Source: Fibrobacter intestinalis (GTDB lineage Bacteria; Fibrobacterota; Fibrobacteria; Fibrobacterales; Fibrobacteraceae). From it: a DNA stretch of 64,000 bases. Below are positions 1 through 64,000 of this stretch, in pieces. Within the stretch, counting starts at the first letter, position 1, and the number at the start of each line of letters is the position of its first letter. A model generated the notes under the pieces. That model did not search any database. It was given only the letters and a program-made list of their open reading frames with translations, and was not told the DNA's origin. The DNA lies in contig NZ_FUWU01000003.1 in NCBI RefSeq assembly GCF_900167415.1, positions 1 through 64,000 of the forward strand, given 5' to 3'. The position numbers and the translations under genes are program-made.

Positions 1-1
1 G

Positions 2-238
2 ACCCTCAAGGCGGAGGAAGTCCGTCGTGACGCTTACCAGGACTATTCCGATGCAAAGAGGAAAATGTCGGACTGGATCAATTACTACAACTCGGAACGG
101 CTACATTCCGCAATCGGATTCCTGACTCCTGACGAGGTTTTCGCAGGAAAGATGGAGGAACGACTTGCAGAACGAAGAACAAAATTGTATAATGCGACAA
201 GAGAACGTGAGGATTATTGGGCTAACCAACAGATCTGA
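2..238 (+). pseudogene. IS3-type transposase, C-terminal part
   Basis: Reading from base 2 gives 78 codons ending in TGA at 236-238. The stretch INYYNSERLHSAIGFLTPDE is the typical end of the DDE integrase core of IS3-family OrfB transposases (catalytic Glu region followed by the YN-x-R-LHS-x-L motif). The gene begins outside the window, so it may be intact there or only a remnant. The element's right end should lie within the next 60-120 bases, but I could not define its inverted repeat from one end. Confidence 0.75.
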
Positions 239-383
239 CAGACTCCCTTATTAGCTTTGCCAAAATTTTCCAAGTTCAACTTGGGCGGGACAACCGGAAG
301 TAATAGGATTACGCAGAACTTTTGCCATTTCATGAGCATCTCCTCGTCTTTTTTATAAAATAGAATGTATTTTGTGGGGGCTT
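239..383. other. Intergenic after the transposase
   Basis: This stretch should contain the right end of the insertion element, followed by native DNA. A purine-rich GTGGGGG (374-380) lies just before the ATG at 384 and may act as the ribosome site of the radical SAM gene. Confidence 0.35.
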
Positions 384-1880
384 ATGCGAGTCACCTTTTT
401 AAATCCGCCTTATTTCCCTATGTTCAGCCGGGAATCGCGCAGCCCGTGCGTCACCAAATCCAGCACTCTCTATTGGCCCATGTTTTTGAGCTACGCCGCA
501 GGAACCGTCGAAGCCGATGGCAACCAGATTCAGCTCGTAGATAGTCCAGCGATGGATCTCGATTTGGAAAAAACGGTCGCCAAAATCCGGGATTTTCAAC
601 CGGAACTGATTATCGCCACGACAAGCACGCCGAGCATCATCAATGATTTGTCTGTCATCAAAACGTTAAAAGTTATGTTCCACGTCCCCACCGCCATTAT
701 GGGAACGCACGCGACAGCAGAACCGCTCGAAAGCCTGCAAATGGAACCGAATCTCGACTATGTGATTATCGGCGAAGCGGATTATACCGCACGGAATCTG
801 GTTCGGCTTCTCCGCGGTGAAATCGCCAAGCCCTCGGACATTGCCGGACTTGCTTATCGCACGCCGGACGGAGGCATCGACTTTCAACCCGAAGGTCCGA
901 AAATCGCCAACCTCGACGAAATCCCGTGGGTGAGCAAGACTTATTACAAGTATCTTTTTTCCTGCTACAAGCGTTATTTTTATGGAGCGAACCTCAACCC
1001 GATAATCGTGATTCTTTCGGGGCGCGGTTGCCCAAACCGTTGCAGCTATTGCGTGATTCCGCAAACGCTGAATGGTCACGTATTCCGGATGCGCTCGCCA
1101 AAAGACGTTGTGGACGAACTGGAATACATCAAATCGCATTTTGAAGATTTGGGCGAAGTCTTTTTTGAAGACGACACTTTTACGGCCAACCATAACCACG
1201 TCAAGGAAATCTGCGAAGAAATTCTGCGAAGGAAACTGAAAATCACTTGGAGCTGCAATGCCCGAGCCGACGTGCCTCTGGAACTTTTGAAACTGATGCA
1301 CAAAGCAGGCGGACGCGAAATGTGCGTGGGCTTTGAAAGCGCAAGTCCCGAAGTTTTGCAGAATATTCACAAGGGCATCAAGAACACCGACAAGGCCGTT
1401 CAATTTATGAAGGATTCCCGCAAAGCCGGATTTCTGGTGCACGGCTGCTTTATGGTCGGAAACCCCGGCGACACGCCAGAAACGCTCCGGATGACGCTGG
1501 ACTACGCCAAAAAGTTGAATCCGAATACCGCCCAATTTTATCCTATCATGGCTTATCCGGGAACAGAAGCCTATAAAGAAGCGCTGCAAAGCGGTGCTTT
1601 GGAATGTCGCGATTACAGTCAGTGGCTCGATAAGGACGGTTTTCACCGCACTACCATTCACCGTGGCAACCTTTCCAGCCAGGATCTGGTCGATTTCTGT
1701 GACAAGGCGCGCCGGGAATTCTACCTGCGACCGAGCTATATTTTCCGTCAGGGCATTATGGCCATCAAGAATCCCAAAGAACGCTACCGCGTATTTCGCG
1801 GATTCAGGACTCTAGTGAAGCACCTGTTCCGCAAGCACGGCGAAATTGCTGCTCGGCAAGCGCCGACCAACAAGCGCTGA
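384..1880 (+). CDS. B12-binding domain radical SAM protein
   Basis: This is a 498-residue cobalamin-dependent-type radical SAM enzyme. The first ~170 residues match the B12-binding-like Rossmann region that starts MRVTFLNPP. The iron-sulfur motif CPNRCSYC (Cx3Cx2C) follows at about residue 220, then the radical SAM TIM barrel with EVFFEDDTF and VGFESASPE. Members of this broad family act as methylases or rearrange lipids, hopanoids or small molecules; the substrate cannot be told from sequence. I chose ATG 384 over an in-frame TTG at 372 because GTGGGGG sits just upstream and because MRV is the usual start of the family. The gene stands alone, converging with the secreted-protein operon at 1887. 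Confidence 0.8.
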   Translation: MRVTFLNPPYFPMFSRESRSPCVTKSSTLYWPMFLSYAAGTVEADGNQIQLVDSPAMDLDLEKTVAKIRDFQPELIIATTSTPSIINDLSVIKTLKVMFHVPTAIMGTHATAEPLESLQMEPNLDYVIIGEADYTARNLVRLLRGEIAKPSDIAGLAYRTPDGGIDFQPEGPKIANLDEIPWVSKTYYKYLFSCYKRYFYGANLNPIIVILSGRGCPNRCSYCVIPQTLNGHVFRMRSPKDVVDELEYIKSHFEDLGEVFFEDDTFTANHNHVKEICEEILRRKLKITWSCNARADVPLELLKLMHKAGGREMCVGFESASPEVLQNIHKGIKNTDKAVQFMKDSRKAGFLVHGCFMVGNPGDTPETLRMTLDYAKKLNPNTAQFYPIMAYPGTEAYKEALQSGALECRDYSQWLDKDGFHRTTIHRGNLSSQDLVDFCDKARREFYLRPSYIFRQGIMAIKNPKERYRVFRGFRTLVKHLFRKHGEIAARQAPTNKR

Positions 1881-1886
1881 ACACGA

Positions 1887-3218
1887 TCACTTGATTTGCA
1901 CGCGGAACAATTCCGATTCGACTTTCACCCAGAAGCTTCCCGACGAAGGAAGCTTTATTTTTAAGTCACCCCAAACGCTTCCACGCTGAACAATCTGACC
2001 TAGAGAATTGACTACGGCGAAATTTTTCCGCACATCCGAATGAATCCACACAAAGGAATTTTCCGCGTGGACGCCAACGCCATTTTGCAAAATCTTTTTC
2101 GCTATCGCCGAAGCTTCCAGCGCATATGGCAAGTAGAATGCGCTATCGCTCACGGAGTCGCGGAAGTAGATGAAGTAATCGCCCGACGGTAAATCGCAAG
2201 ACTTCCCATGCACAACGATCTGCGGTTTACAACCCCAGTTTATCTCGCCCAGAACGCACGATCCCGTCATTTCTAGAAGTTGCTCCTCCCGAACAAGAAC
2301 GGAATCCGTTGAATAAAAAGAATAGTATGTCGGAGAAATCTCAGCGTTGAACATATAGCATCGAGGTTCAAAATCTTCTTCAAGGCAATGTTTTTTCAGC
2401 GGACAATTTTTCCGAATATCCGTTTGATAGACGATTCCCTCTTCATTGCGCTCGCTACAATTATAATTCAAATCCGTCACAAGAAAAAGCGAATCTGCTC
2501 CGTTCTGTTCGAACGCAATCAGCGCAGTTCTGCCCAGCGCATAGCCGTTCCTTCCAATAGGCGATGTCAACAGGCTATCGCTTTCCCGATAGATGTAAAA
2601 ACCCTTGGGCTGATATTCTCCGGCATTCCATTGAAAGCGAAACCATCCGGGGTTTTCGCCGTCTGCAGTCATCTTCCAGCGAGCGGACGCATCCTTCGCA
2701 TCAACGACGATCGGAATTTCTTCAATCCAGTCCTTGTAATCGGGCACCAGAAAATATAGAGTAAAAGCTTTTGAACTCGCAAGATAGCCGGTCTCCGAGC
2801 GAACATCCCATACATAAAATCCGAATTCGGCATTCTCATCTGGCCACTTACTTTCTTCTGGAACGTAAAAAATCGAACCCTGTCCACGGAATGAGACTTC
2901 AAACAACATTTTAATCGGAATCTGCATGGTGGACGAAGCCGGAAATCCGCCAAAGCCTACTGGCTCCGAAAATAACGAGTCCCGTCCGCTGTAAACGAGA
3001 ATGGAATCGGGCAAGGAATTTTCATCCCACGAGTAGCGGTACCAGCCAAGCGTGTCTGCGGTCATCGACCGTGCCGAACTCCTATTCAAATTTTCCACAA
3101 TGACCGGCGTCGAATGGAACCAGTTTTTTGTGTAAGGAGAAAGAAAAAAAAGCGTTCTATCGGCGGAAAAAACAGCGACCGCCGCAATCAAAACTCCCCA
3201 TAAACTTTTGATGACCAT
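1887..3218 (-). CDS. Secreted protein with two repeated beta domains
   Basis: A 443-residue protein of unknown function. MVIKSLWGVLIAAVAVFSA looks like a signal peptide. Two homologous domains are visible. The first has PYTKNWFHSTPVIV...SARSMTADTLGWYRYSW (about residues 30-110) and the second PDYKDWIEEIPIVV...SARWKMTADGENPGWFRFQW (about 150-250), resembling starch or cell-wall binding modules repeated in Fibrobacter surface proteins. A Cys-rich middle region (YNCSERNEEG, CPLKKHCLEEDFEPRCY) and a C-terminal module ending VKVESELFRVQIK resemble type IX-style sorting domains. The start at 3218 follows GGAGGA, which lies inside the last codons of the upstream gene, so the two genes are probably translationally coupled. 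Confidence 0.7.
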   Translation of the reverse strand: MVIKSLWGVLIAAVAVFSADRTLFFLSPYTKNWFHSTPVIVENLNRSSARSMTADTLGWYRYSWDENSLPDSILVYSGRDSLFSEPVGFGGFPASSTMQIPIKMLFEVSFRGQGSIFYVPEESKWPDENAEFGFYVWDVRSETGYLASSKAFTLYFLVPDYKDWIEEIPIVVDAKDASARWKMTADGENPGWFRFQWNAGEYQPKGFYIYRESDSLLTSPIGRNGYALGRTALIAFEQNGADSLFLVTDLNYNCSERNEEGIVYQTDIRKNCPLKKHCLEEDFEPRCYMFNAEISPTYYSFYSTDSVLVREEQLLEMTGSCVLGEINWGCKPQIVVHGKSCDLPSGDYFIYFRDSVSDSAFYLPYALEASAIAKKILQNGVGVHAENSFVWIHSDVRKNFAVVNSLGQIVQRGSVWGDLKIKLPSSGSFWVKVESELFRVQIK

Positions 3219-3222
3219 GCCC

Positions 3223-5673
3223 CTAGTTCCTCCAAGCATAAATAAAATTTTCTTTAGGATTAAAATCTACCCGGAAAATTTTAGTACGTTGATGAACAAC
3301 GATATCTTTTGCAAGAATCCTTCCGTAATAAATCTTTTTTGTCTGTCCGATGATAATTTTTGCCAAAGGCGCGTACAACGTTCCACACAAGTCCCCTTCA
3401 ATATATATTGTCCCCGATTTATGCAGAACAAGCATGAAGCCGCTAGCCACGGAATTCCAATAATTCATATCTTCAAGCGGCCTATTTGAAGAAGTTTTCC
3501 AATTTAACTTTCCATCGACATTTAATATCGTTTTCACCCCAGGATTTGAAAATTCAATTACCGCGCCCGGTTCCAACTGTAAAAGTCCTCGGACAAACAT
3601 TTCTCCTGGTTCAAAAACAAGAGTGGCTCCATTATCGATTTTCAACGTATCATAAGCCATTCCATTCGAGAAATAAAACGTTTCACCTGCAGAAACTTCT
3701 TTTTTGGAAGAATAGACAACTTTCGAGATGTTCGGAAGAGTGAAAAGATAATTCAACTTCCAATCTCGGACATATTTTAATTCTACCCGGCCTTGAATTT
3801 CAGAAGCCTGTTGACGAGACATAAATTTTCCCGCCGTTACTGTGTCCACAACATCTCCTACTTCAGGTAAAGAACTTTTGGCGAACAAGCCGACATCACC
3901 ATGAATTACAGAGCGATTTCGCATCTTTACAATTCCATTCGAATACGATCGAAAATATGCATCTACATTTCCCACATGACTATCCACTCCTAAAGAAACA
4001 ACTTCGGGATCTTCTATATATTGAAAAGCATTCCCCCCAGCAGAAGCAATCTTGCAAAAACTCTCATTTTCCAACACGGAGTTAAAGCACTGTACGCCAT
4101 CATTCAAAGTTAGATGATCCCTTGCAAAAAGAGTGTAATCAACTGGCACCGCCATCAATTTCAACGTGTCATCAGAAAATCTCTGCAACCCATCTATAAT
4201 CCCGTCCCCATTATCATCGGCATCCATTTCAGCCCGAACACCGTCCTTGTCTTTATCCGACATATACTGAAGATCATACGCAGCATCGCAATTCGAGCAA
4301 GGAGAATTTGCGTTATACGCATAAGAATAGACCCCCCTTTTATCATCAATTCCATCTCCATCGGAATCCGCATTGAAAGGATCCGTCCCAAAACGCTCTT
4401 CTTCATCAAAATTGACAAGGCCATCACTATCTGAATCATAATGGATTCTGTAGTCCGTCATTCTAACAGAAGTTGGAGCATTTTCCATCAGATAATAAAA
4501 CTCTATTGGCGAGTCTTTTATGACTGAATTTGATTCGGTACCCTCATTATCGCCAAAAGCGTACAAAAAAGCGTAGTTTGATTCATCGCCAACGTATCCA
4601 TGAATAACCATCACATGCTGATAAATTCCGACAAGAATCAATCTCCCCGCATCTATTTCCCGTTTTACAATTTGATAGGATGGCGTCCCTTCATAACGAA
4701 GAACGTTATCCGAATTCAAAACAAACTTTAAGGATTTATCAATCTTGACACTGTCAGCTCCATAGTTGGCTAAAGGTGACCATAACGGTTCTGATTTTTT
4801 AAACTGAACGGCAAAGACTATTTCATCCTGCGTTATATTACCTCCATAAAAATGGTTAATGATCTCCGCCGAAATCGCCCAGCACCTTAAACTTTCCTTC
4901 GAATCCATTTTCAAAGAATCTACATGCGAAACATCCCACCCACTCTCCTTTAAATTATGCATGTAGCTTAAATTCAGCAACCTTGTATCTTTCCTGGCTC
5001 TGATCCTTTCAACAGGACGTTCTTTCCAAAGATCCACATTAATTCCTTGAAAGGCAAGTATCGTTGCCGTAGGATCTATTTGCAAAACTCCATCCTTTTC
5101 CTCATAAATGAAGCCAACCTCATCAGATTGATAATTTCTGGTTTTCCAAGGGTAAGGATCCGAATTCAAGGAATTCGTATTGGCCGAAATATTTTTTTGC
5201 ATATTTACTGAAATTTGGTCCGTCGCCTGATACATATCTTCATAGAAAAGGATTTTGGGATTTTTCACAAATTCGGATGATTTTAAATAACTCGGATCTT
5301 TGGTCTTGTTTAAAAGACGCAGGCTTTGATAATGAATTTTAACCCCGATTCCAGAATCCTTCGGATAAAAGCCTTCCGGAATTGAATCCATCGAGATTTC
5401 TATATAACCAAGCGTGTCGTTTAACAACGAAAGATGGTATTTAGAAGTTTCCAAATGGCTCGATTCAACAACCATTTCTTCTTCTCTATCCTTTTGGAAA
5501 ATATAGCGGATTTTTACATTTCGCAATAGTCGTCCCGCATCATTCTCGATACGAATTTGCATTCCAAGTATTGTATCGTTGCCCACTTGTTCGTCTAAAA
5601 AATAAACAGATGAAGCAAAAGCCAACTCCGCCCAACTTAAAAGCGTCAACAGGATAAAAATCATTTTTTTCAA
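3223..5673 (-). CDS. Large secreted protein: papain-like fold plus Ca-binding repeats
   Basis: About 816 residues. The start is taken as TTG at 5673, seven bases after AGGAG, with ATG 5664 as alternative; it is followed by the signal peptide MIFILLTLLSWAELAFA. The middle region has RCWAISAEIINHFYGG and later QHVMVIHGY, the spacing expected for the Cys and His of a C39/papain-like peptidase (bacteriocin-processing or thiol-protease fold). Next come thrombospondin type 3-like calcium repeats (DSDSDGLVNFDEEERFGTDP, DADDNGDGIIDG). The last ~250 residues look like a beta-rich passenger with a polymer-like 'GKLNWKTSSNRP' region. Substrate unknown. It is first in a two-gene operon with the 443-residue protein. 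Activity is inferred from the Cys/His pattern only. Confidence 0.65.
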   Translation of the reverse strand: MKKMIFILLTLLSWAELAFASSVYFLDEQVGNDTILGMQIRIENDAGRLLRNVKIRYIFQKDREEEMVVESSHLETSKYHLSLLNDTLGYIEISMDSIPEGFYPKDSGIGVKIHYQSLRLLNKTKDPSYLKSSEFVKNPKILFYEDMYQATDQISVNMQKNISANTNSLNSDPYPWKTRNYQSDEVGFIYEEKDGVLQIDPTATILAFQGINVDLWKERPVERIRARKDTRLLNLSYMHNLKESGWDVSHVDSLKMDSKESLRCWAISAEIINHFYGGNITQDEIVFAVQFKKSEPLWSPLANYGADSVKIDKSLKFVLNSDNVLRYEGTPSYQIVKREIDAGRLILVGIYQHVMVIHGYVGDESNYAFLYAFGDNEGTESNSVIKDSPIEFYYLMENAPTSVRMTDYRIHYDSDSDGLVNFDEEERFGTDPFNADSDGDGIDDKRGVYSYAYNANSPCSNCDAAYDLQYMSDKDKDGVRAEMDADDNGDGIIDGLQRFSDDTLKLMAVPVDYTLFARDHLTLNDGVQCFNSVLENESFCKIASAGGNAFQYIEDPEVVSLGVDSHVGNVDAYFRSYSNGIVKMRNRSVIHGDVGLFAKSSLPEVGDVVDTVTAGKFMSRQQASEIQGRVELKYVRDWKLNYLFTLPNISKVVYSSKKEVSAGETFYFSNGMAYDTLKIDNGATLVFEPGEMFVRGLLQLEPGAVIEFSNPGVKTILNVDGKLNWKTSSNRPLEDMNYWNSVASGFMLVLHKSGTIYIEGDLCGTLYAPLAKIIIGQTKKIYYGRILAKDIVVHQRTKIFRVDFNPKENFIYAWRN

Positions 5674-5840
5674 AGCACATCTCCTTGCAAAACACTTTAA
5701 ATATAAGTCATTTTTAATAACCGGCAAAATGTAAAAATTATTTTTTTTTACAATCAATCAAACTAAATTTTCTGTTTCATGCCAAATAGCGTATTCGATT
5801 CCTTTCTCGCTTTCCCAAGTTTCACCATTCTCGAAATTCT

Positions 5841-5875
5841 ACAAAAAAAGCGCCTTCAAAAACTTGAAAGCGCTT
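5841..5875 (-). terminator. Rho-independent terminator of the GH5 gene
   Basis: The stem AGCGC(C)TTCAA / TTGAA(A)GCGCT spans 5849-5874. On the minus strand it is followed by a run of T (plus-strand A at 5842-5848). It lies just after the stop of the GH5 gene and before the next minus-strand operon. Confidence 0.75.
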
Positions 5876-5892
5876 CGACAAAAACAAGCCTG

Positions 5893-7812
5893 CTATTTTT
5901 TTAGATTCAACGCCTTGTCGATACCTTCAATCAAAGCGCCATTTTCTACGACAGCGAATCCTCCCGTATAGCCCCAATGCTGCCAGGCAATCTGAAGCGT
6001 ATCGCAGATTTCACGAACGGCAGTCAGATAATTCAGCACACTTTGCGGATCCGATTTAAGACTGTAAGCACCAAATTCATTCCACACCAGCGGAACCTGA
6101 TTTTTCACCGCCCATTCTTTTGCCTTCAACGCACGGCTCAAAATATAGCCCTTGCTGCCAGTCTTATAGTAATTTTTCAGAGCCGATTTTGCCGAACTAG
6201 GCGTCGAAGCGGTAACACCAAAATCCGCCGTATATTCCGACCATTCCTCTGGATTGTAGGGGAACTTCACTCCGCGAATCGAAGAATAATCCGTCCAAGA
6301 AGCTCCTTGGTGGGTAAAGAGGAACGGATCATAGGAGTGGATTGCATAAACAATATTGTCATCGGCGAACGGTTCGCGCTTTACCAGAAGATCAATAGAA
6401 TACCATTGGGCGTCGCCAAAAATAATCGTGTGCTTGACATCCACGGAACGGATGGAGTCAATCATGCTCTGGGCGGCAATGGTCCAATTCGCCGCCGTCA
6501 CCTTGCCGTTCGTCATATCCGGTTCGTTCAGCAATTCAAAGAACAGGTCTTCGCGTTCGTTGTCCGCATAATGCGCGGCAACAGCTTTCCAAACTTCGGA
6601 CATCATCTTAATATACTGTGCATCTACAGAAGATTCCTTATTGTAGCTGTTGTCGTATTCGTGATAATCAATCGCCAAAGACATATTATAACGCTTTGTC
6701 CATTCCACAAAGGAATCGAGAACGATAAAGATGCTGTCACTCATGACAAGTCCCACCGTTCCAGTGGTATCATTCAAAAATTCCGAACGATTCGTCACAT
6801 AAAGATCCAAGTCTATCGGCAAGCGCAACGCCTTAAATCCGCTTTCGGAAAGGAGTTTCACATCGGATTCGTCATGCTTAAAAGTGCCGTCGAATTTGCC
6901 CTTCGCCTCTTCGAGCCAATTGGTAAAATTCACGCCCTTGTCCAAATATTTCATGACTTTTTCCTGAAGCGGAGTCGTGACAGCAACATCCCCAATGGTC
7001 AAATTGTACACTATCGGATCCCGGATAGTCATATCAGCCACTTTCGGCGGCAAATCGCCCTCCTTGACAAAGTAAATATCGTCCACGATCAGCGAGTCCG
7101 TTTTACCGTTACCTTTTACCTGAAAACTGACCGCATCAAGATGCTTCGGATCAAACTCCACGGGAATTCCCCAACCGCCCTGCATCAAATCGCTAAATGC
7201 GACCGTTACCGTCGTCCAAGTCGTCGATTTTTTCTGAGAAGAGAGATGGACATCATAATCCGTAACATCGGTGGTTTCCATATGAAGATAGTGGGCAGCA
7301 CCCTTGTAAGAATAGCGGATACCCGCATATTTGCTGGCATCTACTGAAGAAGGGATTTTAAAACCCCAGCCGACAAAAGGATCGTATTCATAATCCGCTT
7401 TGACGAGCGAAAATTCCGCCTTGAAAGCATACTTGGAACCGTTGTCTGTCGGCGAAGCCGCAATAACCCCCTCCGCATCAACTGCCGTCGTAATCGTCGA
7501 AGCACCGCCATTTCCCGCGTCGTCGTAAGTGTACCAGAACGTACCTATTGCTGTTTCTCCGTTGCCGTCTTCCATGTCATCCAGAAGAAGCCCGTCTTTA
7601 GGAGCTTCAACCGAAGCAGAAGAAGCCGCCGCCGAAGAGGAAGAGGGCTGTTCCCCAGTAGAATCCGACGAAGAGCTGAGTTCGGGAAGTTCTTCCGAAG
7701 AAGAGGATTCGATTTCCGGTTCCGAAGAACTGGAACTGTCATCAGAACAGGCGCTGGCCCAAAAGACCAAAGCTGCCGCCGCAGGAAGGATTGCCAATTG
7801 ACGAAAACGCAT
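5893..7812 (-). CDS. CBM11-GH5 endoglucanase lipoprotein
   Basis: 639 residues. The N-terminus MRFRQLAILPAAAALVFWASAC ends in a lipobox-like ASAC, so it is probably an outer-membrane or surface lipoprotein. A poly-Ser/Glu linker (about residues 25-75) follows. A CBM11-type beta-sandwich starts at LLLDDMEDGNG (about 75-250). The GH5 catalytic barrel covers about 270-635, with the acid/base Glu430 in LLNEP and the nucleophile Glu579 in VWNEFG. GH5 enzymes cut beta-1,4-glucans or mannans by a retaining mechanism; CBM11 binds beta-1,4 and mixed-linked glucans, which favours endoglucanase/lichenase activity. Start supported by GGAGG six bases upstream. Monocistronic, with its own terminator. Confidence 0.9.
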   Translation of the reverse strand: MRFRQLAILPAAAALVFWASACSDDSSSSSEPEIESSSSEELPELSSSSDSTGEQPSSSSAAASSASVEAPKDGLLLDDMEDGNGETAIGTFWYTYDDAGNGGASTITTAVDAEGVIAASPTDNGSKYAFKAEFSLVKADYEYDPFVGWGFKIPSSVDASKYAGIRYSYKGAAHYLHMETTDVTDYDVHLSSQKKSTTWTTVTVAFSDLMQGGWGIPVEFDPKHLDAVSFQVKGNGKTDSLIVDDIYFVKEGDLPPKVADMTIRDPIVYNLTIGDVAVTTPLQEKVMKYLDKGVNFTNWLEEAKGKFDGTFKHDESDVKLLSESGFKALRLPIDLDLYVTNRSEFLNDTTGTVGLVMSDSIFIVLDSFVEWTKRYNMSLAIDYHEYDNSYNKESSVDAQYIKMMSEVWKAVAAHYADNEREDLFFELLNEPDMTNGKVTAANWTIAAQSMIDSIRSVDVKHTIIFGDAQWYSIDLLVKREPFADDNIVYAIHSYDPFLFTHQGASWTDYSSIRGVKFPYNPEEWSEYTADFGVTASTPSSAKSALKNYYKTGSKGYILSRALKAKEWAVKNQVPLVWNEFGAYSLKSDPQSVLNYLTAVREICDTLQIAWQHWGYTGGFAVVENGALIEGIDKALNLKK

Positions 7813-8314
7813 AAAGCCTCCGTAGTGGGATTTTGTCTCTTTTTAAAATAACGAAAAAAAAGAAACACGTCTGTTCTGAAATAAATAAAAATAAAGAAGC
7901 CCTAGCAACTGTAGCGATTCTTTTTTGGATGCAAAAGTAAACAGTCCGGAAATAAAGCAAAAAAAAGGTATTTTCCATCCGGTTTTGCAAAAATTATTGC
8001 AAAAGAAATTCCGTTTCAAAAGACTCTCATCCTTCCCCAAAACCGTCTGAATACTAAAAACGAAGATTTCTATTTTACAGCCATGACTTCCTCTTTGCCA
8101 AGAATCTTGTTCATCACCGTCTTTTCCTTTTCTCGTTTCGATTTTTTTTAACGCCCCTCTTCTATAGGGTATCATTTTGTGCAATGTCTTAATTTTAGCG
8201 TTTCTATTCGAACGCACAAAAAAATTCTGAGGGTAATCCTTTTTTTCGTCCTCTGTTTTTATACGCCTATCTATCCAATTTTTTAGAAGCGTTTGCCGAC
8301 GCGAAAATTTACTT
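7813..8314. other. AT-rich intergenic region upstream of the GH5 gene
   Basis: About 500 bases without a supportable gene. Open frames here have low-complexity Lys/Phe-rich translations typical of non-coding AT-rich DNA. It must hold the promoter of the GH5 lipoprotein gene, whose leader includes GGAGG near 7820. No convincing hairpin or repeat was seen. Confidence 0.4.
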
Positions 8315-8674
8315 TTGCTGGATTTGGATTTTTTTACATCATCCGGAAACACCTCATTAGAACAGGTATTTTTTCCTATCTCTTTTGGCAATTTTTGTAG
8401 CGGGCTGGGGAGTATTCTTCGACGCAGCATTCTCCATGACGCTAAACGCTTCATTCGGCATCGCCAAATTTACTGGTGTGGAATTTTACTATTCTTCGTG
8501 ATTCCCGTCTTCGCCAACAGCCTTGACCGGATATTTTTCAAAAAAGCCTTTGAACAAGGCGGACAAAAGCTGTCCGGCATCATCCTGTTAATAACCCTGG
8601 GCATCATTTTGTTCATCCTCTTTACTTTAGGGAATTTGCAAGAGCGGATTTCCATTTTTATTCTGCAATTTTAA
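8315..8674 (+). CDS. Possible small membrane protein
   Basis: An open frame of 119 codons. The second half is plausible as a membrane protein with two hydrophobic segments: CGILLFFVIPVFA and LSGIILLITLGIILFILFTL. The first ~45 residues do not look like protein and there is no good ribosome site at 8315. A different frame across 8370-8495 (RYFFLSLLAIFVAGWGVFF) is also hydrophobic, which suggests a frameshifted remnant of a larger membrane protein rather than an intact gene. Confidence 0.25.
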   Translation: MLDLDFFTSSGNTSLEQVFFPISFGNFCSGLGSILRRSILHDAKRFIRHRQIYWCGILLFFVIPVFANSLDRIFFKKAFEQGGQKLSGIILLITLGIILFILFTLGNLQERISIFILQF

Positions 8675-9243
8675 AAATTCAACGTTCTATCTTTTCCTTA
8701 AGTTTTGGCAAGTTTTGTTCTCACTGGAAAGTTTTACTGCAACTTCATGTAAAGACGTGTGCTAGAGGCTAGATTAGCCTAAAATTTTTCAAACATACCA
8801 ATCTGCAAATAAACTAACATGTTGTCTTGAAGGAATCATCAAGAGTATACTGATATGTACAATCCGCTCCGGTTCCTCGACCTTTCGAACAATTATGCCC
8901 GGTTTTCCAAGAGGTAGCCCCTTTAGACAAAATTAACGCGATCATAAACAGGAACAGGTTCGACAGCGAGGGTATTTCCTTACGGACTATCGGGGAAGCG
9001 CAGGCAAAATGATGGGAAAAACGGTACGAAAAACCGAAATGAGGGCGTTCTATGCTATTTTAAGTTTGTCTTTAATCTATATTGACCTATTATGCCGACA
9101 CCCGCAAAAGAAGCGTCCCTTAAAACCACCCTATCCATTGGCCACTGCGCAGCCCCTAAACACCAGGAAGGATTATACGCAATTCAAGGTCGGGAAGGAG
9201 ATGAAAATTTGCACATTGAAAATTTTAAACCTATATAGTGGCT
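8675..9243. other. Gene-poor left border of the polysaccharide locus
   Basis: About 570 bases before the first sugar-biosynthesis gene. Short frames such as MYNPLRFLDLSNNYARF (from 8851) and DKINAIINRNRFDSEG (around 8930) are separated by stops and vaguely resemble a decayed transposase or regulator; I cannot assign them. GGAG at 9197-9200 precedes an ATG (9202) of a short frame that overlaps the aminotransferase start and could be a leader peptide. No JUMPstart-like element was recognised. Confidence 0.35.
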
Positions 9244-10377
9244 ATGAATGTTCCCTTTAACCAGCCCCCCTTTGTGGGACCCGAGATCGATTACGTAAAA
9301 CAAGCTGTAGAAAGTGGCCGTATATGCGGAGACGGGCTTTTCAACCAAAAATGCCATGCTTGGCTAGAAGCAAAGACCGGAGCAGCCAGGGTTCTTCTCA
9401 CTACTAGTTGCACACACGCATTGGAAATGTCCGCCCTGCTGTGCAATATCCAGCCCGGCGACGAAGTCGTTATGCCATCTTTCACCTTCGTAAGCACCGC
9501 CGACGCATTCGCCATGCGGGGCGCCAAATGCGTATTTGTGGACATACGCCCCGACACCATGAACCTAGACGAAAAGTTACTGGAAGAGGCTATCACTGAT
9601 AAGACAAAGGCAATTGTTCCAGTACATTACGCGGGTGTGGCTTGCGAAATGGATACAATCAACGCCATTGCAAAAAAACACAACCTATTTGTTATAGAGG
9701 ACGCAGCCCAAGGAATGATGGCCTCTTACAAGAACAAAAGCCTGGGGACCCTCGGTGATTTCGGCTGTTACAGTTTTCACGAGACTAAAAACTACAGCAT
9801 GGGAGAAGGCGGCGCGATCCTTATATCCGACAAAAAATACGCCGACCATGCAGAAATCATCCGGGAGAAGGGAACCAACCGGGTGCAGTTCCACCGAGGC
9901 GAAGTTGACAAATATACTTGGGTGGAACTGGGTTCCAGCTACCTGCCCAGCGAATTGAACGCAGCCTATCTTTACGCCGAACTGGAAAATGCCCAGAGGA
10001 TTTTCGACAATCGCATGGCCAGCTGGAATAGCTACCGAGAACGCCTGCAATGTCTAGCCAACGCAGGGGATCTGCAGCTACCCTACATTCCTGAGGAATG
10101 CCAGCACAACGCTCATATGTTCTACCTGAAGGTTGCGGATTTAAAGACCCGTACAGCCCTCATCGCTCATTTGATGAAAAATGGAATCTTGGCGGTGTTC
10201 CACTACGTGCCGTTGCATTCCGCGCCTGCGGGCAAGCGATTCGGACGATTCTCAGGCGAAGACCGCTACACTACTCAAGAAAGCGATAGATTGCTCAGAT
10301 TGCCCATGTTCTACGGGCTCAAGCAAAGCGACCTGGAATTCGTGTGCGACAAGGTAAAGGAATTTTTCTGGAAATAG
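9244..10377 (+). CDS. Sugar aminotransferase, WecE/RffA type
   Basis: 377 residues, PLP-dependent DegT/DnrJ/EryC1/StrS family. It transfers an amino group from glutamate to a nucleotide-linked keto-sugar, as WecE does to dTDP-4-keto-6-deoxyglucose. Family signatures are MNVPFNQPPFVGPEIDYV at the N-terminus, TTSCTHALEMSALLCNIQPG, GDEVVMPSFTFVSTADAF, EDAAQGMMASYKNKSLGTLG and the PLP-lysine region CYSFHETKNYSMGEGG (Lys near residue 180). Length is normal for the family. The first ATG is used; an in-frame GTG lies two codons upstream at 9238. First gene of the polysaccharide locus; the ATP-grasp gene follows within 20 bases. The exact sugar is not known. Confidence 0.85.
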   Translation: MNVPFNQPPFVGPEIDYVKQAVESGRICGDGLFNQKCHAWLEAKTGAARVLLTTSCTHALEMSALLCNIQPGDEVVMPSFTFVSTADAFAMRGAKCVFVDIRPDTMNLDEKLLEEAITDKTKAIVPVHYAGVACEMDTINAIAKKHNLFVIEDAAQGMMASYKNKSLGTLGDFGCYSFHETKNYSMGEGGAILISDKKYADHAEIIREKGTNRVQFHRGEVDKYTWVELGSSYLPSELNAAYLYAELENAQRIFDNRMASWNSYRERLQCLANAGDLQLPYIPEECQHNAHMFYLKVADLKTRTALIAHLMKNGILAVFHYVPLHSAPAGKRFGRFSGEDRYTTQESDRLLRLPMFYGLKQSDLEFVCDKVKEFFWK

Positions 10378-10395
10378 GGATTGTACCATTTGAAA

Positions 10396-11655
10396 ATGAA
10401 CAGTAAAACTCAAAAGAAAATGCTTCTTCTCGGTGGCGGGCATGCCGAAATCCCGCTGATTCAGGCTGCAAAGGCTCTGGGATGGTACGTGATTACCACC
10501 GGGAACGCCAGAGAGGGCCTGGGCCACCCCTACGCCGACAAGAACGTTTTCGCCGACTTTAGCGACAAGGAAAAGATGCTGGAACTGGCCCGCCGAGAAA
10601 ACGTACAAGCGGTGTGCTCCGGCTGTAACGATTTTGCCCTGCTTTCTACGGTTTACGTTTGCGAAAAATTGGGACTTCCCGGCCACGATTCTTACGCAAC
10701 ATCGCTAAAACTCCACCACAAAGATAAGTACCGAGCCTTGGCCACACGTCTCGACATTCCTACGCCTCGGGCCATTACAGTTACCACAACCGACGCTGAC
10801 AATAACTTTGCCGATTTTGAAGCTGCCGTCGCGGGAGGCAACACAGCATTCAACGGAACAACCCTTACGTTCCCTCTTATAATCAAGCCCGTAGACCTCA
10901 CCGGCGGCAAAGGCATTCACCGAGTCGCGACCATCGAAGAAGCCCGGATTGCCTACAAAGATGCCGCCAGCCGTACCCGGCAAGACCTCATTGTTGTAGA
11001 AGAATTCGTACAAGGGACCAACCACGGGTTTTCCGCCTTTCTGGTCAAAGGCAAGGTAGCCTTTGCCTTCGCCGACAACGAGCAATATTATATCAACAAG
11101 TATATGGTCTCGGGAGCGAACTCGCCTAGCACCACATCTGTCGCGGGCCTCGCGAAACTCCGGGACTATAGCGAACACATTGCCAAAGAACTTCATCTAG
11201 TCGATGGCATTCTGCACATCCAGTACATCGAGAAAGCCGACGGCACTCCCATCATTATTGAAATTTGCCGACGCCCTCCTGGAGATTTGTACATAAAGTT
11301 CGTGAAATACGCCACCGGCGTAGATTACCCGAAATTCATCATTATGGCCGAAACCGGCATGGACATTTCCAGCATTGCCGACGTGCCTAGCAACGGATTT
11401 TGGCTGCGGCATTGCCTTATGGCGGACAGGCAGGCCGGAGAAAACGGATGCAAGGGAATTGTTCAAAGCGTACTTTTCGCTCCGGAAATTAAACAAAACA
11501 TCGTAGAAAAATTCCTTTGGTACAAACCCGGCGAAATAGTTGCAGACAAACTCATCTACAAGGCGGGAATCGTCTTCTTCAAGTTCGAGACCTTGGGAGA
11601 AATGCAGGACAAAACCGCCCGCATGACAGAACTCGCCAAGGTCATAGTGGAATAA
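10396..11655 (+). CDS. ATP-grasp carboxylate-amine ligase-like protein
   Basis: 419 residues of the carbamoyl-phosphate-synthase/biotin-carboxylase-like ATP-grasp superfamily. The N-terminal Rossmann-like part has MLLLGGGHAEIPLIQAAK. The ATP-grasp core has FPLIIKPVDLTGGKGIHRV (ATP-binding Lys and Gly loop), LIVVEEFVQGTNHGFS and the metal-binding GTPIIIEICRRPPGD. Such enzymes join a carboxylate to an amine through an acyl phosphate. Next to an aminotransferase in a surface-polysaccharide locus, it may acylate an amino sugar or amidate a uronic acid. The start at ATG 10396 is preferred over TTG 10381; neither has a strong ribosome site. Confidence 0.75.
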   Translation: MNSKTQKKMLLLGGGHAEIPLIQAAKALGWYVITTGNAREGLGHPYADKNVFADFSDKEKMLELARRENVQAVCSGCNDFALLSTVYVCEKLGLPGHDSYATSLKLHHKDKYRALATRLDIPTPRAITVTTTDADNNFADFEAAVAGGNTAFNGTTLTFPLIIKPVDLTGGKGIHRVATIEEARIAYKDAASRTRQDLIVVEEFVQGTNHGFSAFLVKGKVAFAFADNEQYYINKYMVSGANSPSTTSVAGLAKLRDYSEHIAKELHLVDGILHIQYIEKADGTPIIIEICRRPPGDLYIKFVKYATGVDYPKFIIMAETGMDISSIADVPSNGFWLRHCLMADRQAGENGCKGIVQSVLFAPEIKQNIVEKFLWYKPGEIVADKLIYKAGIVFFKFETLGEMQDKTARMTELAKVIVE

Positions 11656-11872
11656 ACACCGTCTGCGCCACTTCGCCAGTCCATTTTTCTTCATCTTGGA
11701 AACATAGTCGCGGCTATCCGACAAAACCTCTACTTTCCTTGGAACTTTGGAGCTTATTTTGAATTGCAAACGTAACGATAGTCAAAAGCGATATTTCCCC
11801 AAATCGTCGGCCACCTTTTTTGTTAGATTTCAAACAGATTCAAATAGTTTTTCCGGACACCAATAATTCCAA

Positions 11873-13006
11873 ATGATGAACAAGGAACCATACCAGATTG
11901 CGTTTATCGGGGGCGGTATCAACTCGGCCATCGGAGAAGTTCACAAAGCAGCAAGCCAGATGGATGGCCATTTTGAATTGGTGGCAGGGGCATTCAGCAC
12001 CCACGTTAAAACCAATATCGAAACGGCAACCGTCTGGGGAGTCTCCCCGGAACGCACTTACGGCAGCTATTACGATCTGTTCCTATCCGAAAAAGGCAAG
12101 TTGGACGCCGTCGTGGTATTAGCCCCTACCGACCTGCATAAAGACATCGTCATCGGTGCGCTCCGTGCCGGGTTTCCCGTAATTTGCGAAAAGTCCCTAG
12201 CCACCAGCGTGGCTGAAGGCGAAGCCATCGCAAAAGTCGTGGCCGAAACCAAAGGGTTCTTCTGCACTACCTACAACTACACCGGTTATCCCATGATTCG
12301 GGAACTGAAACAGTTCATAGCCGACGGCAAATTGGGCAAAATCCAGCAGGTGCAGGTGGAAATGCCCCAAGAAGGCTTTATGCGGCTAGGATCCAACAAC
12401 GAACCGCCTAAGCCCCAGAGCTGGCGTCTAAAAGACACCGTGATTCCAAAAATTTCCCTGGATTTGGGGAGTCACCTCCATAACATGATTTATTTCTTAA
12501 CCGGAGAAAAGCCGGAGCGCATCGTGGCCGACCAGACCACCTTCGGCTTGTTCCGCCAGATTGTGGATAACGTAGGAGTTCTGGCCCAATACACCAACGG
12601 CGTTCGGGCTCAGATGTGGTTCAGCAAAACGGCTCTCGGCAACCGCAACGGCCTTCGCATTCGGGTGTATGGCAGCGAAGGCAGTGCCGAATGGTTTCAG
12701 CTAGAACCGGAAACCCTAAAAACCTGCGATATCCGGGGCAACGTATGTCTGCGGGACCGCACAGGCGACGTGAAAATCGCCAACCAGCAGCGTTACAATC
12801 GTTTCAAGGCGGGCCACCCCGCAGGCTTTATCGAGGCATTCGCCAATTACTACAAGGACATCGCCGATTGCCTAGGACAATATTTCGCCACCGGTAGCTT
12901 TACAAGCCAGTATGTCTGCGGCATCCGCACCTCGCTCGAGGGACTCTCCATGATGCAGGCCGCCGCCAAGTCCGCCCAGAGCAGCAAATGGGAACTGGTA
13001 CAATAA
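11873..13006 (+). CDS. Gfo/Idh/MocA family oxidoreductase
   Basis: 377 residues. The NAD(P)-binding Rossmann domain starts at IAFIGGGINSAIG (GxGxxx type) and the family motif near VICEKSLATSVAEGEAIA has the EK(P-like) catalytic Lys. The C-terminal domain has WRLKDTVIPKISLDLGSHLHNM with the usual Asp-x-x-x-His. The enzyme oxidises or reduces a sugar nucleotide, or in this context a related carbohydrate. It is preceded by 217 bases without a gene, then runs straight into the glycosyltransferase 11 bases downstream, so an internal promoter may lie at 11660-11870. Confidence 0.85.
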   Translation: MMNKEPYQIAFIGGGINSAIGEVHKAASQMDGHFELVAGAFSTHVKTNIETATVWGVSPERTYGSYYDLFLSEKGKLDAVVVLAPTDLHKDIVIGALRAGFPVICEKSLATSVAEGEAIAKVVAETKGFFCTTYNYTGYPMIRELKQFIADGKLGKIQQVQVEMPQEGFMRLGSNNEPPKPQSWRLKDTVIPKISLDLGSHLHNMIYFLTGEKPERIVADQTTFGLFRQIVDNVGVLAQYTNGVRAQMWFSKTALGNRNGLRIRVYGSEGSAEWFQLEPETLKTCDIRGNVCLRDRTGDVKIANQQRYNRFKAGHPAGFIEAFANYYKDIADCLGQYFATGSFTSQYVCGIRTSLEGLSMMQAAAKSAQSSKWELVQ

Positions 13007-13017
13007 GGAAATCCTAA

Positions 13018-13956
13018 ATGAAAATTTCTTTCGTAATTCCCTGCTACCGCAGCGAAAAGACCATCGAAACCGTGGTAAATGAAATTTGCGCCACCGTGCA
13101 AAATCAAAACGCAAAATCCAAAGATGGCCGCATTTTCGATTACGAAATCGTCTTGGTAAACGATTGCAGTCCGGACGGAGTTTGGGAAAAAATCAAAAAG
13201 CTTGCAAGCGCAGACGAAAAAATCAAAGGCATTTGCCTCGCTAAGAATTTCGGGCAGCATAACGCACTAATGGCTGGCTATGCAGAATCCTCTGGCGATT
13301 ACGTGATAAGCCTTGACGATGACGGACAGACCCCGGCAAGCGAAAGCTTTAAATTGGTCGATAAACTTGAAGAAGGATTTGATGTCGTCTACGGCTATTA
13401 CGAACATTCCGCTCAGCACCTGTTCCGCCGATTCGGAAGCTGGGTCAACAAAAAGATGGCGGAAGCGATCATCGGTCAGCCGACAACCTTAAAAACGACG
13501 AGCTTCTTTATCATGAAGCAGTTCATCGCAAAAGAAATTGTGCAATATCCGAATCCGTTTCCATACATCAGCGGCTTGATTTTTAGATCGACCAAAAATT
13601 TGGGAAACGTCGCCGTAAGCCATCGCCACCGTTTGCAAGGCGAATCGGGTTACACAATCGCAAGGCTGATAGGACTTTGGGTAAACGGTTTTACCGCCTT
13701 CTCCGTAAAGCCTTTGCGCGCAGCCACGTTCATCGGCATCCTTTGCGCATTCGTCGGATTCGCTGCAGGTCTTTTTGTGATTTATGAAAAGCTGACCGTT
13801 GCATCGGCGCCGATCGGTTACGCAAGCCTTCTCTCGACGCTTTTGTTTGTCGGCGGCATGATCATGTTCCTGCTCGGGCTCATCGGCGAATATGTGGGCC
13901 GCGTTTACATCTGCATCAATCAGGCTCCGCAGTACGTGATCCGGGAAAAGGTTTAA
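13018..13956 (+). CDS. Polyprenyl-phosphate glycosyltransferase, GT2 with two TM helices
   Basis: 312 residues of the DPM1/GtrB/ArnC-like branch of GT2. The N-terminus MKISFVIPCYRSEKTIETVV, the DxD-type SLDDDGQTPAS and the late QGESGY-type motif fit. Two C-terminal membrane helices (AATFIGILCAFVGFAAGLFV and LLSTLLFVGGMIMFLLGLIG) are followed by YVGRVYICINQAPQYVI. These enzymes make undecaprenyl-phosphate sugars used by membrane GT-C transferases, which would fit the GT-C-like protein at 28738. The stop is one base from the Wzm-like start. Confidence 0.85.
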   Translation: MKISFVIPCYRSEKTIETVVNEICATVQNQNAKSKDGRIFDYEIVLVNDCSPDGVWEKIKKLASADEKIKGICLAKNFGQHNALMAGYAESSGDYVISLDDDGQTPASESFKLVDKLEEGFDVVYGYYEHSAQHLFRRFGSWVNKKMAEAIIGQPTTLKTTSFFIMKQFIAKEIVQYPNPFPYISGLIFRSTKNLGNVAVSHRHRLQGESGYTIARLIGLWVNGFTAFSVKPLRAATFIGILCAFVGFAAGLFVIYEKLTVASAPIGYASLLSTLLFVGGMIMFLLGLIGEYVGRVYICINQAPQYVIREKV

Positions 13957-13957
13957 C

Positions 13958-14815
13958 ATGACAGAAGGGCAGAACAACTGGACAACCGTCATCAAGCCGA
14001 AGACAAGTCTGCTGAGCGTCGACTTTCACGAACTCTGGCAGTACCGCGATTTGTACCGCATGTTCGTCAAGCGCGACATTGTGACGTGGTACAAGCAGAC
14101 AATCCTTGGACCGCTTTGGTTCTTTATCCAGCCGATTATGACGACGATTATGTTTATGGTCGTTTTTGGCGGAATTGCAAAGATCAGTACCGACGGACTT
14201 CCGCAACCGCTGTTCTATTTGGCGGGAATTTGCCTTTGGCAGTATTTTGCCGAAAGCCTGAACCAGACCAGCAAAACGTTCATCGATAACGCGAATGTTT
14301 TTGGAAAGGTTTATTTTCCGCGTTTGGTCGTTCCCATGGCGACCGTGACAAGCAACCTGGTGCGCCTTGCAATTCAGATGGGGCTCTTCTTTTTGGTGTT
14401 CGCGTATTACATGATTTTTACGGACGCGCCCGTGCACCCGAACCTGTATTTGCTTTTGACACCGGTGCTAATTTTGATCCTTGCCGGGCTTGCACTCGGA
14501 TTTGGCGTGCTGTTCAGCAGCCTCACGACCAAATACCGCGACCTTACTTTTTTGCTGACTTTTATTGTGCAACTTTGGATGTACGCAACGCCGGTAATTT
14601 ACCCGCTCAGCACCATCGAAAATCCAAAGCTCAAATTGCTGATGCAGGCGAATCCGCTCACAAGCATTATGGAAACATTTAAGTTCGGCATGCTTGGCGT
14701 CGGCGAATTCAGCTGGGCCGCACTCGGCTACAGCGCAGGTTTTGCTACATTCATCTTGGTGCTCGGAATCATCGTATTCAACAAGATCCAAAGAACATTT
14801 ATGGACACGGTGTAA
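13958..14815 (+). CDS. ABC-2 polysaccharide export permease (Wzm type)
   Basis: 285 residues. ABC-2 transporter permease with six predicted membrane segments and the family signature WYKQTILGPLWFFIQPIMTT near residue 47. The conserved NPLTSIMETFKF-type region lies near the C-terminus. It exports undecaprenyl-linked O-antigen or a related glycan across the inner membrane together with a Wzt ATPase. Its ATPase partner is normally the next gene; here it lies at 16730, after an inserted block of accessory genes. Confidence 0.9.
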   Translation: MTEGQNNWTTVIKPKTSLLSVDFHELWQYRDLYRMFVKRDIVTWYKQTILGPLWFFIQPIMTTIMFMVVFGGIAKISTDGLPQPLFYLAGICLWQYFAESLNQTSKTFIDNANVFGKVYFPRLVVPMATVTSNLVRLAIQMGLFFLVFAYYMIFTDAPVHPNLYLLLTPVLILILAGLALGFGVLFSSLTTKYRDLTFLLTFIVQLWMYATPVIYPLSTIENPKLKLLMQANPLTSIMETFKFGMLGVGEFSWAALGYSAGFATFILVLGIIVFNKIQRTFMDTV

Positions 14816-14823
14816 AAGCCATA

Positions 14824-15573
14824 ATGACCACAAAAGCCTCAATAATCCAATGGAATTCCGAAAAAGCCTATGGCTTTGTTTCGGCAGATGGTATCAGATA
14901 CTTTCTTCACGTTTCTGCATTAGGGCCCATTTCTCGTTCACCTCATACAGGCGATTCCGTTATTATTTATTCAGTAAAGAAAACAGAAAAAGGCTTTCGC
15001 GTAGAGAAAGGCCTTCTTGAAGGCGTCCCTTTGATTCCACAAAAAAAGAATTTACAATCACAGAAGTCAGTCAATATCCACAGCTATCGCCCCAAAAAGT
15101 CGTTTCGAAATTTCATGTTCACCCTGTGCATGATTCTCGCCGTAATCTTCGGGATCAAGAACATCATCGACAACATAGGCGTTTCATTTAGCAGCGGGTT
15201 TTCCAAATATACGGCAAACACATCCAAAGCACAGCAATACACCTCTAAAGATGAAGTCGCCAAATTCATCTGCGATCATGGATACTTGCCCCCCAACTAC
15301 GTAAGCAAAGAAGAAGGCAAACAACTTTACGAATCCAAAACTGGTAAAAGCTTTAGGAAATGGAATTTCAATCCATTGACAACTCTCGGCGTTATGATTG
15401 GAGGAGACTCTTTTAGCAATCGCGAAGGATTACTCCCCCAAGATTATTACCAAGAAGCTGATGTCGATTATTTTGGAGAAAATCGAGGGACAAAAAGACT
15501 TGTTTATAGCAGCAACTGCAACATCTACTACACAAGCGATCATTACAAATCATTCACCCGACTTTCTTTTTAA
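14824..15573 (+). CDS. Cold-shock-like domain - TM helix - barnase-type RNase fusion
   Basis: 249 residues in three parts. Residues 1-70 (SIIQWNSEKAYGFVSADGIR) resemble a cold-shock/OB nucleic-acid-binding domain, although the RNP motifs are poor. Residues about 100-115 form a membrane helix (FMFTLCMILAVIFGIKNII). Residues about 140-249 align with barnase/N1 microbial ribonucleases: GYLPPNYVSKEEGKQL, IGGDSFSNREGLLP, YYQEADVDYFG with the catalytic Glu, RGTKRLVYSS with the basic residues, and TSDHYKSF with the catalytic His. Barnase cuts RNA after guanosine and is normally secreted and held in check by barstar. No barstar-like gene is seen nearby. It begins 8 bases after the Wzm stop and converges, overlapping by 4 bases, with the ImmA gene. 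The fold assignment is strong; the biological role is inference. Confidence 0.75.
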   Translation: MTTKASIIQWNSEKAYGFVSADGIRYFLHVSALGPISRSPHTGDSVIIYSVKKTEKGFRVEKGLLEGVPLIPQKKNLQSQKSVNIHSYRPKKSFRNFMFTLCMILAVIFGIKNIIDNIGVSFSSGFSKYTANTSKAQQYTSKDEVAKFICDHGYLPPNYVSKEEGKQLYESKTGKSFRKWNFNPLTTLGVMIGGDSFSNREGLLPQDYYQEADVDYFGENRGTKRLVYSSNCNIYYTSDHYKSFTRLSF

Positions 15574-16145
15574 AAACCCGCATCTGTCATGCACTTTTGG
15601 GCGAAGCAATTTGCTTCGTCTTCTTTTTCTGGGTAGTTGTGCGTGACGCCAATGTTCTGCAAACAAATGCCTTTTTTGCCGTGATACAGCACATGTGCCA
15701 ATTCATGAAAGAATGTAAACCACATCGCGAAACGTTTTTCAAAACGATCGTGCAGTTGAACGACAGGAACATCCTTGTACCAACGATACATGCCATGAAT
15801 CGGTGCGCTCTTGAAGTTTTGCACGAACAACACACGAATGCCAATTTTACGGCATAGTTCCTGCAAATCCATCATGCAATCATCCACAACATCCGCTTCG
15901 GGAGTCGTATAAGTGATTTTTTTCGCGCGTTTCGGAAGCTCCTTATTCGCCGCCGCAAAAGCGATGATTTCTGGCAAAGCAGCCTTGAGTCTTTTGCGCA
16001 CAGGAATCTGTTCCTGTCTTTCCATAGGATCACGGTCCGCAAGAATTTCTCCACGGCGAATCCAAGCCGAAGCGGCATAAGGATCCTCAACTTCAGCCAA
16101 AGAAATACGGAACGCAACTTTTAAGCATACATCTTTTATTGCCAC
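15570..16145 (-). pseudogene. ImmA/IrrE metallopeptidase part of a frameshifted HigA antitoxin
   Basis: This frame contains the zinc-peptidase motif FFHELAHVLYHGKKG (HExxH) and the family end KEDEANCFAQKCM. Its beginning (VAIKDVCLKVAFRISLAEVE, from a GTG at 16145) continues the upstream frame in protein-family terms: HigA-family antidotes with a C-terminal ImmA/IrrE domain read through DRCWV...FRISLAEVENPYAASAWIRRGE in one chain. So one gene appears split by a frameshift at about 16125-16150. The alternative is two overlapping genes (53-base overlap). The HigB toxin partner is absent. Confidence 0.7.
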
Positions 16146-16482
16146 CTACCCAGCAGCGATCCGTCATCTCGCTCGGGAAAGACTTCTCCCAAAGGCGCTG
16201 ATCATTCAGCGAAGCCTCCAACTTTTGGCGAGAAAGAAATTCATCGTAAGAAATTTGGCGACGCAACCAGTAATTCGCCGAAATTTCAGTAATCATTTCG
16301 AGCGCAATCGCGACTTCTGGCGTAATTCGACAATTGCCTTGCAAAATGTCGTTCACAGCCTTAGGCGTATAGCCCATGCGCGCCGCAAGATCATTTGCGT
16401 CCAACCCCATTTCTTTCAGCTTTTCCGCCAAGTCGCTTCCTGGAGGGGAAACCTGCCAAAGAACCTTTTTCCCGTCACCCAT
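16093..16482 (-). pseudogene. HigA-family XRE antitoxin, N-terminal part
   Basis: 129 residues before a frameshifted tail. MGDGKKVLWQVSPPGSDLAEKL leads into a helix-turn-helix (LDANDLAARMGYTPKAVNDILQG) and LEMITEISANYWLRRQISYDEF, standard for HigA/VapI-type antitoxins. The last ~25 residues (after DRCWVGG) do not match the family, whereas the overlapping frame does. This supports a frameshift near 16130. No HigB-like toxin lies upstream, so this is an orphan antitoxin within the glycan locus. Confidence 0.7.
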
Positions 16483-16729
16483 AAAAACCTACCCGTGGTA
16501 ATTCACCACTTCTAAGATATTCGCAACCTTTTCATTTGCCCAGCGCACATCTCCGAATCTTTATCTGAAAATAAAATCTGCACGGCATTCCTAGAATTTT
16601 AATACACCTATAATTTAATGCAAAATTTTAACCAAAGCGAGAGGCAACTCATTTTTCAAAGCCTTTAACATGAGGATTTTTGTGTTAATTTGCGAAATAC
16701 GCCCATTTTTCTAGTTATATTACCAATAC
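16483..16729. other. Intergenic, divergent promoter region
   Basis: This region separates the minus-strand antitoxin from the plus-strand Wzt gene. A TATATT at 16716-16721 just before the Wzt start could be a -10 element. Nothing else was recognised. Confidence 0.35.
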
Positions 16730-17998
16730 ATGACCGCCATAGAATTTGAAAACATTAGCAAGCAATATCGTTTGGGGCTCGTGAGCACAGGAACGCTGAG
16801 CCACGACCTGAACCGTTTTTGGCAAACCAAGATTTTGCACAAGGAAGACCCTTACCTGAAAGTGGGCGAAGTAAACGACCGCACAAGCAAGGGTAAAAGC
16901 GATTATGTTTGGGCACTCAAGGATATCAACTTCAAGGTCGAAGAAGGCGATGTTGTTGGCATCATCGGCAGAAACGGCGCAGGGAAAAGTACACTCCTTA
17001 AACTTTTAAGCCGAGTGACCGCACCGACCACCGGCACGATCCGCGCCCGAGGCCGCATCGCGAGCCTCCTCGAAGTGGGCACCGGATTCCACCCCGAAAT
17101 GACCGGCCGCGAGAACATCTACATGAACGGCGCCATCATGGGCATGACCCGCGCCGAAATCACCCGCAAGCTCGACGAAATCGTGGACTTCAGCGGCTGC
17201 GAACGTTACCTGGACACTCCCGTGAAGCGTTATAGCAGCGGCATGACCGTTCGCCTCGGATTTGCAATTGCCGCCCACCTGGAACCCGAAATTTTAGTCG
17301 TGGACGAAGTGCTTGCCGTCGGCGACGCCGAATTCCAAAAGAAAGCCATCGGCAAAATGCAGGACGTGAGCAAGGGCGAAGGTAGGACGGTACTGTTCGT
17401 GAGCCACAATATGGGCGCGGTGAAAAATTTGTGTAAGAGAGGCGTGTTGCTTGAAAACGGGATGATTCGCAATACCGGGAAAGTTAACGAAATTGTAGAT
17501 GAATACCTTACGCAAAACCAAAATATCGGTCAAACAGATTTCAACCAAAGCAGTCAACGATATGGCAATGGACTTTTAAAAATCAAAAAATTGCAATATA
17601 CAGATTCTTCGGGGAACGTCACAAGCACATTCCGAGTCGGCCAAGAAGTCTTCGTCAAAATCGCATTTGACATCAACAAGTCCCTCGACGGCGTCAACGA
17701 ATCTTATATAGATATCGGAATTAACAACGAAAACAGCCACAGAGTCGCCTGGCTTAGCTCCAAGATTTTTAAAAAGACTCTAAACTACGACAAAAAAGAA
17801 CTCGTCATTCGAATACCGCAAATGATGCTTAATCAGGGTAGTTATGACATCAATCTGCATTGCGCTACAAATTTTGGCGTATCCGACTGGTTGCGAAATG
17901 TCGGGCATTTTGAAATCGTTTTTGATGATTTCTTCAAGACTGGCGTACACATTCCCGATTCACAGGGAAGTTCTGTCCTTAATTTTGAGGTTGTATAA
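16730..17998 (+). CDS. Polysaccharide ABC transporter ATPase (Wzt type) with C-terminal binding domain
   Basis: 422 residues. The ATPase domain (1-250) has Walker A GIIGRNGAGKST, ABC signature YSSGM and Walker B ILVVDEV, plus the Wzt-specific HPEMTGRENIYMNGAIMGM region. The last ~160 residues form a Wzt-C-like beta-sandwich, which in O9a/O12-type systems recognises the modified non-reducing end of the glycan before export. It works with the permease at 13958. The next gene starts at its stop (ATAATG), so they are co-translated. Two methyltransferase-like genes downstream (17998, 19750) could supply a terminal cap recognised by this domain. Confidence 0.9.
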   Translation: MTAIEFENISKQYRLGLVSTGTLSHDLNRFWQTKILHKEDPYLKVGEVNDRTSKGKSDYVWALKDINFKVEEGDVVGIIGRNGAGKSTLLKLLSRVTAPTTGTIRARGRIASLLEVGTGFHPEMTGRENIYMNGAIMGMTRAEITRKLDEIVDFSGCERYLDTPVKRYSSGMTVRLGFAIAAHLEPEILVVDEVLAVGDAEFQKKAIGKMQDVSKGEGRTVLFVSHNMGAVKNLCKRGVLLENGMIRNTGKVNEIVDEYLTQNQNIGQTDFNQSSQRYGNGLLKIKKLQYTDSSGNVTSTFRVGQEVFVKIAFDINKSLDGVNESYIDIGINNENSHRVAWLSSKIFKKTLNYDKKELVIRIPQMMLNQGSYDINLHCATNFGVSDWLRNVGHFEIVFDDFFKTGVHIPDSQGSSVLNFEVV

Positions 17999-18738
17999 TG
18001 GGATTATGGCATAAATTTAAAGATTATCTTTTGGATAAAAGCGGACAAAAGGCTCTTTTGGAAGCGCAAGACAGACAAAGCCGTATGGCACAAGAATCCC
18101 TTGCGGCGATAACCTTTTCAAATGCTATACAAAATTCAGAATGGCTAAAATATAAAAGTTTCTTTCCGGGAAGGTGGGCAGTCGAATACACCTTCTTGCT
18201 TACATTGTTTCGCATTTTTGAGCACCACAAATTTTCAAATCTCCTAGAATTCGGACTTGGTCAAACATCCCGAATGGTTCACCAATATGCAAATTTTTAT
18301 AAGGTTCCTGCCATAACCGTAGAACACGACAACGACTGGGTTGCGTTTACACAAAAAGACATTCACAACGCATACCCCATAAACGTAAAAATTCTTCCTT
18401 TGGAAATGCTTGACTTCAAAGGGTTTACCACAAGATCCTACCAAGGAATCAAAACTGCTTTCGAAAATCAGAAATTTGATTTTATCCTTGTTGACGCGCC
18501 TTTTGGTTCGGAACACTATTCCCGTTCGCAAATCATTCAACTTGCAGAAAGCAATCTTGCCGAAACATTCTGCATCATCATTGATGACTGCAACCGCATT
18601 GGTGAACAAGAAACCGTTGCAGAAGTGGAAAAAGTACTAAAAAACAATGGCGTAAAATACGCAATTAATAAATATTATGGATTATCGGATTATGTTGTGA
18701 TTTGCTCGGAAGATTTGAAATTCTTGGCTAGCTTATAA
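17998..18738 (+). CDS. SAM-methyltransferase-fold protein of the polysaccharide locus
   Basis: 246 residues. The region NLLEFGLGQTSRMV (motif I-like loop) followed by ITVEHDNDWV (acidic residue binding the ribose) and DFILVDAPFGSEHYSRS fits a Rossmann methyltransferase of the FkbM-like or related group. The C-terminal CIIIDDCNRIGEQETV is also common in such proteins. Its start overlaps the Wzt stop. Probable sugar or glycan methylation; target unknown. Confidence 0.6.
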   Translation: MGLWHKFKDYLLDKSGQKALLEAQDRQSRMAQESLAAITFSNAIQNSEWLKYKSFFPGRWAVEYTFLLTLFRIFEHHKFSNLLEFGLGQTSRMVHQYANFYKVPAITVEHDNDWVAFTQKDIHNAYPINVKILPLEMLDFKGFTTRSYQGIKTAFENQKFDFILVDAPFGSEHYSRSQIIQLAESNLAETFCIIIDDCNRIGEQETVAEVEKVLKNNGVKYAINKYYGLSDYVVICSEDLKFLASL

Positions 18739-18752
18739 TTCTCGAGAAAAAT

Positions 18753-19370
18753 ATGACTGATAAATTTACAGACACAGGCATCCCACAAGGACGAAAGCAC
18801 CTGGCAAGACAGGAAGCTTTTTTGGTCGCTGCAATGGTGAACCTGAACATGGTTGATTCCGTTGGAAGCGGCATCAAGCGCCTGTTTGACATTCAAAAAG
18901 AACGGTATTTTCCGCTTCCGGATTTTGACCTGACAAGGCGTTCGGTGACATTGACCATTCTCGGCAAGATTCTCGATATGAACTACGCTAGGAAATTGGC
19001 CAGCGATACAGATTTGAGTTTGCAAGAAGTTATACGTCTGGACAAGGCTCAAAAGAAAAAGAAAACCGCTAAAGCGGGGGAAAAGCCTAGACAGGTCCAG
19101 ACTTTCGACCAGACTTTTGACCAGACTTTTGACCAGATGATTAAGCCCCTTTTCAAGCAGCAAGCATCTTACCAAAAGACCAAGCGTGTTTGTGCATCCC
19201 TTTTTAAGGCTATTACGGCAGATTCGACAATCACAAGGCAAAAAATGCAAGAAGCAACAGGCACAAAGACCTCAAGCCTAAAAACCTATCTCAAATACCT
19301 AGCCACAGCGGGGCTCATCAAGCGCATTGGCCCTGATAACGGCGGACATTGGGAGGCCGTAGAGAGATAA
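18753..19370 (+). pseudogene. 3' fragment of an AlbA/HATPase_c_4-type regulator
   Basis: 205 residues. The sequence from FLVAAMVNLNMVDSVGSGIKRLFDIQKERYFPLPDFDL corresponds to the C-terminal part of proteins with an AlbA_2 DNA-binding domain and an HATPase_c_4 domain, where GSGI-x-x-(M/L) and PLPD recur. The N-terminal AlbA domain is missing, so this is a truncated remnant or a short derivative. It contains three copies of a 12-base unit ACTTTYGACCAG (19101-19136, giving TFDQ repeats) and a winged-helix-like C-terminus (TADSTITRQKMQEATGTKTS). Inserted between glycan genes. Confidence 0.55.
19101..19136 (+). repeat. 12-base tandem repeat x3
   Basis: Three near-perfect copies of ACTTTYGACCAG within the AlbA-type fragment, encoding TFDQ TFDQ TFDQ. 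The in-frame period means copy number can change without breaking the frame. Confidence 0.85.
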
Positions 19371-19372
19371 AT

Positions 19373-19693
19373 ATGCCCAGAAAAAGATTTTTTCATAAGC
19401 AATGCCAACAACATGGCCTAAAAAAGCCCCCATTTGAGCAGGATGGCGACTTTAAAGTTACGATCTGGCGACAAGCAACCGAACAAGTACAGAATCAATT
19501 GAATATTCTTGCCGCCCCAATGTTAATAAAAGACATTTTGAAAGCCTTAAATCTAAACCGTCCGACAATGCTTGGTTCGTACATAAAGCCCGCTATAGCA
19601 CTTAATCTTGTAGAAATGACAGGCCCAGCATCGCCCCAAAAATCCAAGCAAAAATACAGGCAAACAAAGAAAGGCGAAACTTTCATGAAGTAA
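19373..19693 (+). pseudogene. Second 3' fragment of an AlbA/HATPase_c_4-type regulator
   Basis: 106 residues from ATG 19373. CQQHGLKKPPFEQDGDFKVTIWR is again the end of the HATPase_c_4 domain, and MLIKDILKALNLNRPTMLGSYIKPAIALNLVEMTG a winged helix. It overlaps nothing and has no N-terminal domain, so it is probably a remnant. Together with the preceding fragment it suggests repeated insertion and decay of the same gene family at this point. Confidence 0.45.
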
Positions 19694-19749
19694 AACCGTT
19701 CCTTCCGACAAAGGTGATCATTGGGAAATAATAAAGGAAATAGAATAAT

Positions 19750-20526
19750 ATGTTTTCAAAATTAAGAAATATTTGGAATCAGCGGCAGGCCTATATACAC
19801 CTATTATCTCTTTGGGGAATTAAATACAAGTGTCCTATTTGCGGTTTCCATTCTAAAGACTTAAACCCTATTGGCATTGATAACGCTGCTATCCGAAAAT
19901 ATCAAATCATTGGAGCTGGCAAACGTAATGTAGGGTGTCCTAAATGCGGTTCTACTGATCGCGAACGTCTTTTATACACATATTTAAATAACGAACTAAA
20001 AATATTTAATCAGCCACATACAAAAATTTTGCACATCGCCCCAGAAATAATAATTATGCGTAAATTCCTTAATCATGGATTTACAAATTATCATTGCGGA
20101 GATTTCTTTGCAGAAGGTCAACATGCAGATTATTCTTCTGAGCTAGTGAAACATATGGATGTTCAAAACTTGCCTTTTGATGACAACTCTTTTAACCTCG
20201 TCATATGCAACCATGTATTAGAGCATGTTCACGATGATGAAAAGGCAATGAAAGAAATTTATCGTGTATTGTGCAGAGGGGGGGCAGCAATACTCCAGGT
20301 TCCAATCTCCCCTATTTTAGAAAAAACAATTTCAGATCCTTCCATAACAGACCCAAGAATTCTCGAAGAAAAATTTGGGCAAAAGGACCATGTACGCCTA
20401 TTCGGAAGAGATTATCCGTCAAAATTAGAATCATGCGGTTTTGTAGTAAACACGCTGAAACTGCAACAAAAACACCCAAAATTCGGGTTTAATCCAGAAG
20501 AAGTTTTGTTCATCGGAAGAAAATAG
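19750..20526 (+). CDS. Class I SAM-dependent methyltransferase with zinc-ribbon N-terminus
   Basis: 258 residues. The N-terminal KCPICGFHSKDL and VGCPKCGSTDRERLL form a four-Cys zinc ribbon, as in several glycan or rRNA methyltransferases. The catalytic part has LPFDDNSFNLVICNHVLEHVHDDEKAM (Methyltransf_11, motif IV) and LCRGGAAILQVP. In this locus it probably methylates the polysaccharide or its precursor. The stop is followed one base later by the first of a series of GT2 genes. Confidence 0.8.
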   Translation: MFSKLRNIWNQRQAYIHLLSLWGIKYKCPICGFHSKDLNPIGIDNAAIRKYQIIGAGKRNVGCPKCGSTDRERLLYTYLNNELKIFNQPHTKILHIAPEIIIMRKFLNHGFTNYHCGDFFAEGQHADYSSELVKHMDVQNLPFDDNSFNLVICNHVLEHVHDDEKAMKEIYRVLCRGGAAILQVPISPILEKTISDPSITDPRILEEKFGQKDHVRLFGRDYPSKLESCGFVVNTLKLQQKHPKFGFNPEEVLFIGRK

Positions 20527-20527
20527 A

Positions 20528-21556
20528 ATGAGCGAATCCAAGGCAATTGCAGTTTCCGTCATCACTCCCGTTTACAAAACGCCCTTGAATTATTTCAAGG
20601 AGTGTTTGGACTCTCTTCATAATCAAACAATGCCCAATGCAGAATTTATCGTTGTATTTGACGGAGAAGATAATCTACTGTGCGATTTTTGCGAAGATTA
20701 CAAAAAAAAGGACGAGCGATTTAAAATATACATTCAGCCACACTTTGGTGTTTCTGCAACTAGAAATTTTGGCATTAGCCAGGCAATTGGTGAATACATC
20801 ACATTTGTCGATGCAGATGACTCAATTGAAAAAGATTGCTGCTTAGAAACATACAATTTTGCAAAAGAAAATAATTCTGAGGTAGTATTATTCGATTACA
20901 CCCCAGTAAGCAACCAATATAAACAAATGTTTTTTTCTTCCGATTCAATCCAAGAACTACCCAATAGCACAATTGAAAAAATACAACAGGAATCAATTTA
21001 CCTCACTAGCGAAAAATATGTGGCAGCGGTATCTACATGGTGTAAACTCATAAAGAAAAATCTTGTTGATTTAAACCATATACATTTCCCAACGAACCTA
21101 AAGAGGTGTGTAGACAGACCGGTCTCTTTTTCAATATTTTATTTCGCAAAAAAAGTTTCCTATCTTAACAAGACCTTTTACAACTATAACAAAGTTGAGA
21201 CCTCTATAACATGGACGCAAAACGACAGTAACGCAAACATTATACTAGCTTATCTAACAGAAATCAAGAAAATATCAAATAAATTTTCTACAACCATCGG
21301 AAGATGCGCAATGGAAACATTTCTTGATTCTTGGTCAACAAATTACTTTATTAAGGGCTCTGCCTTTTCCATACTTGAAAGCGTAAACACAATTAAAAAG
21401 ATAGCCAAATCAGCGAATTTTCAGCAATTGATAGAAAGATTTGACTCTTCCCAATGGACTTTCCCTGTCAAGCTAGAAGCCTTTCTTATCAAACATAGAA
21501 TCACATTCCATATTTGGCTACATGCGTTCAAATGGAAATACTTAACTAATCGCTAA
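20528..21556 (+). CDS. Glycosyltransferase family 2
   Basis: 342 residues. The GT-A domain begins AVSVITPVYKTPLNYFKECL and has the DxD region TFVDADDSIEKDC near residue 95. GT2 enzymes transfer a sugar from a nucleotide donor to a growing lipid-linked glycan at the cytoplasmic membrane face. The DNA here is clearly more AT-rich than the first genes of the locus, as are all glycosyltransferase genes up to 27.6 kb. Confidence 0.85.
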   Translation: MSESKAIAVSVITPVYKTPLNYFKECLDSLHNQTMPNAEFIVVFDGEDNLLCDFCEDYKKKDERFKIYIQPHFGVSATRNFGISQAIGEYITFVDADDSIEKDCCLETYNFAKENNSEVVLFDYTPVSNQYKQMFFSSDSIQELPNSTIEKIQQESIYLTSEKYVAAVSTWCKLIKKNLVDLNHIHFPTNLKRCVDRPVSFSIFYFAKKVSYLNKTFYNYNKVETSITWTQNDSNANIILAYLTEIKKISNKFSTTIGRCAMETFLDSWSTNYFIKGSAFSILESVNTIKKIAKSANFQQLIERFDSSQWTFPVKLEAFLIKHRITFHIWLHAFKWKYLTNR

Positions 21557-21577
21557 CTTTTCTTTCAACTTCTTTCT

Positions 21578-22570
21578 ATGCCTTTCGTTTCCGTCATAGT
21601 TCCTAATTACAACCACGCTCCTTATCTTAAGCAGCGTCTTGACTCTGTATTCAATCAAACATTCCAAGATTTTGAAGTAATCATCCTTGATGATTGTAGT
21701 ACGGACAACAGCAAAGAAATTATCGAGGAATATCGCAATCGTCCGCAGACAAGCCATATAATATACAACGCCATTAATAGCGGTTCACCATTTAAGCAAT
21801 GGGCAAAAGGATTTGAACTAGCCCAAGGCGAATACATCTGGATTGCGGAAAGCGATGATTGGGCTGAGTTGAACTTTTTAGAAGAAATGATTAGAATATT
21901 GGATAAACACGAATCGTTAACATTAGCTTTCTGTGAATCATTTTGGGAATTCTCCGAAAAAACAGTCTTTGGTCAAACATCATTAAGAGATTCATTCTTT
22001 AACGGGCTTGAGTTTATCCAAAAAAGACAAATTTACGGCAATTGCATTGTTAATGCAAGTTCCGTTTTATTTCGAAAAAAATTTCTGTCAAATATTCCAA
22101 CCGATTACCAAGACTTCCAAGGTTCAGGAGATTACATCTTGTGGAGCTATTTATGCGAACTTGGAAATATCTTCTATACAACAAAACGGTTGAATCATTT
22201 TAGACGGCACGAGTCCGCGACAACAAGCAAATGCATTGCTACAGGGCGATCTTTTTTTGAAAATCATCGCATTTACAATTACTTTAAAAGTAAAGGCTAT
22301 GTTTCGAATTTCGCCCATTATCGTATTGTTAACTATGAATTAAAACAGATTGAATTAAATAAAGATGTTCTAATAAAAAATAACGTTTACTCGCAATGCA
22401 AGTCTTTATGGGAAAACGAAAAAAGAATTGGAAACTTAATATCTTCACTTTTAATTTTTTTCGCAAAACAAATTAATGAATATAGCAACCTTCCTTTTCA
22501 CGCCAAAATTTGGAAATTTTTTCATTTGCCAGATACGAACATCCGCGGAAAGCTGTTCAGAAGACGCTAG
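21578..22570 (+). CDS. Glycosyltransferase family 2
   Basis: 330 residues starting MPFVSVIVPNYNHAPYLKQRL, with ILDDCSTDNS (first acidic pocket) and WIAESDDWAELNFL (DxD). The C-terminal part has the NASSVLFRKKFL and HFRRHESATT motifs seen in chain-building GT2 enzymes. Part of the polysaccharide locus; donor and linkage unknown. Confidence 0.85.
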   Translation: MPFVSVIVPNYNHAPYLKQRLDSVFNQTFQDFEVIILDDCSTDNSKEIIEEYRNRPQTSHIIYNAINSGSPFKQWAKGFELAQGEYIWIAESDDWAELNFLEEMIRILDKHESLTLAFCESFWEFSEKTVFGQTSLRDSFFNGLEFIQKRQIYGNCIVNASSVLFRKKFLSNIPTDYQDFQGSGDYILWSYLCELGNIFYTTKRLNHFRRHESATTSKCIATGRSFFENHRIYNYFKSKGYVSNFAHYRIVNYELKQIELNKDVLIKNNVYSQCKSLWENEKRIGNLISSLLIFFAKQINEYSNLPFHAKIWKFFHLPDTNIRGKLFRRR

Positions 22571-22581
22571 TTGTTTCTTGC

Positions 22582-22650
22582 ATTATCCCGTTCGGGAATA
22601 ATTTTGCCATTTTCCCCAACCTACCTGTTATTTTTCCCGTTCGGGAATAT
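22582..22650 (+). promoter_or_regulatory. Paired palindromic operators before hipBA
   Basis: Two copies of a CCCGTTCGGG palindrome lie at 22587-22596 and 22636-22645, each flanked by T/A-rich arms (ATCCCGTTCGGGAATA and TTCCCGTTCGGGAATA), about 49 bases apart. The second abuts TATATT at 22650-22655, a likely -10. HipB autorepresses through paired TATCC-N8-GGATA-like operators; the layout here is similar. Binding is inferred. Confidence 0.65.
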
Positions 22651-22662
22651 TATATTTAGGGC

Positions 22663-22884
22663 ATGGAAATCCTCAAAACGGAAGATATATCGTCTTTGAT
22701 AAAAAAAAGGCGCAAAAGCCTTAATTTGACCCAAGCCGAGTGCGCAGCATTCTGCGGCGTCGGGAATCGTTTTTTTTCCGAACTGGAAAACGGCAAACAG
22801 TCCCTTCACCTTGGTAAGGTTCTACAGGTTTTGCAAACGCTCGGTCTAAAGATTTTCATCACCGAAAATGAGGCCGTCAAATGA
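22663..22884 (+). CDS. hipB: HipB-type antitoxin (XRE repressor)
   Basis: 73 residues, almost entirely a helix-turn-helix of the HipB/Y4mF group: SLIKKRRKSLNLTQAECAAFCGVGNRFFSELENGKQSLHLGKVLQVLQTLGL. It should bind the two palindromes upstream and neutralise HipA. AGGG lies just before the ATG. Its stop overlaps the hipA start by four bases (ATGA), the usual coupling. Confidence 0.85.
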   Translation: MEILKTEDISSLIKKRRKSLNLTQAECAAFCGVGNRFFSELENGKQSLHLGKVLQVLQTLGLKIFITENEAVK

Positions 22885-24119
22885 AACTTTCGGTTTATTT
22901 TGGCGAATCCCTAGCAGGACATCTGTCCTCCACGGCCGAGAACGGAATCGTCTTTTCTTACGAAGCCTCTTACCTTGAAGCGGAGCTCCCCCCCATATCA
23001 CTTTCGCTCCCTTTAAACGCAGGCGAGTTTTCTCAAAAGCAGTGTTTGCCCTTTTTTGAAGGATTGCTCCCCGAAGGTGATGTAAAAAGAAAAATTTCCG
23101 ACTTTCTCCATGTGTCCGAAACAAGTACGCTCAAGCTACTCAAAGAACTTGGTGGCGAATGCGCAGGAATGATTTCGATCCTGCCAGAAGATGAGCCAAA
23201 TAAAGCAAAAGACGTCTACGATTTTTCACCCGACAACTACGAACCCGTTCCAATTCAAAAAATATCCGAGTACATAAAGAACATCAACTCCCGACCGCTA
23301 CTCAAAGTCAAAGAAGAACTCCGCCTTTCGCTTGCCGGCGCACAGGAAAAGCTCCCCCTTTTATACAAAGACGGCGAATATTATCTGCCACGCAACGGCG
23401 CCCCATCTACACACATCATCAAGCCCACCGGTCACGCAGAGTTATCAACTCTTTCCGCCAACGAGTATATATGCATCAAGCTGGCCGAGCATTCCGGATT
23501 GCCGGTCCCAAATACAGAACTTAAACACGTCGACGGTTCGGACTTTCTCTTGATCGAACGGTACGACCGAATTTTCAAAGACGGCAAATTGTCCCGAATT
23601 CATCAAGAAGATGTATGCCAGGCACTTGGCATATTAAGCGATTATAAATACCAGAACGACGGCGGACCAAGCATCGCTGACATATACAACTTACTTAAAG
23701 AGAAAACAAGCATCCCTCTTTTGGAGATGCGAGCCTTCTTGCAATACGTTCTTTTCAATTTCATCATCGGGAATTGCGATGCGCACGGGAAAAATTATTC
23801 CATAATGTACAAGAATAATTCTATAAAACTTACCCCGGTATACGACACAGTCTGCACATTAGCTTATCCCAATTTGGCCAACAAGCTTTCTATGAAAATT
23901 GGAAAGCACTCGGAAATCAGAAAGGTCAACAAGGAAGATTTTGCGATTCTTGCAGAACAACTCGGGCTAAAAACAAAAATAATCATCGATGCTTATTTAG
24001 AGGTTTTCGGAAAAATCATAAACGCTTTTGAAATTGTCAAAGCAGATTCCTCACTGAATATCCATAGAGATATAATTGAATGCATTGAGCAGAATATTTT
24101 GAAAAGGAAATTAATCTAA
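22881..24119 (+). CDS. hipA: HipA-type serine/threonine kinase toxin
   Basis: 412 residues, close to the usual length. N-terminal HipA domain with LPPISLSLPLNAGEFSQ and FFEGLLPEGDVK. Then the ATP-binding region LRLSLAGAQEKLPLLYKDGEYYLP and the catalytic loop FIIGNCDAHGKNYSI (Asp and Asn of the kinase) with LTPVYDTVCT (metal-binding Asp). HipA of E. coli phosphorylates glutamyl-tRNA synthetase and induces dormancy; whether this one has the same target is unknown. The gene appears intact. It sits between two GT2 genes in the glycan locus, with only one base before the next start. Confidence 0.9.
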   Translation: MKLSVYFGESLAGHLSSTAENGIVFSYEASYLEAELPPISLSLPLNAGEFSQKQCLPFFEGLLPEGDVKRKISDFLHVSETSTLKLLKELGGECAGMISILPEDEPNKAKDVYDFSPDNYEPVPIQKISEYIKNINSRPLLKVKEELRLSLAGAQEKLPLLYKDGEYYLPRNGAPSTHIIKPTGHAELSTLSANEYICIKLAEHSGLPVPNTELKHVDGSDFLLIERYDRIFKDGKLSRIHQEDVCQALGILSDYKYQNDGGPSIADIYNLLKEKTSIPLLEMRAFLQYVLFNFIIGNCDAHGKNYSIMYKNNSIKLTPVYDTVCTLAYPNLANKLSMKIGKHSEIRKVNKEDFAILAEQLGLKTKIIIDAYLEVFGKIINAFEIVKADSSLNIHRDIIECIEQNILKRKLI

Positions 24120-24120
24120 A

Positions 24121-25083
24121 ATGCCTGAGCCGCTTGTTTCCATAATTGTTCCGATATATAAGGTCGAACCCTATCTTCGGCGGTGTTTAGACAGTATCGT
24201 CAATCAAACATATACTAATCTTGAAATTATTTTGGTAGACGACGGGTCCCCAGACAACTGTCCGCAGATTTGCGATAAATATGCGGAGAAAGACAAACGA
24301 ATTGTTGTCGTCCATAAAAAAAACGGCGGACTCTCTAATGCGAGAAATGTCGGTTTAGATATTTGCCAAGGAGAATATATATCGTTTGTGGATAGCGATG
24401 ACTGGGTGAGCGAAACATATATCAAGGCGCTTATTAGGTTGATAGCTGAAAACGATTCAGACATTGCAATTTGTGAACATTTAAAAACTGCTGAGGAAAA
24501 AACAAAAAAAGAGTTCTTTGTAGACAAAAAAAATTATTCATCTAAAGAAGCTCTGTTACGGCTTTTTGCAAAGAATAACATAACGTATGTGGTGAGTTGG
24601 GGGAAACTTTACAAAAATTCTCTTTTTGCGTCATTTCGTTTTCCTATAGGAAAATATCACGAAGATGAATTTACCACTTACATTCTATTTTACAACTCAA
24701 AAAAAATCAGCTATACTTCAGAAATCCTCTATTACTACTACCAACGTAGTGACAGCATTGTTTCAACAAGGCATCCTTGGGATGTATTAGAATGCCTCGA
24801 ACAACGATATATCTTTTTCAAAGAACGAAGCGAAACAACGTTTCTTCCACTTATACTACCCTCTCTTTGTTGGCAACTTCTATGTGCATATTGGGATTTA
24901 TACATACGCAAAGATCTATCCAGCCACTCATATTTAAACAAACTACGTTTTTACATAAAAGATTTTCAACACATCAAAAAACCATTACTTCACTTTATTC
25001 CATTAAGCATTTTTTCCCACATTCCAAGCCTTTATTTTTTATACCGAAAAATATCTCCCCTACATATAAGAAAAGAGTTTTGA
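24121..25083 (+). CDS. Glycosyltransferase family 2
   Basis: 320 residues: MPEPLVSIIVPIYKVEPYLRRCLDSIVNQTYTNLEIILVDDGSPDNCPQICD with the DxD SFVDSDDWVSETY. This is the EpsJ/WcaA-like branch common in capsule and O-antigen clusters. AT-rich. Followed six bases later by another GT2. Confidence 0.85.
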   Translation: MPEPLVSIIVPIYKVEPYLRRCLDSIVNQTYTNLEIILVDDGSPDNCPQICDKYAEKDKRIVVVHKKNGGLSNARNVGLDICQGEYISFVDSDDWVSETYIKALIRLIAENDSDIAICEHLKTAEEKTKKEFFVDKKNYSSKEALLRLFAKNNITYVVSWGKLYKNSLFASFRFPIGKYHEDEFTTYILFYNSKKISYTSEILYYYYQRSDSIVSTRHPWDVLECLEQRYIFFKERSETTFLPLILPSLCWQLLCAYWDLYIRKDLSSHSYLNKLRFYIKDFQHIKKPLLHFIPLSIFSHIPSLYFLYRKISPLHIRKEF

Positions 25084-25089
25084 TTTCCA

Positions 25090-26007
25090 ATGTCTAAAAT
25101 AACCGTCATCGTTCCAATTCATCATGTAAGCGGCTCATTCTTAGATCAATGTTTAAGTTCTTTATGTTTGCAAACTTTCAAAGATTTTGAAGCAATTCTT
25201 GTATTAAACGATGCAACAAGCAAAGAGCAAACTATTTCCCAAAATTTTTGCGATAAAGACCCTAGATTCAAGTTATTTAAAATAGATATCGCCGATGTTT
25301 CTACGGCAAGAAATGTTGGGCTAGAATACGCCCAAGGGAAATATATAATTTTTCTTGATTGCGATGATTGGTTTTCAGAAGATGCACTACAAAAGCTTTA
25401 CAATTTGATGGAAACTAGCCTAGCAGAAATAGGAATTGCAAATACTCAAAAAATTTGGGATAACGAAAAAAAACAGATTCTATTCAAATTTTATGATCAT
25501 GAAGAAGATGTTCTCCTAAAACGAATTCCAAATGTCGCCGTATGGGGATTCATCTTTAAGAAAGATATTATAAAAAACAAGCACATTCGTTTTCAAGAAG
25601 GCCTAAAGCTCTCTGAAGATCGAGTATTTCTATTCGAATATTACTTATACTGCAAAAGAATTGCATTTACAAATGATGTTGTATATTTTTATCGGCAACA
25701 TAATGCGAGCGTCTGTAATGTCTTGCATACACACGAGCATGCCATTCAACAAATAAAGGCAGCGACGGCTCTTCACGAGATATTAGCAAAATCGCCAGAA
25801 TATTCAAAAAAAGATATAGAACATTCTGATAGAATTTTAACGCGAATGGGTATGGTCGCCTATATTAATTCAGGAACAACGAAAGACGGTATTAAACAAT
25901 TAAGAGACTTCTTCCTTACAAACATTAGTGAATCTAACATTATTTTTTATTATTGTTGGTATAGAGCGAAAATATCCGCTTTTATAGGAAGACTTTTACA
26001 TCTGTAG
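25090..26007 (+). CDS. Glycosyltransferase family 2
   Basis: 305 residues: ITVIVPIHHVSGSFLDQCLSSL and the DxD-type IFLDCDDWFSEDAL (first Asp followed by Cys-Asp-Asp). GT-A fold with a helical C-terminal part. The initial DD of the donor pocket is replaced by VLNDATSK, a mild deviation from family consensus, but the fold and later motif are intact. Confidence 0.8.
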   Translation: MSKITVIVPIHHVSGSFLDQCLSSLCLQTFKDFEAILVLNDATSKEQTISQNFCDKDPRFKLFKIDIADVSTARNVGLEYAQGKYIIFLDCDDWFSEDALQKLYNLMETSLAEIGIANTQKIWDNEKKQILFKFYDHEEDVLLKRIPNVAVWGFIFKKDIIKNKHIRFQEGLKLSEDRVFLFEYYLYCKRIAFTNDVVYFYRQHNASVCNVLHTHEHAIQQIKAATALHEILAKSPEYSKKDIEHSDRILTRMGMVAYINSGTTKDGIKQLRDFFLTNISESNIIFYYCWYRAKISAFIGRLLHL

Positions 26008-26009
26008 TT

Positions 26010-26903
26010 ATGTCATTTATCACTATCTTCACACCCACTTACAATCGGCGACACTTGATAGACAACCTCTATCAATCCCTTTTACAACAATCTGAAAAAA
26101 ACTTTGAATGGTTGGTTGTTGATGATGGCAGTTCCGATGATACAGAGCAATATTTTTCGGGATTACTTTCCAAACCACAACCATTTCCTATTCAATACAT
26201 AAAACAAGAAAACGGTGGTAAACATCGGGCGATAAATCGAGGTGTAAAAAAAGCGAACGGAGAACTTTTTTTTATCGTTGATTCTGACGATTATTTAATC
26301 GACAAAGCCATTGAAAAAATCAATCAATGGATTGTAATGCTAGATAATTCTCACAAATGGGCCGGTGTTTCTGGACTAAAAGGGTATTCTGAACAAAAAA
26401 ATGTCGGACAACACCCCTCAACCAGTTTCGTAGATGCAAAAAACACTGAACGTCGCAAATTTCATCTAGAAGGCGACAAAGCCGAAATCTATTTTACAGA
26501 TGTGTTAAGAAAATATCCATTTCCAGAAATCTCGGGTGAAAAATTTATTTCAGAAGAAATAGTTTGGAATGCAATTGCGCGAGAAGGGTACTATTTGCGT
26601 TGGTTTAACGAAATCATTTATATCTGTTCTTATCTAGATGGAGGATTAACAAAAGACAGCTCCAAAGACGAGCGAAACCCGCAAGGCAGACTATTATGGG
26701 CTAGAGGACAATTGGAATCTTTTCCAGACGATTGGCGAAAAAGATTTAGCGCAATCGCCATCTATTACAATGCAGTCCATAAAAACAAACCAATTAGCGT
26801 AATTGCAAAAGATTTAGGCGTATCATTTTTCTATGTCATCGTAGCAAAGAGCATCTGTAACATATTTTTTCTTTTTTATCATTTAATTCAAAAAAAAAAA
26901 TAA
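26010..26903 (+). CDS. Glycosyltransferase family 2
   Basis: 297 residues: FITIFTPTYNRRHLIDNLYQSL, WLVVDDGSSDDT and FFIVDSDDYLIDKAI (DxD), with KQENGGKHRAINRG typical for this subgroup. SEEIVWNAIAREG resembles the acceptor-side motif. Two bases separate it from the previous stop; A-rich end (poly-Lys). Confidence 0.85.
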   Translation: MSFITIFTPTYNRRHLIDNLYQSLLQQSEKNFEWLVVDDGSSDDTEQYFSGLLSKPQPFPIQYIKQENGGKHRAINRGVKKANGELFFIVDSDDYLIDKAIEKINQWIVMLDNSHKWAGVSGLKGYSEQKNVGQHPSTSFVDAKNTERRKFHLEGDKAEIYFTDVLRKYPFPEISGEKFISEEIVWNAIAREGYYLRWFNEIIYICSYLDGGLTKDSSKDERNPQGRLLWARGQLESFPDDWRKRFSAIAIYYNAVHKNKPISVIAKDLGVSFFYVIVAKSICNIFFLFYHLIQKKK

Positions 26904-26906
26904 CTT

Positions 26907-27629
26907 ATGATTCCCAAAGTTATACATTACTGCTGGTTTGGTCATAACGAACTTCCTCCGCTTGCAAAAAAATGCATTGCGTCTTGGCGAAAGTTTTTCC
27001 CAGACTATGAAATCAAGGAATGGAACGAAGACAACTTTGATGTAAATCAAATTCCTTATACTGCACAAGCATATAGGCATAAAAAATATGCATTCGTGAG
27101 TGATTACGCTCGATTCAAAATTCTCTATGAACACGGCGGAATTTATTTTGACACTGACGTCGAAGTAATAAAACCGATGAACGATATTCTTGCAAAAGGG
27201 GCATTCTTCGGACTTGAGAGTTCATGTCAAGAAAATCATCTTGAATGCAATCCGGGGCTGGGATTCGCATGCCCACCACATTTCGGTTTATTAAAAGAGA
27301 TGATAGATTTCTACCAATCTTTAAATTTCGAGACAGCCTCCGGAAAAATCAATCAAAAAACTATTGTTGAATATTTCTCAGAACAGCTTTTGCAAAAGGG
27401 TTTCATTTCAAATTTAGAAATCACTGAATTTGAAAACGCTTCTTTTTACCCACCTGAATACTTTTGTCCTAAGCCCTCGGAATTCGGGAAAATTAATCTA
27501 ACTGAAAACACCCGCACAATTCATCAATACGCGGCCACGTGGATTGGGCAAAAACAAAGATTCGCCAATTTGATGATTCGAATTTTCGGGAAAAAGCTGA
27601 TTATGAAATTATGGAACCTGGTAAAATAA
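26907..27629 (+). CDS. GT32-type glycosyltransferase (DXD sugar-binding)
   Basis: 240 residues. MIPKVIHYCWFGHNELPPLAKKCIASW and VSDYARFKILYEHGGIYFDTDVEVIKP are signatures of the GT32/Gly_transf_sug family, with the DXD of YFDTDVE binding the metal-nucleotide sugar. Such enzymes decorate capsule or O-antigen chains. Last gene of the plus-strand run; its end overlaps the converging GT4 gene by about 20 bases. Confidence 0.85.
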   Translation: MIPKVIHYCWFGHNELPPLAKKCIASWRKFFPDYEIKEWNEDNFDVNQIPYTAQAYRHKKYAFVSDYARFKILYEHGGIYFDTDVEVIKPMNDILAKGAFFGLESSCQENHLECNPGLGFACPPHFGLLKEMIDFYQSLNFETASGKINQKTIVEYFSEQLLQKGFISNLEITEFENASFYPPEYFCPKPSEFGKINLTENTRTIHQYAATWIGQKQRFANLMIRIFGKKLIMKLWNLVK

Positions 27630-28712
27630 TTCCAACATTTTATAGCATCGATTGACATCGAATCTATCGTTCTTTATCAGCGGTTGCTCGCGATTAACAG
27701 CAAGTTTCATCAAGCCAATTTTTTCACACCATGGCTCAACATCATTAATTGTCAACGGATAAACATTATCAGTAATCGCAGTTTCTCTCGGCACAGCATC
27801 GCTTACAATGCAAGAAAGGCCGTTATACTGAGCCTCAACAAGAGTCATCGGGAAAGCCTCTCGAGTGGATGGCAACAGTAAAACATCCATAGCACAATAA
27901 AACGGAACTACATCTTTTTGAAGCCTCGCAAAAATAACGTTTTTATCAAATCCTAATTTTTTTACCGATTCCTGAATGTCTTGCCGTAGCGGACCATTTC
28001 CGACCAAAAGCAACCTGCTATTCGGATGCTCGCGACAGAATTTTTCAAATAAAGCGATTATAAATTTGTGGTTCTTTTCAGGGAAAAATCGCCCCACATG
28101 CCCCACCACAAAATCGTCATCTGAAATACCATAGCGGGCTCTGACTTCATTGCGTTGCTTTTCATTAAACTTAAACCGTTCCGGATCAATTGCATTGGGC
28201 AAGATTGTCACCTTGCCTTTCTTTACCGCACTTTTGCCCCAGCCGTTAATCGCCGCAGCTTCGCCGCAAGCAAGCCAATGAGTAGCAAATAATTTGCAAG
28301 GGATGCGCATTACAGCGCAAAGAAAATTTCTAGGCGCAGCCCGAAACGACACTTCCGTGGAGTAAGCCTGATGATGGTGGGCAATGCGTTTTTTTATGCC
28401 GGCTAGCATTGCTAAGAAACACACATAGCTATTCATATACCAGTCTAAATGGCTGTGAACAATATCATAACGGCCATGCCGAAAAATTTTAAACATCGCC
28501 CAAAGATGTTTTAGCGGATGATGGACCTTGTCAGGAATTTGGATGCAGTTAATATTTGCTTCTTGAAAACGTTCGAGAATTTGAGAATTAGGTTCGTATT
28601 GATACAACAAGTCAAAATGAATATCCGGCATACGGGAACAATAATTCAAAACGACCTGTTCCGAACCGCCTCCCACGATCCCATGCAAGACTTGACAAAC
28701 ACGAATAGTCAT
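27609..28712 (-). CDS. GT4-type glycosyltransferase
   Basis: About 367 residues from ATG 28712, beginning MTIRVCQVLHGIVGGGSEQVVL. GT-B fold: N-terminal domain with AHHHQAYSTEV and C-terminal donor domain with VGHVGRFFPEKNHKFII, LLLVGNGPLRQDIQ and the E-x7-E-type LLLPSTREAFPMTLVEAQYNGL. Retaining transferase for the polysaccharide. It is the only minus-strand gene in the locus and starts 25 bases from the divergent gene at 28738, an unusually small gap. Alternative starts upstream (28739, 28778) would overlap that gene. Confidence 0.85.
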   Translation of the reverse strand: MTIRVCQVLHGIVGGGSEQVVLNYCSRMPDIHFDLLYQYEPNSQILERFQEANINCIQIPDKVHHPLKHLWAMFKIFRHGRYDIVHSHLDWYMNSYVCFLAMLAGIKKRIAHHHQAYSTEVSFRAAPRNFLCAVMRIPCKLFATHWLACGEAAAINGWGKSAVKKGKVTILPNAIDPERFKFNEKQRNEVRARYGISDDDFVVGHVGRFFPEKNHKFIIALFEKFCREHPNSRLLLVGNGPLRQDIQESVKKLGFDKNVIFARLQKDVVPFYCAMDVLLLPSTREAFPMTLVEAQYNGLSCIVSDAVPRETAITDNVYPLTINDVEPWCEKIGLMKLAVNREQPLIKNDRFDVNRCYKMLELFYQVP

Positions 28713-28737
28713 CGAGTTAAAAATATATATTTCTCCC

Positions 28738-30489
28738 ATGCCTATAAAAAAAGCCTTGGCTTTTTCTGCCGCCATCAACCTCTTTTTCCTGGCCCTTTGC
28801 CTTGTTTTCGGCGATCTTAAATTCGGAGCTATCGATGATTACTTTATGGCGGCAAAGCTTACGGGAGCGTTGGGCACAGAATACAGCCCGCACTTGATTT
28901 TTGTGAACGCTATTTACGGTTACGCGCTGTTACCACTTTACCACCTGTTCCCCTCTATCGGGTGGTATTACATCGGCGAGATATTTTCCGTATTCCTCTC
29001 CTTTACCGTTATCGGTTATGTACTATTGCAGCGGTGTGGCGAACGTTGGGGAAGCATCCTTGCGACCCTTTTCACAGCCATGTTCGCCAGCGATTTTTAC
29101 TTGGTTGTACAATTTACGCAATGCGCTTCTATTTTGAGCGCCGCCGGAATGCTGCTTTTTGCATACGGAGTGGTGTCGAAAAACAAAGCAGAAGATTGTT
29201 GCGCTAGCCAAAGGCGGGCCTGCAATGACACATTAAAGCAATTCTTCCTAACGTTGTCAAAAATGAGGCCTTACCTCCCCTTTATTCTCGGCGTTTTTCT
29301 AATGCTGTGGGGTTCGGTAATGCGCTGGCAAGCCTTCTTGATGGGAATGCCTTTCTTTTGTCTCGGCATGTTCTTCATCCTTAAAGAATGTTGGAGGCGC
29401 AAGTGTCAAGTCATCGTGGGATTAGCCGTTCTATTCAGCGCGGCGTTTGCCATGCACCATTGGGATCGAAATCTATACAAGGCTCCAGAATTCGCAGATT
29501 TTATCAAGTTCCAAGGACCGCGAGTCACGTTTGGCGATGGCGGAAACTACAACCAAAACGCAGTGTATGAGGATGCCGAAGAATTGGGACTATCTGGAAA
29601 AGACTACCATATACTCACTCAGTGGACATTTTATGATACCAAAATATTCTCCGCAGATAGCCTAAAGCGATATTCCGACATTGTTTCAGCTTATCGCGAC
29701 AAGAATATTCCGGAACAAATTCCACGAAATCTGCTCAATTCCCTCGGCCACTCCCTAAACACACCCGTTTTTTGGACTTGGTTCATCTTATGCCTACTTG
29801 TTTACGCGACCCGGCCAAAAAAGTTCCTATACCTTTGGGCATCCTTAGTCCTAATTCTAGGGTTAATGGCCTATTTGCTTGACATGGGTCGTCTCGTTTA
29901 TCGCGTAGAAAGCGGATTTTGGTTGTACGCAGCTGTCCTCGCCGTTCCCCTGTTTGGGAAATTTAAACGAGAAATCCCTCATCAGTTAGTTTATATTACA
30001 CTATTTGCAATTGCGGCTATAAATCTATATTCTTACGCAACATCTGGAAAAATGGTTCGAGATCCAAACAGCGGACAAGAACGAACCCTTGCTATTGAAG
30101 ACTCCACGAATTATAAGCAAGTTTTCAATTACATCGATAGTCAGCCAAACAAGATATTCTTGCTAAGTATGAACGCCTTTATGCGTTTTAGCCATCACCG
30201 CAATCCGCCCTACTTGGCAGAACCAATAGGTATTTATCGCAACACGGTTTCCTTCGGGTATTGGACCCCCTACCTGCCAGAAGTCACAGAAGCCTTGGCG
30301 GATTACGGAATAACCAATCCTATCAAAGATGTGGTTCACGACAATGTCATCGTCTTGAACGAGCCACATTTAGCGGATTTTTTACAAAGGCATTATTACG
30401 ACAGCGTTGCCGTTGACACGTTAAAATCAATTGGCGAAATGACTTTTTTTAAATACAGGTTAGTCACAAAGCAGGAGGATAAGGAATAA
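28738..30489 (+). CDS. Multi-spanning membrane protein, GT-C-like
   Basis: 583 residues with about 10 membrane segments. The first loop FGAIDDYFMAAKLTG carries adjacent acidic residues after the first helix, as in GT-C glycosyltransferases (GtrII-like and PMT-like) that use polyprenyl-phosphate sugars at the outer face. The C-terminal ~130 residues are soluble and would be periplasmic. A substrate could come from the DPM-like enzyme at 13018. The stop TAA shares a base with the next ATG, so the two genes are coupled. Family placement is by topology, not by a firm motif. Confidence 0.6.
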   Translation: MPIKKALAFSAAINLFFLALCLVFGDLKFGAIDDYFMAAKLTGALGTEYSPHLIFVNAIYGYALLPLYHLFPSIGWYYIGEIFSVFLSFTVIGYVLLQRCGERWGSILATLFTAMFASDFYLVVQFTQCASILSAAGMLLFAYGVVSKNKAEDCCASQRRACNDTLKQFFLTLSKMRPYLPFILGVFLMLWGSVMRWQAFLMGMPFFCLGMFFILKECWRRKCQVIVGLAVLFSAAFAMHHWDRNLYKAPEFADFIKFQGPRVTFGDGGNYNQNAVYEDAEELGLSGKDYHILTQWTFYDTKIFSADSLKRYSDIVSAYRDKNIPEQIPRNLLNSLGHSLNTPVFWTWFILCLLVYATRPKKFLYLWASLVLILGLMAYLLDMGRLVYRVESGFWLYAAVLAVPLFGKFKREIPHQLVYITLFAIAAINLYSYATSGKMVRDPNSGQERTLAIEDSTNYKQVFNYIDSQPNKIFLLSMNAFMRFSHHRNPPYLAEPIGIYRNTVSFGYWTPYLPEVTEALADYGITNPIKDVVHDNVIVLNEPHLADFLQRHYYDSVAVDTLKSIGEMTFFKYRLVTKQEDKE

Positions 30490-31715
30490 TGAGAATTCTC
30501 TACCCCCTGATGGCAAGTGCTCTGATAACCATCGTCCCCTTTCTTTTGACTTTCGAAAAGGGGCAAGATATCGTTCGCGGACTATTCGGGTACGAATATT
30601 TTGCCATATTATTACTCATTATCTTTGTCAAGAGTAAACTGAGGTTCGCCTTGAGCGTGGCATGGCGGAAACAATTTCTGTGCACAATTTGCCTCGCTCT
30701 ATTATTCATCGCCCTCATTTCCATCGCATGGATGGACGTACAAAATCTTCTCGCTATCAAGGGTTGGAAAACCGGTTGGCATGGCGTTTTGCCCTTTATC
30801 ACTTGCAGTCTAGCCATCGCCATGACCTGGAAGACAAGACCTTTTAGTTTTAATGGTATATGCTTTGTATTATTTGTAGCGCTGATTCTTCATCTAGCCA
30901 GTTATAATCAATACGCTAATCAGCCCCTAGCTCAATTCCCTACCATTGATTATTTAGACCGCATAGCCCCCAAATCCATTCAACGGAAAGAAATATCCAA
31001 TGAATACCGCAATAAATATGTTATCACAGACTCCGTGACCATTACCCGTAATTACATTGATACAACCCGTAATAACGTAATCATTCTTGTCGAAAGCTGG
31101 GGCGCCCCCCTAGATATAAAACGGTTTGAAAAGCAATTGAAAATTTTTGAAGGCGTTCACTATATCGCAGGCATTCATAATCGCATGTATAGTCGCACTA
31201 GAACAGCCGAAAGAGAAGATTTGCTCGATGAGATTCACAGCGATTCAACGAAGAAAAAAGACTCAACATTCCTACCACAGTTTTTCTCTAGGCGCGGTTT
31301 CAGAACATCTTTCCTAGTTGGAAACGACAGCTTAAAACACCTGCGCAACAAGTACCTTTCCAAAATGGGATTTGATAATGTTCTTTACCTAAAAGGATTT
31401 AGTGATGCCGACATCGCCTCAAAAATTGACAGTATTCTTGCAGACTCAACACAGAAGAATTTTATAGCATGGACAACTTCAGATACCAAATTTCCTCTAG
31501 ACGCATTTTCCGACATGTATCACAGTAAAGCAGCCGATGTAGACTCGGTTTATACGCTACTCCTTAACGAATCGCTCCGCCAAATAGCCAGATTAGCGCA
31601 AAAATATCCAAAGACGCGTTTCATCATTCAAGGGGATCACAACCCGATTATATCACCAATAGAATTCCAAGAAAAATTCTATAGAAGATGGGTCCCCTTC
31701 GCAATTTTGAACTAA
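30489..31715 (+). CDS. Membrane-anchored sulfatase-fold protein (LTA-synthase/pEtN-transferase-like)
   Basis: 408 residues. Four or five N-terminal membrane helices precede an alkaline-phosphatase-fold domain. NNVIILVESWGAP is the first metal-binding segment. MYSRTRTAERE contains a Thr where the nucleophile is expected, and FIIQGDHNPIISP supplies the Asp-His metal ligands. Relatives transfer phosphoglycerol or phosphoethanolamine to surface glycans. The catalytic domain (about 230 residues) is shorter than usual, and the gene ends only 20 bases before the first silent pilin cassette, so its 3' end may have been trimmed or abutted by the array. Confidence 0.65.
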   Translation: MRILYPLMASALITIVPFLLTFEKGQDIVRGLFGYEYFAILLLIIFVKSKLRFALSVAWRKQFLCTICLALLFIALISIAWMDVQNLLAIKGWKTGWHGVLPFITCSLAIAMTWKTRPFSFNGICFVLFVALILHLASYNQYANQPLAQFPTIDYLDRIAPKSIQRKEISNEYRNKYVITDSVTITRNYIDTTRNNVIILVESWGAPLDIKRFEKQLKIFEGVHYIAGIHNRMYSRTRTAEREDLLDEIHSDSTKKKDSTFLPQFFSRRGFRTSFLVGNDSLKHLRNKYLSKMGFDNVLYLKGFSDADIASKIDSILADSTQKNFIAWTTSDTKFPLDAFSDMYHSKAADVDSVYTLLLNESLRQIARLAQKYPKTRFIIQGDHNPIISPIEFQEKFYRRWVPFAILN

Positions 31716-31735
31716 AACAGCATAAATTTACCACA

Positions 31736-32086
31736 ACCTACGTGAAGATGCAGCAGGCGTATATTTCTGAAGCGGGCACGGTTTTGGGAAACTACAAGAT
31801 TATCGGTTACTCTACTCCGGGAGAGGGAAATAAGACAACCAACTTTGATTACACCGAAGAAACTCGGTCGTGGGACAATAACACTGTTGCTCTGACTACC
31901 ACAGATATTTCGAACGCATGGAAGGCAGCGTCTCGTGTAAAGCTGAATGACTGTTCTAGCGGCAAGATTTGGTCGGTTTCCGTTAAAGCATCTAGTACAA
32001 ATGCTGGAGAGGCTTCGTTCACAGCAGTCGTTCCTGATGAGGGTTGCGACGCTTTGACTCCGTCGTTCACGAAAATCGGCAAGTAA
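31736..32086 (+). pseudogene. Silent pilin C-terminal cassette 1
   Basis: 116 codons starting TYVKMQQAYISEAGTVLGNY and ending TPSFTKIGK. It matches the pilin from residue 46 on (Y-V-K-x-Q-x-A-Y, central LNDCSSGKIWSV, terminal LTPSF-x-KIGK). It lacks the N-terminal methylation site and helix and a ribosome site; the frame upstream is only the tail of the preceding gene read out of frame. The border site is 31739-31752. Its terminator (32113-32132) is shared with cassette 2. Confidence 0.85.
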
Positions 32087-32112
32087 TCAACTTGCAGTCC
32101 TAATAATCAAAA

Positions 32113-32132
32113 AGAGCCCTCCAAGGGGGCTC
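32113..32132. terminator. Terminator between cassettes 1 and 2
   Basis: Hairpin AGAGCCC-tccaa-GGGGGCTCT followed by TTTTTG on the plus strand and preceded by an A-rich run, so it can end transcription from either side. Lies between two convergent cassettes. Confidence 0.8.
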
Positions 32133-32159
32133 TTTTTGTATTTGTGTTTTGCTTGGCGA

Positions 32160-32420
32160 TTACTTGCCAATCTGATTCCAGTTCGGAGTCAGCTGAATGC
32201 AATCAGCAGAGAGAGTGGAGGGTGTAAAGGTTGCTTCACCGGCAGCAGAACCTTCTGAAACAGTTATCGTCCAATTGGCAGCAGCGTTGCAATCATTCAG
32301 CTTGGCCTTGTTAGACGCAGAAAAACCGGTTGCCCCTGTAGCAATTGCTATAGTATTGTTTGTCCAACCGCTTGCATCAGTATAGGAAAAATTATTCGTA
32401 GAAGACGTTACTGATCCGCT
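32160..32420 (-). pseudogene. Silent pilin cassette 2, 5' part lost
   Basis: Ends LTPNWNQIGK and carries LNDCNAAANWTITVSEG and NFSYTDASGWTNN, closely matching cassettes 4 and 6. Similarity stops near 32420 after TSSTNNF; the conserved Tyr-Val-Lys border and the first ~30 codons are missing and replaced by unrelated A/T-rich sequence. It could therefore no longer recombine through the border motif. Confidence 0.8.
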
Positions 32421-32510
32421 TTTTTCAAAAAAAAACGTTTGGGTGAAAAACGAAGTTTTTTGTATCCAACCCTTGATTTTATGCCATTTCAGGTTTGTTT
32501 TAAGAAAAAC

Positions 32511-32536
32511 GGCTCCACACATTGTTGTGTAGAGCC
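32511..32536 (-). terminator. Hairpin downstream of a possible pilin remnant
   Basis: GGCTCCACACA-ttg-TTGTGTAGAGCC stem at 32511-32536. On the minus strand it follows the short remnant ending at 32545 and is followed by a T-containing stretch (GTTTTTCTTAAAAC), consistent with a terminator. Confidence 0.6.
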
Positions 32537-32544
32537 AAAAGAAT

Positions 32545-32610
32545 TTACATATTCGTGACCGAGACTTTCCAGTCAGCTGTTGTTGTGGGATTCTTTTCTA
32601 TAGTCTGCGG
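32545..32610 (-). pseudogene. Possible 3' remnant of another pilin-like gene
   Basis: The last ~20 codons before a TAA at 32545-32547 read LPQTIEKNPTTTADWKVSVTNM. ADWKVSV resembles the AKWQLDV/SSWTITV strand of the cassettes, and a terminator hairpin follows directly, as with the other cassettes. Too short to be sure. Confidence 0.3.
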
Positions 32611-32622
32611 CAAAGATTTCTA

Positions 32623-33354
32623 TTAGAGATGCGTTTTTTCCATCTTATCGCAAAGAGCCAAAATCGAAGGTCTCATTCTAAATGACAGTCCGGCAAGTTC
32701 AACCGTTTCCAACAGTGGAACTAATTCTGCAAATGAATTTTCCGTCAAACTTTCAGCACATTTCCGCATTTTTTCGATTAGCCCCTTTATATCTTTGGCC
32801 GCCACGATGTTTTTATAAGATCGGGAGTTTTTTAATCGTCTATGCAAAATTTCCATTTGTGGCTCAGTCTTGAATAGAGATTCATATTGATAAACATCGT
32901 AAAAATCTCTCATCAATTCACGTTCATTCCAAGCTGCAATTTTGTGTGCAAACGCAACCCCAGGCTCCATCACCCGGATTATACGGGCAGGATAACCATA
33001 CGGAATACTTAACAGCGATGATGACATTGCTATAGACGGGCATTCCATTTCAACATTGATTTCAATTTGAGCTTGTTGTCCTGCATAATCCACGATTATG
33101 CGTAGCGCTTTTGAATTCATTGATATTCTGAACATCAATCCGTCGACTAGCGAAAGCGCCTCCTCAACAAGAGTCTTCACATCTTTTTTGGAATCGAAAG
33201 GTATGAAAACGTAATCAACATCATTTGTGTATCGGGGACTGTGCATTAAACGGAGAGACATTCCGCCTTTCAAAATTGCGGAATTACCAAATTTTTGTGC
33301 AAAAAAATCTATAATCCACGACAAAAGAGCTTCGGTACTTTTAAATGTTTCCAT
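32623..33354 (-). CDS. AbiEii-type nucleotidyltransferase toxin
   Basis: 243 residues of the nucleotidyltransferase AbiEii/AbiGii family. Key motif: ILKGGMSLRLMHSPRYTNDVDY (G-G-x-S/T-L-R followed by R-x-x-x-D-x-D). Later FAHKIAAWNERELMRDFYDVYQY (K...R-D-x-D/Y) is also conserved. AbiEii proteins transfer nucleotides to tRNA or otherwise block growth, giving phage abortive infection as part of type IV-like toxin-antitoxin pairs. Its start overlaps the end of the AbiEi-like gene by 14 bases. It lies between pilin cassettes 2 and 3. Confidence 0.85.
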   Translation of the reverse strand: METFKSTEALLSWIIDFFAQKFGNSAILKGGMSLRLMHSPRYTNDVDYVFIPFDSKKDVKTLVEEALSLVDGLMFRISMNSKALRIIVDYAGQQAQIEINVEMECPSIAMSSSLLSIPYGYPARIIRVMEPGVAFAHKIAAWNERELMRDFYDVYQYESLFKTEPQMEILHRRLKNSRSYKNIVAAKDIKGLIEKMRKCAESLTENSFAELVPLLETVELAGLSFRMRPSILALCDKMEKTHL

Positions 33355-33946
33355 AAACAGTATTCCTTACAAATGCTTTAAATTTCGGATTAGCATAACG
33401 TTCCAAATATGAATCCATCGTCTCTTTTGACAAAGCAGAAAAATTAATGTCTTGGAAAATATTAAAGTAAAATATTTTTTTGTGTTGATAAAAATAGAGT
33501 GTATCAAGGACCGCTTTTTCTGCATTTGCCATTCGCACCCCATTGTTGAGAATCGCTGTTCCGAAAAACAAGTTCTTTGATATCCTGGCGTATGAAAGAT
33601 TTACTTCGCCTTTATATTCGCTAGCCTTTGAAGTGACAATACAACTGACCAAAAATGGACTTTCCGTTCCAATCAATTTATAGTACGCTAAAGCCGAACC
33701 GAATGAAATGTACGAATCCGTACGAACCTTAGCCGAAAGAATCATTGGATCAAAATTTTGCGTTATATAGATTCCTCGAGAATAGCGCTTTAATAAACCG
33801 GCTTCTTCAAATTGCTTGATTTTAATCCAAAGCATCTGCTGACTTGATATATCGAATAGCGAGCTCAACTCCGATAGCGAAAATACACCGCCAATTTTCG
33901 GGGCGAATTCCAATAATTTTTGAGCATGTCCTAGCATCTTTTTCAT
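33341..33946 (-). CDS. AbiEi-type antitoxin/transcription regulator
   Basis: About 201 residues from ATG 33946. An N-terminal winged helix (FSLSELSSLFDISSQQMLWIKIKQFEEAGLLKRYSRGIYI) is followed by the AbiEi antitoxin body with MANAEKAVLDTLYF. AbiEi represses its own operon through inverted repeats. Two TCTAGA palindromes lie at 33950-33955 and 33978-33983, immediately upstream. It is coupled to the AbiEii gene. Confidence 0.8.
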   Translation of the reverse strand: MKKMLGHAQKLLEFAPKIGGVFSLSELSSLFDISSQQMLWIKIKQFEEAGLLKRYSRGIYITQNFDPMILSAKVRTDSYISFGSALAYYKLIGTESPFLVSCIVTSKASEYKGEVNLSYARISKNLFFGTAILNNGVRMANAEKAVLDTLYFYQHKKIFYFNIFQDINFSALSKETMDSYLERYANPKFKAFVRNTVYGNI

Positions 33947-33947
33947 G

Positions 33948-33986
33948 TTTCTAGAAAATATACTAAAAATTAGATTATCTAGAAAT
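33948..33986 (-). promoter_or_regulatory. Candidate AbiEi operator
   Basis: A perfect palindrome TTTCTAGAAA (33948-33957) and a second TCTAGA palindrome (33978-33983), with the half-spaced sequence rich in A/T, flank the presumed promoter of the AbiE pair. Paired inverted repeats are what AbiEi-type repressors bind. Confidence 0.5.
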
Positions 33987-34056
33987 ATGAAAATGTTGGA
34001 CAAAAATTAAAAATCTTACCGAAAACAACGAAAGTCGCTATGGATTTTGAACACAT

Positions 34057-34433
34057 CCTACGTGAAGATGCAGGAAGCATACTTCTCTGAAAGCAATTAT
34101 GTTGGAAATTGGGCAATTATTGGCTATACCGCTCCTGGATCGGGAACCGCAACAAGCGGATCTACAACAAATTTTGATTACGCACAGGGTGGTACGTATG
34201 ACGCAGGTAATACGATTGCAACAAATCCCTCTGGAACTGAAGTTTGGACTGCTACCGCAAAGGCAAATCTGAACGACTGCGCCGCTGGCAAATCCTGGGG
34301 CGTTCAAGTGACAGTTTCTGACGGCTCTAAGGTTTCGTTCGCCACCGGTATGAGCGATGAAACTAATTGCTTGACGTTAACGCCGAATTTCAAGAATATT
34401 GGTACCGGCACATATACTGCTAGCGGATCCTAA
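34057..34433 (+). pseudogene. Silent pilin C-terminal cassette 3
   Basis: About 125 codons starting SYVKMQEAYFSESNYVGNWA and ending NIGTGTYTASGS, a different C-terminal end from the KIGK type. The central LNDCAAGKSWGVQV aligns with the expressed pilin. Border site 34059-34072. There is no leader or Shine-Dalgarno; an in-frame TTG at 34047 is the only possible start. Almost identical to cassette 5. Confidence 0.85.
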
Positions 34434-34466
34434 TGTCGATTTATATTAAATCTGGCAAATACAAAA

Positions 34467-34490
34467 GAACCTTCCCTATTGGGAAGGTTC
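34467..34490. terminator. Terminator shared by cassettes 3 and 4
   Basis: Perfect stem GAACCTTCCC-tatt-GGGAAGGTTC with T-rich sequence on both outer sides (CTTTTCACTTT on the plus strand, plus-strand AAAA before it). It can act in both directions between the convergent cassettes. Confidence 0.85.
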
Positions 34491-34517
34491 TTTTCACTTT
34501 AACAAATGTGTTAGCTA

Positions 34518-34889
34518 TTACTTGCCAATCTGATTCCAGTTCGGTGTCAGCTGTAAACAATCTTGCCCAAGCGTGTTCGGAGTGAATGTTGCTTCACCAG
34601 CAGCAGTGCCCGGCGCAACAGTAATGGTCCACGAGGACGATTGTTCACAATCGTTTAATTTGGCAATGTTTGTAGCGGTAAAACCCACTACAGAAGAGCT
34701 TCCTGTCAAAGCAACTGTATTACCTGAATAACCAGTTGCATCTTTGTATTCAAAATAATTCGTTTTGGAGGATGCACCGCCTGTTGCTTCGCTAGCATTT
34801 GTATTGTGTCCAGGCCCCTTGTATCCAATAACAGACCAAGTTCCAATCGCTACTGATTCCGAAACATAAGCCTGCTGCAACTTCACGTA
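34518..34889 (-). pseudogene. Silent pilin C-terminal cassette 4
   Basis: About 123 codons starting YVKLQQAYVSESVAIGTWSV and ending LTPNWNQIGK. Contains LNDCEQSSSWTITVAPG. Border site 34876-34889 (preceded by T instead of C). Nearly identical to cassette 6. The 5' border is 27 bases from the stop of the ATPase gene, which reads the same way, so read-through transcription but not translation is conceivable. Confidence 0.85.
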
Positions 34890-34915
34890 AGAATGCGTTC
34901 GTAAGATGGCGAAAA

Positions 34916-36304
34916 TCACCCTTCGCGAATCATTTCATCGAACGTCACTAAAGCAACATCATCTCGATTCTTTGCGATTTGAATGAATTTTTTTGTATAT
35001 CCAGATTTGCTGAAGAAAATGTAGTGTTTGTTCTTTGCGTTTAGGAGTTTTGACTTTTCAATCAGGGCGTTAAGAACGTCAACATCTGTCAGTTTATTTG
35101 TCCACTTGCATTCGCAAAATAGCAAGTCTTTTTCACCCAAGCCCAAGATATCTATTTCTTCTTCTCTCCGCTCTTTTGCGTTAGTCCCCCACCAGCGGCC
35201 CATGGTATGGGGCAAGAACGGGAGTTGCGTCAAGCCTTTTTCTGTATACAGGTATTGCAAGCATATTTCTTCGAATACGTGCCCCATATACTCGTTGAGT
35301 TTCCCTTTTACGAAATTTTTGTAGACGGCGTCTCCGATTCCCCTATTTATGTTTGTCTGGTTTTCCCAAACAAACGAAAACCAGAAACGGTACATCAAGT
35401 CGTTGATTATGTATATGGACTTGCGGCTGTTCTTTTCTGTGGCTGGAATTTCCCTTCGGATTATGCCAAGTTCCATGAGAGCTGACAAAACATTGCTTGC
35501 CGCGCCCGTTTCAAGCCCCGCGTGTGTAGATATTTCGTTTAAACGGCTTGCCCCTTGTGCAATAGCTGTTATGACGGCGTTGTAGGTGGCAGGAGCACGC
35601 ATTTCCTGTTTCAGCAAGTTCAAAGGCTCCTCAAACAGGCGTCCTCCAGGTCTGAACATCAGCTTAACGATGTTGCCGTCCAAGTCCTCATGGTTGCTAA
35701 GATGGGAATAGTATTCAGGAACGCCCCACAGTGCGCCGTAAAGCAGAGCCTGTTCCTCGGCAACGAAGTTCTCGCAAAGTTCACGGCTTTCAAAAAAACT
35801 GAAAGGCAAAATCTTTAGTTGCGAAGTCTTGCGCCCATAAAGGGGGCTCTTGTAGCCAAGGACCTGATTTTCCATAAAACTCATGGAAGATCCGCAAAGA
35901 ATCAGCATCAATTTCGATTTTTTCCACGCATGGTCGATATGCTTTTGAAGCAAAGAAGGGAATGATGCTTCGGATTTGGCGAGGTAGGGGTATTCATCAA
36001 TAACAAGGACTATTCTTTCGTTTTGGGCAAGAGAATCAAGATACGAAAGAACTTTTTCAAAAGAATCGAAAGAAGATTCTTTTGCATCTGAATGTTCGAG
36101 GACTGCCTTGGATAGTTGCGACAAGTTCTCCGAGACCGAAGCTTCGATCCCTGTAAAAAAGATGGTTTTCTTCCCCTTGCAGAACTCGTTTAGCAACATA
36201 GTCTTGCCGACACGCCTGCGTCCATAGACAACGGCAAATTCAAATTTGCCAGATTCATAAAGTCCGGCTAAGGAATCTAATTCTTTTTTACGACCACAAA
36301 ACAT
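34916..36304 (-). CDS. ATPase_2/DUF234 family ATPase with nuclease-like C-terminus
   Basis: 462 residues. FCGRKKELDSLAGLYESG and Walker A VVYGRRRVGKTML, Walker B IVLVIDEYPYL and sensor LILCGSSMSFM define the archaeal-type AAA ATPase_2 family. The C-terminal DUF234 region has EEIDILGLGEKDLLFCECKW, a PD-(D/E)xK-like core (D...ECK). Often found on mobile DNA; no firm function is known. It lies alone between cassette modules A and B. Confidence 0.8.
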   Translation of the reverse strand: MFCGRKKELDSLAGLYESGKFEFAVVYGRRRVGKTMLLNEFCKGKKTIFFTGIEASVSENLSQLSKAVLEHSDAKESSFDSFEKVLSYLDSLAQNERIVLVIDEYPYLAKSEASFPSLLQKHIDHAWKKSKLMLILCGSSMSFMENQVLGYKSPLYGRKTSQLKILPFSFFESRELCENFVAEEQALLYGALWGVPEYYSHLSNHEDLDGNIVKLMFRPGGRLFEEPLNLLKQEMRAPATYNAVITAIAQGASRLNEISTHAGLETGAASNVLSALMELGIIRREIPATEKNSRKSIYIINDLMYRFWFSFVWENQTNINRGIGDAVYKNFVKGKLNEYMGHVFEEICLQYLYTEKGLTQLPFLPHTMGRWWGTNAKERREEEIDILGLGEKDLLFCECKWTNKLTDVDVLNALIEKSKLLNAKNKHYIFFSKSGYTKKFIQIAKNRDDVALVTFDEMIREG

Positions 36305-36404
36305 ATTTTACTCATTCTTAATTTACTAAATCAAAAATTAGCAAATTATTTTGTGCTAGTCAAGACATTTTGTGAAAAATGACCTCTTTTCTAAAAAAAC
36401 ACAT

Positions 36405-36781
36405 CCTACGTGAAGATGCAGGAAGCATACTTCTCTGAAAGCAATCATGTTGGAAATTGGACAATTATTGGCTATACCGCTCCTGGATCGGGAACCGCAA
36501 CAAGCGGATCTACAACAAATTTTGATTACGCACAGGGTGGTACGTACGCAGGTAATACGATTGCAACAAATCCCAGTGGAACTGAAGTTTGGACTGCTAC
36601 CGCAAAGGCAAATCTGAACGACTGCGGTGCTGGCGATACCTGGGGCGTTCAAGTGACAGTTTCTGACGACTCTAAGGTTTCGTTCGCCACCGGCATGAGC
36701 GATGAAGATAATTGCTTGACGTTAACGCCGAATTTCAAGAATATTGGTACCGGCACATATACTGCTGCTAGCGGATCCTAA
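36405..36781 (+). pseudogene. Silent pilin C-terminal cassette 5
   Basis: Begins SYVKMQEAYFSESNHVGNWT and ends NIGTGTYTAASGS. It differs from cassette 3 at a handful of codons (Tyr/His, Ala/Thr, a one-codon deletion in GGTY, a duplicated Ala near the end). Similarity to cassette 3 starts only about 9 bases before the border motif (36407-36420), so the duplication has a sharp 5' edge. Confidence 0.85.
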
Positions 36782-36814
36782 TGTCGATTTATATTAAATC
36801 TGGCAAATACAAAA

Positions 36815-36838
36815 GAACCTTCCCTATTGGGAAGGTTC
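36815..36838. terminator. Terminator shared by cassettes 5 and 6
   Basis: Same GAACCTTCCC-tatt-GGGAAGGTTC hairpin as between cassettes 3 and 4, with T-rich flanks on both strands. Confidence 0.85.
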
Positions 36839-36865
36839 TTTTCACTTTAACAAATGTGTTAGCTA

Positions 36866-37239
36866 TTACTTGCCAATCTGATTCCAGTTCGGTGTCAGCT
36901 GTAAACAATCTTGCCCAAGCGTGTTCGGAGTGAATGTTGCTTCACCAGCAGCAGTGCCCGGCGCAACAGTAATGGTCCACGAGGACGATTGTTCACAATC
37001 GTTTAATTTGGCAATGTTTGTAGCGGTAAAACCCACTACAGAAGAGCTTCCTGTCAAAGCAACTGTATTATCTGAGTAACCAGTTGCATCTTTGTATTCA
37101 AAATTATTCGTTTTGGAGGATGCACCGCCTGTTGCTCCGCTAGCATTTGTATTGTCTCCAGGCCCCTTGTATCCAATAACAGACCAAGTTCCAATCGCTA
37201 CAGCCTCGGAGACATACGCCTGTTGCAACTTCACGTAGG
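36866..37239 (-). pseudogene. Silent pilin C-terminal cassette 6
   Basis: Begins SYVKLQQAYVSEAVAIGTWSV and ends LTPNWNQIGK. Near copy of cassette 4, with changes mostly in the first third (SEA for SES, GDN for GHN, NN for NY). Border site 37224-37237. The frame extends upstream as MPNRVPLLLFFSS, which is not pilin-like and lacks a ribosome site. Confidence 0.85.
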
Positions 37240-37319
37240 ATGAAAAAAAGAGAAGCAAAGGAACTCTGTTCGGCATACTTATATTTGTTTTTTCAAAAAC
37301 GATAATCTATATTCTAAAC

Positions 37320-37538
37320 ATGACGGACAAGTACAAAATTCCTTACGTAAACATGTGCATTCGCCTTTTTGCTAAGCGATTCCAGTTGCCGCTTCAGGGG
37401 GCGGCGGATTACTTGTGCCGATTTAAGGGTATCCGATTTCTAGACGAATCTTATTCTACAGAGCACCTTCTGCCGGTGGAAGATACCTTAAATGATTTGG
37501 TTGCCGTTTGCAAGAATAACGGGGGCGCAATCGGATGA
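37320..37538 (+). CDS. DUF3791-type small protein
   Basis: 72 residues: PYVNMCIRLFAKRFQLPLQGAADYLCRFKGIRFLDESY...TLNDLVAVCKNNGG. This matches the pattern of DUF3791, small helical proteins that accompany DUF3990. Its stop overlaps the DUF3990 start (ATGA). Probably an antitoxin-like or chaperone partner; function not shown. Confidence 0.7.
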   Translation: MTDKYKIPYVNMCIRLFAKRFQLPLQGAADYLCRFKGIRFLDESYSTEHLLPVEDTLNDLVAVCKNNGGAIG

Positions 37539-38011
37539 TTCTTTATCACGGAACGAATTGCGATTTCACAATAATTGACCTAGAGAAAACCAAACTGTAC
37601 AAAGATTTCGGCAAAGGTTTTTATGTAACCGACATTCGACAGCAAGCTTGTGAACTCGCCAAAACTCGGAGCCGCATTTGGGGAGGCGCACCCGTTGTCC
37701 AAGAATATGAATTCGATGAAACAGTCCTTCAATCAAATGGTTTACGAGTTTTGCGCTTTGATAAGGTTTGTGTAGAATGGGCCGAGTTTATTTATAAAAA
37801 CCGTAGCAGGTACACAAACTTCACTCATGATTACGATATTGTTATCGGACCCATTGCAGATGACGGCGTGGCCTATTTACTAAACTTGTATGAGGAGGGT
37901 TTGAGAACTTTAGAAGAGCTAGCTAAGGAACTTGAGTATAAAAATTTGAATAGCCAGTACTGTTTCTTGACGAAAAGGGCGATTTCCTTTTTGCGGAGAG
38001 TAAAGAAATGA
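37535..38011 (+). CDS. DUF3990 protein (ADP-ribosyltransferase-like fold)
   Basis: 158 residues. MILYHGTNCDFTIIDLEKT, DFGKGFYVTDIRQQACELA and YDIVIGPIADDGV are the conserved blocks of DUF3990, which is placed in the ADP-ribosyltransferase clan (YHGT as the His-Tyr-type NAD site). In many gut bacteria it sits between two DUF3791 genes, as here. A toxin role is plausible but inferred. It lies between cassettes 6 and 7. Confidence 0.75.
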   Translation: MILYHGTNCDFTIIDLEKTKLYKDFGKGFYVTDIRQQACELAKTRSRIWGGAPVVQEYEFDETVLQSNGLRVLRFDKVCVEWAEFIYKNRSRYTNFTHDYDIVIGPIADDGVAYLLNLYEEGLRTLEELAKELEYKNLNSQYCFLTKRAISFLRRVKK

Positions 38012-38223
38012 CGACAGCTCAATCAGAATCGTTGGTCTCTAGAATTGTAGAAAAAAATGTTCAATTGTTAATGAACGATTTTTCCATAGATATGGAATCC
38101 GCGTTTGGATTTGTCTATAAATCTAGAGTATTTGAAGCTCTGAACGATCCTGAAACTGGCCTACGGGCGCGAAGCCCCGATTATATTTACGAACTCATTA
38201 GAGAAGAATTTTTAAAGAAATAA
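38008..38223 (+). CDS. Second DUF3791-like small protein
   Basis: 71 residues: ESLVSRIVEKNVQLLMNDFSIDMESAFGFVYKSRVFEALNDPETGLRARSPDYIYELIREEF. Overlaps the DUF3990 stop by four bases (ATGA), completing a three-gene coupled operon. Confidence 0.7.
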   Translation: MTTAQSESLVSRIVEKNVQLLMNDFSIDMESAFGFVYKSRVFEALNDPETGLRARSPDYIYELIREEFLKK

Positions 38224-38256
38224 TCATTTGTCACTATGTTGCTACAATTGTGCAAA

Positions 38257-38280
38257 AAGGGCCTCCAAATGGAGACCCTT
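38257..38280 (-). terminator. Terminator of cassette 7
   Basis: Stem AAGGGCCTCC-aaat-GGAGACCCTT. The same hairpin and flanks follow the expressed pilin at 39561-39586, so the similarity of cassette 7 to the expressed gene continues through its terminator. Confidence 0.8.
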
Positions 38281-38303
38281 TGAAATGTTATGTGCAGCAG
38301 ACC

Positions 38304-38619
38304 TTACTTGCCGATTTTACTGAAGGTCGGAGTAAGAGCTTCCCCACAAGCAGGTGGGGTTGCTGTATACGTTACACTATTTCCATTATCAGCACCTGAA
38401 ACATCCAACTGCCACTTAGTGTGTATCACGCAGTCATTTAAAGCAACATTTGATGTCGCGTTCCAAGCATCGTCCTTTCCAGCTGTGACAGCGACAGTTC
38501 CGTCCTCGGTATCACCCGCATATGTAAAGTTGGTTGTTGCATTCATAACATATCCAATTTTTTTCCAACCACCAATCATATTGGATTCCGATACATATGC
38601 ATCCTGCAACTTCACGTAG
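38304..38619 (-). pseudogene. Silent pilin C-terminal cassette 7, near copy of the expressed end
   Basis: YVKLQDAYVSESNMIGGWKK... ending LTPTFSKIGK. It differs from residues 47-150 of the expressed pilin at roughly a dozen positions, clustered in the last two thirds (for example AIGAKW/VIHTKW, VVGAANG/VSGADNG). Border site 38605-38618. No leader. Same strand as the expressed gene, so crossing over between them would delete the DUF3800 gene, while gene conversion would only change the pilin. Confidence 0.88.
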
Positions 38620-38774
38620 AATGCGGCTGTTTTGGGAGTACTTTATGGCAAATTTACAAAAAAGCCTTTTCCATCAATCATTATTTATGTATATTAATAC
38701 ATAGAGTTGGGTAATACTGCCTTTTTGTGGTATGATGGACTTTGTTCCGCCCGACTTTTTTTTATGGAGAGAGA

Positions 38775-39467
38775 ATGTATCTGCTATATGTTGATGATTC
38801 GGGACTTGCTACTGACAAAAATTGCAAACATTGTGTACTTGCCGGACTCGCCATAAGGGATACCAAGACTTTTTATGTTCAACAGGACATTGAAAGAATT
38901 CTCGCCAAACACACAGATTGTAAGAATCTTGAACTTCATGGAACGCGTATGCGTTCAGGTAAAGGAGAGTGGCGCTCCATTCCGAAAGAAACTCGAGAAG
39001 GGTTGTTGAAAGAGATTCTAGGCTATATAGCAGCTCATTATCCAAATTACTTTATTTTATTTGGCGCAGTATTAGACAAGACTTGTCAAATTGATGTTGC
39101 TCATGATGAAGAGCTTTTTACGCAAATTACAAGCAGATTTGATATGTTCTTGAAGCGTAGGTTTGCTAAGAAACAGGTCCCCGAGCGGGGGATTGCCATT
39201 TTTGACAAGTCAACTTCAGAGCAAAAATTCCAGCAATGGTCCCAAGCATTCCAAATCGAGGGGAATCATTGGGGCAACACTCTTGTAAATTTTGCTGAAG
39301 TTCCGTTATTTTTAGATTCCAAAATGTCACGACTTATTCAATTGGCTGATTTGGTGGCTTATGCGCTTTTTCGCAAATATGAATTTGGGGACGATTCTTA
39401 CAGTTCCATTATTCAGGGATGTTTTGATAAGGATAAAGGACAAGAGTACGGTCTTTATATCCGATGA
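38775..39467 (+). CDS. DUF3800 family protein
   Basis: About 230 residues from ATG 38775, preceded by GGAGAGAG. MYLLYVDDSGLATDKNCKHCVLAGLAI (D-D/E-S-G) and DSKMSRLIQLADLVAYALFRKYEFGD (Q-x-A-D) are the DUF3800 signatures. The fold is RNase H-like, and the acidic residues suggest a nuclease. Frequently linked to mobile elements and defence. Lies between cassette 7 and the expressed pilin. Confidence 0.8.
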   Translation: MYLLYVDDSGLATDKNCKHCVLAGLAIRDTKTFYVQQDIERILAKHTDCKNLELHGTRMRSGKGEWRSIPKETREGLLKEILGYIAAHYPNYFILFGAVLDKTCQIDVAHDEELFTQITSRFDMFLKRRFAKKQVPERGIAIFDKSTSEQKFQQWSQAFQIEGNHWGNTLVNFAEVPLFLDSKMSRLIQLADLVAYALFRKYEFGDDSYSSIIQGCFDKDKGQEYGLYIR

Positions 39468-39560
39468 TTCTTTTTATTAAAAACAGCCTGATAGGATTAA
39501 CTTGACAGGACGTTTTTGTATTTTTTACAAATCATTTGTTCGTTGTTTTAGTTATGCATA

Positions 39561-39586
39561 AAAGGGCCTCCAAATGGAGACCCTTT
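39561..39586 (-). terminator. Terminator of the expressed pilin gene
   Basis: AAAGGGCCTCC-aaat-GGAGACCCTTT stem just after the pilin stop (39609). Same element as behind cassette 7. Confidence 0.8.
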
Positions 39587-39608
39587 GAAATGTTATGCGT
39601 ACTAGACC

Positions 39609-40061
39609 TTAGTTGCCGATTTTGTCGAATGTCGGGGTGAGAGCTTCCCCACAAGTAGGTGTAGTTGCTGTATAATTTACGCTATTTCCATTGGCAGCAC
39701 CTACAACATCCAACTGCCACTTTGCGCCTATTGCGCAGTCATTCAACGCAACATTTGATGTCGCGTTCCATGCATCTGTTTTTCCGTCGGTGACAGCAAC
39801 AGTTCCGTCCTCAGTATCACCCGCATATGTAAAGTTGGTTGTTGCTTTCATGACATATCCAATTTTTTTCCAACCACCAATCATATTGGATTCCGATACA
39901 TACGCATCCTGCAACTTCACGTAGGTTCCAGCAGCAGGGCCGACTTCGGAAGCTTTGGATTTCGCAATCATACCGAACAGTTTCGGAACAGCGACAGCGG
40001 CGAGGATACCGATGATGACCACGACGACCATCAATTCAATGAGGGTAAAACCTTTCTTCAT
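39609..40061 (-). CDS. Type IV pilin, intact (expressed) copy
   Basis: 150 residues. MKKGFTLIELMVVVVIIGIL is a textbook class III signal: prepilin peptidase cuts after Gly4, Phe5 is methylated, Glu9 is in place, and the hydrophobic helix spans about residues 5-27. Residues 1-45 are the constant part; from Thr46-Tyr47 on the sequence is shared with the silent cassettes. The globular part has one disulfide-like Cys pair (LNDCAIG / TTPTCGEALTP). Subunit of a pilus or pseudopilus for adhesion, motility or DNA uptake. AAAGGAG precedes the ATG. No pilus assembly genes are in the window. The only gene of the array that has a promoter, a ribosome site and a leader. Confidence 0.93.
   Translation of the reverse strand: MKKGFTLIELMVVVVIIGILAAVAVPKLFGMIAKSKASEVGPAAGTYVKLQDAYVSESNMIGGWKKIGYVMKATTNFTYAGDTEDGTVAVTDGKTDAWNATSNVALNDCAIGAKWQLDVVGAANGNSVNYTATTPTCGEALTPTFDKIGN
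39910..39923 (-). repeat. Border motif TACGTGAAGWTGCA, expressed-gene copy
   Basis: The 14-base motif is present at 31739-31752, 34059-34072, 36407-36420 (plus; W = A) and 34876-34889, 37224-37237, 38605-38618, 39910-39923 (minus; W = T). Codons Tyr-Val-Lys and the Gln start are invariant even at wobble positions, while the next codons (Ser, Glu, Ala) vary freely at wobble positions. Similarity between different cassettes begins here. Candidate recombination site. Confidence 0.75.
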
Positions 40062-40333
40062 GATAAACTCCTTTGTTAAGGTTTGAAGGTTTTGTTGTTT
40101 TCTTCAACACCGATAATATAAATGCTTTGTTTAGGAAAAGCAATAGGTTTGTCATTCTTTTGTCATTTTTTAGTCATGCATTTGGAAAATTTTGCGGAAT
40201 TTTGCAAATTTCAGCGTTTTTTCATATTCCAAATTAGAATAGAAATCTTTAAAATTTTGTTTGCACACCTCAATTTTGGGCAATTCTCCTTATTTTTCGG
40301 CAACCTAAACTTCAAAAAAAAAAGGACTTTTCT
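40062..40333. promoter_or_regulatory. Divergent promoter region of pilin and recombinase
   Basis: 272 bases. On the minus strand a TATATT-like -10 lies about 17 bases after TTGCTT, upstream of the pilin. Two direct repeats TTTGTCATT occur at 40148-40156 and 40159-40167, one helical turn apart, with a related TTAGTCAT after them; they may bind an activator. No sigma-54 consensus and no guanine-quadruplex motif was seen. On the plus strand AAAGGA precedes the recombinase ATG. Confidence 0.5.
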
Positions 40334-41170
40334 ATGCTATTTTTCCCCGCAGCCTACGCGTTCATCCGTAATAACGACAACGAGTTGGAACCGACTACCA
40401 TCAAAACGTATTTCTGGAACCTGAAAAAGCTGGAGTCTTTTCACCCCGGGCTCCAATGCGAAGAAATAGACAAGGCGTTTATTCATTCTTACAAGGCGCA
40501 TTTGCAGGAACAGGGCAATAAGCCGGCCACGGTGAACAAGGCGCTTTCCGTATTCCGCATTTTTTTGAACAAACTTATTGCAAACGGTTTCAAAATGGAC
40601 AATCCTTTTGCCGGCTTTCGCATTGGCAGGGTTTATTCGCGAAGGGGATTTTTAACGATACGGGAATTGCGGAATCTGTTCTGGAATTACACAGACAGCA
40701 AGAACATTTTGGATTCGCGGGAAAGCGAAGCGATGCGCGTTTTTCTGTTCAGCTGTTTCACGGGGTTGCGGTACAGCGATTTGAAATCACTGGATGCGAT
40801 GGAGATTGCCGACTGGAAGATTCGCAAGCAGACGCACAAGACCGGCGAAGCAGTCTATATTCCCATTCCGGTGCAAGCCAGGCTTTTAATCGAAAAACGA
40901 CCGACGCGAGGTCCCGTTTTTCATATTGCCGAAAACACGCAATTCAACCGGAAATTGCGTAGCGCCGCCCAAAAACTCGGCTGCAACCGTTATTTGCATT
41001 GCCATTTGGCAAGGCACACTTTTGCGACGACCTGCATCACTATCGGCATTCCGCTTCCCGCTACGGGAAAATTACTCGGACACAGGAATTTGGCGACCAC
41101 GTTAATTTATGCAAAATACGTCGATGCCTTTTTGGACAAGGAGATGAAAAAATTCAACCGTTTGCGCTGA
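40334..41170 (+). CDS. Tyrosine recombinase next to the pilin array
   Basis: 278 residues. N-terminal SAM-like core-binding domain (TTIKTYFWNLKKLESFHPGL...NKPATVNKALSVFRIFLNKLI, residues 15-95) and catalytic domain with all expected residues: Arg in FTGLRYSDLKSL, Lys in the beta-hairpin KQTHKTGEAVYI, His-x-x-Arg in CHLARHTFATTC, His in LLGHRNLATTLIYAKYV and the Tyr nucleophile in that last block. It is of the Bacteroidetes-like integrase group that includes invertases such as Mpi/Tsr, and of the same superfamily as the Rci shufflon recombinase. It is short and lacks an arm-binding domain. Divergent from the pilin gene, 272 bases away. A role in inverting pilin cassettes is inferred. Confidence 0.88.
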   Translation: MLFFPAAYAFIRNNDNELEPTTIKTYFWNLKKLESFHPGLQCEEIDKAFIHSYKAHLQEQGNKPATVNKALSVFRIFLNKLIANGFKMDNPFAGFRIGRVYSRRGFLTIRELRNLFWNYTDSKNILDSRESEAMRVFLFSCFTGLRYSDLKSLDAMEIADWKIRKQTHKTGEAVYIPIPVQARLLIEKRPTRGPVFHIAENTQFNRKLRSAAQKLGCNRYLHCHLARHTFATTCITIGIPLPATGKLLGHRNLATTLIYAKYVDAFLDKEMKKFNRLR

Positions 41171-41191
41171 TTTTTTGCTAAACTTGGCTCC

Positions 41192-41890
41192 ATGCGGGCT
41201 ATCGTTTTTGATTTGGACAACACGCTCTACCCTTATTCCCCGTGCGATTCGGCGGGGCGTTCTGCCGTCTTTGAAACGCTGCGGGGCACGGTCGAGATTT
41301 CACGGGAACGCTTCGAGTCGCTGTATGCCGAATGCGACCGATTTACCAAAAGGGCGCACCCGAAAACCGCGGCGGGGCACAACCGGCTGCTCTTTTGCCA
41401 TCACCTTTGCGAAGTGCTGAATTTGTCCGCGGACATTTACGATATTCCTCTGTATGACGCCTATTGGAACGCCTACCTGTATGCGATGCAATTATTTCCC
41501 GGAGCAAAAGAGCTGCTGCTCCAGTTGCAATGCGTACAAATTCCCCTGGGGATCTGTTCCGACCTGACTCTCCATATCCAACTGCGCAAACTGCAAAGGC
41601 TGGGGCTTACGGGAGTGTTTCAAAAAATCGTGACTAGTGAAGAATGCGGCGAGGAAAAACCTTCCCCCAAGATGTTCCAAGATATTTTGCAAAAGCTGGG
41701 CGCAAGTCCAAAAGAAGCCGTGATGATTGGCGACAATTACCAGCGGGATATTCTGGGGGCGATGCGTTTTGGAATGCGGGCGATTCTATTTGGCGAAAAG
41801 CACCCGGAAGTTCCGAGCGCTATGAATTTTGCAGAGCTCCGCACTTTACTGGAGTCTCCGGAATTCGGCGTTTCTTTTGCCCATCAGTAA
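41192..41890 (+). CDS. HAD-family phosphatase, pyrimidine 5'-nucleotidase-like
   Basis: 232 residues. HAD motif I IVFDLDNTLYPYS, motif II GICSDLT, motif III Lys in EECGEEKPSPKMF and motif IV VMIGDNYQRDILGA. The DLDNTLYP start is typical of the pyrimidine 5'-nucleotidase/phosphoglycolate phosphatase-like branch. Substrate unknown. Begins 21 bases after the recombinase; converges with the TPR lipoprotein, overlapping by 7 bases. Confidence 0.8.
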   Translation: MRAIVFDLDNTLYPYSPCDSAGRSAVFETLRGTVEISRERFESLYAECDRFTKRAHPKTAAGHNRLLFCHHLCEVLNLSADIYDIPLYDAYWNAYLYAMQLFPGAKELLLQLQCVQIPLGICSDLTLHIQLRKLQRLGLTGVFQKIVTSEECGEEKPSPKMFQDILQKLGASPKEAVMIGDNYQRDILGAMRFGMRAILFGEKHPEVPSAMNFAELRTLLESPEFGVSFAHQ

Positions 41891-43287
41891 ACAGCAGGCA
41901 CGACGACGACTGTCTTTTGTCCCGCTTTGACAGAAACGTTCATTTCGTAACGTTTGACGGCTCCGCCATTTTTGTTCACCGCCAGAACGGTTAATTTATG
42001 CGAACCCGCCGAAGCCGGGATCCGGGCCAGCCGAATGTTCTGCGGCAAGAAAAGCCCGACACGCAAATCCGCCTGTTCCAGCTGCGCGGCAGCGACATCC
42101 GTTCCGACATTGGTCAGCAGGTTGATGAAAACATTGTCCGTTTCCATTTGCTTTTTGGCTTGATAAGCGATGAAAGTGCGCGTCAAGACGCGAACAGCGG
42201 TCCGCCCCAGCGTTGTCGCCCGCTCCTCATTCAGATTTTTTACGAGGTGCTTTGTATTGTCCTGATAGACTTCCGGGATGACGACTTTTCCGTTCAAGCG
42301 AATTTCAAAATGGTCCACCTTATAAGGCACGTCCTTGCGTTCCGGAACGGCAATCGTTACCGAGACGGTCGTTCCCCCGTGGGATCCCAGCGCCGACGCC
42401 GGGAAAGGAATGGTCAAACTTTCCACTCGCCCGCTCTGCGGATTTTTTCCCATCACATTGAGAATGCCGCCCCGGACGTATGTTCCGGAAAGCATCCACT
42501 CGCCTAGAATCGCACTGTGCCCCGCATAGCCGACGACCACAATTTCGCCGTTCAATTCATCTGCGGCTTCCGGTACCGACACCGGGATGTTTTTGTTGGG
42601 CAGCGGCAAGCTCTTCATTTCGTCGCCACGACCCGCTTTGTGCAGACGGTTTTCGATAAACGCTTGCGCTTCGGCAGGGAGCTTCATCTGTTCTTCTTCG
42701 TACGCCTTTGCCGTCTTGTAATAGGCGATAGCCGCATCGTCTTTTGCCCCTTCCATTTCGTAAACAAGGCCTATCAAGTAGCGCAAATAGCCCGCATCGT
42801 TCGTCTTCTTGTTGTCTTTCTGATACAAGGCCTGCAAGGCGATATCTGCGGCGCGGCACTCGACCAAAGCCCCGTCGATGTCCCGCATGGCAAGGTAATT
42901 GACAATGTTCATTTCGTAAAGCGAAAGGATTTCAAACGGACGCGCGCGATAAGGGCGCACATTGTCGTTCGTCATGACGGAAGCCGCTTCGTTTGTTACG
43001 GACTTGGTGTAAAGATCTTCGTAAACCTGCTTGGCGTTTTCAAACTCCGCCGCACTTTTTTTGTAGTCGCCATTGTAATGGTAGAGGGTTCCCAAATCGA
43101 AATGATAGAGAAAGACCGAATTGTCCCCGTATAATTTATCTTGATTTTTTTGCACCGACTCAATAGTCGCCGCAATGCCGTTTTTTTCCATAGGAGCGGC
43201 AAGTTCCTCGTAGCGGGTCATCGATTTATTCGCACAACCACAAAGAAAAACGAAAACGAAAAAAAGCGGAAATAATTTTTTGTTCAT
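41884..43287 (-). CDS. TPR-containing lipoprotein (COG3014-like)
   Basis: 467 residues. MNKKLFPLFFVFVFLCGC ends in a lipobox (LCGC). TPR-like helices (GTLYHYNGDYKKSAAEFENAKQVYEDLY, residues 65-200) are followed by a beta-rich C-terminal domain. Proteins of this type are usually encoded next to an LpoB-like lipoprotein, as here, and are thought to act in cell-envelope or peptidoglycan control. The function is not proven. Confidence 0.7.
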   Translation of the reverse strand: MNKKLFPLFFVFVFLCGCANKSMTRYEELAAPMEKNGIAATIESVQKNQDKLYGDNSVFLYHFDLGTLYHYNGDYKKSAAEFENAKQVYEDLYTKSVTNEAASVMTNDNVRPYRARPFEILSLYEMNIVNYLAMRDIDGALVECRAADIALQALYQKDNKKTNDAGYLRYLIGLVYEMEGAKDDAAIAYYKTAKAYEEEQMKLPAEAQAFIENRLHKAGRGDEMKSLPLPNKNIPVSVPEAADELNGEIVVVGYAGHSAILGEWMLSGTYVRGGILNVMGKNPQSGRVESLTIPFPASALGSHGGTTVSVTIAVPERKDVPYKVDHFEIRLNGKVVIPEVYQDNTKHLVKNLNEERATTLGRTAVRVLTRTFIAYQAKKQMETDNVFINLLTNVGTDVAAAQLEQADLRVGLFLPQNIRLARIPASAGSHKLTVLAVNKNGGAVKRYEMNVSVKAGQKTVVVVPAVY

Positions 43288-43391
43288 AAAATGCGCCTAC
43301 GTCCTGCACGCCGAATCCCAATCGGCAAAATTTTTAAGCATTCCCTCAATGAAAAATGGACGGGAAGCCGTTTGGTTCCCGCCCCCGAAGA

Positions 43392-44003
43392 TTACATCTT
43401 TACCGAAGAACGGCTCATGTATTTTTTGATTTTCTTGTCGCCAATCCAGACGGTCTTGTGAGTCTGGATGTCCACCAGCTGCAAGTCAATCTGATAGAAT
43501 ACGACCTGTTCACCGCCTTCCTGATCCACAATGGAATTCAGACTGCCGGTGAGCATCAAGTCGGCTCCGATTTCCTGACCGGCTTCCTTTCGCGTTTCTT
43601 CGGTCGCATTGCCCGCCTGACTAGCCAGTTCGGCGCGAAGTTCGCCGCGTTCTTCGGCGTTCGCCACAAAATCCACCTTGCCGCTGTTGATGAGGGCGCG
43701 TTCCATATCCTTGATAAAGGTTTCCACGTTGATATGTTCATGGCTCTTGTTGCGGACGGCACCGATGACAACCGTCGGGAGTTCACCGTTCTTGCCTTGC
43801 AACAACTTGTTGTACCACGGGCGAGCGATGCAATCCTGAATCATCTCTTCGGCGACAAGGCGAGAATCGGTATCGTTCCACTTGCCCGAAAGATCCGTTA
43901 CGGAATCGGATTCAATCCGAGTGACTTTTTTACCGCCGCCGGAGCAAGCTACCAAAGCCAAAAGAGCGGCGCAAAGAATCGAAAGGCGAATGAATTTAGA
44001 CAT
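43392..44003 (-). CDS. LpoB-like lipoprotein
   Basis: 203 residues from ATG 44003, which follows AGAAGG. LALVACSGGGKK is the lipobox. The body LSGKWNDTDSRLVAEEMIQDC...PTVVIGAVRNKSHEHINVETFIKDMERALINSGKVDFV and GADLMLTGSLNSIVDQ matches the LpoB/COG3417 family, which in enterobacteria activates PBP1B from the outer membrane. First gene of a two-gene operon with the TPR lipoprotein 104 bases downstream. Confidence 0.85.
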   Translation of the reverse strand: MSKFIRLSILCAALLALVACSGGGKKVTRIESDSVTDLSGKWNDTDSRLVAEEMIQDCIARPWYNKLLQGKNGELPTVVIGAVRNKSHEHINVETFIKDMERALINSGKVDFVANAEERGELRAELASQAGNATEETRKEAGQEIGADLMLTGSLNSIVDQEGGEQVVFYQIDLQLVDIQTHKTVWIGDKKIKKYMSRSSVKM

Positions 44004-44159
44004 AATTACCTTCTGGTTGAATTTGAATGTCTGCAATATAATAAAATTCGCCATTCGTATTTCTGATTTTGCATTTTATCGGGCGAATTGTAAATTCATA
44101 ATTTACAGCGGACGTTTTTTCTAATTTTGGAAAAATCAAGTCGGCAAAAGGAGAAGACG

Positions 44160-44702
44160 ATGAAAAAAATTTTTGCAATACTCTTAGCGCTGGTCGCTGT
44201 TGCCGCCGCCGAAAGACCCGTTTACAATCCGTTCGCCAGCTACGGTCTGGAAATCGGAGCAGGAAAGCCGGTAAACGACATTTGGAAAGACAACCGCACA
44301 GCCTTTGGCGAAGCGAGCTTTATCGCCAATTTCCAACTTTTGCCCTACACGAGCGTTACAGCCGATGCGGGCTATTCTTTTCCCGGCAACGGATTCGGCG
44401 TCAAATTGGGTTTGCAGCAGATGCTTTTGCCCACGGGGATTACGCCGTTCATCGGCGGAATGGCGGGAATTCGGGCGATTCCCGAAGACGATGCAGCCGA
44501 TACATTCGGTGACCGTTTCGGCCCTACCGTCGAAGCGAATGCGGGTCTTTTCTTTTTCCGGGAATCCTGGGTTTCTTTCCGTCTGAAAGGCTCTTACCAA
44601 TGGACTTTTGCCAAAGAAATCCATCATGGCTTTGGCGTTTCCATAGGAATTTTGTTCGCCAATTCCCGTCCGGGTTTAAAAGCGATCGATGTCAGCAAGT
44701 AA
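44160..44702 (+). CDS. Outer-membrane beta-barrel-like protein
   Basis: 180 residues from ATG 44160, after AAAGGAG. Signal peptide MKKIFAILLALVAVAAA. The rest alternates short beta strands (SFIANFQLLPYTSVTADAGY, GFGVKLGLQQMLLPTGITPF, SFRLKGSYQWTF) ending in an aromatic-rich stretch, fitting an eight-stranded barrel. No family is recognised. Confidence 0.65.
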   Translation: MKKIFAILLALVAVAAAERPVYNPFASYGLEIGAGKPVNDIWKDNRTAFGEASFIANFQLLPYTSVTADAGYSFPGNGFGVKLGLQQMLLPTGITPFIGGMAGIRAIPEDDAADTFGDRFGPTVEANAGLFFFRESWVSFRLKGSYQWTFAKEIHHGFGVSIGILFANSRPGLKAIDVSK

Positions 44703-44714
44703 TTTTTTTGGACG

Positions 44715-44745
44715 AAGAGGCGCCCGGCGAGGGCGCTTTCTTATT
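44715..44745 (+). terminator. Rho-independent terminator
   Basis: GCGCCC-ggcga-GGGCGC stem (44720-44736) followed by TTTCTTATTTT, just after the barrel-protein gene. Confidence 0.85.
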
Positions 44746-44929
44746 TTGACATTCAGGAATGGAAAAGCAAAAGACCCTTGCGTACTAACGGAATAAAACC
44801 TCAATGGCTCAGTTGCATTCCTATTGCCTTCGTTAGCCTACACCAGATTTGAACACTTCGGCATTTTCAGCCGGTGGATATAAACTTTGTCCGTTATTCC
44901 CCTGTAAATTTCCTGAGCACAAATAAATC

Positions 44930-44965
44930 CCCGAGTGTCGCGTACAACACTCGGGGACGTTTTTT
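44930..44965 (-). terminator. Hairpin after the CE1 esterase gene
   Basis: CCCCGAGTGT-cgcgtac-AACACTCGGGG inverted repeat. It lies just beyond the esterase stop (44982) and is followed on the plus strand by ACGTTTTTTATT, so it may terminate in either direction. Confidence 0.75.
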
Positions 44966-44981
44966 ATTGGAGTGTGTAAGT

Positions 44982-46490
44982 TTAGAACTGTTCAAAGAAT
45001 TCGTGAACCACATCAGGAACCCAAGTGTTTTCCCAACCGGCACCCACGCTTGTGTTGCCTCCGTCATGAGCAGTCCACTGATGCCCACCATTCCAACTGC
45101 ACCATTTTACGGGGAATCGCGGATCCACATTTTTAAAGTCGTAGCAAAGGTGTCCTGCGCTGCCTTGAAATTCTTCCGGTTTTTCGGAGCTAACATCGGT
45201 TCCGTCGGGGCCATTATTCTTAAGGATTCGCGGCAAGGCACTGGTCTTTGCACGGTCATAGTTGCAGATTTGGTCGTTTTTACCGTGAATTCCCATCCAA
45301 GCAATAGGTTTACCGGCGTTGTCGGGCAGCCAAATGTTGTAGTCTGCCACAGCGTAAACGGCGACGGCACGAAGACGGTGCTGGAAACTTTGCGCCAGCG
45401 AGTTCGTGAACATGGCACCAAAGCTGAAGCCTGTAGCAAATACGCGGCTGGTGTCAATGCAGTAATTATCTTCGATGGTTGTCAGCATTTGACCGAAAAA
45501 TTCGTGGTCGGCTTGCCCCTTGGTCCACATACCGCTATCATCTCCTTGAGGAGCTGCAAAAATGTAGTTTCCCTCGGCATCCAGATTTTGCTGGCCGTAG
45601 TAAGGGGAGGGGTGATCGTAGTCGGGGCTGTGGTGAACGAAGTCTTCGGCCTTGCTTCCCATGCAGTGGTTTGCCACTAACAGTTTGTACGGCTTGGTTT
45701 TGTCGTAATTTTTTGGCAAAGTGATGAAGAACTGACGGTTAGTTCCTCCCACGTTAATTTGAAATTTCTCACCGTTTTCGACTTTTTGGATAGCCTGTAA
45801 GGAACTTTGCTTTCCACAGCCCTTGCTAGGTACGGGAGTGTTCTTGAGTCCCCAGCCAAAAGAATATTGGGGTTCTACAGAAGAGGATTTATTCAAGGTC
45901 AAATTTAAGGCAGTGTCTAAATTCGACAAGAAGACCTTCAAAGTGTCAAAACCTTCGGCAGAGATTTGCAGGGTTTCAGTTTCCCCTTGAGTTTTAAACA
46001 GAATTCGTTGTTTCTTGTAAAATACCGAACCGCTATGATTTTTACGGGAGGTGAAGCGGAATGATTCCTGCGCGCTGCCCATTTTGATATGAGCCAAATA
46101 TACACCTTGAGTTTCAATAAAACTGTTGAGGTCGACTATGCCAGAACCCTGCAAAAGCGTTGTAAAAATCTGGTTGCCCATCAAATCAAAAATTTTAACT
46201 TGAGTAGGAATACTCCCATTTTGCGAAAAATGCAAAACTCCATTCTTCAAGCTAAAGGATCCTAAAGACTGCGAAGGAAGTATTCCCGCAGGATCATCTT
46301 CTTGAAAAATGAATTTTCCCATGCTATCGGTGGTGGTAGATTTCCCTTTACTCAACAAGACGACATCTGCCCCTTTAACGGCACCTCCGCCTGTGTCGCT
46401 GACAGTCCCTGTTAAAGTATAAGCGAACGACATACTGCAAAATGCAGTAAAGACAGCTGTTGTAAATAGTGCGCGATATCCTTCACCCAT
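44982..46490 (-). CDS. Secreted CE1-type esterase with N-terminal accessory domains
   Basis: 502 residues. Signal peptide ends near SMSFAYTL. A carboxypeptidase-regulatory-like beta domain (TGTVSDTGGGAVKGADVVLLSKGK) comes first. Next is a module resembling a sorting domain placed in the middle (VKIFDLMGNQIFTTLLQGSGIVDL). The catalytic domain from residue ~240 has KLLVANHCMGSKAEDFV, the nucleophile Ser356 in GFSFGAM, an Asp in HGKNDQI and a His in NGGHQW. This is the feruloyl/acetylxylan-esterase (CE1, LpqC-type) pattern: it removes ferulate or acetate from xylan. The unusual order, with the sorting-like module before the enzyme, is notable. Confidence 0.8.
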   Translation of the reverse strand: MGEGYRALFTTAVFTAFCSMSFAYTLTGTVSDTGGGAVKGADVVLLSKGKSTTTDSMGKFIFQEDDPAGILPSQSLGSFSLKNGVLHFSQNGSIPTQVKIFDLMGNQIFTTLLQGSGIVDLNSFIETQGVYLAHIKMGSAQESFRFTSRKNHSGSVFYKKQRILFKTQGETETLQISAEGFDTLKVFLSNLDTALNLTLNKSSSVEPQYSFGWGLKNTPVPSKGCGKQSSLQAIQKVENGEKFQINVGGTNRQFFITLPKNYDKTKPYKLLVANHCMGSKAEDFVHHSPDYDHPSPYYGQQNLDAEGNYIFAAPQGDDSGMWTKGQADHEFFGQMLTTIEDNYCIDTSRVFATGFSFGAMFTNSLAQSFQHRLRAVAVYAVADYNIWLPDNAGKPIAWMGIHGKNDQICNYDRAKTSALPRILKNNGPDGTDVSSEKPEEFQGSAGHLCYDFKNVDPRFPVKWCSWNGGHQWTAHDGGNTSVGAGWENTWVPDVVHEFFEQF

Positions 46491-47095
46491 TTTTACTCCT
46501 TTTTTATATCCAAAACACGCAATAAAAAATATTGATAAAATGGCCGTTTTTCTACGGCCAAATTCAACGAGACTTGGATAAATAGTCCATAAGGTTTTGT
46601 TTACAAATAAAATACCGCTAATCGGTTTTTAACATCTGGCGACTTGATAACAGGCACAACTCTATTACCCTCCAACTCTTTCCCAAAGGAATTCCCGCAA
46701 TATCAAGGATTTTTTTAGTATTAACAAGTAGGAAACACTTTTGTGCTTTTTGAATATGGACGAGAAAATAGGCATCGATGCAGTAGGGCTTATGACGAAA
46801 CTGAAGAAATCCGTCCCTTACCCCTACAAGATCGCTGATTGCTTGACGTATGGGCGACTGAGTTTTTGCATTTCAAAGTGGGAAAACCGTACGCGAACAG
46901 GAAAGGATTTTGCGTGAGGTACGCGGAGGGTGGCGCAAAATTTAACGTGGAAAATTTTTGCGCCAGTGCGAAGCACCGACTGGAAGGTAGCCCGCAGCAC
47001 ACCGACCCGCCAAAGCGGGGCACGCCCATCAAAAATTCCGATTTAGCCGGCAAAAAAATCGGGGCGGCAAATGGCTTTCTCCAATAAATTTCGCG
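46491..47095. other. Intergenic, no gene recognised
   Basis: About 600 bases between the esterase and cysS. The left part is AT-rich and must hold the esterase promoter (GGAG near 46497 is its ribosome site). The right part (46840-47085) is GC-richer and open on both strands, with GCCAGTGCGAAGCACCGACT and CCCGCCAAAGCGGGG hairpin-like elements. It looks like an interspersed non-coding repeat rather than a gene; this could not be tested here. Confidence 0.4.
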
Positions 47096-48511
47096 CTATT
47101 TTTTTGTCCAAGACGTTCCTTGCGGACCATCCTTGATTTCGACTCCCATTCCCTTCAGCAGGTCGCGAATGCGGTCACTTTCCGCCCAGTTTTTAGCTTT
47201 GCGAGCTTCGGTACGCTGGGCGACCAAGAAATTAATTTGTTCGGAATCATCCGATGAAGCCGAGTCGGCTTTTTTCTGATAGTCTTTCCGAGGCTCGTCC
47301 AATTTCAATCCGAGGACACGGTCGAAATCCGCAACCAGAGCCGCCTTTTCGCCTTCGGACAAATCCGTTTTCAGAACGCTGTTCAAAATGCCCAGCGCCC
47401 GCGGCATATTCAAGTCGTCGCCAATCGCTTCTTTAAATTTCTGCTGCCATTTTTTCGCTTCTTCGCTTTCAATAGCCGTCGCTTTACCCATCAGCGGATC
47501 CGTTTTTTTGTGCAGACTTTTCAACGCTTCCCGAGCACTGTCCAGCGATTCAAAGCTGAAGTTCAAATAATTGCGGTAATGGCTTGTCAAGGCGAACAAA
47601 CGATAGTCCAGCGGGTTGTAACCTTTATCGACGAGGACGGAGACCGTTAAAAATTCGCCTGAGCTTTTGCTCATTTTTGCACCGTCCAAGCGCAAAAATT
47701 CCCCGTGCATCCAGAAGCGGCTAAAAGGCTTTCCCGTGGCGCACTCGCTTTGGGCAATTTCATTGGTGTGGTGCACGCGGACATGATCCGTTCCTCCGCA
47801 ATGGATGTCGAGAGTCGGACCGTTGTATTTCATCGCCATCGCCGAGCATTCGATATGCCAGCCCGGAAATCCGACGCCCCAAGGGCTGTCCCATTCCATC
47901 AGGCGCTTTTTGTCTTTGGGGCTGAACTTCCACAGGGCGAAATCCGTCGCGTGGCGTTTTTCTCCCATGTCGATGCGGGAACCCTTTTTCAAATTTTCCA
48001 CATCCAGTTTTGCAAAATCCGCATAACGCGGAAACTTGAGGCTGTCAAAATAAATGCCGTCGGAAGTTCTGTATGTGAATCCTTTTTCTTCTAGGTTTTT
48101 CACCAGTTCAATTTGTTCCTGAATGTGATCCGTCGCGCGCGTCCAACGGGTCGGCTCTTGAATATTCAAGGCGTGCCAATCCGCCATAAAAGCGTCAGTA
48201 TAAAATTTCGCAATGTCCCAGACGGATTTTCCCTCGCGGGCGGCACCCTTCTCCATTTTGTCGTCGCCGGTATCGCCGTCGCTTGTCAAATGCCCGACAT
48301 CGGTAATGTTTACGATGTGGTTCAATTTATAGCCGTAATACTCCAGCGTTCTACAGAGCGTGTCTTCGAAAATATAGGTGCGCAGATTGCCGATGTGCGC
48401 AAAATGGTAAACGGTCGGACCGCAGCAATACATCTTGACGGTATCTTCGTCGGGAAGAAGGCTGAACGGTTCTTTTTTTCGAGATGCGGTGTTGTAGAAT
48501 TGAAGTGACAT
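47096..48511 (-). CDS. cysS: Cysteine-tRNA ligase
   Basis: 471 residues, the usual length. Class I synthetase signatures: zinc-binding Cys29 region MYCCGPTVYHFAHIGNLRTY (HIGN at about 39-42), GFPGWHIECSAMAM (zinc ligands), and KMSKS in LDGAKMSKSSGEFLTV. It charges tRNA-Cys with cysteine. Last gene of the minus-strand run; 68 bases separate it from the candidate restriction gene. Confidence 0.97.
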   Translation of the reverse strand: MSLQFYNTASRKKEPFSLLPDEDTVKMYCCGPTVYHFAHIGNLRTYIFEDTLCRTLEYYGYKLNHIVNITDVGHLTSDGDTGDDKMEKGAAREGKSVWDIAKFYTDAFMADWHALNIQEPTRWTRATDHIQEQIELVKNLEEKGFTYRTSDGIYFDSLKFPRYADFAKLDVENLKKGSRIDMGEKRHATDFALWKFSPKDKKRLMEWDSPWGVGFPGWHIECSAMAMKYNGPTLDIHCGGTDHVRVHHTNEIAQSECATGKPFSRFWMHGEFLRLDGAKMSKSSGEFLTVSVLVDKGYNPLDYRLFALTSHYRNYLNFSFESLDSAREALKSLHKKTDPLMGKATAIESEEAKKWQQKFKEAIGDDLNMPRALGILNSVLKTDLSEGEKAALVADFDRVLGLKLDEPRKDYQKKADSASSDDSEQINFLVAQRTEARKAKNWAESDRIRDLLKGMGVEIKDGPQGTSWTKK

Positions 48512-48579
48512 AGTGCGGTAAATGTAGAAAATCGAAGGGAAAGGGGAAAGAATGCGGTATCCAATCAGCGCCTATCTTA

Positions 48580-49353
48580 TCAACACTCAACCTTCGGGAA
48601 AAGCATCTTTAAAATTGCTAAAACATCAAATTGATGCTTCTTGGAAAGCATTCCAAAAATCTTAAACAATTCCACGACAAGCCGAGATTCTTTTTCCCCA
48701 ATTTCCCACAGCCCAAATTCTTTGCACTTCAATGTCCTTCCCACAACAGGCATTAGATCAGCCTTTAAAGAGACTATTGGAATGCAGACATAAAGCATCG
48801 GCTGAACACCAACAGCACGCTGTTTTTCCCGAATTACAATTTCAACAGCACATCCATCAGAAAACTCCCGCACAACAAGCGGATACGATACATTCATTTC
48901 AGAAAAATCCAAATCATTAATTCTTTTCGACAAAGGCTTTGTACGAGCTATTGAATAAACCGAATCAAATAAACTTTCTTCGCTAAATTCGCGAATTTCA
49001 TCATATAAACATTTAATGGTTTTCTCGTCACACAAACCAAGTTTAACGGAATAAAACAAAAGCTCGCTCAACTCATAGGCATATTTACATTCGCCTTTGT
49101 TGTTGCAAAATGTTTGACATATAGAAGTTTTGTCCTCATTTTCTTTGGTTGCCAAAAGATCATAGCCAATTTGCCATTCTACATACATATTCTTTTGAAT
49201 ATTCGTCTTGCGAACAGCTATCGGATTCCCATATTCCAAAAATGAATTTCTCTGTTTTACGCGAATTTTCCCTGTTGGTTGGGTCAAAGGGATTTTCACT
49301 GATAGAGGGACTTCCAAATTTCCCGAGAAAATTACTTTTGCTTCTTGAGGCAT
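48580..49353 (-). CDS. Candidate restriction endonuclease partner of the methyltransferase
   Basis: 257 residues, no recognised family. The position argues for a restriction enzyme: it starts 4 bases after the DNA methyltransferase, with its ribosome site (AAGGAAG) within the end of that gene. It has a CxxxC...C pair (SICQTFCNNKGECKY) and a stretch VREFSDGCAVEIVIREK that could be a PD-(D/E)xK-type core (D...E-I-V). The gene is much more AT-rich than the methyltransferase. Could also be an unrelated hypothetical gene. Confidence 0.5.
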   Translation of the reverse strand: MPQEAKVIFSGNLEVPLSVKIPLTQPTGKIRVKQRNSFLEYGNPIAVRKTNIQKNMYVEWQIGYDLLATKENEDKTSICQTFCNNKGECKYAYELSELLFYSVKLGLCDEKTIKCLYDEIREFSEESLFDSVYSIARTKPLSKRINDLDFSEMNVSYPLVVREFSDGCAVEIVIREKQRAVGVQPMLYVCIPIVSLKADLMPVVGRTLKCKEFGLWEIGEKESRLVVELFKIFGMLSKKHQFDVLAILKMLFPKVEC

Positions 49354-49357
49354 TTGC

Positions 49358-50488
49358 TCACTTCCTTTTTAATATTCGATCAATATAATTCCTGACCCTT
49401 TCTTCTTCCCCACTACGAATTTCAATTTGTTCATTGAAAATATCCGGATGGAGGCTCTTGGAGACGCGTACGACATCGTCCGCGACGTTTCCGAACGTTT
49501 CCTTGTCGAAAGGCACATCGAAGTTTCCCATCCAATAGGGAACTTCGGCATAACGCTTAAAGCAATCGACGTAGCAGTAATAGGGAAATTTTTCGGGGTC
49601 CACGTCGACGGCGTTCGCGATGCGGTCCGCGATAAAAGTCCGGCAGCGCTTCAACGCGTTGATGTCCCGCAACGTGTAAAAAAGAATCTCCGGACAATAA
49701 CGCTTTTTCCCGGGATATTTTTCCACGAAATCGGAAACGTAATCCCAGTCGGAAAGCGAAAACGCGTTTCCCTCGACCGTTCGAAACCGGATTTTCCAAA
49801 CATCGTCGAACCGGATTCCGCGTCCAGGCGTTCTCTTGTAAAGCGCGACGACGACGGGAAATCCGCTCGTCTTGGACGTTCCCGCAAATTCGCGGCTATC
49901 GAACACGATATGCTCCAAGAGTGAATAATTTTCGAAAAAAGCGCCCACCGCCTTGAAGTTCGCCTTTTTGATCAGATAGGAAAGCGGATGCAGAATCGCC
50001 GCGTAATCCGCTTCCAACTTGTCGTATGATTTCAAAAAGGAAATTCCGAGGTCGCGGGATTTCAGGTCCGCGTCGACGGGAAGTTCGCTTCGTTTGACAC
50101 CACGATTGATCTGCGACGTCACATCGTTATACGGCGGATTGCCGACGACGACAAGGGATTCCCCATTCCGAACGCCGAACTTTTTCCGGGACACGTCGAA
50201 CAGCGCGTTTTCGCAAAACGTTTCGACCTCGGGAAAAAAACGTTGGACGGTCCGCAGCGCCACTTCGTCCGTATCGTTTCCCAAATAACGGTTTCCAGGT
50301 AGGGATTCCCGCAATTCGAAGAACGCGCCGTATCCGCAGGAGCTGTCGAGCACCGCGCGCCCGGAAGAAAGCCCGTATCGAACAAGCCATTCCCCGACAA
50401 GCGAAACGTATTTTTTCGGCGTGTAAAAACTGCCCAAGTTGATCCGTTCCGCACCATCGAGGTGGGACTGCGTGTGAATGTCCATCAT
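49358..50488 (-). CDS. DNA adenine methyltransferase, gamma type
   Basis: 376 residues. LGSFYTPKKYVSLVGEWL precedes SAM motif I AVLDSSCGYGAFFELRE. The catalytic motif IV is VVGNPPYNDVTSQ (NPPY, N6-adenine or N4-cytosine type). A target-recognition region follows. The layout (motif I before IV, TaqI/Eco57I-like start) suits the modification enzyme of a type II system. Codons are strongly GC-rich (runs such as gacgtcgacggcgttcgc), unlike the neighbours on both sides. Starts 6 bases after the GH57 stop. Confidence 0.85.
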   Translation of the reverse strand: MMDIHTQSHLDGAERINLGSFYTPKKYVSLVGEWLVRYGLSSGRAVLDSSCGYGAFFELRESLPGNRYLGNDTDEVALRTVQRFFPEVETFCENALFDVSRKKFGVRNGESLVVVGNPPYNDVTSQINRGVKRSELPVDADLKSRDLGISFLKSYDKLEADYAAILHPLSYLIKKANFKAVGAFFENYSLLEHIVFDSREFAGTSKTSGFPVVVALYKRTPGRGIRFDDVWKIRFRTVEGNAFSLSDWDYVSDFVEKYPGKKRYCPEILFYTLRDINALKRCRTFIADRIANAVDVDPEKFPYYCYVDCFKRYAEVPYWMGNFDVPFDKETFGNVADDVVRVSKSLHPDIFNEQIEIRSGEEERVRNYIDRILKRK

Positions 50489-50494
50489 TTCCCG

Positions 50495-52936
50495 TCAGTT
50501 CCTTTCCGACGTTCGCCTTTCAAAATTCAGCCAGTCGAACATCGGCAAAAGCGCACGGCTCTGCGGATTTTCCGAATCGGCGACATAGCGTTTATAACTT
50601 TCAAACGCCTGATTTTCGAGCGACGTCTTGTCGATATACAAATTTAGCCAGCCGGCCATCGAGATAAGTCCCGTGATATGCTTGATGACCAGCTCGTCGT
50701 TTTTCTCTGAAGCGGCGGCAATCAGTTCCGACAGTTTTTTGTGGAACATTCGCCCTGTTCCGCCGAACGAAAAATTCGTATTCAAGGATTTTGCTTCGTC
50801 CACCAGTTCGTGCACTTCATTCAAAAGCGTTTCATCGTGCGCTTTCAAATAGCGCAGCGCCATTTCGTGAATTTTGGCATTGATCTCCAACGATAAAGCT
50901 TTGCGCATGGTGTCCGTCAGCGTGTGATCCCGGTCCGCCAAAGAATCGATGGAAAGTCCGTTCTGAATGGCAAAGCCGTCAAACGCCTGCGTCACCTTTT
51001 CCAACCGGGAATTGGTCAGAAGCTGGTTAATGTGCCGCAAGGAATCGCTCATCAAATTTCGCATCCGGACAATATAAGCTGTCGGGAATTGCATCTGCAA
51101 ATCCTTCACTGTCGCATTGAAATTCGGAATAAACGAAACCTCTTCGGGACGCACGCCACCAAACACAACCGCAGTGACCCGCCCCATGGTATCGTTCAAA
51201 GCCAGAATTGTCGCTTCGGTCGTTTCACCAATGTCGGCGTCGTCAAAAGAAGCGTGGACAATTGTTTCAAACTTTCGGGAGCATACAACAGAAGCTGTCA
51301 ATCGAGAATCCAGCTGGGATTTTTCTTCAAATTTTTCCAGTCCCAGATGCAGCACGACAGCACGCTCTGCAAGTAGCTTGAACGCAACAGGCATATCGGG
51401 CATGGCATAGCGGACAAAAACCTCTGTTCCGCTCCAACGATGTTCATTGGAAGTCGCGCGACCCAAAATGCTCAAGAACTGATCCCGCAGCGGATGATTG
51501 ATGGGCAAGAACGGGCGCAAAAGTTCCAAAGCCCTTTCCGCATAGCGCATATTCTGCACTGGTTCCAAGCCCTCAATATCATTGAAGAACCAGCCGCAAC
51601 TGGTGAACGAGAACATGCTGAATTTTTCCACTTCCAGCAGACGAATCGCCGTCGTTCTCGCCTTTTTATCTTTAGGGTCTTTTAAAATTTTATTCAGGAA
51701 TTTTTCCTTGCGCTCTTTTTCTTCGGGCTTGACCAGAGCGTCTATGTATAAATTCCGAGCGTCCCACGGCGACACCGCCGAAATTTTTTCCATTTCTCGA
51801 ACAAAAACATCGTCGGCAAATTTTTTGAGGAAATTCATCGCGTCACGCAACGGCGTTCGCCATTTTTGGTTCCAATCCGCACCGCCGCCTGTCGAGCAGC
51901 CGCAATCCCGATACCAGCGACCGACTCCATGAGCGCAACTCCAAGCGCATCCTTCGGCATGGGAGTTTTTCAAGCGCACTTCGAACTTCGGCGGGAATTT
52001 TTCCAAAAACCATCCGAAATTCACCGGCACCATATTGTGCTCGGGCGCATAATGCTGAAAAAGCCACGCCGCGCACATATCGCCAAAGGGTTCATGATGG
52101 CCGTAAGATTCGCCGTCCGTTCCAATGCTCACCAGTTGCGGTTCATCCCGGTTCGGGTCAAAGCCGTCTTGAATTCGCTTGCCGAAAACATTCGCATCTC
52201 GCAAAAGATGTTCAAAGCCCACGGCGCTTGAAAGCCAGGGATTATAAAAGAAAACGTCCAAATAACCGTCGCAAATTTTTTTCCCTTCTGCATCCACAGG
52301 GTAAATGCGATAAGGGCGAGTCGTATCGATGTCCGTATTTTCGCAGCCTTTCCATTCCGCATTTTTGACGTCCAGCGGACGGAAGCATTCCGCCTGCGTT
52401 GGGGAAAGGATGGTAAAGCGGATTCCTTCACGAATCAAATCGACAACGACGTCCATATTGATGGCGGTTTCCGCAAGCCACATCGCTTCGGGCTTTCTGC
52501 CAAAATGCGTTTCAAAATCCCGAATGCCCCAGCGGATTTGCGTAATGCGATCTTCCGGAGAAGCCAGCGGCATGATGATGTGATTGTAAACCTGCGCAAT
52601 CGCATTTCCATGTCCCAAGCGTTTCAGCGTTTTGGCATCGGCTTCCTGAATGCGGCGGTAAGTGTCCGGCAAATGCGTCCGAATCCAGCCCATCAGAGTC
52701 GGGCCCATATTGAAACTCATGTATTCGTAGTTGTTCACAATGTCCTGAATGCGACCGGAACCCGAAAGGATTCGGCTTGCAGCATTCGGGCTGTAACACT
52801 GAGCAGCAATGCGATCGTTCCAATCGTGGAAAGGAGCCGCACTCGGCTGGTTTTCAATTTCCCCCGTCCACGGATTTTCGCGAGGAGGCTGATAAAAGTG
52901 TCCGTGAATTGCAAAGTAAAGAGGTTGCGTTGCCAT
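50495..52936 (-). CDS. GH57 family protein with DUF3536 domain
   Basis: 813 residues. YFAIHGHFYQPPRENPWTG is the start of GH57 enzymes, with the nucleophile Glu in MWLAETAIN and HEPFGDMCAAW (DxE/H region). The C-terminal half matches DUF3536. GH57 enzymes act on alpha-glucans (amylase, branching or glycogen-modifying). Probably cytoplasmic, as no signal peptide is seen. Follows queA by 15 bases. Confidence 0.88.
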   Translation of the reverse strand: MATQPLYFAIHGHFYQPPRENPWTGEIENQPSAAPFHDWNDRIAAQCYSPNAASRILSGSGRIQDIVNNYEYMSFNMGPTLMGWIRTHLPDTYRRIQEADAKTLKRLGHGNAIAQVYNHIIMPLASPEDRITQIRWGIRDFETHFGRKPEAMWLAETAINMDVVVDLIREGIRFTILSPTQAECFRPLDVKNAEWKGCENTDIDTTRPYRIYPVDAEGKKICDGYLDVFFYNPWLSSAVGFEHLLRDANVFGKRIQDGFDPNRDEPQLVSIGTDGESYGHHEPFGDMCAAWLFQHYAPEHNMVPVNFGWFLEKFPPKFEVRLKNSHAEGCAWSCAHGVGRWYRDCGCSTGGGADWNQKWRTPLRDAMNFLKKFADDVFVREMEKISAVSPWDARNLYIDALVKPEEKERKEKFLNKILKDPKDKKARTTAIRLLEVEKFSMFSFTSCGWFFNDIEGLEPVQNMRYAERALELLRPFLPINHPLRDQFLSILGRATSNEHRWSGTEVFVRYAMPDMPVAFKLLAERAVVLHLGLEKFEEKSQLDSRLTASVVCSRKFETIVHASFDDADIGETTEATILALNDTMGRVTAVVFGGVRPEEVSFIPNFNATVKDLQMQFPTAYIVRMRNLMSDSLRHINQLLTNSRLEKVTQAFDGFAIQNGLSIDSLADRDHTLTDTMRKALSLEINAKIHEMALRYLKAHDETLLNEVHELVDEAKSLNTNFSFGGTGRMFHKKLSELIAAASEKNDELVIKHITGLISMAGWLNLYIDKTSLENQAFESYKRYVADSENPQSRALLPMFDWLNFERRTSERN

Positions 52937-52951
52937 TTTTTACCGTATGAA

Positions 52952-54001
52952 TTAGAGGATTAACATTCCGTCGCCATAGCTGAACAAATGCAGCCGATGT
53001 TCCACAGCATATTTGTATGCAGCAAGCGTGTTCTCGCGTCCATAGAACGCGGCGACTAAAAGGATTAAAGAACTTTTGGGCCAATGAAAATTGGTGAGGA
53101 GACCGTCAGCGATTTTGTAACGATAGCCGGGATAGAAAAAAGCATGGGTCACGCCCGTCTGCGCCGAAAGCGTGCCGTCTTCTTGCGCAATGGTTTCGAT
53201 AACCCGAGTGCTGGTCGTTCCGATGGGAACAATTCGGCCTCCGTTTTGACGTGCGCCGTTGATGATGTCCGCGTTTTCCTGCGTGAGTTCGTAATGTTCG
53301 CCGTGCATTTTATGCTCGCGGAAATTTTCAGTTGCGATATTCTGGAACGTGCCAGGTCCCACATGAAGGGTTACTTCGGCGATTTTGACGCCTTTCGCTT
53401 TCAAGTCTTCCAGCATCTGGCTGTTAAAATGCAGACTCGCCGTCGGTGCCGCAACCGCGCCGTTGTATTTTGCAAAAATCGTCTGATACGCTTTTTTATC
53501 TTCTTCGTCGTCGGGGCGAGCGATGTATGGCGGCAAAGGAACGTGCCCCTGCTCATTCATCACCTTTTCGAGTTCCACAGGGGTCGCTTCAAAGCGAAGA
53601 ACACGAGCACCATCAGGATTAATTTGTTCTACATGCGTTTTAATGCCCGCGATTTCCAGTTCCCGTCCCACCGGAAACGCTTTGCCTGGACGCACCCAGG
53701 CTTCCCATCGAGCATTTCCCGCTTCATCGGGAAAAAGGGTTTGCACCAGCAGAATTTCAACTTGCCCACCATGCAGAGTCCGTCCGAAAAGACGCGCAGG
53801 AATCACTTTTGTATTATTGACCACAATGCAATCGCCCGGACGGAAAAATTCGACAATCCGAGGCGCGGGAACAATTTCCAACGGACCTTTTCCATCTTTG
53901 GGACAATGCAAAATTTGCGTTTTTCCTTTTCCCGGCGAACGACTGGCAATCAATTCCTTGGGAAAATCAAAAGCGTAATCGGATAAACGATCAGAGATCA
54001 T
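52952..54001 (-). CDS. queA: tRNA preQ1 ribosyltransferase-isomerase
   Basis: 349 residues. SDYAFDFPKELIASRSP, CIVVNNTKVIPARLFG, PPYIARPDDEEDKKAYQTIFAKYNGAVAAPTASLHF and VGPGTFQNI are QueA signatures. The enzyme transfers the ribose of S-adenosylmethionine to preQ1 in tRNA to form epoxyqueuosine. Its start overlaps the stop of the WYL regulator (ATGA). Confidence 0.96.
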   Translation of the reverse strand: MISDRLSDYAFDFPKELIASRSPGKGKTQILHCPKDGKGPLEIVPAPRIVEFFRPGDCIVVNNTKVIPARLFGRTLHGGQVEILLVQTLFPDEAGNARWEAWVRPGKAFPVGRELEIAGIKTHVEQINPDGARVLRFEATPVELEKVMNEQGHVPLPPYIARPDDEEDKKAYQTIFAKYNGAVAAPTASLHFNSQMLEDLKAKGVKIAEVTLHVGPGTFQNIATENFREHKMHGEHYELTQENADIINGARQNGGRIVPIGTTSTRVIETIAQEDGTLSAQTGVTHAFFYPGYRYKIADGLLTNFHWPKSSLILLVAAFYGRENTLAAYKYAVEHRLHLFSYGDGMLIL

Positions 54002-54963
54002 AAAGCCTTGCTCGATTCCTTTAATTGTTTCCGAAGATTTTCTTTTAAGCTGGACGGTTCCAAAATTTTCACCTGCGGCAAGATGCTCAACAGCCAGCCT
54101 TCAAAATCCGGCGTGTCGCAAATGTGCATTTCTACGGTGAACGGCTGCTGCTTACGGATTTTAACCGCCGGATTGAAGTGCGCCTCGCGGAATTGCGTTT
54201 GCAACCAAAAGGCTTTCACTTCCATAAGCACTTTGATTTTAGGGTAAGACGAACCGGTGAATTTGCCAAAGCAATGACTGTACAATTTTTTATAGTCGAA
54301 CGGAATTTCGGGGAAGAAAGCTCCCGTTCTGCGGAAATTCCGGATTCGGCTCAAAGCAAACAAACGGATTTCTGAATGGAGATCGGCGACCAGATAAAGA
54401 GTGTCGATGCGCAACACCAATTTCAACGGACACACTTCGTATTGTTCCTCTTTACCGTTTTCCCTTACCGGCACATATGTCAGCAAAATTTTCGCCCGCT
54501 CCTTGATTGCCGCCAAAAATTTTTCAATTTCCGTTTCCCTAAATTCCAAATGTTCGCTGTATTCCGAAAAAGGTCCCAAATCGACAATAAAATCCGAGTC
54601 CACATTGATGACTTGATTCAGCGCATTTTCAGCGGAATCATCCCCGCAAAGAAAATCAATGGCCTTTTTGACACTTTTGCTGTGAGCGGAGATTCCAATT
54701 TCATTCAGCACTTTCTGCACCGATTTGAGTCCACGAATAATCGCTTCGGGACGCCGACTCGCCACAGGCTGAATGGAAAACTTTTTTGAAGACTTGTCTT
54801 GCCGAAGCCCGCAATTTTCCGCCTTGAGAGTTTCCAGATAACGATAAATCGTTCTCGCGTCGCATCCCATATAATCCGCAAGTTCTGCAATCGAAGCGGG
54901 CTTATTCGGCAAGCTCAATCGCAGTTTCACCTGGTTCAATTTTTCATAAGTCGATTTAGGCAT
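53998..54963 (-). CDS. WYL-domain transcription regulator
   Basis: 321 residues. N-terminal helix-turn-helix (SIAELADYMGCDARTIYRYLETLKAEN) and a WYL domain with LLTYVPVRENGKEEQYEVCPLKLVLRIDTLYLVADL (ligand- or nucleic-acid-sensing fold), then a WCX-like C-terminal part (FWLQTQFREAHFNPAVKIRKQ). WYL regulators often respond to DNA damage or phage, but here the gene sits in a tRNA/translation operon. Coupled to queA. Confidence 0.85.
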   Translation of the reverse strand: MPKSTYEKLNQVKLRLSLPNKPASIAELADYMGCDARTIYRYLETLKAENCGLRQDKSSKKFSIQPVASRRPEAIIRGLKSVQKVLNEIGISAHSKSVKKAIDFLCGDDSAENALNQVINVDSDFIVDLGPFSEYSEHLEFRETEIEKFLAAIKERAKILLTYVPVRENGKEEQYEVCPLKLVLRIDTLYLVADLHSEIRLFALSRIRNFRRTGAFFPEIPFDYKKLYSHCFGKFTGSSYPKIKVLMEVKAFWLQTQFREAHFNPAVKIRKQQPFTVEMHICDTPDFEGWLLSILPQVKILEPSSLKENLRKQLKESSKAL

Positions 54964-54972
54964 GATTTCTCC

Positions 54973-56211
54973 TCAGTCGCTCACCCGCAAACGGGTAACG
55001 ATTTTGATTTTGTTTGTAATCCTGTTTGCAAAAAATTCCAGCGTTTTTTTTTGCAGGTGATTTTTTACACGGCCTTCTACCAGAAGCCCTTCCGAAAGCG
55101 GAATGACCCGCAGGCAGAATTTGATGAATTGCGTTTTCAACAATTTTTCTAAAGCGTTCGCTTTGCGCCAAAGCGCAGCCGGCGATTCTTCCACTTTTTC
55201 CAGTTCCAATTTTAACCGGCGAATGCCAGCAATGTTCTGCAATTCCTTTGTGACCCCATCCAAATCCGAACCGGCAAAGTAGTAAGCATTTAGCGTCAAT
55301 TCACCATTTTCCGCATGGAGATCGTAGTAAAACAGCGGCGATTTTTCTTTTTCCAAGATGCGAAACGCGTCGCGGCAAATATCGGCATCGGAAATCGGAG
55401 TTCCTGCATATTTCACCGAAAGCATATCGACTACGCCGCGAAAATCTGAAAAGGACTTTACAAATGCAAGAGCGTTTTCCTTTGTTGGCAAATCGGCGAC
55501 CGATCCGTAAACGTAGGCAATGTTACGCACCACGTTCAACCGAAATTCCGAAGACAGGCCGGGAAAATTTCGAGACATCTCTGCAGTCAATCGTTTCAAC
55601 AAAACATCATCCGGAAGAGCCTGTTTTTTTTCGGGAAGAGTGATAAAAAGTACTTTTCCACCTTCCAAACGCACGACAACTTTTTCAGACGACTTGTCCA
55701 AAATCCGTCCGACAACAAATCCCGTCGCTTTTCGCAAAACGTGATAGACCGGATCGCCGAGCAAAACCGAACCGATTTGCGCCGGCAAAAGTTTAAATCC
55801 CTGTGGTGCTTGTTCGTTATATCGAGACAGCAGCGGCCTAGAAAATTTTTCCTGTACGCCGACCGATTTTAGCATCACCGTTTCTTCTTGCTTGGTGACG
55901 AACAGTCCGGAAATCTGATTCGGACGAGGCCTTCCGTCGATATACACCCAATCTCCGGGAAGCAGACGATTCTGGGAAAGGAGCTTGGCATATTCGTCTT
56001 TGGATTCATTGCCGCCCAAATACATTTCACCCGCAAACGCCACGAAAAAAGTTCCACAGGCATTGCACCGACAAACAAACGGAACATCCTTGGAAATTCC
56101 AAAGCGCTTGGAAAACGCTTCTCTGGCTAAAATCGCATGAGCGGTAATCGCCCCGCACTTCGCACAGAAAAGCGGCATTTCCCACAACTGATGAATCCAG
56201 TATCGGAGCAT
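54973..56211 (-). CDS. Uncharacterised protein with zinc ribbon
   Basis: 412 residues. A four-Cys zinc ribbon (MPLFCAKCGAIT and FVCRCNACGTFFVAF, residues 12-55) is followed by an alpha/beta region. The C-terminal ~110 residues (FCLRVIPLSEGLLVEGRVKNHLQKKTLEFFANRITNKIKIVTRLRV) have the secondary-structure pattern of a BON domain. No family recognised. GAGGCGG precedes ATG 56211; the start follows the gltX stop by 13 bases. ATG 56178 is a possible alternative. Confidence 0.6.
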   Translation of the reverse strand: MLRYWIHQLWEMPLFCAKCGAITAHAILAREAFSKRFGISKDVPFVCRCNACGTFFVAFAGEMYLGGNESKDEYAKLLSQNRLLPGDWVYIDGRPRPNQISGLFVTKQEETVMLKSVGVQEKFSRPLLSRYNEQAPQGFKLLPAQIGSVLLGDPVYHVLRKATGFVVGRILDKSSEKVVVRLEGGKVLFITLPEKKQALPDDVLLKRLTAEMSRNFPGLSSEFRLNVVRNIAYVYGSVADLPTKENALAFVKSFSDFRGVVDMLSVKYAGTPISDADICRDAFRILEKEKSPLFYYDLHAENGELTLNAYYFAGSDLDGVTKELQNIAGIRRLKLELEKVEESPAALWRKANALEKLLKTQFIKFCLRVIPLSEGLLVEGRVKNHLQKKTLEFFANRITNKIKIVTRLRVSD

Positions 56212-56224
56212 TCCGCCTCGAAAA

Positions 56225-57694
56225 TCATTCCTGCATCAAAGGTTCCGCGTTGGCAATGCGGCGAATCGTTTCATCCTTGCCGACGACTTCAAAAAGTTCC
56301 CACAAACCGGGACCCGCAGTAACTCCAGAAACAGCCAAACGGACAGCACCGACAAGTTCTCCCAATTTGCAACCGCGCTTTTCGGTAAGCTTCACAAAAC
56401 CCTTTTCGATTTCGGGAGTTGTAAACGGTTCTACGGACATGAGCATTTCGCGGACAGAGCGAGCGATTTCACGACTGCCTGCCGCCCAATGTTTCCGCCG
56501 TCCCTTTTCGTCATATTCCGTCGGAGCCTTAAAGAAGTACACCGCCATATCGGCCAGATCCTTTAAGAAATGCGCTCGGGGCTTCAACATCTCCACAATC
56601 GCATTGAGGCGTTCAGCAGATTCGCCCGCAACCGAAATTCCCTTTGCCTCCAGGCCCGCAACCATTTCTTTCAAAAGGACTTCATTCGGCGTCGTGTGAA
56701 TGTGCTGCATATTCATCCACTGCAATTTCTTTTCGTCAAATTTAACCGCCGTCGGGTGGATGTTTTCGAGTTTGAACGCTTGAATCATCTCGTCCAAGGT
56801 CATCACTTCCCGATCGTCCCCCGGATTCCAGCCGAGAAGCGCCAAATAGTTCACCATCGTTTCCGGCAAATAGCCCAGTTCGCGGAATTCGCCGACCGAA
56901 ACAGCCCCGTTGCGTTTGGAAAGCTTCCCGCCATTTTTGGAATCCAAAATCACGGGCAGATGGCACCAAACCGGAGGTTCCCAGCCAAAAGCCTTGTAAA
57001 GCAGAACATGTTTGGGCGTTGAACTAATCCATTCATCGCCGCGCAAAACATGAGTCGTCCCCATCAGATGGTCATCCACGACGCTCGCAAAATGATAAGT
57101 CGGAAAACCGTCCCGCTTGATAAGAACCAGATCGTCGAGCACTTCGTTTTTATACTCAATGCGCCCGCGGATTAAATCTTCAAATTCGGTAGAACCCGAT
57201 TCCGGAATTTTAAAACGGATGACCGCCTTTTCCCCAGCGGCGATTCTCGCTTCCGCTTCTTCCCTTGGGATATTTCGGCAGTGCCTATCATAGCCCGTTT
57301 CCGGAGCTCCGGCCTTCTTTTGCGCCGCACGAATTTCGTTTAAACGTTCTTCCGAACAAAAACAATAATAGGCCATCCCGGAATCCAGCAGTTTCTGAAT
57401 TTCCCGATGATAAATTTCCAAACGTTCGCTCTGGAAATAGGGACCACACGCCCCTTCACAACCCGGACCTTCGTCCCAGTTCAAACCGAGCCATTTCAAA
57501 TCCCGCAACAAATCCTTGAGCGCCGCTTCATTGTAACGCTTTCTGTCGGTATCTTCGATGCGCAAATAAAAAGTGCCACCCGTCGCTTTGGCAAAAAAGT
57601 AATTGTATATTGCCGTACGGGCTCCGCCGACGTGAAGAAAGCCTGTCGGGCTTGGAGCAAAACGAACTCGAACCTGATGCGTTTTTTCGGACAT
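56225..57694 (-). CDS. gltX: Glutamate-tRNA ligase
   Basis: 489 residues from MSEKTHQVRVRFAPSPTGFLHVGG (class I HIGH region), LRIEDTDRKRYNEAALKDLL and the KLSKRNGAVSVGEFRELG (KMSKS-type) motif. It charges tRNA-Glu. The ATG used follows GAGG and the RVRFAPSPTG start is diagnostic; an upstream GTG in frame has non-protein-like sequence. It heads the minus-strand run. HipA of E. coli targets this enzyme, and a hipBA copy is present at 22.7 kb, though no link is shown. Confidence 0.96.
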   Translation of the reverse strand: MSEKTHQVRVRFAPSPTGFLHVGGARTAIYNYFFAKATGGTFYLRIEDTDRKRYNEAALKDLLRDLKWLGLNWDEGPGCEGACGPYFQSERLEIYHREIQKLLDSGMAYYCFCSEERLNEIRAAQKKAGAPETGYDRHCRNIPREEAEARIAAGEKAVIRFKIPESGSTEFEDLIRGRIEYKNEVLDDLVLIKRDGFPTYHFASVVDDHLMGTTHVLRGDEWISSTPKHVLLYKAFGWEPPVWCHLPVILDSKNGGKLSKRNGAVSVGEFRELGYLPETMVNYLALLGWNPGDDREVMTLDEMIQAFKLENIHPTAVKFDEKKLQWMNMQHIHTTPNEVLLKEMVAGLEAKGISVAGESAERLNAIVEMLKPRAHFLKDLADMAVYFFKAPTEYDEKGRRKHWAAGSREIARSVREMLMSVEPFTTPEIEKGFVKLTEKRGCKLGELVGAVRLAVSGVTAGPGLWELFEVVGKDETIRRIANAEPLMQE

Positions 57695-57858
57695 ATAAAC
57701 CTCAAAATGATAAAACGTTCCACAAAAGATGTTTTGACAAAGTTTAACAAAATCCAGGTTTTGAAAGGAAAATGCGGGAGAAAAAGTGCGCAAAATTCCC
57801 ATTAAAGCCAGAAAAATCACCTTTTTTCCAAAAAGACAAAAAAATCGAAAAAAAACAC

Positions 57859-57895
57859 TTGACTTTTTATTTGCAATTATTATAAATTTAGAATA
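57859..57895 (+). promoter_or_regulatory. Rubrerythrin promoter with Fur/PerR-like palindrome
   Basis: TTGACT (57859-57864) and TATAAA (57881-57886, 16-base spacing) form a good promoter. A palindrome TATTATAAATTTAGAATA (57878-57895, one mismatch) overlaps the -10. It resembles Fur/PerR-family operators, and a Fur-family gene lies directly downstream. Confidence 0.6.
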
Positions 57896-57942
57896 GTTAC
57901 AAACAACGGGCTTGCCATAAAGCCCACAACAAGGAGACACCT

Positions 57943-58503
57943 ATGAAAGTTTGGGTCTGTACTGTTTGCGGTTACGTTTCTTTTGGAGAAGAACCTCCTG
58001 AAGTTTGCCCGCAGTGCAAAGCGCCAAAATCCAAGTTCAAACTGAAAGAAGAACAGAAAGAAGGCGGAAAAATCGTTTGGGCTGACGAACACAAAATCGG
58101 CGTGGCCAAAGGTCTTGACGAAGAAATCGTCCAAGGGCTTCGAGAAAATTTCACCGGAGAATGTACGGAAGTCGGCATGTATCTGGCGATGAGCCGCCAA
58201 GCCGACCGTGAAGGATATCCTGAAGTCGCCGAAGCCTACAAGCGCATTGCTTTTGAAGAAGCGGAACATGCTGCCAAGTTTGCAGAACTCCTCGGCGAAG
58301 TGGTCGAAGCGGATACCAAGAAAAACCTGGAAGTCCGCGTCGCCGCAGAAGCCGGCGCTACCGAAGGCAAACTCAAAATTGCCAAGCGCGCCAAGGAACT
58401 CGGTTACGATGCCATCCACGACACGGTTCACGAAATGTGCAAGGACGAAGCCCGTCACGGCGGTGCATTCCAAGGCCTTCTGAATCGTTACTTCAACAAG
58501 TAG
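57943..58503 (+). CDS. Rubrerythrin with N-terminal rubredoxin domain
   Basis: 186 residues. Rubredoxin CxxC pairs ([14 protein letters not shown], residues 1-40) precede the diiron ferritin-like domain ([41 protein letters not shown]). This reverse order is known from anaerobes. It reduces hydrogen peroxide. AAGGAGACACCT precedes the ATG. Probably co-transcribed with the Fur-family gene unless the terminator between them acts. Confidence 0.93.
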
Positions 58504-58520
58504 TCATCTTTACAAGAGGA

Positions 58521-58550
58521 AGGGGGCAGGCCACTGCTCCCTTTTTATTT
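58521..58550 (+). terminator. Terminator between rubrerythrin and the Fur-family gene
   Basis: AGGGGGCAG-gcca-CTGCTCCCT stem followed by TTTTTATTTT. It ends only 4 bases before the downstream ATG, so most transcripts should stop after rubrerythrin. Confidence 0.8.
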
Positions 58551-58553
58551 TCT

Positions 58554-58961
58554 ATGAATCTGTCGGAATCTTTGAAAAGCAAGAACATACGCCCGTCCAT
58601 TCAACGGATGCGCATTTTAGATTATTTGCATTCGCAAAAAAATCATCCGACAGTCGATACGATTTACGAAGCTCTGCATCCCGAAATTCCAACTCTTTCC
58701 CGCACGACGGTTTACAATACGTTGCAGACTTTTCAAAAATGCCATCTGGTTTCCGCTTTGGACTTTGGCGACGGCAGCATCCACTATGATGCGGACACTT
58801 TTCCGCACATCCACTTTAAATGCCAGGAATGCAACGCCATCCACGATGTATTTGTCGTTCCCGAAGACATTCAAAAGCATCTGGAAAAAGGAACCATTCT
58901 GACTTCTTCTCAATTTTACGCTTTCGGCATTTGTGCAAAATGCGCTAAAAAATCCCGGTGA
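58554..58961 (+). CDS. Fur-family peroxide/metal regulator (PerR-like)
   Basis: 135 residues from ATG 58554. LKSKNIRPSIQRMRILDYLHSQKNHPTVDTIYEALHPEIPTLSRTTVYNTLQTF is the Fur winged helix, and HIHFKCQECNAIHDV and FGICAKCAKKS supply the zinc Cys pairs. PerR-type regulators control rubrerythrin in anaerobes. The start has no Shine-Dalgarno and directly follows a terminator, so its expression may be deliberately low. Its end overlaps the converging TrmO gene by 46 bases. Confidence 0.88.
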   Translation: MNLSESLKSKNIRPSIQRMRILDYLHSQKNHPTVDTIYEALHPEIPTLSRTTVYNTLQTFQKCHLVSALDFGDGSIHYDADTFPHIHFKCQECNAIHDVFVVPEDIQKHLEKGTILTSSQFYAFGICAKCAKKSR

Positions 58962-59719
58962 ATAGGCTTGTCGCCATAAATATCCTCTCCGGCTTTTAAA
59001 TCCTCCGCCGAGTAGCCGCTGTAAATTTGTAACAATTCAATTTGTCGACGGGATTCGTCAAAGGAAAAAGCAATCCGGAAAGTCCGAAACGCCAATTCCG
59101 CTCGAGACCGAATAGAATCCACCCGAATCCGACGACGCGAAGCATCCAACGGAGAGTGGCACAGCTGGCATTCCGCAAAACTTTGCAAATCCCAACCGCA
59201 GGCTGCGGTAATCCAATCGCTCTGCGCTTTAAATTCCGGCGAAGACAAAACCGTCCACTCGGGCGAATTTTGCAAATCGACCCAACCCGGTTTGGCTTCG
59301 GGGAAAGCATCCGCCTTGGGAATATACGGTTTTATATCCAAAACGGGAGTGCCATTCAACAAGTCCGCTTCATCCACATTCAACGTCAGATTTTCCACGG
59401 ACAAAAGTCGAACGCAAGAAATGCCGATGGGATTCGGGCGATACGGGCTTCTGGAAGCAAAGACGCCGACACGTTCATGATCTATTGGAGGAACAGGCGG
59501 GCGCACTGTCGGACGCCAGCCCGCATTCCGATGAAAAAGGAACAGAACCCAAATCCGTTCAAAGCCCTCGATATCCCGAAGAGCTTCTTCGAAGCCCCGG
59601 TGAGGCAAAAGCTCTATTTTCCCAGGATGCCCGCGAAAAAAAACGCCTTGCCGAGGAACTTCGTATTTGAACGACGCCTTGCTCGTGAAATAGCCGATTT
59701 CCTCAACGGTAAAAGGCAT
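58916..59719 (-). CDS. TrmO-like tRNA methyltransferase (TsaA fold)
   Basis: 267 residues. The TsaA core has VPRQGVFFRGHPGKIELLPHRGFEEALRDIEGFERIWVLFLFHRN and VGVFASRSPYRPNPIGISCVRLL and DIKPYIPKADA. TrmO methylates N6-threonylcarbamoyladenosine at position 37 of certain tRNAs. Length and motifs are complete. Confidence 0.9.
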   Translation of the reverse strand: MPFTVEEIGYFTSKASFKYEVPRQGVFFRGHPGKIELLPHRGFEEALRDIEGFERIWVLFLFHRNAGWRPTVRPPVPPIDHERVGVFASRSPYRPNPIGISCVRLLSVENLTLNVDEADLLNGTPVLDIKPYIPKADAFPEAKPGWVDLQNSPEWTVLSSPEFKAQSDWITAACGWDLQSFAECQLCHSPLDASRRRIRVDSIRSRAELAFRTFRIAFSFDESRRQIELLQIYSGYSAEDLKAGEDIYGDKPIHRDFLAHFAQMPKA

Positions 59720-59720
59720 T

Positions 59721-61835
59721 TTACTTTTTGACAGCGGTCATGGTCCTGCTTCCGGAACGAATCGTGTAAACGCCCGCTTTTAAATTTTGCAAATGCAGAA
59801 CATGACCCGATATGTCCGACGAAGAAAGTTCGCCTTTCCAAACCAGACGCCCCTGCATGTCATAAATTTTTGAAACGCCGCCAAACTTTTGTGAAGCAAC
59901 CTGCACACGCTGCGGAATGGAAGCGTCACTGCAACCCGTCGCAAAAATTTTAGAAATGTAAAATCCCGAAGCATTGCTGTTGAATTTCAAACGGGTCGAA
60001 GCATTACCGGCTTCCTTTTCCAAAGAAATCGACGTGGAAACCCAAGAGGCACTGCCCGCCTGAACTCCGTATTTGTAATCCACCCATTCCGCGCCCACGC
60101 CACCGATATTGACATAGGCCGTCGTATCGTCTGCGCTGTGCATGACAACCACCAAATCCGAACACTTGGCAAAATTATCCACCTGTTCCGCAGAAAACGC
60201 AAAATAGGCGTGCTTGTATCCGCAATCACCCTGATCACACCCCGCCTGTTTCACAAAAACATAACTTGAAACGCCATCGACCGTCGATGTTCCATAAACC
60301 GGAGTTGAAAGCGACGAGTCGGCGGACCAGCCTTCCGCCGTCGAAGTTTTGCTGTAATCCACAATCATCAGCGTGTCCGACGAAGACGGCTCCACATAAC
60401 TCGGGTCGCTCGTTTCATCGACACAAGTCTGCACACTTGGCGCGCTCGCCGTCTGGGTGTAAACGAGAGAAGTAATGGAACGAGCCGGCAACGCATAACA
60501 GCCCGCTATCGTGATATTTTTGCTTTTCGCTCCATTTTCCTTGGATTGCACCGCAAGAGCGACATTCATTCCCGAAACAGTCGGCGCATCTATGCGAATT
60601 TCGGTATTTCCTGTATTGACAAGCACCAGCGTCACCGAGTCGGCGTTTTCACTCTTAAAAGCGACGGTTTTCAAATCGCTTGCCGCCGATTCCGTCGAAA
60701 CGACACTCCAACCCGGATTCACAAATTTGGAGTAATGGCGCATCGCATGATATTCCGGAGAGATGACGATTTCGTCTTTTTCGCAACTTCCCCAGCCCGC
60801 AGTGCAAACGCCTATCAGCTGACCTTTGCCTTCGCCCCACAGCAATTCCCATGCGATATAGCCGCCGAGTTTTCCATCCGTAAATCCCACCTGCATAATG
60901 TGCGCGAGCCCGACCATGTAACTTTCCACACCGTTTTCCGCCATAGAGCAGAATTCCGTCATGATAATCGGTTTCGCATCCGAGCCGTAATTCTGGGCAA
61001 TCGCCTTCATCGGGCTGCGGAAATTTTCGGGATTTTTGTAATTCGCAAGAGAGTTGTCGTTGCCGTTTCCCGCATGGTACAGATGGTAAGCGTAACCGTC
61101 CAATTTAGAATCGTCCAGTTCCTTCATGTAGTTCTGAAAATTGCTGTAACCGATGCCGAGCGGCTCCGGTCCAAGAATTTTAGGGGCCCCCGAAACCGTG
61201 TTCATCGTATCGCGAACAGCGGCCAGAGCCTGCGCATAGCCCGCCATCGTAGAGGTTTCTGTCGGGCGAAAAAGCGTTTCTTCATACTTGGCAAACATAT
61301 CGGGTTCGTTCTGGATGCTGATGTAATCCGGAGCGATTCCCGCCGACTTATACGCCAAAAAGGAGCGTTTCCACCAGCTCGCAAACTCGCTATAGACGTA
61401 ATTCCCATAAGGATCTGAAGAAGACGACTTAAGAGTCCCCAAAGTAGAGTCCCCCACATTACCCATTACACTCCCGCTCGGCTTCAAACTCGCCGGAGCC
61501 GACCAGCTGGACATTTCGATTTTCAGATGAGAACCCAAACGCTGCTTTGCCGCCTGAACGATTTTCACGTCGTCAGCGATGCCTGTCGTATCTTCCTGTT
61601 TCCAGTTTCCGATGCGCAAAAGGGAAAGGTTCAATCCCGTAAATGCCGTATCGTAAAGAGCCTGTTGGTTTGCTTCCGAAAGGTGCGTGATCCAGCTCTG
61701 GTAATACACAACTCCGCCGCCAAAGCCCACAATTTTCTGAGCCGTTTGTTCGGGATTCACCGTCACCGTTGCCGCAAATGCAAAGGATGCGGCACATGCC
61801 ACACTCGCTAAAATTTTCCATTCTCGTTCAAGCAC
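59721..61835 (-). CDS. GH30 glucuronoxylanase with C-terminal carbohydrate-binding and sorting modules
   Basis: 704 residues. GTG start after AAGGAG and a signal peptide ending near FAFAA. GH30 catalytic domain with side beta domain (residues 25-470): GFGGGVVYYQSWITHL, acid/base Glu177 in SIQNEPDM and nucleophile Glu294 in MTEFCS, subfamily-8-like. A low-complexity linker (SYVEPSSS) leads to a beta-sandwich of CBM type (about 490-640), then a ~60-residue C-terminal module with VASQKFGGVSKIYDMQGRLVWKGEL ending in basic residues, the F. succinogenes-like sorting tail. It degrades glucuronoxylan outside the cell. Confidence 0.9.
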   Translation of the reverse strand: MLEREWKILASVACAASFAFAATVTVNPEQTAQKIVGFGGGVVYYQSWITHLSEANQQALYDTAFTGLNLSLLRIGNWKQEDTTGIADDVKIVQAAKQRLGSHLKIEMSSWSAPASLKPSGSVMGNVGDSTLGTLKSSSSDPYGNYVYSEFASWWKRSFLAYKSAGIAPDYISIQNEPDMFAKYEETLFRPTETSTMAGYAQALAAVRDTMNTVSGAPKILGPEPLGIGYSNFQNYMKELDDSKLDGYAYHLYHAGNGNDNSLANYKNPENFRSPMKAIAQNYGSDAKPIIMTEFCSMAENGVESYMVGLAHIMQVGFTDGKLGGYIAWELLWGEGKGQLIGVCTAGWGSCEKDEIVISPEYHAMRHYSKFVNPGWSVVSTESAASDLKTVAFKSENADSVTLVLVNTGNTEIRIDAPTVSGMNVALAVQSKENGAKSKNITIAGCYALPARSITSLVYTQTASAPSVQTCVDETSDPSYVEPSSSDTLMIVDYSKTSTAEGWSADSSLSTPVYGTSTVDGVSSYVFVKQAGCDQGDCGYKHAYFAFSAEQVDNFAKCSDLVVVMHSADDTTAYVNIGGVGAEWVDYKYGVQAGSASWVSTSISLEKEAGNASTRLKFNSNASGFYISKIFATGCSDASIPQRVQVASQKFGGVSKIYDMQGRLVWKGELSSSDISGHVLHLQNLKAGVYTIRSGSRTMTAVKK

Positions 61836-61873
61836 AAAAAACTCCTTTTTTAATGGCTTTTAGAAAAATAAAT

Positions 61874-62689
61874 TCATTCTTGGCAAAGGGATGCCGCCTT
61901 ATCTATATATTGCTGAAGAAAAGTCGAATCGGACAACGCTAAACGAAGCCATTCCGCCAAAGTGAACTTTTGATCCAATTCTCGGACAAGGCAAGAACAA
62001 TCCTTCTTCGAGGCCGCCAGCAAGCAAGAATCCATCAGATATTTTTTCAGCTCCGGCGTAAATTTTTCCGGCATACAAGAAAGGAACATCTCCATCAGCA
62101 GGGAATCTTTTTGCGCATCCTCCCGGCGAAGAATTTCCAACAATTTGCGCCAATTATCGCCCGCAATCAATTTCTGATAGCCGCAATCACAGATTTTTTC
62201 GGACTGTTTCCGCCCCAAATAGGGCAACAGTTCCACGGCACATTCCGCGACAACCACATTCTTGTATTCCGGCGATTCCAAAAGGAGCGCAGCAAAACCC
62301 TGCACCAAATCCGCATCGACGCCCAAAGCTTCTAGAGCCGCCGCCTCTTCCGGAGACAAAGCGATTTCTGGAACCTGAGCATCCTCGCTAACAGCCAGCG
62401 AACCGAGCGACGCCCCCGACTTCATCGCCGCATCGCATTCCGCCGACGCCTGTTTTACAAATTTAGAAAATCCCAAATCCTCTTTGCCGCGACGCATCTT
62501 GAGTTCAATCGCGTCAATCTGCGCTTGGGAATACTTGCGTTCCACCTTGGAAAAAACGCATTCGCAAAATTTTTCGGACGAGCCACCAGCCACGCAGCTT
62601 TCCACAAAATTGGACTCGACATTTTCCGAAAGAGCCGCCAGCGCCAACGAAACCGCAAAGAAAAGAGAAAGGAACATTCGGCAAATCAT
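61874..62689 (-). CDS. Secreted protein with three Cys-x-Cys repeats
   Basis: About 271 residues from ATG 62689. Signal peptide MICRMFLSLFFAVSLALAAL. Three related segments are visible: FVESCVAGGSSEKFCECVFSKVERKYSQAQ (residues ~28-57), VVAECAVELLPYLGRKQSEKICDCGYQKL (~150-178) and LMDSCLLAASKKDCSCLVRELDQKFTLAE (~225-252). Each has a Cys, 10-15 residues, then Cys-x-Cys. The Cys residues are likely disulfide-bonded or bind metal. No family assigned. Confidence 0.6.
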   Translation of the reverse strand: MICRMFLSLFFAVSLALAALSENVESNFVESCVAGGSSEKFCECVFSKVERKYSQAQIDAIELKMRRGKEDLGFSKFVKQASAECDAAMKSGASLGSLAVSEDAQVPEIALSPEEAAALEALGVDADLVQGFAALLLESPEYKNVVVAECAVELLPYLGRKQSEKICDCGYQKLIAGDNWRKLLEILRREDAQKDSLLMEMFLSCMPEKFTPELKKYLMDSCLLAASKKDCSCLVRELDQKFTLAEWLRLALSDSTFLQQYIDKAASLCQE

Positions 62690-63055
62690 GCAGCTATTAT
62701 AGAAAAGAATCGTTTCCTTTTCGCAAGCCATCTCGCTATTTCCGGGCGTTTCCCGCCTGCGGCGGGCCGCTCCCTAGCGTTATCGCCTTCGGCGTCCGTT
62801 CAGCCAAATTTCCAGAAATTTGTCCGAACCCATCCGGGCGTCGGTCGATTAGTTATTAGTTATTAGTTATTAGTTATTAGTTCCAACTCCTAACTTCCAA
62901 CTAACTTATTTCAGAAAAGTTCCGCCGCACACCTTGCCGCCATTTTTTAGAGTTCTTTCATTCCCAGGACTTTCCGATTTGTATATGCTTTCTATCGGCG
63001 GGTTCTTTTCCCGATTTCTTTTTTCAATAATCCTTAAATTTTATATGTTTATCGC
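62690..63055. other. Intergenic with heptamer tandem repeat
   Basis: About 365 bases. A GC-rich part (62750-62850) has GCCTGCGGCGGGC-type inverted repeats. It is followed by TTAGTTA repeated about 4.5 times (62849-62882) and two TTCCAACT/CTAACTTCC-like units. No gene is supported. The right part should hold the promoter of the S41 protease gene. Confidence 0.5.
62849..62882. repeat. TTAGTTA tandem repeat
   Basis: Four and a half consecutive copies of TTAGTTA. Such short tandem repeats can change copy number; a role here is unknown. Confidence 0.85.
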
Positions 63056-64000
63056 ATGAAATTCAAAACGTCATTTTCGTGCATCGTTTTTAAAACGATT
63101 TTCCTGATTACTTTTGCGGCGAGCGTCGCTTCGTCCGCAACTTCCAAATCCGAAAAGAAAGCCCCTGGCGATTTTTACGAGGAACTTTCCCGGCTGAACA
63201 AAGTTCTTTCGGAAATCAATTTGAAATATGTAGAAAGTGTGGATCCGGCGGAACTTTCCGAATCGGCGATTCAAGGAATGCGAAACATTTTGGATCCGCA
63301 TACGGCGGTTTTCGCCCCTAAGGATTACGAGGATTTGAAGGTTTCGACGGAAGGGGAATTCGGCGGCGTCGGCATTACGATTAGCCTTCGCGACAACATC
63401 CTCACGGTGATTTCTCCGTTGGCGGGAACGCCCGCTTTCAAATTGGGCATTCGAGCTGGCGACCGCATTATGAAGATCGGCGGCAAAGACACGAAGGGAT
63501 GGACTTTGGACGAAGCGGTTGGCGAACTCCGCGGAAAAGTCGGAACCGATGTGACGATAAGCATTGCACGAGCTGGCGTGACGGATTTGATGGATTTTAC
63601 CATTACCCGCGCGAAGATCGTCGTCCACGCCGTTCCTTACAGCGGAATGCTGACCAAGGATATCGGCTACATCAAATTGGCTTCGTTCTCCTTGAAAACC
63701 CGGGAAGAAGTCGTCGATGCCATTCAGCGTTTGCAGAAGCAAGGAATGAAAAAACTCGTTTTGGATTTGCGCTACAATCCGGGCGGACTTTTAAATCAGG
63801 CGGTGGAAATCGGCGAACTCTTTTTGAAAAAAGGGGATTTGATTGTCAGCACGCGTGGCCGGACACAACAGACAGAAAGTCGCGCCCATAAAAATGGAAT
63901 CGTGTCTCCGGATGTGCCGCTAGTCGTTCTGGTAAACCAAGGTTCGGCAAGTGCCGCAGAAATTGTATCCGGCGCTATCCAGGATTGGGACCGCGGTCTG
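63056..64000 (+). CDS. S41 family C-terminal processing protease, 3' end outside window
   Basis: 315 codons to the window edge, open. Signal peptide FKTIFLITFAASVASSA. N-terminal helical region (YEELSRLNKVLSEINLKYVESVDPAELSESAIQGMRNILDPHTAVF), a PDZ domain (FGGVGITISLRDNILTVISPLAGTPAFKLGIRAGDRIMKIGG) and the start of the S41 core with KLVLDLRYNPGGLLNQAVEI and the catalytic Ser in NQGSASAAEI. The catalytic Lys lies beyond the window. CtpA/Prc-type periplasmic protease. No clear Shine-Dalgarno. Confidence 0.93.
   Translation, partial: MKFKTSFSCIVFKTIFLITFAASVASSATSKSEKKAPGDFYEELSRLNKVLSEINLKYVESVDPAELSESAIQGMRNILDPHTAVFAPKDYEDLKVSTEGEFGGVGITISLRDNILTVISPLAGTPAFKLGIRAGDRIMKIGGKDTKGWTLDEAVGELRGKVGTDVTISIARAGVTDLMDFTITRAKIVVHAVPYSGMLTKDIGYIKLASFSLKTREEVVDAIQRLQKQGMKKLVLDLRYNPGGLLNQAVEIGELFLKKGDLIVSTRGRTQQTESRAHKNGIVSPDVPLVVLVNQGSASAAEIVSGAIQDWDRGL

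Follow-up and report, generated by a model that had tools for sequence, protein, structure and literature searches.

Does the tyrosine recombinase gene beside a type IV pilin gene of Fibrobacter intestinalis serve to exchange the end of that pilin? In the herbivore gut, members of the genus Fibrobacter are among the major degraders of cellulose, and a switch of the pilin head, if real, would vary adhesion, phage sensitivity or antigenicity within populations. The adherence of Fibrobacter to cellulose has been connected with type IV pilins (PMC3079729). Our literature search, which left most subscription journals uncovered, found no earlier report of the system described here and no shufflon in the phylum. 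From the window, the whole stretch of 64,000 nucleotides analyzed here, and from related genomes, we conclude that the gene at 40334 to 41170 very likely codes for the recombinase that operates a pilin shufflon in the chromosome, with the reservation that there are neither activity data nor within-strain variants.

A complete tyrosine recombinase is encoded divergently from a pilin gene

The gene lies on the plus strand and encodes a protein of 278 amino acids. The preliminary description had called it a complete tyrosine recombinase with all catalytic residues, and open reading frame, strand, and residues are as it gave them, with Pfam in agreement (Phage_integrase, E = 1.5e-13; Phage_int_SAM_5, E = 7e-12). 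The residues R146, K169, H224-x-x-R227, H250, and Y259 show no variation across 14 aligned family members, and both the R-K-H-R-H-Y set and the fold of the tyrosine recombinase superfamily are present in the product. The protein has two domains, its closest solved structures being integrases and XerA/XerD, and ends in a tail of 19 residues past Tyr259 with a single short helix of low confidence. The NCBIfam equivalog models do not support a housekeeping XerC or XerD identity (83.7 bits against a cutoff of 335 for XerC, 75.6 against 330 for XerD), and for a pilin invertase of the Piv/IS110 type there is no IS110-type Pfam match, integrase domains being found instead. The genome of the window (G000) contains other tyrosine recombinases, with 15 matches, weak or strong.

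A gap of 272 bp separates the recombinase gene from the pilin gene, which runs from 40061 to 39609 on the minus strand. The recombinase gene had been described as divergent from the only intact pilin; the divergence is confirmed, while "only intact" applies to that pilin family in that genome.

Silent pilin cassettes share a border site with the expressed pilin gene

The expressed type IV pilin (39609 to 40061, minus strand) carries the N-terminal methylation motif PF07963 and consists of a constant N terminus (39924 to 40061) and a variable end (39609 to 39923), with the expressed border site (CC followed by TACGTGAAGTTGCAGGATGC) at 39904 to 39925 on the same strand. Silent cassettes, which begin at such a border and lack an N-terminal pilin helix of their own, lie to the left. 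Cassette c1 (31739 to 32086, plus strand) has its border at 31739. Cassettes c2 (34059 to 34433, plus strand; border 34059) and c3 (34518 to 34889, minus strand; border 34889) stand tail to tail, as do c2' (36407 to 36781, plus strand; border 36407) and c3' (36866 to 37237, minus strand; border 37237). Just inside its border at 38618, cassette c4 (38304 to 38618, minus strand) is 97 to 98% like the expressed copy, and its left flank is unrelated. A truncated eighth cassette (32160 to 32522, minus strand) covers profile positions 29 to 112 only and has no border. The window contains duplications of two cassette blocks, and the cassette copies have 3' ends and terminators in common.

The border, TACGTGAAG[A/T]TGCA, occurs in seven copies on both strands and is confined to the pilin locus. 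Searching the whole 3.29-Mb genome for CCTACGTGAAGNTGCA with at most one mismatch likewise yielded seven copies, all within 31.7 to 39.9 kb, three on the plus and four on the minus strand. The longer border pattern, read backward as a control, had no match in the window genome, and no border site was found in the viral contigs that we searched. The other relative of this pilin in the window genome, on contig C78, has no pilin N terminus; at L054:7472-7900 (G000:C78), a pilin-head domain carries TATGTAAAG at the border position, and an apparent lipoprotein signal replaces the pilin N terminus.

We observed that a complete pilin of 150 to 170 amino acids without a stop results whichever of the seven borders the constant N terminus (MKKGFTLIEL...GPAAGT) is joined to. 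The inversion geometry that had been predicted for the locus is correct; all seven joins are in frame, and a simulated inversion between 36407 and 39923 yields an intact switched pilin. In the structure model of the pilin (pLDDT of 88), whose nearest solved folds are, with weak E values, type IV pilins of Neisseria and Myxococcus, the border residue Y47 lies within a helix spanning residues 40 to 58, in the second half of helix α-1, so that an exchange at this point is predicted to replace the whole globular head.

These features point to a mechanism in which the recombinase would recognize a short site, made up of a core and one arm that are at the same time the first codons of the cassette, and would exchange the DNA between two inverted copies of it. 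Inversion between the expressed site (39923, minus strand) and a plus-strand site (31739, 34059, or 36407) would fuse a new cassette in frame to the constant N-terminal 46 residues and, in the same step, park the old pilin end at the far site. Cassettes oriented like the expressed one (34889, 37237, and 38618) would become usable after a further inversion. The part swapped would comprise the end of helix α-1 together with the head.

The border is constrained at the DNA level

Across 65 silent sites from many genomes, we observed that positions 1 to 15 (TACGTGAAGTTGCAG) are nearly invariant. The noncoding left side of the same sites shows a weaker consensus at positions -9 to -1 (about GCCGCAACC), an A/T stretch at -15 to -12, and otherwise nothing. 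The core and the one arm, TACGTGA followed by AGTTGCAG, encode Tyr-Val-Lys-Leu-Gln (YVKLQ). We therefore compared codon usage at the border with that in the cassette bodies, using 100 distinct cassettes and only loci with the recombinase. The border Val codon is GTG in 86 of the 100 cassettes, compared with 15% in the bodies; the Tyr codon is TAC in 95 of 100 (41% in the bodies), and the Leu codon is TTG in 79 of 86 (33%). Pilins in genomes without an orthologue of the recombinase use mixed codons at these residues. Protein constraint does not explain this codon choice, and the constraint acts at the DNA level.

Variants of the core are common to the sites within one genome, namely, TACGTA in G022, TACATC in L169, and TAYGTGCA in G016, G031, G063, and L166, the exception being G001, where both TACGTA and TACGTG are present. 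This within-genome agreement fits the notion that two sites need to match for recombination. In a palindrome test, arms around a center at position 4 (a 7-bp core, TACGTGA) paired above shuffled arms with a z score of 8.3. A center at 7.5 scored as well (z = 8.7), and the core limits TACGTGA are accordingly a proposal and not a result.

Cassette arrays follow the recombinase across the family

It had been suggested to check whether recombinase and cassettes co-occur across genomes, and we found that they do. Among 61 genomes of the family, with orthologues defined by at least 49% identity (the copy in G021 is split over two contig ends), 23 of the 25 genomes with an orthologue have at least two sites, compared with 0 of the 36 without one (Fisher's exact test, p = 8e-15). 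One genome without a detected orthologue, G008, has a single cassette at a contig end; counting this lone cassette as an array changes the second figure to 1 of 36 (p = 1.8e-13). The pattern holds within genus g2 (18 of 19 versus 0 of 11; p = 2e-7), and it should be kept in mind that the genomes are not independent of one another. No array was found in G017 and G076, which have an orthologue. In genus g6, as in other members of the family that lack the enzyme, a check for cassettes showed full pilin genes only, some of them cut by a contig start.

The orthologue lies directly beside cassettes in 15 of the 25 genomes. In at least six (G001, G033, G065, G070, G073, and G078), it lies away from the array and would act in trans, so that adjacency, as the preliminary description had it, is not the rule. 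This separation, together with the further tyrosine recombinases in the genome, leaves room for the explanation that the sites are shuffled by another recombinase, either XerC/XerD-like or a 43% identical paralogue, and that the gene at 40334 to 41170 is merely a frequent neighbor. We consider this unlikely: it is the orthologue of this gene that follows the arrays in the above counts (the other recombinases were not compared one by one), the paralogue is found only in G000, G006, and G072, and Xer-type enzymes are general housekeeping proteins, which are unable to explain the co-occurrence pattern. The assignment of the exchanges to this particular enzyme is nevertheless inferred; it rests on co-occurrence, in the absence of activity data. 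The copies of the paralogue in these three genomes are at L002/L053 (G000:C111:691-1506), L037, and L105.

Related genomes differ by rearrangements at the borders

All rearrangement comparisons are between species, with one genome per species. G001, from the same genus, has a recombinase 79% identical to that of the window and a pilin array (L106) on another contig. We found that L106 contains segments of the window at 94 to 97% DNA identity in a different arrangement. The flanks of the window sites 31739, 36407, 37237, and 38618 are identical to flanks in L106 at 60 of 60 nucleotides up to TACGT; past the border, identity drops to 43 to 57% over the next 80 nucleotides, i.e., these flanks have different cassettes in G001. 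A fifth flank, at 34889, is common to both, displaced by one base at the border, and has a related cassette behind it. Relative to the window, segments B (containing the ATPase gene) and C (containing the DUF3990 gene) are inverted in G001, and segment D (DUF3800) has the same orientation. Every junction in both genomes consists of one flank and one cassette. A breadth-first search that allowed only inversions between opposite sites converted the window order into the G001 order of shared segments in three steps; segment E, which is absent from G001, was left out, and both cassette-pair segments were treated as interchangeable.

Two further comparisons show movement at the same borders. In G003, the site L042:9657 has no cassette behind it and shares an identical left flank with window site 37237; moreover, the segment 37229 to 38623 shows 97.1% identity over its whole length between the borders, much more than the remainder of the locus, while the recombinases of the two genomes are only 62% identical. 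A second lineage offers an independent case: of the genomes G065 and G078, one has a 2-kb block with a border on each side at the expressed end, the other has this block at the far end, and the flanks stay put. The proposed reading as a shufflon-type system thus gains support from rearrangements at the predicted borders in G000/G001, G000/G003, and G065/G078, as well as from co-occurrence, with catalysis remaining an inference. Three of the features by which a shufflon is recognized are present, namely, multiple sites in both orientations, a constant N terminus with alternative C termini, and segments in more than one order, the last of these between species only. The comparisons being between species, the rearrangements prove that exchange at the sites occurred over evolutionary time; they do not prove switching in culture. 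Switching within a population is inferred, and we regard it as very probable that the bacteria shuffle the face of their pili.

An alternative that needs no dedicated enzyme is RecA-dependent gene conversion, as at Neisseria pilE/pilS, where silent cassettes are copied by homologous recombination; the integrase would then be incidental. Segment D is what such a process could produce, as G000 and G001 differ in it by the whole cassette body and its 3' end is conserved, and the common 3' ends and terminators of the cassette copies in the window point in the same direction. However, the identical 60-nucleotide flanks switch partners within a core of 5 to 9 bp, which is not long enough for homologous recombination; entire segments, unrelated cargo included, are inverted and relocated; the arrays track the recombinase; and the synonymous codons of the core are fixed. 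Gene conversion as the principal explanation is therefore improbable. Cassette replacement beyond simple inversion does occur, and the replaced body of segment D and the duplicated cassette blocks indicate that gene conversion, duplication, horizontal exchange, or other processes also act on the locus along with the proposed inversions.

Window positions 28711 to 40245, compared with L106, are about 94 to 97% identical to G001 in the array and in the two genes to its left. For the recombinase region, DNA identity to G001 is about 70%. Because the array is far closer to G001 than the recombinase region is, the locus has probably passed from one species to another recently, as judged from these identities.

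The recombinase is a resident chromosomal gene of Fibrobacteraceae

Orthologues at 49% identity or more were found only in Fibrobacteraceae, plus one contig binned as Bacteroidales; where relatives with the gene bear a name, they are Fibrobacter genomes. The latter (L178) is 5.3 kb long, carries a 71% identical recombinase fragment, and is probably a misplaced Fibrobacter contig. The next nearest relatives are the Fibrobacteraceae paralogue (40 to 43%) and then integrases from other phyla, mostly Bacteroidota (28 to 37%). In many genomes, the orthologue has argB, argD, and a radical-SAM gene as neighbors (names assigned by sequence inspection). The radical-SAM gene of the window (384 to 1877) is about 38 kb from the recombinase gene, with surface-polysaccharide-type genes and the array in between, whereas in G001 the two genes are adjacent and this stretch is missing. 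The content of window positions 1880 to 40000 includes an endoglucanase-like protein, an ABC transporter, glycosyltransferases, and a sulfatase-like protein.

It had been granted that the proposal would fail if the same integrase were widely found as an ordinary element integrase without cassettes, and this is not what we see: from their distribution and neighborhoods, the orthologues are a Fibrobacteraceae-restricted clade of resident chromosomal genes. An ordinary mobile-element integrase lying next to the pilin by chance is hardly credible, even though the protein belongs to the integrase superfamily and the stretch of about 38 kb between radical-SAM gene and recombinase is absent in G001, given the conserved chromosomal places in many genomes, the restricted clade, and the lack of any element genes seen beside the orthologues.

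The system resembles the R64 shufflon with an enzyme outside the Rci family

The R64/IncI shufflon with its recombinase Rci has a tyrosine recombinase, several inverted sites, a constant pilin N terminus, and exchangeable C termini (PMC11852207), as does the Fibrobacter locus, and the tail-to-tail cassette pairs (34059/34889 and 36407/37237) repeat the layout of the R64 segments. The R64 sfx sites consist of a conserved core and right arm with a variable left arm (PMC11852207), and the Fibrobacter sites show the same asymmetry of fixed core and right arm and loose left arm. Kinship with Rci, to which the preliminary description had pointed, was not borne out: in a single comparison with R64 Rci (384 amino acids; sequence from NC_005014), the recombinase is 24% identical over 225 amino acids (E = 0.008), it sits on a very long branch in the tree, and it lacks the extra C-terminal domain that Rci has beyond its catalytic domain (PMC11852207). 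The system works like the R64 shufflon, but with an enzyme that does not belong to the Rci family. A compact tyrosine recombinase with an asymmetric site and without an Rci-type C-terminal domain makes it directly testable how inversion comes to be preferred over deletion. Further differences are that the Fibrobacterota system is chromosomal and not on a plasmid; that the protein with the exchangeable ends resembles a small pilin of the main type (150 to 170 amino acids), whereas the R64 target is PilV, a large tip adhesin of the type IV pilus (PMC11852207); and that unrelated genes, largely of the toxin-antitoxin type, lie between the Fibrobacter sites and the enzyme may be far away.

Other systems share single aspects. 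Piv of Moraxella is related to IS110-type enzymes and is not a tyrosine recombinase. In Moraxella bovis and Moraxella lacunata, site-specific inversion by Piv also switches a type IV pilin (PMC4073114, PMC11868660), but with two pilin genes and one invertible segment. Neisseria pilE/pilS likewise combines a single expressed pilin with numerous silent cassettes truncated at the 5' end, but varies it by RecA-driven gene conversion; inversion plays no part, and there is no dedicated recombinase acting at a fixed short site of exchange. The target of PsrA in Streptococcus pneumoniae is hsdS, a restriction-modification specificity gene. PsrA is a chromosomal tyrosine recombinase that varies the population by inversion between inverted repeats (PMC7096588), and target, sites, and enzyme are all other than those of Fibrobacter.

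Toxin-antitoxin and defense-type genes lie between the sites

The genes between the sites are unrelated to pilins. In the window, they are an AbiEi/AbiEii toxin-antitoxin pair (32623 to 34003, minus strand); an ATPase_2/DUF234 ATPase (34916 to 36304, minus strand; PADLOC PDC-S27), whose segment is inverted in G001; a DUF3791-DUF3990 module with a 71-amino-acid open reading frame (37320 to 38223, plus strand), on a border-to-border segment also present in G001 (inverted, 94%) and G003 (97%); and a DUF3800 protein (38742 to 39467, plus strand), on a segment 97% identical in G001 with the same orientation and a different cassette body. Other arrays carry HipBA, AbrB/PIN, PIN, a YoeB-type toxin, and AAA_14-DUF4143 proteins, and most arrays that we examined contain at least one toxin-antitoxin or defense-candidate gene. 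Loci with cargo of the toxin-antitoxin or defense type include L042, L110, L112, L114, and L117. Such arrays can break or scramble assemblies.

For DUF3990, 8 of 54 copies lie inside arrays, which make up an estimated ∼0.2% of the genomes (nominal p = 2e-13, for DUF3990 only). Because homologous arrays are not independent, an enrichment of DUF3990 is likely but not proved. Large chromosomal integrons also have toxin-antitoxin modules between tyrosine recombinase sites. The Fibrobacter arrays are similar to them in this respect but have no attC-type cassettes; the Fibrobacter cassettes are pilin ends, translated in frame with a single constant gene. The analogy to large integrons makes it a plausible hypothesis that the cargo may penalize deletion between direct sites. 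More tentatively, and with doubts that we would not set aside at present, the locus may represent a chromosomal pilin diversification system of the whole Fibrobacteraceae, a shufflon with integron-like cassette traffic, in which segments of pilin ends and toxin-antitoxin or defense genes would be inverted and would also move between species as site-bounded units, with the toxin-antitoxin genes guarding against deletion. The traffic between species is suggested by segment 37229 to 38623, for which the identity with G003 is so much higher than that of the recombinases.

Follow-up and report, generated by a model that had tools for sequence, protein, structure and literature searches.

Restriction enzymes of the R.PabI family have been described as exceptional in that they excise a base, the other restriction enzymes being phosphodiesterases. 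A 2023 review (PMC10273834) places the family in Helicobacteraceae, Campylobacteraceae and a few hyperthermophilic archaea, and further hosts named in PMC4615327 are Brachyspira, Mycoplasma primatum, Mucispirillum and Caloramator; the name Fibrobacter is absent from the main text of both papers, a statement that extends to these two texts only. The target given for R.PabI, R.HpyAXII and R.CcoLI is GTAC in all three cases (PMC7806768, PMC10273834). For R.CcoLI of Campylobacter coli (PDB entry 7cfa), PMC7806768 names Tyr52, His222 and Asp225 as catalytic residues and Lys71 as the AP-lyase residue, and gives ten residues that are predicted to contact the bases.

The window analysed here, a 64,000-nucleotide stretch of the genome of Fibrobacter intestinalis, carries a methyltransferase gene (M) and a second gene (R) between two host genes, GH57 and cysS. 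The pair looks like a further member of the described R.PabI family, and thus like a rare but already described kind of DNA-defence system; its oddity is that M apparently stems from two sources. R resembles R.CcoLI in family, fold, catalytic triad, predicted base-contact residues and the position of the lyase Lys on an inserted beta-sheet (PMC7806768), whereas host phylum and genomic location differ. With R.PabI and M.PabI of Pyrococcus abyssi (2dvy, 3waz) the window pair shares the HALFPIPE fold, the catalytic residues and an adenine methyltransferase partner. However, the genes of P. abyssi are described as lying tail to tail and the AP-lyase activity of R.PabI as weak (PMC4615327, section 5; PMC7806768), whereas the window pair lies on a single strand with M first, and its R has the lyase insertion. 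HpyAXII of Helicobacter pylori, compared here by description and without alignment, is like the window locus in having M before R and in the decay of R with retention of M (PMC10273834, PMC4615327).

An inserted gene pair between GH57 and cysS

The sequence-only reading had placed a candidate restriction-modification pair, including a methyltransferase with an NPPY motif, between GH57 and cysS. Both genes are indeed there, uninterrupted and on the strand reported (Table 1), and their products belong to an adenine methyltransferase and an R.PabI-family enzyme, so that the locus is a restriction-modification pair between housekeeping genes, as that reading proposed. The gaps of 4–6 bases claimed for the whole array are found between GH57 and M (6 nt) and between M and R (4 nt), but R and cysS are 68 nt apart.

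Table 1. Features of the GH57–cysS locus and of the second locus in the same genome. Positions refer to the window unless a contig is named.
Feature	Position	Strand	Description
M	49358..50488	-	376-residue adenine-N6 DNA methyltransferase, NPPY motif; relative of the methyltransferases that accompany R.PabI-family enzymes
R	48580..49353	-	257-residue R.PabI-family (HALFPIPE) restriction DNA glycosylase, predicted to be bifunctional (adenine glycosylase and AP lyase)
GH57 family protein with DUF3536, upstream host gene	50495..52936	-	813 residues; Pfam PF03065 (E 5.7e-15), PF12055 (E 8.1e-45)
cysS, cysteinyl-tRNA synthetase, downstream host gene	47096..48511	-	Pfam PF01406 (E 6.5e-92)
Inserted segment (M, R and ~48 nt after R)	48532..50494	-	from alignment with the empty sites of G001–G005
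Native 20-nt spacer ahead of cysS, kept downstream of the insert	48512..48531	-	14/20 bases as in the G001 spacer (hand count)
Composition breakpoint within M	49427..49460	-	best at codon 348 of 376 (~49445)
Second M	G000:C66:4249-5364		63% identical to the window M, uninterrupted; same genome
Decayed PabI-type locus L014 (G000:C66)	4131-5364		M homologue, then an R stub cut short at ~30 codons

All five congeneric genomes (G001–G005) have GH57 next to cysS with a spacer of ~20 nt between them (in G002, GH57 ends at 3694 and cysS starts at 3719), so the M–R pair has been inserted here, and its acquisition, already proposed from the sequence, is borne out. None of the five congeners yielded a match to M or R; their GH57 is 84–86% identical to that of the window. 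The end of the window GH57 and the spacer before cysS align to the two halves of the congeners' empty site, which gives an insert of ~1.96 kb with a possible duplication of at most 2–3 nt, its ends having been read by hand from the alignments and being uncertain by 2–3 nt. In G002 (L113, contig C9), cysS appears as two overlapping pieces at ~4144–4150, as would result from a frame break or an assembly error.

According to section 4.3 of PMC10273834, PabI pairs sit inside operons in Helicobacter and Campylobacter, and the setting of the window pair is therefore typical. A scan with the sigma-70 consensus across 48300–50800, which cannot show that a promoter is absent, found the minus strand free of promoter-like sites; this fits expression of the pair off the host operon, but is no proof of it. 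The scan returned two promoter-like and three terminator-like sites, with higher means in shuffled sequence (3.1 and 3.6, respectively). GC skew across the region was uninformative.

R is an R.PabI-family enzyme that keeps the catalytic and predicted base-contact residues

Although no nuclease family had been recognised in R on the first reading, it belongs to the R.PabI (HALFPIPE) family of restriction DNA glycosylases. R matches the Pfam model RE_R_Pab1 (PF09522) with an E value of 6.5e-37 (126.7 bits, cut-off 25) and PADLOC REase_II with 1.6e-20, and the best solved structure found by phmmer is that of R.CcoLI (7cfa_A, E 3.2e-43), followed by the R.PabI entries 2dvy, 3waz, 6l2n and 5iff. 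The AlphaFold model of R, a predicted and not a solved structure, was built from a 40-sequence alignment (window sequence included) and has a mean pLDDT of 94.6. Where the earlier reading had suggested looking for a PD-(D/E)XK core, the model has the HALFPIPE fold: in VIA it matches 7cfa_A with Z 25.9 and an rmsd of 2.5 over 231 residues (37% of structurally aligned residues identical) and the top-scoring chains from six R.PabI entries with Z 22.5–24.3, the first row of another fold having Z 2.5. In Foldseek, each of the 16 matches at E ≤ 0.001 is an R.PabI or R.CcoLI chain. R is also 38% identical to a Campylobacter plasmid homologue other than R.CcoLI.

Residues of R.CcoLI were mapped onto R by hand, on phmmer and other alignments and with the 7cfa chain offset by three. 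All 14 residues named for R.CcoLI above are retained. The catalytic Y52, H222 and D225 correspond to Y64, H240 and D243 and the AP-lyase K71 to K90. The ten predicted base contacts are likewise identical: K17, R19, E47, Q49 and I50 correspond to K29, R31, E59, Q61 and I62, and Q158, Q164, M166, Y168 and F215 to Q178, Q184, M186, Y188 and F233. The model has strands 65–67, 81–83 and 89–92 around the position of K90, in agreement with the beta-sheet insertion of the mesophilic type. A difference is found at Asn67 of R.CcoLI, which is Lys86 in R; Lys occupies this position in 14 of 72 family members drawn from the best 80 of 155 relatives. Since the ten base-reading residues are all kept, R is predicted to recognise GTAC, and since the catalytic Tyr, His and Asp and the AP-lyase Lys are kept, it is predicted to have both glycosylase and AP-lyase activity.

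M and its association with R

M matches the PADLOC model MTase_II (PDLC03275) with an E value of 9.3e-66, and scores below the Pfam cut-offs for N6_Mtase (17.9 bits, cut-off 20.4) and Eco57I (17.1 bits, cut-off 25.3); its paralogue on contig C66 of the same genome clears the former (21.7 bits). With phmmer, no PDB entry matched M at E ≤ 1. M shares 39% identity over 346 columns with a methyltransferase encoded on a plasmid of Campylobacter coli beside an R.Pab1-family gene, where the order is M then R as in the window; M here ends 4 nt upstream of R, in keeping with the upstream position of M in bacterial systems.

Of 217 candidate stretches from a genome scan, 155 were confirmed as relatives of R, and the best 80 of the 155 were retained; together with the window, one plasmid and two repeated contigs they make up 84 loci. 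In 82 of the 84, an M match lies at most 1500 bases from R, upstream on the same strand in 78, with R first in three and on opposite strands in one. In three of the 82 (L045, L070, L101) the match is only a fragment of 89–120 residues, and in both loci without an M match R starts at a contig edge. The titles of the best 80 of 155 relatives come from many phyla, among them Fibrobacterota, Bacillota, Spirochaetota, Verrucomicrobiota and Patescibacteria. As to possible vehicles, the plasmid records matching M or R were 14 Campylobacter plasmids (best identity 38% for R and 39% for M). A phage vehicle was not found, since the phage collection held no record matching M or R at E ≤ 1e-5 and none of 32 candidate stretches in a scan of viral contigs was confirmed as a relative of R.

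Phylogeny and horizontal transfer

Trees were built of R (72 rows) and M (77 rows), the R relatives coming from the best 80 of 155. Two contigs that duplicate others (L031 and L074, duplicates of L015 and L018) were dropped from the trees and from the 72 pairs but kept among the 74 full pairs considered below; pairs with R of at most 200 or M of at most 280 residues were excluded (L037, L045, L048, L070, L077, L096, L100 and L101). The window R falls in a clade of 11 rows (support 100/100) from Spirochaetota, Bacillota, Kiritimatiellota, Pseudomonadota, Verrucomicrobiota and Lentisphaerota, with unassigned rows that include G013. The M tree recovers the same 11 members, joined by the second M of the window genome, again at 100/100, and M and R therefore share their history at the depth of this clade. 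The range of phyla points to horizontal transfer, although bins may contain foreign contigs, which weakens any single placement in the trees. Several record titles bear RUG labels, which we take to denote rumen genomes.

The window M and the second M of the same genome are nearest neighbours (63% identity, support 94/97). Another M tree, with 29 rows, groups the two more weakly (81/79) and places additional M rows without R in the same clade; no starred set of at most half its rows contains the window M. The trees do not support an acquisition of the two genes from unrelated clades, since the same members group together in both. An exchange of M or R within the clade is possible, as the forks inside it are open. 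An earlier suggestion that M and R can be reshuffled concerns Caloramator, where the two genes of a PabI pair are placed inconsistently and recombination between subfamilies is offered as one explanation (PMC4615327, section 5). In that case it is the trees that disagree, whereas those of the window pair are in agreement and its break is one of composition, inside M.

A relic second locus and solitary methyltransferases

The window genome contains a second, relic PabI-type locus, on contig C66. Directly downstream of its M lies an R stub that is 83% identical to residues 17–39 of the window R (E ~1e-8) and ends in a stop, with no convincing R match beyond it. When ten R queries were run against 11 M-bearing loci, only C66 had an R remnant beside M; the best matches at the other loci had E values of at least 0.004, the best of them (L016) being away from M, and in G030 and G093 a contig end truncates the M itself. 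Helicobacter macacae, too, is described as having an intact PabI locus beside a second one with a disrupted R (PMC10273834, section 4.3), but the PabI homologues of that species are described as distantly related, whereas the two M genes of the window genome are each other's nearest neighbours.

Among 167 genomes of the phylum, an M homologue was found in 11 and R in three. Only 89 of the 167 reach a completeness of 90% with contamination not above 5%, so that absences elsewhere carry less weight; within these 89, M was found in six and R in two. R adjoins an M in three of the 11 M-bearing genomes, so the methyltransferase homologues are not always alone. The other eight have M without a match to R (L016, L017, L019, L020, L021, L120, L121, L122, L123 and L124). 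Within genus g6, a lipoprotein-like gene lies downstream of M and R in G010, and what is apparently the same gene directly follows M in G032 and G034, as judged from the first residues of the translations, unaligned. Retention of M with loss of R is the pattern that section 4.4 of PMC10273834 links to the toxicity of R, and the same section raises a possible vaccine-like role for a solitary M.

Proposed mode of action

Very probably, M protects GTAC sites and R excises the adenine of unmethylated GTAC and cleaves the resulting AP site, the pair being an insertion that is probably transcribed with the host operon. M would methylate the adenine of GTAC throughout the host genome, the specificity being that expected from its partner. 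R, probably as a dimer with a HALFPIPE groove, would bind unmethylated GTAC and flip the adenine out, whereupon Tyr64, His240 and Asp243 would hydrolyse the N-glycosidic bond; Lys90, on the inserted beta-sheet, would then cleave the abasic site by beta-elimination, leaving ends that are hard to religate. The DNA damaged in this way would be that of an incoming phage or plasmid, or the cell's own once the pair is lost. M comes before R in the direction of the operon, and both are probably carried on its transcript.

Alternatively, the pair may be kept mainly as a selfish or addiction element whose loss kills the cell and which thereby stabilises the operon, phage defence being secondary. The insertion in an operon, the decayed second copy and the R-less M genes of relatives match the pattern of mobility and toxicity in section 4 of PMC10273834, and no phage record matched M or R. 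Against this, addiction would use the same proteins and chemistry as defence and nothing here separates the two roles, and PMC10273834 reports that relatives of R.PabI limit phage growth in Escherichia coli. On balance we consider a mainly selfish role plausible but somewhat doubtful.

A composition break within M

M has a GC content of 0.511 (GC3 0.618) and R one of 0.371 (GC3 0.341). The first reading had taken M to be far more GC-rich than both its partner and its neighbours, which is true of the partner but overstated for the neighbours (GH57 0.499, cysS 0.496). The M–R difference of 0.14 is nevertheless extreme: the 71 other distinct full pairs from the best 80 of 155 relatives have a mean of −0.008 (s.d. 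0.026), and the others among the 74 full pairs of that set, two contigs being counted twice, range from −0.048 to 0.07. The change does not coincide with the gene boundary. The log-likelihood ratio (LLR) of a GC3 change-point is 31.9 at codon 348 of M vs. 23.8 at the M–R boundary, and the twelve best positions span codons 343–354, which define the breakpoint range in Table 1. GC3 is 0.65 before the break, 0.24–0.28 in the tail of M and 0.34 in R. None of the 71 other pairs from the best 80 of 155 relatives equals this drop over the last 29 codons of M. Since the break falls inside M, near codon 348, we consider with moderate confidence that M is a hybrid that recombined near its 3' end. The possible two-step acquisition proposed from the sequence thus gains from the break within M, but the trees of M and R agree on the source clade.

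The mismatch, though not the arrival of the pair, could also be explained by unequal amelioration of M and R after they had arrived together. The agreement of the trees at clade level is in line with this, as are the GC3 values of M and R, which lie at the high and low edges (fourth highest and fifth lowest, respectively) of 106 sampled ORFs of the window genome, M and R included. However, the break is sharp, falls within M some 28 codons short of its end and not at the gene boundary, and has an LLR far above the next highest of the 72 pairs from the best 80 of 155 relatives (14.4); moreover, the amino-acid make-up of M is shifted too (GARP/FYMINK ratio 0.83, rank 5/77; 0.52 for R, rank 15/72). 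Unequal amelioration therefore appears rather unlikely.

If M is a hybrid, a solitary PabI-type M may have acted as a landing pad, a GC-rich M at GH57–cysS recombining with an incoming AT-rich M–R pair. The toxic half would then be lost and regained in cycles at one site. GC-rich M genes (0.53–0.56) near the window M do exist in L153, L154 and L156, whose genomes belong to the same phylum as that of L023 and whose fetched loci showed no R. A solitary M at GH57–cysS was not found, the five congeners having none there, and we regard this particular course of events as unlikely. Given the apparently hybrid M and the relic locus on C66, the idea that such systems lose and recover their toxic half becomes testable.

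Locus L155 (G369:C48) has an M with a GC content of 0.62 and, downstream, a distant R-like match (31% over 179 residues), possibly a very GC-rich member of the R.PabI family. Elsewhere in the window, positions 24121–26900 hold three consecutive, very AT-rich genes (GC3 0.27–0.33) for family 2 glycosyltransferases, probably a surface polysaccharide cluster, near which lies an AT-rich gene (19750–20523, GC3 0.30) with a SAM methyltransferase domain.

State of the system and GTAC content

The observed-to-expected ratio of GTAC is 0.70 (1.20 per kb) in 165.6 kb of the window genome. For the congeners, all without a match to M or R, it is 0.52 (0.79 per kb) in 80 kb of G001 and 0.77 (1.71 per kb) in 270.3 kb of the five together. 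Thus, between the window genome and its five congeners, no avoidance of GTAC attributable to the system was seen, whereas in Helicobacter GTAC is described as strongly avoided (PMC10273834, PMC4615327). The counts accordingly give no support to GTAC avoidance as a mark of a long-resident pair, the congeners without matches to M and R being comparable (0.52–0.77 vs. 0.70), and they are uninformative as to whether R acts on GTAC.

This would also be expected if the system were silent or R inactive, with methylation alone mattering now. R genes of the PabI family often decay (section 4.4 of PMC10273834), and the window R is AT-rich with a long end branch in the R tree (0.81, median 0.19), on account of which an altered activity is possible. 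Yet R is full length and keeps all 51 columns that show at least 90% conservation among the 71 other members from the best 80 of 155 relatives, and a silent or inactive system appears quite improbable. That R is a new type of restriction enzyme or a PD-(D/E)XK nuclease, as the sequence-only reading had surmised and as might be thought from the NCBIfam library alone, in which no model fits R and which would leave it unnamed, can be dismissed with near certainty, because Pfam PF09522, the PDB chains found by sequence and the fold matches, including every Foldseek match at E ≤ 0.001, all identify it as a member of the described R.PabI family, which acts by base removal and not by backbone hydrolysis.

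Absence of Ku from the host is a reported, though not strictly defining, correlate of R.PabI systems. Ku was found in none of the five genomes searched, which include G001 and G003 without the system, so that the result is not discriminating; a control search of 14 genomes found it in one, that of Bacillus subtilis. Within the window, GATC and GGCC are depleted about twofold (observed/expected 0.51 and 0.50, respectively), as they are in G001 (0.50 and 0.44), and thus more strongly than GTAC, whose value in the window is 0.72.
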